Shown piece after piece: positions 1 through 22,384 of a stretch of 22,384 bases of DNA. Both the position numbers and the translations under genes were made by a program. Source of the DNA: a virus. Location of the stretch: the IMG/VR virus record IMGVR_UViG_3300027722_000091, positions 1-22,384 of that record; one strand, written 5' to 3'. The notes beneath the pieces were generated by a model that was not told where the DNA came from, ran no database searches, and was given only the letters and a program-made list of their open reading frames with translations. How positions within the stretch are numbered: position 1 is the stretch's first letter; every line of letters starts with the position of its first letter.

Positions 1-542
1 TCATCCATCGTCATCAGCTCTTCGCGAGCTGCCTCATCAGGATGCACGACCTTGCCCTGCATCGGGTCGTTGGCGTGTGCGACCAGAGCAGTTTCCATCG
101 CGTGACACGTATCACACAACAGCATCTGCTCTTTCACATGCTGGTGCTTGAAGGGCTGGAGAGTCTCTTGAAGCGTGCCGCACGCCTCGCAAGGCTCAGT
201 CTTCTTTTCCCTTTCCGTTGGAGCTTCGGTCGGCCTCGGGGAAGCTTCGGAACTCGGAATCGGAGAGTCCAGGTTTTCTGAGTCCATATCGCTTACCGCA
301 TCGAGAGCATCGAAGCTCCCTGACATGCTCTTGTCCGTGGTGCTTGTCTCGTCGGGCGTTACGCTCGATGAGGAAGCCTCCACACTTGGTGCAGGTATCT
401 GGCATTTTTCTTCCTCGGCATCAATCGCATCCGACATCAGTCCAACTTCCGTCTCGACCGCTTCGAGACACGACTCACACATGGATTCCTCGGAGTCGAG
501 GGCCACCGGGTCGTTACAGACTTCGCAAAACCTCTGTGTCAT
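1..542 (-). CDS. Zinc-ribbon protein, partial (runs off left edge)
   Basis: The frame opens at ATG 542 and stays open for 180 codons to the window edge, so the C-terminus is missing. It has two Cys pairs near the N-terminus (C6/C9 and C22/C25), a Ser/Thr/Pro/Glu-rich stretch at about residues 46-117 that looks disordered, and a second set of pairs (C118/C121 and C143/C146). This suggests two small zinc-binding modules joined by a flexible linker. The start is one base after the stop of the gene at 544-771, and AAGGTGA just upstream can act as ribosome binding site. The whole linker is covered by another zinc-ribbon frame (196-405). The function is unknown; short zinc-ribbon proteins in phage early regions often bind nucleic acid or host proteins, but nothing here identifies a target. 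Confidence 0.7.
   Translation of the reverse strand, partial: MTQRFCEVCNDPVALDSEESMCESCLEAVETEVGLMSDAIDAEEEKCQIPAPSVEASSSSVTPDETSTTDKSMSGSFDALDAVSDMDSENLDSPIPSSEASPRPTEAPTEREKKTEPCEACGTLQETLQPFKHQHVKEQMLLCDTCHAMETALVAHANDPMQGKVVHPDEAAREELMTMD
196..405 (-). CDS. Nested zinc-ribbon ORF inside the larger zinc-ribbon gene
   Basis: This is a 69-residue frame lying wholly inside the 1-542 gene, in the -1 frame relative to it. It has the layout of a real zinc ribbon: C5-x2-C8 followed by GGF, then C33-x2-C36 followed by GKRY. GAGGAAG lies about seven bases before its ATG, a good ribosome binding site. Its codons (many GAC, GAG, AAG, CTC, ATC) resemble those of neighbouring genes, while the host frame over the same bases is a low-complexity Ser-rich linker. 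Three explanations are possible: a true overprinted gene, a -1 frameshift product fused to the first 46 residues of the host frame, or an assembly indel. The function is unknown. Confidence 0.5.
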   Translation of the reverse strand: MPDTCTKCGGFLIERNARRDKHHGQEHVRELRCSRCGKRYGLRKPGLSDSEFRSFPEADRSSNGKGKED

Positions 543-543
543 A

Positions 544-771
544 CTATCTCACCTTCTTCTTGAGCATCTTGGCTCGCTGCGTCTTCCACATCTTCTTCAT
601 GTTGCTAGCAGCCCGAGCGCGCGCCGCAGGAGTCCACTGAGTTCCTGCTGACTTCGTTTTCTGAGGCTTGATGTTCAACTCGGTTTCCAAGGTCTTGATG
701 AGCCTTGCCCACTTATCGACCTCGGCTCGAGCGGCATCTCGCTTCCTGTAGAGCACCTTCAGGAGACTCAC
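544..771 (-). CDS. Small basic helical protein, unknown function
   Basis: A 75-residue, strongly basic protein starting with GTG. AAGGAG sits eight bases upstream, and the start overlaps the stop of the preceding gene as GTGA, so it is probably translationally coupled. The first 35 residues look like a coiled coil. The second half has a TPAARARAA segment followed by NMKKMWKTQRAKM and a Lys-rich tail. Similar TPAARxR plus KxxWxxxR stretches occur in small phage and plasmid proteins and suggest nucleic-acid binding, but I cannot name a family. It is part of operon A. Confidence 0.65.
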   Translation of the reverse strand: MSLLKVLYRKRDAARAEVDKWARLIKTLETELNIKPQKTKSAGTQWTPAARARAASNMKKMWKTQRAKMLKKKVR

Positions 772-878
772 TTGCTGGACTCCTTAGCTGGATTGTTCAG
801 CGGCTGAACATACCCGTTGGGCTTCCTGCGACAAGTGCATACCGGAAGATACTTGCCACACTTCGGACACTTGAGCAT
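768..878 (-). CDS. Very small zinc-ribbon protein (36 aa)
   Basis: A 36-residue frame starting MLKCPKCGKYLPVCTC, with C4/C7 and C14/C16 as likely zinc ligands, then a basic tail. It starts one base after the TAG of the upstream gene (TAG-G-ATG), has AAGGAAGG upstream, and ends in a 4-base GTGA overlap with the next gene. This perfect fit between neighbours supports a real gene. A 17-bp palindrome (794-810) lies inside its 3' half. The function is unknown. Confidence 0.65.
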   Translation of the reverse strand: MLKCPKCGKYLPVCTCRRKPNGYVQPLNNPAKESSK

Positions 879-879
879 C

Positions 880-1125
880 CTATCTGCCTTCCTTGAAGAT
901 GCCGGGTGTTACCCACGGCCAGTTACCGTATGCCAACCCGTCGTAGAGGGCGGCGACCATCGCCTGGTCCTGCTCTTTGCAGGGTCCGTGATACCTGTGG
1001 TAAAGCATCGTGCAGGCATCTTGAGCTTGCTTGTCGGGTGCAATCTGTTGAAGCATCCCGAGCACCTTGTAGCCAATCGTCTGGCCATCATCCAACCGTC
1101 TACCTGACTTCTGTCTCAATTCCAT
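880..1125 (-). CDS. Hypothetical phage protein, 81 aa
   Basis: An 81-residue protein of unknown family. The chosen ATG (1125) follows AAAGGAGGACAG, an almost ideal ribosome binding site. An in-frame start 33 bases upstream lacks one. The middle is helical and rich in Gln, Met and Ala (GMLQQIAPDKQAQDACTM), and the C-terminal part is rich in Trp, Tyr and Gly. Two cysteines are visible but no CxxC pair, so it does not look like another zinc ribbon. It is separated from the gene upstream by about 96 bases holding a possible stem-loop, and is coupled downstream to the 36-residue zinc protein. Confidence 0.6.
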   Translation of the reverse strand: MELRQKSGRRLDDGQTIGYKVLGMLQQIAPDKQAQDACTMLYHRYHGPCKEQDQAMVAALYDGLAYGNWPWVTPGIFKEGR

Positions 1126-1176
1126 CTGTCCTCCTTTCCGACTCCCCTGAGACCCCATCTGGTTCTCAAGGGACGC

Positions 1177-1209
1177 ACCGAGCCTAACGGCTGTTTATCG
1201 TCGCTCGGT
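1177..1209 (-). other. Stem-loop in the operon A intergenic gap
   Basis: ACCGAGC (1177-1183) pairs with GCTCGGT (1203-1209), and a smaller AGCC/GGCT hairpin (1181-1192) overlaps it. There is no T-run after it on the minus strand, so it is not a typical terminator. It could be an RNA processing or attenuation element. The rest of the 1126-1221 gap shows only the ribosome binding site of the next gene. Confidence 0.3.
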
Positions 1210-1221
1210 CGACGCTATTGA

Positions 1222-1416
1222 CTACTCGTCCTCTTCAATCTGCTCGTCTATGTCAGCCTGCGTGTAGCCGGTGAAGATGATGGGATTGTATTTCTTCATC
1301 GTGGCACTTTCACAGATGTTACACACACGAGCGACTGGGATTCCTTTGCAGTCAAATAGCCAACTTGAAGGGTGCCCCGAGCCGCAGGGGCATGGGCGAA
1401 CGTCGTAGCGGCCCAT
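1222..1416 (-). CDS. Small zinc-binding protein with CPCGSG motif
   Basis: A 64-residue protein. I choose ATG 1416, one base after the TAA of the upstream gene, rather than the longer open frame from 1479, because this gives the close coupling seen all along the operon. The N-terminal half has RPCPCGSGHPSSWLFDCKGI followed by RVCNICES, so four to five cysteines and a His can bind zinc. The C-terminal part contains MKKYNPIIFTGYTQAD and an acidic tail. Short proteins with CPCGSG, a Trp, a D-x-x-GI step and a second Cys pair are common in phage genomes, usually without assigned function. Confidence 0.7.
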   Translation of the reverse strand: MGRYDVRPCPCGSGHPSSWLFDCKGIPVARVCNICESATMKKYNPIIFTGYTQADIDEQIEEDE

Positions 1417-1417
1417 G

Positions 1418-1666
1418 TTAGTAGCCGCCCCGCTCTGCGCGGTCTGCACACGAATCACACTGATAGCCCCGAGCCACATCGGCAGGAGTCAGGCGATTGG
1501 GTGCCTCACAGGTCGGGCAGGGAAGGTTCCTGGGATTGCTGGCTGAGGCCGCGCGCAAAGCTGAATTGCCGCCCGGATCAGCGAAGTCAATCTCGTCATC
1601 GTCGTAGTCGTAGTCGGGGCCGAAGCTCTCGTCCTCGTCCATGTAGTCGTCGTAGTCTCTCGCCAC
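1418..1666 (-). CDS. Acidic small zinc-ribbon protein
   Basis: An 82-residue protein starting at GTG 1666, five bases after AAGGAGG. The first 30 residues are very acidic (Asp and Tyr repeats around MDEDESFGPDYDYDDDE). Then follows NPRNLPCPTC, a TPADVARGYQ stretch and CDSC, giving a classical CxxC-x(~18)-CxxC zinc ribbon. It is translationally coupled to the CPCGSG gene downstream (TAA-C-ATG). The acidic arm could mimic DNA or contact a basic partner, but that is inference. Confidence 0.7.
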   Translation of the reverse strand: MARDYDDYMDEDESFGPDYDYDDDEIDFADPGGNSALRAASASNPRNLPCPTCEAPNRLTPADVARGYQCDSCADRAERGGY

Positions 1667-1676
1667 CGGAACCTCC

Positions 1677-1943
1677 TTAGAACTTCTGAATGAATCGACC
1701 GGGACGCTGACCTGTTGGAGTCAGTGAATCCGTCTTGAACACGACCCAACCGAAGTTCTGGGTCTCAAACACCTTGAACTGAGAGCCTGCCGCATAGGTG
1801 CCTTCACCTACGTGGGCATCGTTCTCGAGAGTCTGCCACTTGGCATCTTCAAGGCGAATGACCTTCTTGTTCCAGTGCTGCTGGAAGCGGAGATGCTTGG
1901 TAATGAAGTCCCCGAGGCCATAGAACTTGATGGTCGAGGCCAT
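1677..1943 (-). CDS. Hypothetical protein, 88 aa
   Basis: An 88-residue protein starting with ATG in a TAATG overlap with the upstream gene. It is aromatic-rich with alternating hydrophobic residues (QFKVFETQNFGWVVFKTD), suggesting a small beta-barrel or SH3-like fold, and a basic C-terminus (RPGRFIQKF). It has no cysteines. I do not recognise the family. The next gene starts about ten bases after its stop. Confidence 0.6.
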   Translation of the reverse strand: MASTIKFYGLGDFITKHLRFQQHWNKKVIRLEDAKWQTLENDAHVGEGTYAAGSQFKVFETQNFGWVVFKTDSLTPTGQRPGRFIQKF

Positions 1944-2212
1944 TACTTGCCACCCTTCTTCGCGAGGGACTTCTTGTTGTCGTTGTAGAGCTTCACCGCG
2001 ACCAGCGATTCGTGGAGCTGGGCGGCGATGCTGAGGAGTGCGCTCTCACGGTCGAATCCAATTCCAATGAGGAACTCGACGGTGCGGTTGACTGCCTCGG
2101 TTGAGGACTGACGAGCGCTCTTGGAGATGGGATAAGACTTACCCTTCTCGCGTGGTATCTCAACTACTCGATTCTTCTTGCCTACCTTTAACGACGCCTT
2201 AGTCTTTGCCAC
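1943..2212 (-). CDS. Hypothetical basic helical protein, 89 aa
   Basis: An 89-residue protein with a GTG start seven bases after AGGAG. The start overlaps the 3' end of the ribbon-helix-helix gene by 14 bases. Both ends are Lys-rich; the middle (EAVNRTVEFLIGIGFDRESALLSIAAQLHES) looks like two or three amphipathic helices. It lies directly downstream of the ribbon-helix-helix gene in operon A, so a role in DNA transactions is possible, but nothing in the sequence proves it. Confidence 0.6.
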   Translation of the reverse strand: MAKTKASLKVGKKNRVVEIPREKGKSYPISKSARQSSTEAVNRTVEFLIGIGFDRESALLSIAAQLHESLVAVKLYNDNKKSLAKKGGK

Positions 2213-2369
2213 TGCTAGTCTCCTTCTGTATCTGCTCTCTGAACAGATGCTCGATGAACTTGCCTACGCTGAGGCCCTTGGACTTCGCTGTCTTGATGGC
2301 CCAATCCCAGGCCGCCGTATCGTTGACGTTTATCATACGGCGACTGTAGGATGGTCTACCCTCGGCCAT
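2199..2369 (-). CDS. Ribbon-helix-helix DNA-binding protein
   Basis: A 56-residue protein, first gene of operon A. I choose ATG 2369 because GAGGAAGGAAG precedes it; a start 21 bases upstream is less well placed. The layout fits an Arc/CopG/MetJ-type ribbon-helix-helix: a short strand (residues 10-16, RRMINVN), helix A (18-31, TAAWDWAIKTAKSK), a Gly-Leu-Ser turn and helix B (34-47, SVGKFIEHLFREQI). Such proteins dimerise, bind tandem short repeats and often repress their own promoter or act as plasmid partition adaptors. The 11-bp repeat array starts about 50 bases upstream of its promoter, so it is the obvious candidate to bind it. Binding is inferred, not seen. Confidence 0.6.
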   Translation of the reverse strand: MAEGRPSYSRRMINVNDTAAWDWAIKTAKSKGLSVGKFIEHLFREQIQKETSSGKD

Positions 2370-2446
2370 CTTCCTTCCTCTAGGACTCACTCTATCCTTT
2401 CCCCTCCTCCGAGGTTTATGCTGGCCCGTGCCGCGGGCGCAAATAC

Positions 2447-2475
2447 ATTATATGCCAGCCAGTTTTAGATGTCAA
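2447..2475 (-). promoter_or_regulatory. Perfect sigma-70 promoter for operon A
   Basis: On the minus strand TTGACA (2475-2470) is followed by a 17-base spacer and TATAAT (2452-2447), a 12 of 12 match to the consensus. The predicted transcript starts near 2440 and gives a leader of about 70 bases before the ribbon-helix-helix gene, with a short GCCCG/CGGGC hairpin near its 5' end. The left 11-bp repeat array lies about 50 bases upstream. Confidence 0.85.
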
Positions 2476-2525
2476 GCGATTCTGTGGCGCGGTGCTATTT
2501 CGACATGAAAATGGGCTGGATCTGT

Positions 2526-2590
2526 TGGGTATGTGTCTGGTATGTGTCTGGTATGACTCTGGTATGTCCCTGGTATCCCTCTGGTATCTC
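2526..2590 (+). repeat. Left array of 11-bp direct repeats (6 units)
   Basis: The core GGTAT starts at 2528, 2539, 2550, 2561, 2572 and 2583, exactly 11 bases apart. Five of the six units read CTGGTAT; the first reads TTGGGTAT-like. The remaining four bases of each unit vary. The array ends directly at GATCGGC (2591-2597), which is repeated inverted next to the right array. An exact helical-turn period is typical of sites where protein dimers stack side by side on one DNA face. Confidence 0.9.
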
Positions 2591-2598
2591 GATCGGCT

Positions 2599-2610
2599 GT
2601 AAGTTATTGA
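2599..2610 (+). repeat. 12-bp direct repeat, copy 1
   Basis: GTAAGTTATTGA, just inside the left array. An identical copy in the same orientation lies at 2855-2866 just inside the right array. It is AT-rich and does not match the DnaA box TTATCCACA. Confidence 0.75.
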
Positions 2611-2631
2611 CCCGTATGGACTTAGCCGAGA

Positions 2632-2681
2632 CCCCCTCCCCCCGTCCACCATCCAACCCCGGCCTCCCCCCGGTGGCATGT
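2632..2681 (-). other. C-run tract (G-quadruplex potential on minus strand)
   Basis: The plus strand has C-runs at 2632-2643 (split by one T), near 2657-2660 and near 2666-2671. On the minus strand this gives four or more G-runs, with one longer loop. It mirrors the G-run tract at 2830-2847 across the AT-rich centre. Confidence 0.45.
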
Positions 2682-2708
2682 CGTTTGCAGGTGGCCTCTA
2701 CTCCCCTC

Positions 2709-2775
2709 TTATTTTTTTATATTATGATATAGAATAAGATAGAGAGGGAAAAAAACCATATCATGAAAAATTGGG
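2709..2775. other. AT-rich core of the intergenic element
   Basis: About 65 bases almost without C, with runs of T and A (a T7 run near 2712, an A7 run near 2750) and ATATTATGATATAGAATAAG between. In an otherwise GC-rich phage this is a clear outlier and lies at the centre of the inverted arrays (about 2739). It fits a DNA unwinding element of an origin, but no initiator gene is identified in the window. Confidence 0.6.
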
Positions 2776-2829
2776 CCGATACCGACCTCGTTTCGTTGAA
2801 AATCCGGACGGCCTTGCCCCCATATTCGA

Positions 2830-2847
2830 GGGTGGGAGGGAGGGGGG
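2830..2847 (+). other. G-quadruplex motif
   Basis: GGGTGGGAGGGAGGGGGG: four G-runs joined by single-base loops, the type expected to form the most stable parallel quadruplexes. It lies about 90-108 bases right of the centre of the inverted element, opposite the C-run tract on the left. Confidence 0.7.
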
Positions 2848-2854
2848 CTATCCC

Positions 2855-2866
2855 GTAAGTTATTGA
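2855..2866 (+). repeat. 12-bp direct repeat, copy 2
   Basis: GTAAGTTATTGA, identical to 2599-2610 and in the same orientation. It is followed by TAATATTAGAG and then GCCGATC (2881-2887), the inverse of GATCGGC at 2591-2597. Confidence 0.75.
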
Positions 2867-2890
2867 TAATATTAGAGTTGGCCGATCAAA

Positions 2891-2966
2891 AGATACCAGA
2901 GCGATACCAGAGAGATGCCAGAGTGATACCATAGACATACCAGAGGGATACCACAGAGATTCCAGG
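2891..2966 (-). repeat. Right array of 11-bp repeats (7 units, inverted)
   Basis: The core ATACC (complement GGTAT) starts at 2893, 2904, 2915 (ATGCC), 2926, 2937, 2948 and 2959 (ATTCC), exactly 11 bases apart. Most units read GATACCAGAG, the reverse complement of the left units. The seventh unit runs straight into a 17-bp operator-like palindrome at 2967-2983. Confidence 0.9.
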
Positions 2967-2983
2967 TGTCGAGCGGCTGAACA
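2967..2983. promoter_or_regulatory. 17-bp palindromic site, copy 2
   Basis: TGTCGAGCGGCTGAACA, differing at two bases of the left arm from the perfect copy at 794-810. It abuts the last unit of the right 11-bp array. Confidence 0.6.
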
Positions 2984-2998
2984 AATTGTAAGGCTCTG

Positions 2999-3056
2999 TG
3001 ATCAATCTTCAGGAGGGACCGGGCTGACGGGCGCGGTCGCGGCGCTGAATTGATCA
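2999..3056. repeat. Inverted repeat TGATCAAT / ATTGATCA
   Basis: TGATCAAT (2999-3006) is matched by ATTGATCA (3049-3056) with 42 bases between. The bases between are GC-rich and hold no convincing start codon. The role is unknown; it is part of the structured non-coding region between operons A and B. Confidence 0.4.
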
Positions 3057-3152
3057 GGGCGGCGCACAAAATGTTCAGAGGGTATTGTCGGCGCTGCCCA
3101 GAGTCAGGCGCGGCCTCCCGACTCTCAACCGAAGTCGATATCGTAGCACAAT

Positions 3153-3169
3153 TGTTCACGGGCTGAACA
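3153..3169. promoter_or_regulatory. 17-bp palindromic site, copy 3
   Basis: TGTTCACGGGCTGAACA. Both six-base arms match TGTTCA and TGAACA exactly. It lies in the non-coding region, between the right array and the operon B terminator. Confidence 0.65.
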
Positions 3170-3181
3170 TTGGACTGCGGG

Positions 3182-3210
3182 GATTCATAAACCACAATGA
3201 TTCATAAACC
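3182..3210 (+). repeat. Tandem 12-bp repeat GATTCATAAACC
   Basis: Two exact copies of GATTCATAAACC (3182-3193 and 3199-3210), 17 bases apart start to start, just upstream of the terminator. No gene overlaps them. They could be another protein-binding pair. Confidence 0.6.
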
Positions 3211-3229
3211 TCCAGGCGCAGCCTGAACG

Positions 3230-3257
3230 AAAAAAGGCCCCCGATGTTCTGGGGGCC
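3230..3257 (-). terminator. Intrinsic terminator of operon B
   Basis: On the minus strand GGCCCCC (3257-3251) and GGGGGCC (3242-3236) form a perfect 7-bp GC stem with an 8-base loop, followed by six T. It starts nine bases after the stop of the last operon B gene and shields the repeat region from leftward transcription. Confidence 0.85.
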
Positions 3258-3265
3258 AGTCTCGA

Positions 3266-3400
3266 TTAGTCTTTCTTGAGGAGGACCATCGCGAGGAAGA
3301 TGGCTATTATCAGCCACGGCGATAGCTGGATATCGGGCACTAGTGGACCGAGGGCCAGGACCAGAGCCATCGTTCCGAGGTAGGTCAGGAGCGTCGTCAT
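3266..3400 (-). CDS. Small hydrophobic membrane protein (44 aa)
   Basis: A 44-residue protein whose ATG overlaps the TGA of the upstream gene (ATGA). Residues 4-21 (LLTYLGTMALVLALGPLV) and 27-41 (SPWLIIAIFLAMVLL) are hydrophobic and separated by a short PDIQ turn, so it should form a membrane hairpin, ending in KKD. It is the last gene before the terminator. Small two-helix proteins of this sort in phages may be holins, superinfection-exclusion or membrane-anchoring proteins. No lysin gene is nearby, so I leave the role open. Confidence 0.65.
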   Translation of the reverse strand: MTTLLTYLGTMALVLALGPLVPDIQLSPWLIIAIFLAMVLLKKD

Positions 3401-3600
3401 GACGCGAACCACCCTTTCTTCGGGTCGTGGTTCTCAGGGGTCAGACTCCAGTCGAACCAGTCGTAGTAGCCGCTGCACACGAGGCACTGGCTCCAGGCGG
3501 TGCCGTCCTCGTCGTAGACCTTGAGGCCTCGAATCAGGACCGAGTCGGGCAGGCGCGGGTGTGATTCAGGCGCCTTGCACTTCGGGCAGGTGATTTCCAT
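3397..3600 (-). CDS. Small zinc-ribbon protein
   Basis: A 67-residue protein with ITCPKC (C5/C8) near the start and CLVC (C39/C42) in the middle, the spacing of a zinc ribbon. The C-terminal part is rich in Trp, Tyr and Asp (SGYYDWFDWSLTPEN). Its ATG forms a TAATG overlap with the gene upstream, and its stop forms an ATGA overlap with the membrane protein downstream, so three operon B genes are coupled. The function is unknown. Confidence 0.7.
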   Translation of the reverse strand: MEITCPKCKAPESHPRLPDSVLIRGLKVYDEDGTAWSQCLVCSGYYDWFDWSLTPENHDPKKGWFAS

Positions 3601-3794
3601 TACGTCCCTGCCTCGTAAAGCTCCTGAGACAGAGCCTTGAGTGTCGCCAGCTCGTCGCGGTCCAGCTTGGAGTCAACACGCGCGCCCACTCGCTCCTCGA
3701 TGTCCCGCAAGCGACGGCGGACCAGAACCTCAAGTTCCTCACGCATCGCTTCGTTGCACCAGACCTTGATGGGCCTGTCGTCGTTCTGTGCCAT
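3600..3794 (-). CDS. Small charged helical protein, unknown
   Basis: A 64-residue protein starting MAQNDDRPIKVW. After a short strand-like start, the rest is a run of charged amphipathic helix (EELEVLVRRRLRDIEERV and ELATLKALSQELYEAG) likely to dimerise as a coiled coil. The beginning resembles ribbon-helix-helix proteins, where a strand is followed by two helices, but the match is loose. The ribosome binding site (AAGGGA) is about 11 bases upstream, further than usual. It is coupled downstream through TAATG. Confidence 0.6.
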   Translation of the reverse strand: MAQNDDRPIKVWCNEAMREELEVLVRRRLRDIEERVGARVDSKLDRDELATLKALSQELYEAGT

Positions 3795-3855
3795 TGTGTC
3801 GTTTCCCTTTCGTCCATCTAGGACTCGTCAGCCGGGCTACATGCCCGAGAGGGAC

Positions 3856-3879
3856 GGGGGAGCTGTGGAAGCCTCCCCC
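3856..3879 (-). other. GC stem-loop between operon B genes
   Basis: GGGGGAG (3856-3862) pairs with CTCCCCC (3873-3879) around a 10-base loop, directly after the stop of the first operon B gene. No T-run follows on the minus strand, so it is at most an attenuator or an RNA-stabilising hairpin. Confidence 0.4.
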
Positions 3880-3888
3880 GCGTGGTGA

Positions 3889-4236
3889 CTAGACCGGCTT
3901 CCCGGCAGCCTTGCGCTGGTTGATGACAATCTCGCGGGCGGCCTCCTCGGTGAAGCCCACCGTCTCGACCATCATCTTGATGGCCTTGGCGATTTCCTTC
4001 TCCGGACCCTGCGAGGCCTTGTTGGCCTTCGACCGCTCGCTCGCGCGGAGGAGCAGGTCATGGCCGTAGTTGAACGCCTTCACCAGGTAGTCGGCAGGCG
4101 TCTCGTCGCCGGAAGCCATCGCCTTGGCGATTGCCTTGGTGTCCTCGATGGACTCCGCCTTGTCCTTCGTGTATTCCCACACGAACGCGGGCTTGCCTTC
4201 GATCGGAAGTTCGAGCTTGACAGTAACCTTTTCCAT
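3889..4236 (-). CDS. Hypothetical protein, 115 aa; first gene of operon B
   Basis: A 115-residue protein with a strong ribosome binding site (AAGGAG, eight to nine bases before ATG). The first 25 residues look like beta strands (EKVTVKLELP...AFVWEYT). The rest is helical and charged (AIAKAMASGDETPADYLVKAFNYGHDLLLRASE; EIAKAIKMMVETVGFTEEAAREIV). I do not recognise the family. As first gene behind a strong-looking promoter it should be made early and in quantity. Confidence 0.65.
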   Translation of the reverse strand: MEKVTVKLELPIEGKPAFVWEYTKDKAESIEDTKAIAKAMASGDETPADYLVKAFNYGHDLLLRASERSKANKASQGPEKEIAKAIKMMVETVGFTEEAAREIVINQRKAAGKPV

Positions 4237-4275
4237 TGTCGTTTCTCCTTCCGGCCTTCAGGGCCGGGCTGGCCT

Positions 4276-4292
4276 CGGCGCGACGTGCGCCG
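4276..4292 (-). other. Leader hairpin of operon B
   Basis: CGGCGC (4276-4281) and GCGCCG (4287-4292) form a perfect 6-bp hairpin with a 5-base loop. It falls near the 5' end of the predicted operon B transcript (start near 4303) and could stabilise it or slow initiation. Confidence 0.4.
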
Positions 4293-4309
4293 CAACAACC
4301 AACAAAGAG

Positions 4310-4338
4310 ATTATCGCATAGGATCGGGCGCATTGCAA
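4310..4338 (-). promoter_or_regulatory. Sigma-70 promoter for operon B
   Basis: On the minus strand TTGCAA (4338-4333), 17-base spacer, GATAAT (4315-4310): 4 of 6 and 5 of 6 matches at the ideal distance. The predicted leader of about 66 bases leads to the ATG at 4236. Confidence 0.65.
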
Positions 4339-4378
4339 CCCCATAGTGGCCCCATCTCGAAAATATTTTCTGCTTGAC

Positions 4379-4439
4379 TTTGCGATACAAAGTGGGCAAG
4401 CCAAGTTTTTTGTGATATAGAGGGCTTTGTGAGGCAGAG
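4379..4439 (+). repeat. Imperfect 14-bp direct repeats TTTGYGATAYARAG
   Basis: TTTGCGATACAAAG (4379-4392), TTTGTGATATAGAG (4409-4422) and the weaker TTTGTGAGGCAGAG (4426-4439). They lie in the divergent control region between the operon B promoter and the plus-strand promoters, so they are candidate binding sites for a regulator. Confidence 0.4.
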
Positions 4440-4449
4440 TGCTTTGTTG

Positions 4450-4479
4450 TTGACAGGGGCCAGGAGGATGTGCTACCAT
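4450..4479 (+). promoter_or_regulatory. Upstream plus-strand promoter candidate
   Basis: TTGACA (4450-4455), 18-base spacer, TACCAT (4474-4479). The -35 is perfect and the -10 matches 4 of 6. It would add to transcription of the virion operon from about 4486. Confidence 0.45.
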
Positions 4480-4612
4480 GTCGCAGCGGGTCCCATGACC
4501 TCGCTCCGGGGGGTGGTAGCCAACGTAAAGTCAGTCGATGTATTTCAATCGGGTCCTTTAATCGAACGGGTCCCATCTCGTAGATGCCTTTCCGATACGG
4601 GACTCGTTGAAA

Positions 4613-4648
4613 TGTTCACTCGCAGGAACAATGTTCATCGGGCGAACT
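4613..4648. promoter_or_regulatory. Two palindromic sites upstream of the main late promoter
   Basis: TGTTCACTCGCAGGAACA (4613-4630, arms one base further apart than usual) and TGTTCATCGGGCGAACT (4632-4648) lie side by side, ending ten bases before the -35 of the perfect promoter. They belong to the 17-bp family found elsewhere in the window. This is where a regulator of the virion operon would be expected. Confidence 0.6.
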
Positions 4649-4657
4649 TTGGCCGAC

Positions 4658-4686
4658 TTGACAGCGATCGCAGAACGTGGTATAAT
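4658..4686 (+). promoter_or_regulatory. Perfect sigma-70 promoter for the virion operon
   Basis: TTGACA (4658-4663), 17-base spacer, TATAAT (4681-4686), a 12 of 12 match. Transcription should start near 4693, which rules out the in-frame starts further upstream (TTG 4607, ATG 4631) for transcripts from this promoter. Confidence 0.85.
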
Positions 4687-4729
4687 CGGACAAGGCCGAC
4701 GGCCACGTTTAGATATCGTCACCAGAATC

Positions 4730-5437
4730 ATGTGGATTAGCGAAGAAGAGGCCTCGATTCGCATCGGGTCCCATAGCAACATATTGAACCGGATAGACCG
4801 GGACTCCAAGCCCACGGGAGACCCTTCTCCGAGTCCGATTGAGCCTGTCGCACCAGAGCCTCCGTCCATGCTCGACCCAGAGGTCATCAAGCACGTCGAG
4901 AACGCTCTCCGAAAGGCAACTTACAAGCCGAGGCTGACTCCGAAAGAAGCGGCAGACGCTGTTATCGTAGGTCAGCTCACGGGCCGCGCAAACTCTGCGA
5001 AACTCTTTGACGTCAACGAGGACCATATTCGGTTGATGACCGACCACGGTTCTCAGAATCACGGCACGCTCGCACCAAACGTCAATCTCATCCAGCAAAT
5101 CGAGTCTCAGCGAACCAAGATTCGCGACCTCGCTTTCAAGCGTCTGAATACCGTGCTTGAATGTCTGGATGATCAGAAAATCAAGAAGATCGAGAAGGCG
5201 CGCGAGCTGGCCCAGGTCGGCTCTCAGCTTGCAATCATCTCTGAGAAGATGCTCCCGAAGGAGATGAGCGCCGAGCAGACCGTTCACTTCCATATGTATC
5301 GCCCCGAAGTCAAGAAAGAATCCGACTACGAAGCGGTATCCGTGGGAGAGGAACGTGTCCAGCAGAAGTATCTGGAGGGAGCAATTTCTGGAAGTGAAAC
5401 AGCAGACGGTAACGAACAGGAGTCGAAGGATGCGTAA
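4730..5437 (+). CDS. Probable DNA-binding protein, possible small terminase subunit
   Basis: A 235-residue protein if it starts at ATG 4730, the first ATG after the predicted transcription start. No clear ribosome binding site precedes it, so a start further down (TTG 4784 or ATG 4868) is possible. After a Pro-rich segment (about residues 28-45) comes LTPKEAADAVIVGQLTGRAN followed by SAKLFDVNEDHIRLM, which reads as a helix-turn-helix. Then follow long charged helices (RTKIRDLAFKRLNTVLECL; KIEKARELAQVGSQLAIISE) and an acidic tail. A DNA-binding domain, helical oligomerisation region and variable tail at the head of the packaging genes is the layout of small terminases. The large subunit is seven genes downstream, so the call is tentative. 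Confidence 0.4.
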   Translation: MWISEEEASIRIGSHSNILNRIDRDSKPTGDPSPSPIEPVAPEPPSMLDPEVIKHVENALRKATYKPRLTPKEAADAVIVGQLTGRANSAKLFDVNEDHIRLMTDHGSQNHGTLAPNVNLIQQIESQRTKIRDLAFKRLNTVLECLDDQKIKKIEKARELAQVGSQLAIISEKMLPKEMSAEQTVHFHMYRPEVKKESDYEAVSVGEERVQQKYLEGAISGSETADGNEQESKDA

Positions 5438-5696
5438 CGGAGAACGGACAACTCAATCTCAGCAAGACACGCCCGAACGCAACGCCGCGCAGAATGAGAC
5501 CGGCGTCGTGCGAAAGCTCAAGGAAGGCTTTGGCTTTATCGCGGGGAACGATGGACAGGACTACTTCTTCCACTACACAGCTCTGCAAAAGTCTCAGGGT
5601 ATCGAGTTTGCAGACCTTGAAATCGGAGATAGAGTCGAGTTCCTCTGCATCGAGGCTCCGAAGGGCCCGAGAGCTATCGAAATCCGGAGAATTTGA
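5430..5696 (+). CDS. Cold-shock-domain nucleic-acid-binding protein
   Basis: An 88-residue protein with a disordered N-terminus (about 24 residues) and a full cold-shock domain: GVVRKLKEGFGFI (residues 25-37, RNP1) and DYFFHYTAL (44-52, RNP2), then IGDRVEF and a closing strand. The family binds single-stranded DNA or RNA through the RNP aromatics and acts as RNA chaperone or antiterminator. ATG 5430 is chosen because AGGAG lies upstream and the cold-shock domain is fully kept; the frame is open further upstream. It overlaps the end of the preceding gene by eight bases. An RNA-related role in late expression is plausible but unproven. Confidence 0.85.
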   Translation: MRNGERTTQSQQDTPERNAAQNETGVVRKLKEGFGFIAGNDGQDYFFHYTALQKSQGIEFADLEIGDRVEFLCIEAPKGPRAIEIRRI

Positions 5697-5698
5697 AC

Positions 5699-5842
5699 GT
5701 GCCTCTCAAGTCCGGACAGTCCAAGAAGGTCATCTCTCAGAACATCCGGACTGAGGTGCATCACGGTCGTCCGCAAAAGCAAGCAATCGCAATCGCCCTG
5801 CAGAAGGCGGGGAAAAGTCGTAAACCGAAGAACAGGAGATAG
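5699..5842 (+). CDS. Small basic DUF6496-like phage protein (47 aa)
   Basis: A 47-residue protein with a GTG start: MPLKSGQSKKVISQNIRTEV, then HHGRPQKQAIAIALQKAGKS and a basic tail. The pattern MPLKSGxSKK...ISxNI.TE...G.PQKQA.AIAL.KAGKS is the well-known short phage protein family annotated as DUF6496, which is widespread in tailed phages and has no established function. It starts three bases after the cold-shock gene and its 3' end (AGGAGATAG) supplies the ribosome binding site for the next gene. Confidence 0.8.
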   Translation: MPLKSGQSKKVISQNIRTEVHHGRPQKQAIAIALQKAGKSRKPKNRR

Positions 5843-5848
5843 GAACCG

Positions 5849-6355
5849 ATGCCGAAGTCCAAGTTCGCACTCATCACCATCCTCGACGGGATTCCGGGCC
5901 AGCGTCCCGACAACAGCTTGCCAGGTCAGGGTGGAGGCTCAGGCAACAGGCCTGACAACACGCTGCCCGGTCAGGGAGGCAGCGGCAACCGTCCGGACCA
6001 GGGTCTCCCCGAGCATCCCGAGGTCTGGCCGCCCGAGAATCCGCCGTCGCCGGACAACTCGCTGCCCGACAACGAGCTGCCTCCTGGGATTCCCGTCCAT
6101 CTGCCGGTGTTCCCGCCCGTCGACCCCGGCTACGGCAAGCCCGAGGGCGGCTCAGGGAATCGCCCCGACAACTCGCTTCCCGGATCGGGCAACCGTCCCG
6201 ACAATTCCCTGCCCGGTCGGGAGCAGAAGTTCGAGCTGAAATACAGCCTGCTCTACGGCTGGGTGCTCGTTCCGTGCGACTCCGACGGCGGTGCGTCAGG
6301 CGCGCGCCCCGACAACACTCTGCCCGGCGGTGGAGCGCAGCCGAAGCGAAAGTAG
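5849..6355 (+). CDS. RPDNSLPG-repeat low-complexity protein
   Basis: A 168-residue protein rich in Pro, Gly, Asn and Asp. It carries about seven copies of an 8-residue motif RPDNSLPG or RPDNTLPG, separated by Gly/Ser/Gln linkers, with a Pro-rich middle (GIPVHLPVFPPVDPGYG). Near the C-terminus a short ordered patch (KFELKYSLLYGWVLVPCDSDG, about 125-145) breaks the repeats. There is no signal peptide or membrane segment. A good ribosome binding site (AGGAGATAGGAA) precedes ATG. Similar PDNSLP repeats occur in uncharacterised phage proteins. It is the first of four low-complexity genes upstream of the large terminase. A virion or assembly role is guessed from position only. Confidence 0.7.
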   Translation: MPKSKFALITILDGIPGQRPDNSLPGQGGGSGNRPDNTLPGQGGSGNRPDQGLPEHPEVWPPENPPSPDNSLPDNELPPGIPVHLPVFPPVDPGYGKPEGGSGNRPDNSLPGSGNRPDNSLPGREQKFELKYSLLYGWVLVPCDSDGGASGARPDNTLPGGGAQPKRK

Positions 6356-6416
6356 TCATTCGTCGGCAAAGGATTCTCAGGGGCCGCAACCAACTCTCTA
6401 ACTAGGAGATACTGCA

Positions 6417-6560
6417 ATGCCTGAACAGAATCCCGGTGGCGGTGGACAGCAACCCGGCGGCGGTGGCAACCAACCGAGCGACAAGCCCGGTGGTGGTCAG
6501 GGCAAGCCGGGAACCACCCAGCCGACACAGCCGACGAAGGACAGTCCGTCCAAGAAGTAG
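6417..6560 (+). CDS. Gly/Gln/Pro-rich small protein (47 aa)
   Basis: A 47-residue protein consisting almost only of Gly, Pro, Gln, Thr and Lys (PGGGGQQPGGGGNQP, then TTQPTQPTKDSPSKK). It is predicted to be wholly disordered. AGGAGAT lies seven to eight bases before the ATG, the same ribosome-binding pattern as its neighbours, which supports expression. It starts 61 bases after the repeat protein and precedes another low-complexity gene. The function is unknown. Confidence 0.6.
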   Translation: MPEQNPGGGGQQPGGGGNQPSDKPGGGQGKPGTTQPTQPTKDSPSKK

Positions 6561-6594
6561 TCGCGTGCGCAAACTCTGCATCTGAGGAACGACA

Positions 6595-7233
6595 ATGCCC
6601 ATGCAAGCTCCAGCTCCAAAAGCAAAAATGAGGAAGGCGATGGGGATGGGCAGCGTCCGTCCTCGGATGCAGGGTCCGATCTCGGGCGGCGCGGGAGGCG
6701 GAATGGCACCTCAGGGACCAATGCGAGGTGGTGCAAGCTGGGCACCTCCAAGTCGAGGTCCGATGCCACTCCCGCCGAGCGCCGCGCCACGTCCAGGTCA
6801 GCTTCCCGCACCTCCCATGATGCCTGGAGGTGGAAACTTCACTCGTCCTCAGCCTCCGGCGGGTCCTCCGATGGGGATGCCTCCTCCAATGATGGGTGGA
6901 GGTTTTGCCCCACCACGTGGAATCCCCGGCGGAGAAATGCCCGGCGACATGGGGATGCCCGGTGTTCCGGACTTCGCAAATCGGATGCAGGTCCAGCGTG
7001 CAGCCGGTGTCTTCGACAAGCCGCAGCCGATGGGTCCCGACCCCCGTGCAGCTGCACTCGCTCAGATTCAGGGTCGGATGGGTGCAATGCCCAACAAGCA
7101 GGCCATGATGGGCTCCATTGGCCAGCCTCCTCCAGTCGCCAACTCTCCAGCGCCGGGTCGAGTAATGCCTGACCTCGGCGGAGCGAACGACAGGATGCGA
7201 CAACTCTTGGCAGCGCGCGGCGGACAATTCTAG
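6595..7233 (+). CDS. Met/Pro/Gly-rich low-complexity protein
   Basis: A 212-residue protein with an ATG start after GAGGAACGACA. The first two thirds are low complexity: Pro, Gly and Met repeats (GPMRGGASW, GPPMGMPPPMMGGG), then an ordered-looking stretch (PDFANRMQVQRAAGVFDKPQ...AALAQIQGRMGAMP) and a C-terminus (DRMRQLLAARGGQF) resembling an amphipathic helix. Such proteins in phage morphogenesis regions may be internal virion or scaffold-like proteins, but I recognise no family. Long open frames on the opposite strand here are compositional shadows. Confidence 0.65.
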   Translation: MPMQAPAPKAKMRKAMGMGSVRPRMQGPISGGAGGGMAPQGPMRGGASWAPPSRGPMPLPPSAAPRPGQLPAPPMMPGGGNFTRPQPPAGPPMGMPPPMMGGGFAPPRGIPGGEMPGDMGMPGVPDFANRMQVQRAAGVFDKPQPMGPDPRAAALAQIQGRMGAMPNKQAMMGSIGQPPPVANSPAPGRVMPDLGGANDRMRQLLAARGGQF

Positions 7234-7247
7234 TTCAGGAGATACCA

Positions 7248-8075
7248 ATGGCCGAAAAGAAGGGCAAAGAATCCTCCGACAAGGGGGCCACGGCAGTGCA
7301 GGAATACTCGGGCGACTACGGCCCGAAGGGAACTTCTGGTCGTGGAAGCGCACAGGCTGGCAGTCAGCCATCCGAGCAGGACTCTCGTGCTCACGCCGAG
7401 AGGGAGAACGCTGCGAAGGCCGATCAGGAACGGTGGTCGACACCGGCCAACGCGCCCGTCCTTCCACGCGTCAACCAGCGTGACGATATCGAGCTCTACG
7501 GGGTCAACAAGGAGGGCTACGTCGCCGCCTCCCCGGAACCGCTCGAAGGTGAGGAAGGCATCACCATCGTCGAGGCTCGTCCGGTGCTCGGCTACGGTGG
7601 TCCCATCAACGTCACCAGCGAGCGCGGTGACTACAAGGCGTTCGGCGGAGACATCATCTACGACCTCAGCGACGGCAAGCGATACGTTCTCGCTCGTCAG
7701 CTGGCCATCGCCCTCGGAACGACCATCCCCGAGCCGAACAAGGACGAGGTCAGACTCCTCGAGGAGCAGGCGTTCGGGTGGCAGGAAGCCAAGCGTCGCG
7801 CCATCGAGCGTGGCGATGCCACCGAGGACGAGATGACGGGCACCGTCGGCTCGACCATGCAGGAGGACGAGACGCGTGGTCGCGGGAAGCCCTACACGGG
7901 TCAGGGCAGCGCCGTCGAGCGTCACACCGGATCGCACATCACGGGTCAGGGCGAACCCGGACCTGGTCGGCCTTCCGGTCCCGGACACAAGGAGAACAAG
8001 ACCGGCGACTCTGGTCAGGCCGGCGTGACGACTCCGAGCAAGCCGAGGGGCGACGGATTCGACGAATTCAAGTAG
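7248..8075 (+). CDS. Hypothetical protein upstream of terminase, 275 aa
   Basis: A 275-residue protein, ATG preceded by CAGGAGATACCA. Residues 1-65 and 190-275 are hydrophilic and disordered (Gly, Ser, Lys, repeated TGQG motifs). The centre (about 70-175) is folded-looking: NQRDDIELYGVNKEGYVAASPEPLEG, then ITIVEARPVLGYGGPINVTSE and YVLARQLAIALGTTIPEPN. I cannot assign a family. It immediately precedes the large terminase gene (four bases), so it may be a packaging or virion cofactor; this is position-based inference. Confidence 0.65.
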   Translation: MAEKKGKESSDKGATAVQEYSGDYGPKGTSGRGSAQAGSQPSEQDSRAHAERENAAKADQERWSTPANAPVLPRVNQRDDIELYGVNKEGYVAASPEPLEGEEGITIVEARPVLGYGGPINVTSERGDYKAFGGDIIYDLSDGKRYVLARQLAIALGTTIPEPNKDEVRLLEEQAFGWQEAKRRAIERGDATEDEMTGTVGSTMQEDETRGRGKPYTGQGSAVERHTGSHITGQGEPGPGRPSGPGHKENKTGDSGQAGVTTPSKPRGDGFDEFK

Positions 8076-8079
8076 GCCC

Positions 8080-9705
8080 GTGGCCATTCAAGTCGTCGAT
8101 AACTTCACTCGAATCTGGAAGCCACACGAGAAGCAGCGCAAGTTTCTCGAGATTCCAGATTCGATCTTTGAAGCATTATATGGTGGAGCAGCCGGAGGTG
8201 GGAAATCCGAGCTGCTCATCATGCTTCCGATTTTACGTGGTTGGCATCTTCATCCGAAGTTTCACGGTATTATCTTTCGTGAGACCTTCCCGCAGCTGGA
8301 GGAATCAATCATTCCCCGTGCGGACAGGTTTTACAAGCTAACCGGCGCCGTCTTCAACGAAGCGAAGCACTTCTGGAAGTGGCCTTCAGGGGCCATTATC
8401 CGCGCGAGCTATCTCGAAAAAGAAAAGCACGCACGACGCCATGACACGACGGAATACCACTACGCAGCGTTCGATGAGCTCACAAGTTTCAAGTGGTTCG
8501 TCTATTCCTTTGTCACCAGCCGTGTGCGATCGTCCGAACCGGACCTTCCGCCCGTCGTTAGGTCCGCTAGTAATCCAGGGAATCAAGGTCATGTGTGGGT
8601 CCGAGAACGATTCGTTGACCCCGCGAGAACCGGATACAAGATCATCCATGACCGCTCAAGTCGAACCACGCGGATTTACATTCCCGCGAAACTCGACGAC
8701 AACCCATACCTCAACGAAGCCGACCCAGGATACGCATGGCGCCTCGAAATTCTTCCCGAGGCAGAACGACGGGCCAAGAAAGACGGAGACTGGTATGTCT
8801 TCTCTGGTCAGGTCTTCGCGGAATGGAGAGACTTCCGCCGACCAGGGGAGCCTGCTCACGCATGTCACGTCGTCGAGCCGTTCGAGGTCCCGGAATGGTG
8901 GCCACGTATCCTCGCGATTGACTGGGGCTACACTGCTAAAACGTGGGCTGGCTGGGCTGCTGTCGCTCCTGATGCGCGGGTATTCCTCTATCGGGAATAT
9001 GCTAAGGACAAGCAGAACATCGAGACGTGGGGAGCGGACGTCGCGAGACTTTCGCAAAATGAGCGGCACGAGATACACTCTGTCGTACTCGACCCCTCCG
9101 CCTGGGCCAAGCGAGGAGACAAGGAGACCATAGAACAGCAATTCCAGAAGGCCTCGGGCTTTCGTGCTGTTCAGGCAGACAACGACCGTCTCGGTGGGAA
9201 GATGCTGATGCACTCCTTCTTGAGATGGGAACCGAAGCCTCCGAAGTATATACCTCAGGAAGGATACTCGGAGGAGCGCGCTGCATACATCTATCGGAAT
9301 TGGGGTGCAATGGCCTTCCAGAAATACCAAGAGGCCTTCATTCCTGAACCGCTAGAGACGAATCTACCGAGGTTACAGGTCTTTAACACGTGCAAGGAGT
9401 TCATTAAGACCATCCCGATCTGCATTTACGACAACAAAGAAGGCGAAGTTGTCGAGGATGTAGCCGAGTTCAACGGTGACGACCCCTATGATGGTGGCCG
9501 ATATCTGATTAAAGAGGTTGATCAGTATATCAGGCTCGTTTGGAGTCGAGACCAGCGAATGCAAACGCTCGGGAAGGTCATTACGAGCTTCACAGAGACT
9601 GGTGATTGGACTCGCCTGCATCGTCAGATGGAGGTTTTGGAGTCAAAGCACAAGCCGACGCTCTCAGTTCAGCGGCACCGGAGGTTTCGTGGGCTTCTTC
9701 GATGA
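8080..9705 (+). CDS. terL: Terminase large subunit
   Basis: A 541-residue protein of normal length for the family. It packages DNA into the prohead: an N-terminal ATPase motor and a C-terminal RNase H-like nuclease that cuts concatemers. Visible motifs are Walker A GGAAGGGKS (residues 35-43), Walker B with FDE (D132, E133), a coupling-like SASNPGN (162-168) and the nuclease strand ILAIDWGY (D281). The later DDPYDGG acidic cluster probably supplies another metal ligand. The start is GTG 8080, four bases after the previous stop, with only a weak ribosome binding site, so coupling is likely. Its 3' end overlaps the next gene. Confidence 0.95.
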   Translation: MAIQVVDNFTRIWKPHEKQRKFLEIPDSIFEALYGGAAGGGKSELLIMLPILRGWHLHPKFHGIIFRETFPQLEESIIPRADRFYKLTGAVFNEAKHFWKWPSGAIIRASYLEKEKHARRHDTTEYHYAAFDELTSFKWFVYSFVTSRVRSSEPDLPPVVRSASNPGNQGHVWVRERFVDPARTGYKIIHDRSSRTTRIYIPAKLDDNPYLNEADPGYAWRLEILPEAERRAKKDGDWYVFSGQVFAEWRDFRRPGEPAHACHVVEPFEVPEWWPRILAIDWGYTAKTWAGWAAVAPDARVFLYREYAKDKQNIETWGADVARLSQNERHEIHSVVLDPSAWAKRGDKETIEQQFQKASGFRAVQADNDRLGGKMLMHSFLRWEPKPPKYIPQEGYSEERAAYIYRNWGAMAFQKYQEAFIPEPLETNLPRLQVFNTCKEFIKTIPICIYDNKEGEVVEDVAEFNGDDPYDGGRYLIKEVDQYIRLVWSRDQRMQTLGKVITSFTETGDWTRLHRQMEVLESKHKPTLSVQRHRRFRGLLR

Positions 9706-10006
9706 TTTGTTCACGCGGCGAACATTAACGTGCGAAACGTGCCAAGCGCACAAGTATACGATAACCCTCCTGACAGAGGAAGTCGAGTATCTACGAGGAT
9801 TGTTGGATGCCAAGCGCGAAGAGAGCACGGTTCGACCAGTTGCTCAACCTATTAAACCGGGTTTTGAAGGAAATATTCGAAAGTCTCGAGTCCCTTGGTC
9901 CAGAAAGCAGGCCGAGCTCGAAAATCAGAGTTCGAAAGAAGCGCGTGAGCTCTGGAAAAAGCGTGTCCAGGAAGCAGAGAAAATAGATGGCTCCAAGACG
10001 GGGTAG
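9689..10006 (+). CDS. Small Cys-pair coiled-coil protein after terminase
   Basis: A 105-residue protein starting at GTG 9689, four bases after GGAGG and inside the end of the terminase gene. It starts MGFFDDLFTRR, then CETC (one CxxC pair), a coiled-coil stretch (LLTEEVEYLRGLLDAKREES) and a charged C-terminal helix (KQAELENQSSKEARELWKKRVQEAEK). Short proteins with MGFFDxLF, a Cys pair and a coiled coil are often seen next to phage portal and terminase genes; no function is established. A 17-bp palindrome (9708-9724) lies in its first codons. Confidence 0.65.
   Translation: MGFFDDLFTRRTLTCETCQAHKYTITLLTEEVEYLRGLLDAKREESTVRPVAQPIKPGFEGNIRKSRVPWSRKQAELENQSSKEARELWKKRVQEAEKIDGSKTG
9708..9724. 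promoter_or_regulatory. 17-bp palindromic site at terminase 3' boundary
   Basis: TGTTCACGCGGCGAACA lies three bases after the terminase stop codon and within the first codons of the next gene. Arms TGTTC and GAACA are perfect. There is no promoter-like sequence beside it, which fits a transcription-blocking site better than a classical operator. Confidence 0.6.
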
Positions 10007-11594
10007 CACAGGCGGTTTCCAGATGAGGACCACAGATCCTTATCAGGCTACCCGTCCGTTCAACGTCGAGGCAGCACCATTTGACTTTGCAACTCAGGGT
10101 CGAGAGCTAGACGAACTCCTCCGGGCCGGTGCAGAGCGTAAAAAGCAACGTTGGGAGGCTCCCGAGTTCAACTTCCGTGAAAGTCCTGAATTCAAGCTGG
10201 ACGTAGACCCAATAACCCAGCGAGTTCGTGAGTTCAAGGCTGGGGCGGCTGAAGACGACCCGATTTTTGGTCTACTCGGCTCTGGAATCGAAGCCTCTGG
10301 AGAGGACCCTGTCGACTGGGGCGTGAATACTGTCAAGGGATTCACCAAGGGAAAGTCTCCTGCTCGTATTATGGGCAGTATTGCAGGCTCCCTTCCGATA
10401 CCGGAGATGAAAGCTGGCCTGCTTGGCGCTAAGGGCGTAGCTGGTGGTGTCGCAGCTCTGGGAGGTATCGTTCCAACCAGTGGCTTCAGACGTGACATTC
10501 TGAGGTTCGGTGACATAGCCAACAGGCGGCTTAACATCGATACGCCAGAACTCGAAAAGATGATGAAGCTGACGGAGGAAGCTGGTCCGTCAAAACTTAC
10601 CAACGACTTCTTGGACAGGATTCTTGACCCTGATGCTCAGAAGGAACTCTCTGACATTTACGACTTGTCGGACTTGCAGGCTCCTGAAGCCGATATCACC
10701 GACGAGATAGCGCGGCGGATGGCAATCTTCGGCAACAGCAAAGCACCACCGAGGCGAGGTTCGTTCCCTGGTTTGGCTCCGACCGTAACTCCCACCCCGA
10801 CTGGTGGGGCTTTCAAGACGCGAGAGGAAGTCGGTGGTGGTCCGATAATCGACTACGGCCGATTCGATCTCGGTGGAATCATGCACAAGAGTGCAAGTGA
10901 GGGTCCCGGTGGTCGGAGGTATATAGAAAAGGGTAGTGACAAAGGCTATGACAGCTATGGCACTGGTGGTATGCTTCCAGAGCCATCGAGGGATAGCGCC
11001 AGAGAATCAGGCCAAACCAGGATTATGGAGTTGCTGCGAGGGGACACGCCTGTAGCCCATCGAATCGAGGGCGGCGGCACCATGCAGACGCTTCTGCCAG
11101 AGTCATTCGAGAAATGGCCTTATGGCAACTTGCAGAGCATCAAGAATCCAGAGATCGCCAACCAACTAGCTGCTGAGCAGGCTCGTGACATCTTCGGTGC
11201 CATTACGGATAGGCATCCTGGACAGTTCATGATTGATCCGGCAGCGAAGAAGGTGGTAGGAGTCGATAAGGGATTCGGTGACATAAAGAGGTATGGATTC
11301 AGTGGTAGACTAATGCCACCTGAGACCATATACTCTCGCACCGACCCCTATGGTGAGATTGCAAAGGGTGGTGGGCTTTCTGGCCTCGTAGACCCGGACA
11401 CGTATCAGCGCGTGGCTCAGCTCGGACTTTCGATTCCTGAAGCTGACTGGCGACAGGTGCTTGACCCTCTCATGGATGCCAACTTCCTGACCAATCGGGG
11501 TGACAAAGACACGGCGATTCGGAACTTCATGCAGAGCATTCAGGGGATGCCTGCACATCTCGACAAATACTATCGCGATTTTGTGAAACCCTAA
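9987..11594 (+). CDS. Large virion-region protein with kinase-like C-terminal motifs
   Basis: A 535-residue protein between terminase and portal. Start ATG 9987 overlaps the previous gene by 20 bases; ATG 10023 is an alternative. The N-terminal half is helical and Gly-rich (SIAGSLPIPEMKAGLLGAKGVAGGV), resembling phage minor virion proteins. The C-terminal part has features of the PI3/4-kinase or HipA-like fold: a Gly-rich turn then RRYIEKG with K315, the loop ITDRHPGQF (D408, H410) and VVGVDKGFG (D427). In active enzymes DRHxxN carries an Asn where this has Gln413, so activity is uncertain. It could be an inactive domain, or the resemblance could be chance. Confidence 0.5.
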   Translation: MAPRRGSTGGFQMRTTDPYQATRPFNVEAAPFDFATQGRELDELLRAGAERKKQRWEAPEFNFRESPEFKLDVDPITQRVREFKAGAAEDDPIFGLLGSGIEASGEDPVDWGVNTVKGFTKGKSPARIMGSIAGSLPIPEMKAGLLGAKGVAGGVAALGGIVPTSGFRRDILRFGDIANRRLNIDTPELEKMMKLTEEAGPSKLTNDFLDRILDPDAQKELSDIYDLSDLQAPEADITDEIARRMAIFGNSKAPPRRGSFPGLAPTVTPTPTGGAFKTREEVGGGPIIDYGRFDLGGIMHKSASEGPGGRRYIEKGSDKGYDSYGTGGMLPEPSRDSARESGQTRIMELLRGDTPVAHRIEGGGTMQTLLPESFEKWPYGNLQSIKNPEIANQLAAEQARDIFGAITDRHPGQFMIDPAAKKVVGVDKGFGDIKRYGFSGRLMPPETIYSRTDPYGEIAKGGGLSGLVDPDTYQRVAQLGLSIPEADWRQVLDPLMDANFLTNRGDKDTAIRNFMQSIQGMPAHLDKYYRDFVKP

Positions 11595-13975
11595 TGTATC
11601 CTCCCATCGACCCGACGGCGGTAGACCCCGAGCTGCTCCCCGAGGAGTTGCTTGACCCGGATGCTCTTGCTCCGCTTCCTGAGAATCCCGATGAAATCGT
11701 GGATGACTTGGAGGAGGAGGTCAATCCGGAAGACATCTATCCCAAAGAGGTCACAGACGCACTTCTCCGAATCAAGGACGCCCTCTGTATCCCTGAGCGG
11801 AGCGTTCGCGAAGCCTACGTCAAGCGGCTCAAGAAGCTCGAATGCTACTGGAACAACCTGCAATACATCTACTGGGATTCCATCGCGCGCGACTACCGAG
11901 ACTATCAGGACCGGACCAACGTCGCCTTCGAGGACCCACAGGGCGAGACTGATGTTCAAGCCATCGCCAAGGTTGTCAATATCTACAAAGCCCACGGACA
12001 GGCGTGGATTTCGGCGATTGCTGCTGGCATTCCTTATGTCAGATTCTTCCCTGACGATGCGGACAACGCCAGCGACGTCCAGACGGCGAAAGCCTACTCG
12101 AAGATTGCCGAACTCATCCAGCGGCACAATCAGTCAGAGATTCTCTTCCTTCGTGCGCTATATCTCCTCTTTAATACAGGAGTAGTCTTCTGCTACAACG
12201 AGCTCAAGACAAAGTCCGAGTTCGGCACTTTCCGTGAGCCGATTCCTGGACAGGAGAGTCTTGTCAATCGTAGCTACTTCTGCCCTGCATGTGGCACACC
12301 GTCAGGCGAGGAACCGGCAGTCGACCCGGCCGTCCCTGCACAGCAGATGCCACAGGAGTGCCCCAACTGCGGTGTCGTTGCACCTCCCGAAATCCAAGAC
12401 CAGGAAGAAACATTCGATACCATTGTCGGTTACAATGACCGGCCCAAGTCTCGAGAGATTCTTCGTGTGTTTGGCCCCATGCACGTGGAGGTCCCGCACT
12501 ACATCTCCAAGCTCGATGAGACTCCTTACCTGCGTTTCGTAACAGAGGAGCCTGTCGGGCTGATACAGGAGACGTATCCTGAATTCGCTCATCTGATCAA
12601 GGCTAGCTACGACAGTGACGAAATCGAGCGCTGGGCACGAAACGATCGTCGCTATGCTGGAGAGTGGCAGGACAACGTCTGCACCGTTTCGAGGCTCTGG
12701 CTTCGTCCTTGGGCCTTCAACTACTGGGGCGATACAAAGAACGAAATCGTCGTTCGCCTCAAGAAAGAGTATCCCGAGGGCTGCTACGTTGTCATCGTCA
12801 ACAACGACCTGGTAGTCGAAGTTCTCCCGGACGTTCTGGATGACCACTGGACGGCCACGTTGTCGCCGTTCTCCGAACACATTCATGCTGAACCGGAGGG
12901 CCAGTCGTTGGTCCCTATTCAGGACATGACGAACGAGCTGGCGAACATCACTCTTGAGACAATCGAATTCGGTATCCCAGAGACTTTTGCTGACCCGTCT
13001 GTTCTGGACTTCGAGAACTACTCTAAGTCGGAAGCAAGACCGGGCATGGTTAATCAAGCGAAGGCTCCTTCTGGCCAGAATCTATCCGCAGGCTTCCACG
13101 ACATCAAAGCTGCATCTCTATCTCAGGAGGTGGAGATGTTCGCTGACCGTCTGGATAGTTCGGCTCAATTCGTGGTTGGGACCTTTCCTACTATTTACGG
13201 TGGTGCTATTGAAGGTGGTTCAGGCACCGCTCGTGAATACGAACTGAGCCGCGCGCAAGCTCTCCAAAGACTCAGTGGGACTTGGACAGTCCTCAAGGTC
13301 TGGTGGGCACAGGTCATGAGCAAGTCTGTGCGCTCCTTCGCCAAGAACATGGTGCAGGATGAGAAGTTCGTCAAGGACCAAGGGAACAGCTTTGTCAACA
13401 CGTGGATTCGTAAGGCGGAGTTGCAGGGCAAGGTGGGTGAAATCGAGCCAGAGACTTCCGAGGCATTCCCGATTTCCTGGGCGCAGAAGCGGGACGTTCT
13501 CTTGCAACTCATCCAAATGCAAGACCCCCAGATTGGACAGATTCTTCTCCATCCCGAAAACACGAGCTTCGTAGCAGAGCTCATTGGGATGGAAGACCTG
13601 TATATTCCGGGAGACGACGACCGCAACAAGCAGCTCATCGAGATTGCCCAGCTCATTCAGGGTCAGCCCACGTTGATGGGATTCGATCCAATGACTGGTC
13701 AGGAGCAATTCCAATCCTCTGTCCCTGTTGACCAGGACGTAGACCGACACGAGGTTGAGGCTGAAATCTGCCTCTCTTGGCTGAAGTCGCCGGTCGGCAT
13801 GGATACGAAGGAGAACAATCCAGCAGCATGGATGAATGTGCGTGCTCACTACATGGAGCACAACGGAATCATCCAGATGCAGATGATGCAGCAGCAACAG
13901 ATGGCTGCTGAACAAGGTGGCGAAGTCGGTGAAGAAGGAATCGAGAATCCGGAACCTGAGGCGCAAACCGCATAG
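11594..13975 (+). CDS. Portal protein with inserted zinc ribbon
   Basis: A 793-residue protein starting in a TAATG overlap. Position (after terminase, before scaffold and capsid), length and content fit a P22-like portal, the dodecameric ring through which DNA is packaged and to which the tail docks. The N-terminus is acidic; residues about 75-215 are helical (CYWNNLQYIYWDSIARDYRD), followed by an unusual CPAC...CPNC zinc ribbon (C230, C233, C256, C259). The core has LWLRPWAFNYWG, DMTNELANITLETIEFGIPE and GGSGTAREYELSRAQALQRL, similar to portals of short-tailed phages. The C-terminus is Gln/Met-rich and acidic, like a flexible barrel end. Confidence 0.85.
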   Translation: MYPPIDPTAVDPELLPEELLDPDALAPLPENPDEIVDDLEEEVNPEDIYPKEVTDALLRIKDALCIPERSVREAYVKRLKKLECYWNNLQYIYWDSIARDYRDYQDRTNVAFEDPQGETDVQAIAKVVNIYKAHGQAWISAIAAGIPYVRFFPDDADNASDVQTAKAYSKIAELIQRHNQSEILFLRALYLLFNTGVVFCYNELKTKSEFGTFREPIPGQESLVNRSYFCPACGTPSGEEPAVDPAVPAQQMPQECPNCGVVAPPEIQDQEETFDTIVGYNDRPKSREILRVFGPMHVEVPHYISKLDETPYLRFVTEEPVGLIQETYPEFAHLIKASYDSDEIERWARNDRRYAGEWQDNVCTVSRLWLRPWAFNYWGDTKNEIVVRLKKEYPEGCYVVIVNNDLVVEVLPDVLDDHWTATLSPFSEHIHAEPEGQSLVPIQDMTNELANITLETIEFGIPETFADPSVLDFENYSKSEARPGMVNQAKAPSGQNLSAGFHDIKAASLSQEVEMFADRLDSSAQFVVGTFPTIYGGAIEGGSGTAREYELSRAQALQRLSGTWTVLKVWWAQVMSKSVRSFAKNMVQDEKFVKDQGNSFVNTWIRKAELQGKVGEIEPETSEAFPISWAQKRDVLLQLIQMQDPQIGQILLHPENTSFVAELIGMEDLYIPGDDDRNKQLIEIAQLIQGQPTLMGFDPMTGQEQFQSSVPVDQDVDRHEVEAEICLSWLKSPVGMDTKENNPAAWMNVRAHYMEHNGIIQMQMMQQQQMAAEQGGEVGEEGIENPEPEAQTA

Positions 13976-13984
13976 GAGACGCAG

Positions 13985-15226
13985 ATGCCTGACGACGATA
14001 TGGATATCTTAAATGATATCGGAGACCCTGACAATTCCGGTGACCAGGGCACCGGTGACTCCGCTGACAAGCCTGTCGACGAGACTCCCGAAGACGACGA
14101 CGAAGTCGAAGACGAAGGCGAAGAGGACGAAGGCGACGACGATGCCGAGGACGAAGAAGCGGAGGAAGCACCGGAAGGCGAAGGCGATGCCGAGAAGAAG
14201 CCACGTGCCGACCCCGCCATCGAAGGCCGGCCAACCTATCAGGAACTAAAGAAGGCGGACCCGGAAATCTTCAAGAAGGTGCCGGGACTGAAGGACATTT
14301 TCTTCAGGGAACAGAAGTTCTCGGAGACGTTCGCCTCTGTTGAAGAAGCCGTCACCGCCGCGAAGAAGGCGGACGACTTCGACATCATCGAGGCGAGCCT
14401 CATGCAAGGCGACCCATCACTCGTGCTCCGAGAGCTGGCGGCAAACTCGCCGGAATCGGTTCCACAGTTGGTGGACAACTTCTTGCCGACGTTGCAGAGG
14501 ATGAGCAAGGACCTCTATGTGCGGGCTACGATGCCTGTGCTACAGGACCTCATCCGGATGACCTACAACGACGGCAAGCGTCTCAACGACAAGAATCTGA
14601 TGTATGCTGCTGGGCACATCGCCAAGCACGTCTTCGGAGAGGCAAGGATACCTGAGCCCAGGATACAATCAACGGGACCTCATCCTGCGGAGGTCCAGCT
14701 CAGGGAGGAACGGAGTCGGCACTTCAACGAACGGTATGGCTCGTTCAATCAGGAACTCGCGTCCGAGTCATACACTCGTCTGGAGAGGATTGCAGACCGG
14801 GGCATCACTGACCCGGAAAACAAGCTGAACGGCTTCACACGTAAGGCCATCACGAAAGAGGCATTGGCCGAACTCGACGAGAAGTTGGGCGAGGATCAGC
14901 AACTCGCCAATACACTACGCCAGCTGTGGAGGCGTGCAACTGTCGGCGGGTTTACGAAGGAGCACAAAGAGGCAATTCTCAACGCGCACCTCTCGCGTGC
15001 AAAGCAGCTCCTTCCCGGCATCCGAAACAGGATGGTCGCAGAGGCTCTCGGTCAAAAGGTGGCCGGGAAAAACAACCACAAGCAGAAGCGTGATATTCCG
15101 AGCGGCGGTCGAGGAGCGGCGGGAGGCGTGAGGGGCAATGCGGCACGTCTCGACCCGAAGAAGATCGACTGGGGCAAGACCAGCGATGAAGACCTGCTCG
15201 CCGGGAAAATCACGACAAGGAAGTAA
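13985..15226 (+). CDS. Capsid scaffolding protein
   Basis: A 413-residue protein between portal and major capsid genes, the usual place of scaffolding proteins. The first 70 residues are almost purely acidic (repeats of Asp and Glu). The rest is helical (SVEEAVTAAKKADDFDIIEA; LRELAANSPESVPQLVDNFL), with a basic C-terminus (about 365-390, KNNHKQKRDIPSGGRG) as expected for the coat-binding end of a scaffold. ATG follows AGGAGACGCAG. It directs prohead assembly and should leave before DNA enters; no protease gene is visible nearby. Confidence 0.8.
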   Translation: MPDDDMDILNDIGDPDNSGDQGTGDSADKPVDETPEDDDEVEDEGEEDEGDDDAEDEEAEEAPEGEGDAEKKPRADPAIEGRPTYQELKKADPEIFKKVPGLKDIFFREQKFSETFASVEEAVTAAKKADDFDIIEASLMQGDPSLVLRELAANSPESVPQLVDNFLPTLQRMSKDLYVRATMPVLQDLIRMTYNDGKRLNDKNLMYAAGHIAKHVFGEARIPEPRIQSTGPHPAEVQLREERSRHFNERYGSFNQELASESYTRLERIADRGITDPENKLNGFTRKAITKEALAELDEKLGEDQQLANTLRQLWRRATVGGFTKEHKEAILNAHLSRAKQLLPGIRNRMVAEALGQKVAGKNNHKQKRDIPSGGRGAAGGVRGNAARLDPKKIDWGKTSDEDLLAGKITTRK

Positions 15227-15231
15227 CAATC

Positions 15232-16509
15232 ATGGCGCAGACTGAACTGCAGGTCAACGCCACCGAGCTGGAGAACGTCCAGGAGAAGGTGCCCGTTCTG
15301 TTCGAGCGGGAAGCGACCTTCTTCTCATACATCGAGAAGCGGCCTGTCGAGAAGGTCTCGGCTCGTGACATGAGAATCCCCCTGGAGATTTCTCCCGGTG
15401 GCCTCTTCGGACACTTTGAACCAGCCGGGGGAGACCTCGGACGCGGCGAAGGTCCGGAGTTCGACAAGGCTCTGGTCCCCACGGCGAACTTGAAGCACGC
15501 TGTGGAATGGCAGACCAAGGCCCAGTGGGCGACGGACGATGCGCGGAAGGCTCGCATCAACACGTTCCGTCACATGATGGCCACCAGCATGAAGGAGTTC
15601 CGTCGCGGAGTGGACTCCCTCTGCATGACCAACGGCACGGGCACGTTGGCGACCATCAGCGGTGTCACCACGGCCGGCGGCAAGGACACGTATACCTTGG
15701 CCGCTGACGGATTCGGTGCTCGTCTTCTCCGGAAGAAGCATCTCTACTCCGTCTACGATGCGACGCTGACCACTCGGAAGCCCTTCGCGGGTCTGGGTGC
15801 GGTCGGTGGTGAGGGCCCGCTCGAGTATTACGACGGGCCGAACAAGCAGGTGCGCTTCAACAGCGCCGCTGCGACGGTTGCACCCACCGACAAGATTGTC
15901 GTGTCGGGCCTGACCGGGACGCCGCCCGTTTCCATCCTGGGCGTCGCCTATCACCACAACAACGCGAGCGTCGGCTCGTGGCTCGGCATGGACCGCGCAC
16001 TGATTCCCGAAATCAGGGCCAACCGTGTTGCAGCCGCTGGCTCGTCCTTCGCGCTGCCCTTCCCTCGTCTGGCGGTCAATCGCGTGGCCGACCGGGTCGG
16101 TGGCGACTCCGTGATGCACATGGATGCGTGGATGCATCCGGCGCAGGTCGCCGCCTACGAGGAATACGGGCAGTTGGTGTCCGTCATCACCAAGTCGGCC
16201 AAGGAGGAGGGACTCAACCCCTACTTCAACGCCAACAACATGCAGATGGCGGGTGTCAGCATCCGGCAGTCCAACTCGTGGGACAAGACCCGCATCGACT
16301 TCATCGTGAAGGAAGTGTGGGGACGTGCCGAGATGAAGGCTCCGGGCTTCTACGATGTCGATGGCCGCAAGGTGTTCGAGATTCGCGGTGCATCTGGAGG
16401 CGTCGCGGCGAGCCAAATCTACTACATCGTGGCGAGCTTCAACCTGTTCGTCAACAATCCAGCGGCGTGCGTCTACATCGACCAGCTGGCCGTGCCTCAG
16501 GGCTACTAA
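15232..16509 (+). CDS. Major capsid protein (HK97-like fold expected)
   Basis: A 425-residue protein directly after the scaffold gene, ATG preceded by AAGGAAG. It has a short helical N-terminus (LENVQEKVPVLFEREATFFS), a segment resembling an E-loop (about 45-75, MRIPLEISPGGLFGHFEPAG) and a C-terminal domain with MHPAQVAAYEEYGQLVSVIT and WGRAEMKAPGFYDVDGRKVF, typical for major capsid proteins of short-tailed phages with P22-like heads. Codon use is strongly GC-ending, as expected for the most highly expressed phage protein. A strong stem-loop follows the gene. Confidence 0.85.
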   Translation: MAQTELQVNATELENVQEKVPVLFEREATFFSYIEKRPVEKVSARDMRIPLEISPGGLFGHFEPAGGDLGRGEGPEFDKALVPTANLKHAVEWQTKAQWATDDARKARINTFRHMMATSMKEFRRGVDSLCMTNGTGTLATISGVTTAGGKDTYTLAADGFGARLLRKKHLYSVYDATLTTRKPFAGLGAVGGEGPLEYYDGPNKQVRFNSAAATVAPTDKIVVSGLTGTPPVSILGVAYHHNNASVGSWLGMDRALIPEIRANRVAAAGSSFALPFPRLAVNRVADRVGGDSVMHMDAWMHPAQVAAYEEYGQLVSVITKSAKEEGLNPYFNANNMQMAGVSIRQSNSWDKTRIDFIVKEVWGRAEMKAPGFYDVDGRKVFEIRGASGGVAASQIYYIVASFNLFVNNPAACVYIDQLAVPQGY

Positions 16510-16520
16510 CCACGTAGGGC

Positions 16521-16550
16521 GGGGGGTGGAGACCGGGAACTCCACCTCCC
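16521..16550 (+). other. Stem-loop after the capsid gene
   Basis: GGGGGGTGGAG (16521-16531) pairs with CTCCACCTCCC (16540-16550) around an 8-base loop; one pair is a G-U wobble. No T-run follows, and the next ATG is 13 bases on. It may be a weak terminator, an RNA-processing site or a stabiliser of the capsid mRNA. Confidence 0.55.
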
Positions 16551-16562
16551 GTTAGGTTCCGT

Positions 16563-17093
16563 ATGGACATGAAGCTTCTCAAGGAAATCAACGACAAGCT
16601 AGCTGATGAGCTAGGTCCGTCTCCGTTTGGTGTGCCAAACTTTCGAATCATCTGGTCCACTGGCCTGACCGAGAAGAGATTTGGAACCTTTAGTGATTTC
16701 TACGGAAAGATATTTGTCCGTGAGGTCACTGAGGTTCGAGATGTCTTGAAGTATCCGTTCGATCAGGACCGTTGGATCTTAGAGCGTGCTCAATCAGCAG
16801 TCGGTAATCCCGAACTCATGGAGGACTACTCCTACGAGCCGCTCTATGTTTTCAAGGATGAGCATGGCCTGTTCCTCCCATTGGAACGGAGACCAGTCGA
16901 GGTTCTCATCCACCGCATCAAGAATCCTCTGTCTCCGTCGCAGATTCGGGAAGTTCTCGAAAAGCGGCTGGAGGCACAGGAAGAAGACGAAGTAAACGCA
17001 TTCCTCAACGTGCTTCATGACGTGGGTCGGAGTCCCATGTTCGCATACGAAGACTCGGTGTTTATGGACTCGACGAAAAGGAAGGTTGACTAA
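16563..17093 (+). CDS. Hypothetical virion-region protein, 176 aa
   Basis: A 176-residue protein starting MDMKLLKEINDKL. It has mixed strands (FRIIWSTGLTEKRFGTF; FYGKIFVREV), a YEPLYVFKDEHGLFLPLERR segment and a C-terminal helix (REVLEKRLEAQEEDEVNAFL). I have the impression of similar proteins after capsid genes in other podovirus-like phages, where they are unnamed. The start codon has only a short AGG upstream; the stem-loop before it may control access. The stop overlaps the next start (TAATG). Confidence 0.65.
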   Translation: MDMKLLKEINDKLADELGPSPFGVPNFRIIWSTGLTEKRFGTFSDFYGKIFVREVTEVRDVLKYPFDQDRWILERAQSAVGNPELMEDYSYEPLYVFKDEHGLFLPLERRPVEVLIHRIKNPLSPSQIREVLEKRLEAQEEDEVNAFLNVLHDVGRSPMFAYEDSVFMDSTKRKVD

Positions 17094-17716
17094 TGGAATC
17101 GGCAACGCTCGTATCAATCGCTCCATGCATCATTCGGGAGACGAAGCCCATCCTCCCGTCCGAGTTCTTCCTGGCGAAGGCGTCGTATGAGAATCCCTCG
17201 ACCCTGCTGGTCACGAAGGGTATCAACGATATCTACGTCGGCGACGAGCGTGGACAGGCCGGGCAGAATCGCTCCATCATTCGAGTGCCAGTCGAAGCCG
17301 ACGTTATCGCCGCCGCCATCGTAACGGACTGGCAGGACGCGCAATACGGCACGAGGCCACCAGATGCCATTCCTGGCTTCTTCTGGGTGCCGGGCAACAC
17401 GAAGATCGTGTCGCTGGCCAAGGAACTCGACGAGGCCAACGCACGCCAGATTCTCTGGTTCCAGAATCTCGTCAAGCTGGCCGACGACGACTGGAACAAG
17501 TTCCGCCAGCACAAGACCATCTCCGACATCCAGCGCTACGCCTGCAACGCGCTGAAGCTGGAGCGGCCGTGGCTGCTGGACAATGAGATTGTCATGGCCC
17601 TTTCGGAGTGCCCGTCGTGCTTCGAGAAGGTCAATCCGAAGGCCATCGTCTGCTCTCACTGTTCCTACATCCTCGATGAGGAACGACACAAGGCGATGAC
17701 CTACGCGAGAGCCTAA
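17093..17716 (+). CDS. Hypothetical protein with C-terminal zinc ribbon, 207 aa
   Basis: A 207-residue protein starting in a TAATG overlap. Residues 1-85 are strand-rich (IIRVPVEADVIAAAIVTDWQ), followed by helices and a C-terminal zinc ribbon CPSC...CSHC (C173, C176, C187, C190). The ribbon sits after a helical WLLDNEIVMALSE stretch and looks like a zinc-stabilised tail end. I have the impression of unnamed proteins of this plan between capsid and adaptor genes of related phages. It may be virion-associated, judged from position only. Confidence 0.65.
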   Translation: MESATLVSIAPCIIRETKPILPSEFFLAKASYENPSTLLVTKGINDIYVGDERGQAGQNRSIIRVPVEADVIAAAIVTDWQDAQYGTRPPDAIPGFFWVPGNTKIVSLAKELDEANARQILWFQNLVKLADDDWNKFRQHKTISDIQRYACNALKLERPWLLDNEIVMALSECPSCFEKVNPKAIVCSHCSYILDEERHKAMTYARA

Positions 17717-17733
17717 AGTTCAGCGGGTGAACA
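17717..17733. promoter_or_regulatory. 17-bp palindromic site in the 18-base gap before the adaptor gene
   Basis: AGTTCAGCGGGTGAACA fills almost the whole gap between a stop (17714-17716) and the next ATG (17735). It takes the place where a ribosome binding site should be; none is seen. Confidence 0.6.
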
Positions 17734-17734
17734 A

Positions 17735-18382
17735 ATGCCTGATACAGCGCAGCAGGTAATCACAGAATCTCAAGGGTTGTTGAACGACCTTCCGGGGACG
17801 TTCTACACCTTTGACTCTCTCCTGCCTTACCTGAACAAGGCATACAGAGAGCTGCAAGATTACTACAATCTGCACGGCTTGAAAACCACCGTAGAGGTGT
17901 CCTCTCTGATAGTGGTCCCAGCGAACTCGGAAGTCCTGCTGAACGTCCCCGCAGACCTTTTGAGACCTATCACGCTATCAGAGAGGACAGTCGGGTCGAT
18001 CGAGCAATTCACGGAAATGGACGAACGTTCTTGGGAACCTGATGAAGTCCCAACGACTCACTTGCGTATCTGGACATGGCGGGAGGAGACAGTCTTCTTC
18101 CGTGGTGCTACAGAACCACGCGAGCTCAGGATTCGTTATGTCAAGTCGCTCTCACCTCTTTCAGGGGCCGGGAGCTTCATCGGCATAATGAATAGCAAGT
18201 CAGCACTCGCGGCGCGCACTGCTGCTCTCGGCGCGCGCTACATCGGTGAGAATCCGACGCGGGCTGACGAACTCGACTCGGAGACAGGTAGAGCCTTGGA
18301 TAGGCTGATCGTGACAGCAATCCGACAGAGCCAAGGATTGCCTACACGTCGTCGGCGAACTCGCTACAGAGTTCCTAACTAA
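17735..18382 (+). CDS. Head-tail adaptor (P22 gp4-like)
   Basis: A 215-residue protein. It starts with a helical part (QQVITESQGLLNDL; LLPYLNKAYRELQDYYNLHG), then strands (TTVEVSSLIVVPANSEVLLN), a WEPDEVPTTHLRIWTWREET segment, and ELRIRYVKSLSPLSGAGSFI followed by a helix-rich end (ALAARTAALGARYIGEN) and a basic tail. This helix/strand plan and the position after the capsid genes fit gp4-type head-completion adaptors that sit under the portal. There is no ribosome binding site at the ATG; a palindrome lies directly before it. Confidence 0.55.
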   Translation: MPDTAQQVITESQGLLNDLPGTFYTFDSLLPYLNKAYRELQDYYNLHGLKTTVEVSSLIVVPANSEVLLNVPADLLRPITLSERTVGSIEQFTEMDERSWEPDEVPTTHLRIWTWREETVFFRGATEPRELRIRYVKSLSPLSGAGSFIGIMNSKSALAARTAALGARYIGENPTRADELDSETGRALDRLIVTAIRQSQGLPTRRRRTRYRVPN

Positions 18383-18393
18383 GGAGAAGTCAG

Positions 18394-18687
18394 ATGTTTC
18401 AGGGATTCATCAGCAAGCGGACCGAGAAGCTCGTTGCATCGGCAGCGACTCTCGAGGCCAACGCGGACATTCTCGTTGTCAGCGGCGCGGTGGCAATCGT
18501 CAACATCTTGCCCAAGACGTTCGGAGTGGCAAGTCAGAAGGTCACCATCATTCCTCTGGCCGCGGGTCTGACGTTCACCGCTGCCGGAAACATTGCGGTT
18601 GCTGTTGCTCTGGTCCAGAATCGCGCACAGGACCTGACCTACAGCAAGTCGCAGAACAAGTGGTATCCCTCGATAGCGGCGGTCTAA
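18394..18687 (+). CDS. Small beta-rich structural-type protein
   Basis: A 97-residue protein, ATG preceded by AAGGAGAAGTCAG, a strong ribosome binding site. Strand-rich, with ADILVVSGAVAIVNILP, VTIIPLAAGLTF, TAAGNIAVAVALVQN and a final DLTYSKSQNKWYPS. A VSG.VA/I..I.P...TF.AAGNI pattern followed by a Lys/Trp/Tyr end is common in phage appendage and decoration modules, often as a domain of a longer fibre protein. Here it stands alone, suggesting a small head decoration or tail-connector subunit. Confidence 0.55.
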   Translation: MFQGFISKRTEKLVASAATLEANADILVVSGAVAIVNILPKTFGVASQKVTIIPLAAGLTFTAAGNIAVAVALVQNRAQDLTYSKSQNKWYPSIAAV

Positions 18688-18688
18688 G

Positions 18689-20563
18689 ATGCAGAAGGAC
18701 CACGTTCCGATTACCGTAGACCAGTTCCGGGGCACGTTCGACCGGGGCGAGGATGACGTCTGCCCGGGAGACCACTTCCTCGACTCGCTGAACGTCGTAT
18801 TCACGGAGCATGGTGTCGAGACTCGGAAGGGGTTCGTCGCGCATCTCTCAGTCCCCGATATCTACAGGATAGCATCCTACAAGAGGATTGGCGAGGCAGA
18901 TCGGTTGCTCATTCTGGACAGCGTTGGACGCATCTGGGATTCAACCAGTCTGGCCGTGCCAATCCTCACCATCGCTGGCATGACCGATTTCGGTATGGTG
19001 TCGCTTTACAACAGGGCATACATCACGCCACACAACAGCAACAAGGGACTGCCCGGCCAGAAGGTCTACGTTTACGAAGGATCAGGCACTGCTCGTCCTG
19101 CAGCCGGTCCTGCACCTATTGGTCCGCCGATTGTTGCTGCTACCTCAACGACTGCTGGAAGTGTTGAAATTGGAAAGCACCTCTTTGCAGTAGCCTACGA
19201 GACCATCTCGGGATACCTGACTCAGCCCGGTCCAGCGACGTTCACTCTCTACGATGCGCCCGGAGCGAAGAAGGTCAACCTTAGCAACATTCCGATTGGA
19301 CCTGCCGGCACCGTCGCGCGCGTTCTCTTGGCAACAAAGAAGCTCGCGACCAACTACGCAGGTGACGAAAAGAATCAGGAGTTCTTCTCTATCCCGAACG
19401 GACGTATCGGAGACAATGTAACGACGGTCTTGACTGTCGACTTCTTCGATGCTGACCTTCAGGCCGGAGTCGACTATTTGCTGGACCAGCTCGTGGAGAT
19501 TCCTGCAGGCGTGGGTATTGGAGTCTACAAGAGCCGTCTCGCCGTATGGGGCACTGATACCAATGAATCTGCGGTCTACCTTTCTGAGCCGGGTCAACCT
19601 GAGTCGTTCTCGGCCACAGAAGGATTTGTTCTTGCATTTCCTGGTGATGCGTCGGGAGGCGTTAAGAACTGTGTCGAGTTCCGCTCCCAATACTACCTCC
19701 TCAAGGGAGGAGGAAAGACCTACGTCACCAGCGAAATTGGAGACTCCCCTGCCTTCTGGGAAGTCACCAACGTCGACCTGAGTATCGGAGCGGAGTGCCA
19801 CTCTATCGCCAAGGTGCTGGACCAGAACGGTGCAGCGCTGGACAATTTCTTCTCGGCCGATAGGTCTGGGCTCTACCTCTTTAATGGGACGTTCAGCAAC
19901 AATGAACTTTCCAGGAAAATCTCGGATATCTGGCGTCGTGTCAATCGTCTGGCGCTCAATCAGGTCGAAATCGTCTATGACCCGATTAAAGCACTTATCT
20001 ACTGTGCTGTGCCTCTCGATAGCGCTACTACTCCTACTCATCTTCTTGTGGGGGATGTAGACGATGGCATCGACCCGGAGAACATTCGGTGGACGACTTG
20101 GACGTTCCCGAAGCGTGCTACCTCGATAGTCGTGGACCTGAACTCAATCAGCAAGCGGACTCAATTCCGATTTGGGTCGAGGGACGACGACATCTACAGC
20201 TACGATGAGGCTGCGCGGGATGACTTCGGCATGGCAATCGAGAGCTTCATCGAGACTGCTCTCTTGCCTCCCGATGCACCCGAAGCTGACCCCGTCATCT
20301 ATCAGTTCGGCCACTTGCAGCTTCGAGCAAAGGGCAACGGGGCGCTCAACCTGACCATCTCCGGAATCGATCGGGCGCGCTCTGCACAGCCAGCCGGTAT
20401 CGCTCTGAGTGCTCAGCCTGGCCGGACGCTTGAGAGGATGTTGAACTTCCAAGATGAGCGTGCCTCGGTGAAGCTTCAGACGAACGGCGCGGAAGACTAC
20501 TTCCAGCTGACTCGATTGAAGCTCTATGCTACCCTGCTCTGGACTGGCCGTGTGAACGTCTAA
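18689..20563 (+). CDS. Probable tail / DNA-stabilisation protein
   Basis: A 624-residue protein, mostly beta. The N-terminus (DSLNVVFTEHGVETRKGFVA) fits proteins that begin with a list of boundary values, followed by repeated blades such as RLAVWGTDTNESAVYLSEPG and GLYLFNGTFSNNELSRKISD. The C-terminus has a compact sandwich (LQLRAKGNGALNLTISGI). The position after the adaptor and the propeller-like repeats suggest a tail hub like P22 gp10 or T7 gp12, which holds packaged DNA and anchors the tail. There is no clear ribosome binding site; it starts one base after the previous stop. Confidence 0.55.
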   Translation: MQKDHVPITVDQFRGTFDRGEDDVCPGDHFLDSLNVVFTEHGVETRKGFVAHLSVPDIYRIASYKRIGEADRLLILDSVGRIWDSTSLAVPILTIAGMTDFGMVSLYNRAYITPHNSNKGLPGQKVYVYEGSGTARPAAGPAPIGPPIVAATSTTAGSVEIGKHLFAVAYETISGYLTQPGPATFTLYDAPGAKKVNLSNIPIGPAGTVARVLLATKKLATNYAGDEKNQEFFSIPNGRIGDNVTTVLTVDFFDADLQAGVDYLLDQLVEIPAGVGIGVYKSRLAVWGTDTNESAVYLSEPGQPESFSATEGFVLAFPGDASGGVKNCVEFRSQYYLLKGGGKTYVTSEIGDSPAFWEVTNVDLSIGAECHSIAKVLDQNGAALDNFFSADRSGLYLFNGTFSNNELSRKISDIWRRVNRLALNQVEIVYDPIKALIYCAVPLDSATTPTHLLVGDVDDGIDPENIRWTTWTFPKRATSIVVDLNSISKRTQFRFGSRDDDIYSYDEAARDDFGMAIESFIETALLPPDAPEADPVIYQFGHLQLRAKGNGALNLTISGIDRARSAQPAGIALSAQPGRTLERMLNFQDERASVKLQTNGAEDYFQLTRLKLYATLLWTGRVNV

Positions 20564-22056
20564 TGGCTGTCACACGAATCACCACGTTCGCCTCGCTGGT
20601 TGAAGGATACCAGCATACTGATCCAAAGCTGTATCAGATATTGCAGGCGTTCGTCTTGAGCATTGGTGAGCTGCAAGCGGAGGTAGCACCACTTACTCGC
20701 ATCATCACCGATACCGAAGGGACGATTGGTGCAATCCCAACCTCTCCCACGACTATCGGTTACGAAATTCTCCAGCAGTCAGTCCTGAGGATTTTCTGGT
20801 CCGGTGCAACAAATGCTGCGTCATACGAAGTTCGCAAGGGAACAGTCTGGGAGACTGCATTTTTCGTCGCTGCTACTCCCCAAACGGAAGTTCGACTTGA
20901 TCCGATTCTGGTGGGTAATCATACGTATCTGGTCAGGTCTCGTAATGGACTCGGAGCCTACTCTACAGCGTTCCTAGCAGTCCTCGTTACGATTCCTGCA
21001 ATTCCGGCACCGATGATCAATGCGCAGGTCATCGACAACAATGTCCTTCTGCGCTACTCTCGACCGAACTCGACGTGGAGAATCAATCACTATGATGTCT
21101 ACCGAAACAACTCGGTTATCGGTTCCATATCGGGTGAGTTCTTCGTCTGGTTTGAATCGTCCGCAGGGACGTTCACGTATGGTGTTGAGGCTGTTGACAT
21201 TGCCGGGAACCGAAGTCCAAGAGCATCGGTTAGCGTCGACGTCAGACAGCCTCCCGACTTCGAGCTGGAGGATATACGTCATTCGCTTCTTGCTGGTTAT
21301 CGTGTTAACGCTCTAATCTATGGGGAGCCTGTCCTAGGTTGGGACTACACGGACGCACAAGGTTGGGCGACTGAGGAGTATGTCTGGTTCGCTGCAAACA
21401 CTGGTAAGCTCCTTGTCTGTATTGACGAGGACGATACGTGGCAGACACACTTCACTGAGGATCTCTGGGACCAGCCCTCTGACCAAGTAGCTGCTGGGTT
21501 CCCTGCATATCTCCAGCCCGGTGCTCTGACTGCGCTGTATCGTGAGAGTATTGACTACGGAGCTATCTTCAACAACGTCATCTTGAACGTCAGCTGGCTA
21601 CTTCAGCAGCTGAGCAATCAGGGAATCGTGAGCGTAGTCCTACAGGTGGAGAGTTCTGTAGACAATATCACGTGGACTCCCCCATCAACCGGCGCGTCAA
21701 CTTTCATCGAGAGTTTTCGATATGTTCGACTGACTTTCAACTTCACGTCGAGCACACCGAAAGCTCTGGCAGTGTTTTCTGACTTGACCATGTCCCTCGA
21801 TGTCAAGAAAGAGATTGACTCGGGATTCGTCAATGCCTTGGCAGCCGATGAGGGTGGAACCCAAGTCGTGTTCAACAAGGACTTCAAAGACGTCGACTCG
21901 ATAACGGTTACTCCAACAAAGAGTCCAGAGCCGCTCAATGCTATCTACGACTTCATAGACGTGCCGAACCCCACAGAGTTCAAGGTGCTCGTTTATGACA
22001 GCATTGGATCACGAGTCACTTGCGTCTGTAGCTGGAAAGCTCGAGGAATAGTCTAA
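20563..22056 (+). CDS. Tail protein with FN3-like domains
   Basis: A 497-residue protein starting in a TAATG overlap. The N-terminal helix (LYQILQAFVLSIGELQAEV) is followed by two fibronectin type III-like domains (about 60-145 and 148-228; ASYEVRKGTVWETAFF and NHYDVYRNNSVIGSIS are typical strands), then a beta-sandwich region (about 240-410) and a C-terminal module (DSITVTPTKSPEPLNAIYDF, FKVLVYDSIGSRVTCVCSWK). FN3 domains with such a C-terminal module are usual in phage tail and receptor-binding proteins. It probably forms part of the tail tip or fibre base. Confidence 0.65.
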   Translation: MAVTRITTFASLVEGYQHTDPKLYQILQAFVLSIGELQAEVAPLTRIITDTEGTIGAIPTSPTTIGYEILQQSVLRIFWSGATNAASYEVRKGTVWETAFFVAATPQTEVRLDPILVGNHTYLVRSRNGLGAYSTAFLAVLVTIPAIPAPMINAQVIDNNVLLRYSRPNSTWRINHYDVYRNNSVIGSISGEFFVWFESSAGTFTYGVEAVDIAGNRSPRASVSVDVRQPPDFELEDIRHSLLAGYRVNALIYGEPVLGWDYTDAQGWATEEYVWFAANTGKLLVCIDEDDTWQTHFTEDLWDQPSDQVAAGFPAYLQPGALTALYRESIDYGAIFNNVILNVSWLLQQLSNQGIVSVVLQVESSVDNITWTPPSTGASTFIESFRYVRLTFNFTSSTPKALAVFSDLTMSLDVKKEIDSGFVNALAADEGGTQVVFNKDFKDVDSITVTPTKSPEPLNAIYDFIDVPNPTEFKVLVYDSIGSRVTCVCSWKARGIV

Positions 22057-22384
22057 TGGCAACTCGCTGGATGAAGTGGAACGAAGGCACGCACATCTTC
22101 GAATACTCGACTGATGGCGTCGTCTTCAACCCGCTCCCACTGGACGCGAGCATTCTCACGCAGGGAACCATCGACCCCGCGAGGCTTCCTGCAGGTATGC
22201 CATCAGGTGATGGTAACAACGTCTGGACTGGTGCGAACATCTATTCAGGCGTAGAGCCGAAGTTGCGTTTCAACGAGACTGACCAAGCTGACGAACAATC
22301 TCGAAGTACTGCTCATGAACGTCATCAGAACAGAGGTCGCTACTGGATTCGGGCGCTACTGAACGAACGATTCAAACTCTTCGG
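22056..22384 (+). CDS. Tail fibre or appendage protein, 5' end only
   Basis: An open frame from ATG 22056 (TAATG overlap) to the window edge, 109 codons visible. It reads MATRWMKWNEGTHIFEYSTD, DGVVFNPLPLDASILTQGTI, a DPARLPAG turn, then NVWTGANIYSGVEPKLRFNE followed by TDQADEQ. The VEPxLRFNETDQA motif is typical at the start of the receptor-binding part of phage tail fibres and spikes. The C-terminal receptor domain is not in the window, so the type of appendage cannot be told. Confidence 0.65.
   Translation, partial: MATRWMKWNEGTHIFEYSTDGVVFNPLPLDASILTQGTIDPARLPAGMPSGDGNNVWTGANIYSGVEPKLRFNETDQADEQSRSTAHERHQNRGRYWIRALLNERFKLF

Follow-up and report, generated by a model that had tools for sequence, protein, structure and literature searches.

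We identified, at the left end of an uncultured virus record, two overlapping frames that very probably form a real overprinted, dual-coding gene pair, with both products presumably translated: a short gene for a predicted zinc-ribbon protein lies wholly inside a longer gene, over a linker of the protein encoded by the latter. An overprinted pair had been put forward in a preliminary description of this DNA, and it was borne out by the persistence of both frames in every relative that the nested or host protein retrieved, by the pattern of changes over codon positions and by the recurrence of the arrangement in a distant second clade.

Layout of the gene pair and features of the nested protein

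The window analysed here is the whole virus record, 22,384 bases long. On its minus strand, a host frame of 180 codons, recognised from its open reading frame and from relatives, runs from 542 to 3 and is incomplete, being truncated by the contig end. The nested frame, recognised in the same way, comprises 69 codons at 405-196 on the minus strand, wholly within the host frame and in phase +2 relative to it. It encodes a basic protein (69 aa, pI 9.3) with CxxC pairs at residues 5-8 and 33-36, and thus has the two cysteine pairs that had been claimed for it. A GAGGA at 412-416 (minus strand) probably serves the nested gene as its Shine-Dalgarno site, as judged from the sequence and from the purine-rich site found in all 13 sequence types examined. 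Read in the host frame, the bases of the nested gene (195-404, minus strand) encode a linker rich in S, P, E, T and D, delimited by its composition and by the AF2 model of the relative L002, in which the matching residues have pLDDT values under 40. Two CxxC...CxxC modules, both visible in the sequence of the minus strand, flank this linker, zinc module 1 at 468-527 (host residues 6-25) and zinc module 2 at 105-191 (host residues 118-146), so that the Ser/Pro/Glu-rich stretch between two zinc modules was also as described. The complete host protein of the relatives is about 301-366 aa long and consists, in this order, of zinc module 1, the disordered linker, zinc module 2, a helical region and a basic C-terminal part.

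Other features of the window were recorded along with the pair. Small frames with Cys pairs also occur in its left-end region at 768-878, 1222-1479 and 1418-1666, all on the minus strand, and the phage thus appears to produce many small proteins of the zinc type. An 11-base unit forms two short arrays, at 2528-2587 and 2891-2965, about 300 bases apart; their units, GGTATGTCTCT and AGATACCAGAG, are roughly mutual reverse complements and look iteron-like. Frames run across similar sequence at about 3602-3793 of the relative L119, which suggests that iteron-like arrays are kept in some form. A low-complexity frame at 5849-6355 (plus strand), with many GNRPDNSLPGQG-type repeats, is located upstream of the structural genes.

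The four cysteines of the nested protein were invariant in the seven sequence types of the clade of the window (clade 1) and in five proteins of the second clade (clade 2), the first pair being CxC in two clade-1 types. AF2 modelling from the same seven-row alignment as that used for the host protein gave three strands within residues 1-44, with block pLDDT values of 76-85 over residues 1-40. We searched for known structures and families related to this model. Its best VIA-align match was chain V of 9k2g, a Pol III complex (33 residues, rmsd 1.4, 30% identity), with a Z score of 3.1 that is far below the level that shows kinship. None of the 208 Foldseek matches reached E ≤ 0.001, the structure comparisons led to no family assignment, a sequence search of the PDB gave no match (best E 0.34), and all Pfam zinc-ribbon families stayed below their curated cut-offs, the best being DUF7351 with 18.9 bits against 31.2. 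The clade-2 nested proteins were likewise below the Pfam cut-offs. The zinc ribbons of transcription proteins, such as RNA polymerase III factors and NrdR, likewise combine two Cys knuckles with a three-strand fold, but the nested protein has no sequence match to them in the PDB and a structural Z score of only 3.1. We describe the nested protein as a predicted zinc ribbon, which would bind zinc. The presence of a basic zinc-knuckle protein and an acidic protein on the same DNA, with an adjoining helicase, suggests nucleic acid or RNA polymerase as the ligand, a guess to which we give about an even chance; it is likewise a guess that the nested protein acts together with the neighbouring SNF2-type helicase or with the host protein.

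Conservation and selection in the two reading frames

Relatives were collected from IMG/VR, where a scan revealed the nested frame in nine further contigs. One more relative (G014) emerged when 41 further records with a terminase were searched, and it was also met in another IMG/VR scan; these 41 belong to a set of 66 terminase loci, the rest comprising eight in records already known and others that were mostly short. Clade 1 thus amounts to 11 records and seven sequence types, the window included. Host and nested frames were open across the whole overlap and in the same phase in all 11 records (7/7 types), and the nested frame was not broken by a stop in any of them. The nested start codon was kept in all seven types, as ATG except for a GTG in L003. 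Identity of the nested protein to that of the window ranged from 92% down to 49%, and its alignment over the seven types contained 25 invariant columns, all four cysteines among them. No standalone relative of the nested protein was found in the IMG/VR scans, where every confirmed locus was a nested one, none was confirmed among 72 candidate stretches from 84,980 species genomes, and none was present in INPHARED. Similarly, the host protein was not found outside clade 1 in IMG/VR, in the species genomes (33 candidates) or in INPHARED. The pair is, at the level of sequence comparison, without match in the databases searched. The absence of further relatives is weak evidence, since the scans need short conserved stretches and missed clade 2.

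To see which frame constrains the overlap, we counted parsimony changes at the three host codon positions in the codon alignment of the seven types. Positions 1, 2 and 3 had undergone 186, 146 and 374 changes in the flanks and 27, 69 and 35 in the overlap core, and the contrast between positions 2 and 3 in core and flanks was highly significant (Fisher p=3.7e-13). Host codon position 2 is the wobble position of the nested frame, and changes concentrate there inside the overlap and at position 3 in the flanks. The comparison of synonymous and non-synonymous change in both frames, suggested as a check in the preliminary description, was performed on 21 pooled pairs without correction. It gave a pN/pS of 0.41 for the nested core, close to the values of the host flanks (0.36 and 0.41). 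In the core the host frame reached 1.01 and the third frame 1.25, and unused frames in the flanks gave 1.26-1.57. The shift in codon positions together with the pN/pS of 0.41 indicates that purifying selection of an ordinary kind acts on the nested frame, which is the chief constraint on the overlap.

The host frame leaves a different trace. Disorder-promoting residues made up 77-92% of the host overlap, compared to 62-66% expected when the synonymous codons of the nested gene were redrawn (p ≤ 0.008 in 7/7 types; these p-values are not mutually independent, as the seven types are related). When the nested gene's own codons were permuted, the excess reached p<0.05 in just three of the seven types, as expected if codon choice itself carries the signal. 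This choice is visible at the four-fold degenerate wobble positions of the nested gene, where G accounted for 3.5% (seven types pooled), compared to 27% in structural genes and 30% in the host flanks, with A at 35% and C at 47%. Nested R and G codons mostly carry A at the wobble, which yields E or D in the host frame, and nested A, T, P and S codons mostly carry C, which yields P. Nested codon choice thus tracks the host outcome, and the codon use of the nested frame, reported earlier as ordinary, is instead G-poor at the wobble. In the AF2 model of the L002 host protein (seven-row alignment) the helical parts were confident and residues 50-111, which are very nearly coextensive with the overlap, had pLDDT under 50. 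Host residues in the overlap showed no conservation beyond the expectation set by the nested frame (21 pairs, lowest p 0.19). As the exact host residues are not extra-conserved, the support for the host frame within the overlap comes from its openness and its composition.

The initiation signals of the nested gene were then compared with those of other start-like codons. A purine-rich site preceded the nested start in 13/13 sequence types, and its pairing energy was better than the mean of start-like codons of the same gene in all 13 but within the top 5% in only seven. In the window it amounted to -5.9 kcal/mol, a strength matched by 16% of the 31 other start-like codons in the host gene; several relatives have much better nested ribosome binding sites. 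The ribosome binding site announced as good is therefore present, but of only moderate strength in the window. These data suggest that the nested protein is most likely started internally on the host mRNA. We propose that a single mRNA would give two proteins, a long acidic host protein initiating at 542 and a short basic zinc-ribbon protein initiating at 405 inside the host gene, from its own Shine-Dalgarno site, and ending just before zinc module 2 of the host. The conflict between the frames would be split, with purifying selection holding the residues of the nested ribbon and the host needing only an open, disordered linker rich in S, P, E, D and T. Because the host would need composition only, the nested wobble bases would be free as long as this composition is kept.

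Other explanations for two open frames on the same bases were weighed against dual coding. An A-run at 405-410, to which the preliminary description had drawn attention, could have hidden a sequencing or assembly indel splitting one frame in two. Yet the same span is open in both frames not only in the window but also in 10 relatives that come from 10 differently numbered metagenomes and differ in the bases at the run, which an indel cannot explain, and both are open again in the second clade; we consider this artefact excluded for practical purposes. The idea that the nested frame is open by chance and its ribbon-like pattern spurious deserves no more credit, even though short frames are common in GC-rich DNA. 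The nested span stayed open in 0.37% of shuffles of synonymous positions of the host codons in the window (0.15-3.7% across the seven types), and the two-pair ribbon pattern did not occur once in a control of 87,495 nt of out-of-frame stop-free stretches from helicase genes. The low pN/pS of the nested frame relative to unused frames and its invariant columns, cysteines included, also speak against chance. A programmed -1 frameshift from host to nested frame, fusing zinc module 1 to the nested ribbon, had been raised as a way of swapping modules. It would profit from the nested frame being the -1 frame of the host and, in the window, from the A-run just upstream of the nested start. However, this run is not conserved, a canonical X XXY YYZ heptamer in host phase is absent from the overlap and its vicinity in all seven types, the nested frame is open for no more than 15 nt (5 codons) ahead of its start in 5/7 types, and the nested start codon is kept in all of them, which makes a frameshift very unlikely.

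A more serious alternative, though still an improbable one, is that of three adjacent genes, with a real nested gene and a host frame that happens to be open across it and is not translated over this stretch. The lack of conservation of host residues beyond the level imposed by the nested frame and the host pN/pS of 1.01 in the overlap speak in its favour, and, given the nested protein, the host frame was open by chance in 25-70% of draws, depending on the type. On the other hand, the host frame keeps its register from one side of the overlap to the other in 7/7 types and the host ORF of clade 2 is likewise continuous, changes are fastest at host position 3 in either flank, and the composition of the overlap is far from expectation. 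Moreover, no in-frame ATG, GTG or TTG common to at least 6/7 types was found between the start of the overlap and zinc module 2, so that a separate gene for this module would be without a kept start.

A second clade at the helicase locus and the origin of the nested gene

In the relatives, the first large gene that follows the host gene downstream encodes an SNF2-type helicase (PF00176, PF00271), which we used to look for the same arrangement in more distant phages. A helicase profile scan confirmed 233 loci, 80 of which were kept; four of these (L175, L193, L214 and L224) were left out of the upstream survey because the helicase match starts at or near the locus edge. The two-pair ribbon pattern was found in phase +2, in the gene just upstream of the helicase, in 16 of the 76 remaining loci, comprising six of clade 1, nine of clade 2 (L176, L178, L181, L182, L183-L186 and L189) and a tentative one (L192). 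Phase-1 patterns in L172, L173 and L238 were rejected, as they resemble small zinc genes of the ordinary kind over which a long frame is open by chance. The clade-2 helicases are about 41-43% identical to the clade-1 query. As in clade 1, the clade-2 host ORF runs through and the nested ribbon lies at the same locus and in the same phase, within an S/P/E-rich stretch; the clade-2 host proteins have no CxxC modules. Their overlap composition was shifted in five of six cases (p ≤ 0.0014), with L189 not significant (p=0.18). The codon-position contrast was weak in clade 2, whose flanks are near saturation.

Profile searches with the nested proteins covered 28,906 ORFs of 175 loci. With the clade-2 profile, four clade-1 types came next after its own members (E 0.003-0.13), the G014 type had an E of 6.4 and the L009 type was not among the best 60 matches listed. 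With the clade-1 profile, four of the five clade-2 types came next (E 0.026-0.33), and the fifth, L183, followed behind unrelated rows with an E of 1.2. The kinship of the nested genes of both clades is thus indicated by profile scores and by their same place and phase. A joint profile detected no nested-type ribbon outside the host gene at E below 0.2 in the 175 loci. The ribbon-like frame at 3838-3954 of L192 (CQKCGG...CTKCGK), in phase +2 in the gene upstream of the helicase, had an E of only 0.69 against the clade-1 profile and was absent from the joint-profile matches at E ≤ 1; it may tentatively represent a third lineage of the nested gene.

An unrooted helicase tree was built from 63 rows, after 13 of the 76 had been dropped as identical. 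All 11 ribbon-bearing rows, L192 counted, fell into one group of 17 with a support of 99/90; three of the other six rows of this group had no ribbon and three were too short upstream to tell. Outside the group, 42 of the 46 rows had no ribbon and four were too short. The syntenic genes of distant relatives share the general build, with an N-terminal part that varies, followed by a helical and a basic C-terminal part, and the nested frame is absent. N-terminal zinc modules turn over fast in L161, L162, L165 and other syntenic genes, with none, one or several CxxC pairs. The C-terminal part of the host protein showed fair kinship to the distant syntenic genes (hhalign probability 31%, E 5e-4), and the case for their relationship therefore draws mainly on the shared position upstream of the same helicase. 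Within the bounds of an unrooted tree and a modest host homology, this distribution suits a single gain of the nested gene followed by at least two losses, with the host frame first.

Mean log relative codon use was 0.04-0.13 for the nested frame and -0.05 to 0.07 for the host overlap, which weakly favours a greater age of the nested frame, against its restricted distribution. We did not use this measure to decide, since both frames are shaped by the overlap itself. The earlier idea of a young frame tolerating an old one is plausible, and codon use and distribution disagree on which of the two is older. The +2 frame of outgroup linkers has few hydrophobics, but about three stops per 60 codons. 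A review of viral overlaps describes de novo proteins of +2 frames as having many basic and Cys residues and few hydrophobic ones (PMC8227390), and the basic, Cys-rich make-up of the nested protein fits this description. It is conceivable, though we lean slightly against it, that the zinc-ribbon domain was born de novo once, by +2 overprinting of a disordered linker in the ancestor of a single helicase clade, and has since outlived the folded modules of the host, which turned over around it. Under such a de novo origin, a host linker selected for composition only would allow two proteins to share DNA without shared constrained residues.

Known parallels and significance

Nested out-of-frame phage genes are already known, and the closest in logic is the lambda Rz/Rz1 pair, in which the o-spanin gene is embedded in the i-spanin gene and linkers are reported to be mutationally silent and replaceable (PMC5295617). 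In both cases a small phage gene lies wholly within another in a different frame, where the functional part of one protein coincides with a replaceable linker in its partner (PMC5295617). They differ in that Rz1 is in the +1 frame and the nested gene of the window in the +2 frame, and in that Rz/Rz1 are membrane and lipoprotein lysis proteins, whereas the window pair consists of a predicted zinc ribbon and an acidic helical protein beside a helicase. Hepatitis B virus (HBV) offers a second likeness, a disordered, fast-changing polymerase spacer between folded domains lying over the surface gene, for which spacer and overlapping gene have been proposed to be of modular origin (PMC9093120); HBV is however an animal virus with other proteins, and its overlap extends over the reverse transcriptase domain (PMC9093120). 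The de novo viral proteins of +2 frames resemble the nested protein in being basic and Cys-rich, but de novo viral proteins are reported to be biased to disorder overall, unlike the window pair, where the nested protein is predicted to be folded and the host linker to be disordered (PMC8227390). Among the publications listed in literature searches, none was on this pair as judged from its title or abstract opening, and none brought together a zinc ribbon, an overlapping gene, a phage and an alternative reading frame.

The pair is unusually clean, as both frames can be compared in many relatives and related loci without the nested frame give polarity. The division of labour is simple and testable, residues for one protein and composition for the other. 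A gene finder restricted to a single frame per stretch would lose one of the two genes, and such pairs may therefore be missed across uncultured phages. The pair also makes the origin of a folded metal-binding domain inside an existing gene directly testable; if the de novo origin is true, Ser/Pro/Glu linkers, with their basic and hydrophobic-poor +2 frame, would be natural cradles for such domains.

Follow-up and report, generated by a model that had tools for sequence, protein, structure and literature searches.

The analysed window comprises 22,384 bp of an uncultivated bacterial virus (IMG/VR IMGVR_UViG_3300027722_000091). A gap of ~850 bp between leftward genes (2400-3260) contains two 11-bp-periodic arrays with the unit consensus CTGGTATNTCT, which point at each other over a core of 297 bp. 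From left to right, the gap consists of a promoter, the left array, a dyad element, a C-tract, the AT-rich core, a G-tract, a second dyad element and the right array, followed by the TGATCAAT/AATTGATCA pair, a TGTTCA-N5-TGAACA palindrome and a terminator. The features are located as follows.

1943-2212, minus strand: gene of an 89-aa protein, in six of six lineages one of the first genes to the left of the arrays
2199-2369, minus strand: gene of a probable ribbon-helix-helix protein of 56 aa, without conservation at this place
2447-2475, minus strand: sigma-70-type promoter TTGACA-N17-TATAAT of the leftward early operon, 12/12 match, pointing away from the arrays
2526-2591, plus strand: left array, six 11-bp units of consensus CTGGTATNTCT read toward the core, conserved in six lineages
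2600-2625, plus strand: left dyad element TAAGTTATTGACCCGTATGGACTTAG, ungapped in six lineages, half-sites mostly still pairing
2630-2645, plus strand: C-rich tract, conserved, forming an inverted pair with the G-rich tract to the right
2706-2755, no strand: AT-rich core, with the lowest stability of any 50-bp stretch in the record and a candidate DNA unwinding element
2829-2850, plus strand: G-rich tract, inverted-pair partner of the C-rich tract
2856-2881, plus strand: right dyad element TAAGTTATTGATAATATTAGAGTTGG, direct repeat of the left dyad in identical orientation
2889-2965, minus strand: right array of seven 11-bp units, directed toward the left one
2967-2983, no strand: palindrome-like site TGTCGAGCGGCTGAACA, adjoining the right array, two mismatches to TGTTCA-N5-TGAACA
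2999-3057, no strand: pair TGATCAAT ... AATTGATCA, enclosing ~42 bp of GC-rich DNA
3153-3169, no strand: perfect palindrome TGTTCA-N5-TGAACA, operator-like
3230-3257, minus strand: intrinsic terminator of the leftward genes to the right

In the left array, six exact GGTAT starts are spaced by 11 bp (2528, 2539, 2550, 2561, 2572 and 2583), and a degenerate seventh unit lies at 2515-2525. The right units (2893, 2904, 2915, 2926, 2937, 2948 and 2959) keep an exact 11-bp register, with two of the seven being imperfect (ATGCC at 2915 and ATTCC at 2959). Apart from these two imperfect units, the inverted pair of six and seven units described in the original prediction was re-found in the same register. 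The sequences GATCGGC (2590-2596) and GCCGATC (2881-2887), which had been described as extending the arrays, are present, but they sit on the inner side and are kept only partly in relatives. The best 66-bp period-11 matches of the 22-kb window are these two arrays (51/66 and 50/66); for 200 dinucleotide-preserving shuffles of the window, the period-11 match had a maximum of 35 and a mean of 30. A scan of the window for facing arms gave a score of 59 at the array site and 12 at the next best place. As 11 is not divisible by 3, the arrays are not a coding repeat, and a coding origin was ruled out.

The two dyad elements, with halves TAAGTTATTGA...GGACTTAG, follow the pattern TAAGTYRTTGA-N7-GGACTTA and are directly repeated within the core region. 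This repeated dyad, the C-tract/G-tract symmetry and the 12/12 promoter are elements that had not been noted before. The promoter hexamers are recognisable by alignment in the other five lineages. Because the promoter is directed outward and a terminator closes the genes on the right, the array gap is expected to be transcribed by neither operon.

Relatives were sought in IMG/VR with the putative small terminase (276 aa, 4607-5437) and the neighbouring 115-aa protein, which yielded five further lineages. Two of these, G001 (48.2 kb) and G002 (48.5 kb), are apparently complete, with one gene split across both ends in each. Facing arrays were found in syntenic position in all six lineages covering the site (the window, L054, G004, G001, G002 and G006), and they are the only period-11 stretches found in the contigs of these lineages. 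Every contig spanning the site carries them, while L128, which ends inside the region, shows one. Absence of the arrays from syntenic relatives, named in advance as grounds for rejecting the prediction, was therefore not encountered. The TGATCAAT ... AATTGATCA pair was also present in six of six lineages at near-equal spacing. No relevant near-identical DNA was found among phages, and a search of genome contigs for a host or prophage via the large terminase returned none. Other GGTAT arrays (e.g. in L004, L050, L056 and L061) were set aside as unrelated, one-sided repeats.

The units are of two types that differ by one base, CTGGTAT versus CGGGTAT. In the window, L054 and G004, 12 of 14 units carry T at position 2, counting both arrays together; in G001, G002 and G006, 11-12 of 12-13 units carry G there. 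As this change is concerted across both arrays, their sequences suggest that one trans-acting factor probably reads both. No gene with residues splitting like the unit types was seen among the array neighbours, with a weak excess in late structural genes only. The concerted one-base change offers a handle for finding the protein that follows unit type.

In each of the six lineage records, the 50-bp window of lowest stability by nearest-neighbour energies lies in the core (rank 1), a ranking that takes in the two apparently complete 48-kb genomes. Two traits of iteron origins are thus present, namely helically phased short repeats (exact 11-bp period, six plus seven units) and an adjacent, easily melted AT-rich segment. 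According to a review (PMC5043065), iterons as a rule keep phase with the DNA helix, and DNA opening can be helped by a promoter of suitable orientation. We infer that the region is, with fair likelihood, a putative phage replication origin with an unwinding element enclosed by two initiator arrays that face each other. The original prediction had left origin and centromere side by side; the conserved facing arrays, the unstable core, the early-operon context and the recurrence in distant phages described below favour the origin.

The leftward cluster in the complete relatives encodes DUF3987, PolA, AAA_24 and SNF2 proteins. No known initiator family was seen near the arrays, while the early operon of the relatives does contain replication proteins, and any early-operon product is a candidate initiator. 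A phage-encoded initiator would occupy each array at one 11-bp unit per turn of the helix, forming two oligomers that face each other and put strain on the intervening 50-bp AT-rich core. This core would then melt, allowing the DUF3987-type helicase/primase, the family-A polymerase and the SNF2-like helicase of the early operon to load there. The outward early promoter beside the left array could leave negative supercoils in the array region and so aid melting.

Cumulative GC skew in G001 and G002 reaches its minimum near the arrays and its maximum where transcription converges; the turn coincides with divergent transcription 1.7 kb from the arrays, so that replication and gene orientation are confounded in this measure. 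GC skew at fourfold sites, compared between leftward genes to the left and to the right of the arrays, did not switch consistently, and the purine-skew minimum arises partly from the arrays themselves.

The arrangement resembles plasmid iteron origins and the phage lambda origin (O protein), where short arrays of initiator sites lie beside an AT-rich unwinding region; in plasmid iteron origins the iterons are also in helical phase and transcription can assist opening (PMC5043065). In those systems, however, the AT-rich region has its array on one side, whereas here two facing arrays of 11-bp units enclose the core; genes resembling O or Rep were not recognised. E. coli oriC is reported to have two arrays of initiator sites in opposite orientation (PMC4285127, citing Rozgaja et al. 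2011). Its unwinding element is outside the DnaA box cluster, while the one proposed here is between the arrays, and none of the six close records has a perfect DnaA box, the trait of an oriC-type origin. It counts against the origin reading that the unwinding elements of bacteria are described as never being located inside a box cluster (PMC4285127). Herpes simplex oriS is similar in arrangement only, with inverted boxes and an AT-rich spacer destabilised on binding (PMC12543377); it has single boxes, a short spacer and an SF2 helicase dimer instead of 6-7 units and a ~300-bp core, and no homology to the arrays is claimed. A phage origin with this arrangement was not found in the literature.

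With a strong promoter downstream of them, the arrays could have been conserved for a regulatory function alone. A phage protein could bind both arrays, loop the ~300-bp core and repress or activate the early leftward promoter. The left array begins ~50 bp upstream of the -35 box of the 12/12 promoter, the arrays precede the leftward early genes in six lineages, and operator-like palindromes occur nearby as well as at other promoters and gene junctions. On the other hand, the distance between the arrays varies from 268 to 304 bp across lineages, corresponding to 26.6 to 30.0 turns, and no helical phase is kept. The right array is more than 400 bp from the promoter, and a looping regulator needs neither the least stable DNA of the genome nor C/G tracts and dyads inside the loop. 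Transcriptional control is for these reasons considered rather unlikely as the explanation of the arrays.

The palindrome TGTTCA-N5-TGAACA is dispersed over the window (794, 2967, 3153, 4632, 9708 and 17717) and throughout G001 and G002. At up to two mismatches, 12-14 copies occur per complete genome, with ~2 expected from a simple count. These copies are found at promoters and gene junctions and are operator-like or parS-like. An exact direct repeat GATTCATAAACC with copies 17 bp apart (3182-3210) was also noticed outside the right array, and it occurs in several relatives.

A centromere, i.e. a partition site at which a protein of the ribbon-helix-helix or ParB-like kind would keep an episomal phage genome in dividing cells, was weighed against the neighbouring genes. 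The parC site of plasmid R1 consists of direct repeats around the par promoter and is bound by ParR (PMC5016525, PMC9426499), which needs 11-bp repeats (PMC9426499). In both loci a central segment is flanked by two groups of 11-bp repeats, and a probable ribbon-helix-helix gene is found near the array in the window. In addition, Shea, a distant relative in the 119X group, reportedly persists as an episome (PMC13348215), and a ParB_N domain is encoded in the early operon of relatives. The repeat groups of parC, however, are direct and flank the par promoter, whereas those described here are inverted and 268-304 bp apart, with the promoter outside and no motor gene found. ParA (PF13614) is absent from eight records, including the two apparently complete 48-kb genomes, with 14 of 14 controls positive. 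ParM (PF06406) likewise had no match in the eight records, in a search that matched no control genome either. An integrase was also absent from eight records, two of them being the apparently complete 48-kb genomes.

The 56-residue protein, previously thought to border the array, does exist, but ~155 bp including the promoter separate its gene from the array, and there is no direct border. Its AlphaFold2 model (mean pLDDT 70) gave weak Arc-, MatP- and CopG-like fold matches, all with E > 1, and the modelled fold points to a probable ribbon-helix-helix protein. Its sole clear homologue at this place is in G004, one of five other lineages. As an array binder it was rejected, with no homologue beside the array in L054, G001, G002 and G006; such a gene is accordingly missing there in four of six lineages, which also speaks against a centromere. 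A PDB structure search with the 89-aa protein gave no significant match. ParB_N occurs in the early operon of the relatives only as a fusion to a DNA methyltransferase, again an unfavourable point for a partition system. Taken with the inverted geometry, this makes the centromere improbable.

In G001 the fusion joins ParB_N to an N6/N4 DNA methyltransferase (39670-40965, minus strand, reverse-complement coordinates; early operon), and it possibly reads the dispersed TGTTCA-N5-TGAACA palindromes.

The start of the putative small terminase gene is 1.7 kb rightward of the arrays, and short periodic sites could wrap on a terminase ring, as would suit a packaging (pac) or terminase-binding site. 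Such a function is very improbable: the complete relatives open at differing genes and not at the arrays, residues of the putative small terminase do not follow unit type, and a melted core is unexpected for a packaging site.

The origin reading was further compared with a broader group of more distant phages that have the replication module in common, found via the G001 DUF3987 protein and via the SNF2 helicase. Fourteen genomes were scanned for facing arms, with no repeat sequence as input. In nine of them, including Pseudomonas 119X/PaP2/Shea-like phages, Kuura, Tiera and Mel-JY34, the strongest facing-arm site is in the matching region (in Kuura as a tied top site). Read by eye, these nine sites have facing repeats or arms on both sides of an AT-rich core. 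In six of them this core is at the same time the least stable window; it ranks 3 in 119X and 6 in VS-ABTNL3, while in vir526 the least stable window is ~280 bp from the arm centre. Arm site and least stable window coincided in 4 of 76 unrelated viral contigs, a rough comparison as these controls are shorter than whole genomes. For the remaining five genomes (G010, G011, G012, the partial EBPR podovirus 3 and the Desulfofustis phage), the top facing-arm site was elsewhere.

Short, helically spaced, core-facing repeats were seen in 119X (CAAGGT), in Kuura (GGGCAGT, mostly on one side) and in vir526 (TGCATTT). A strict period-11 scan of the isolates 119X, Tiera, Kuura and others detected none, the looser facing repeats being found via the arm scan only. 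The 119X/PaP2/Shea phages (Fredfastierviridae) share the early module with the group of the window, and in 119X the facing CAAGGT repeats surround an AT-rich core upstream of leftward early genes. Their DUF3987 protein, however, is only ~24% identical, the repeat unit is another one and the spacing is less regular. A mapped origin for these phages was not found in the literature.

If the origin reading is true, a large podovirus group whose replication module is of the PolA/DUF3987 type gains a located candidate origin; no description of replication initiation or of an origin in this group was found in the literature. Tentatively, and with more doubt than confidence, the locus may represent a distinct and widely shared phage origin design, in which a core is enclosed by facing phased arrays that co-diverge with their initiator, and which may double as an episomal (pseudolysogenic) maintenance site. 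Through the cultured relative Shea, reportedly episomal, both origin and maintenance functions would be accessible in the laboratory.

Some further observations concern the surrounding genes. A Pistol ribozyme (RF02679, 42 bits) is located inside the early leftward operon of the window (1148-1214, minus strand) and also occurs in L054, L127, L130, L132, L133 and L134. The G001 protein encoded at 41023-41679 (minus strand, reverse-complement coordinates) ends in a PEP-CTERM-like sorting signal, VPEPATLTMLGMGLVGLAGAARRR, which possibly hints at an exosortase-bearing host. Finally, the window encodes a protein with many RPDN[ST]LPG repeats (5849-6355, plus strand), and similar proteins are found in relatives.
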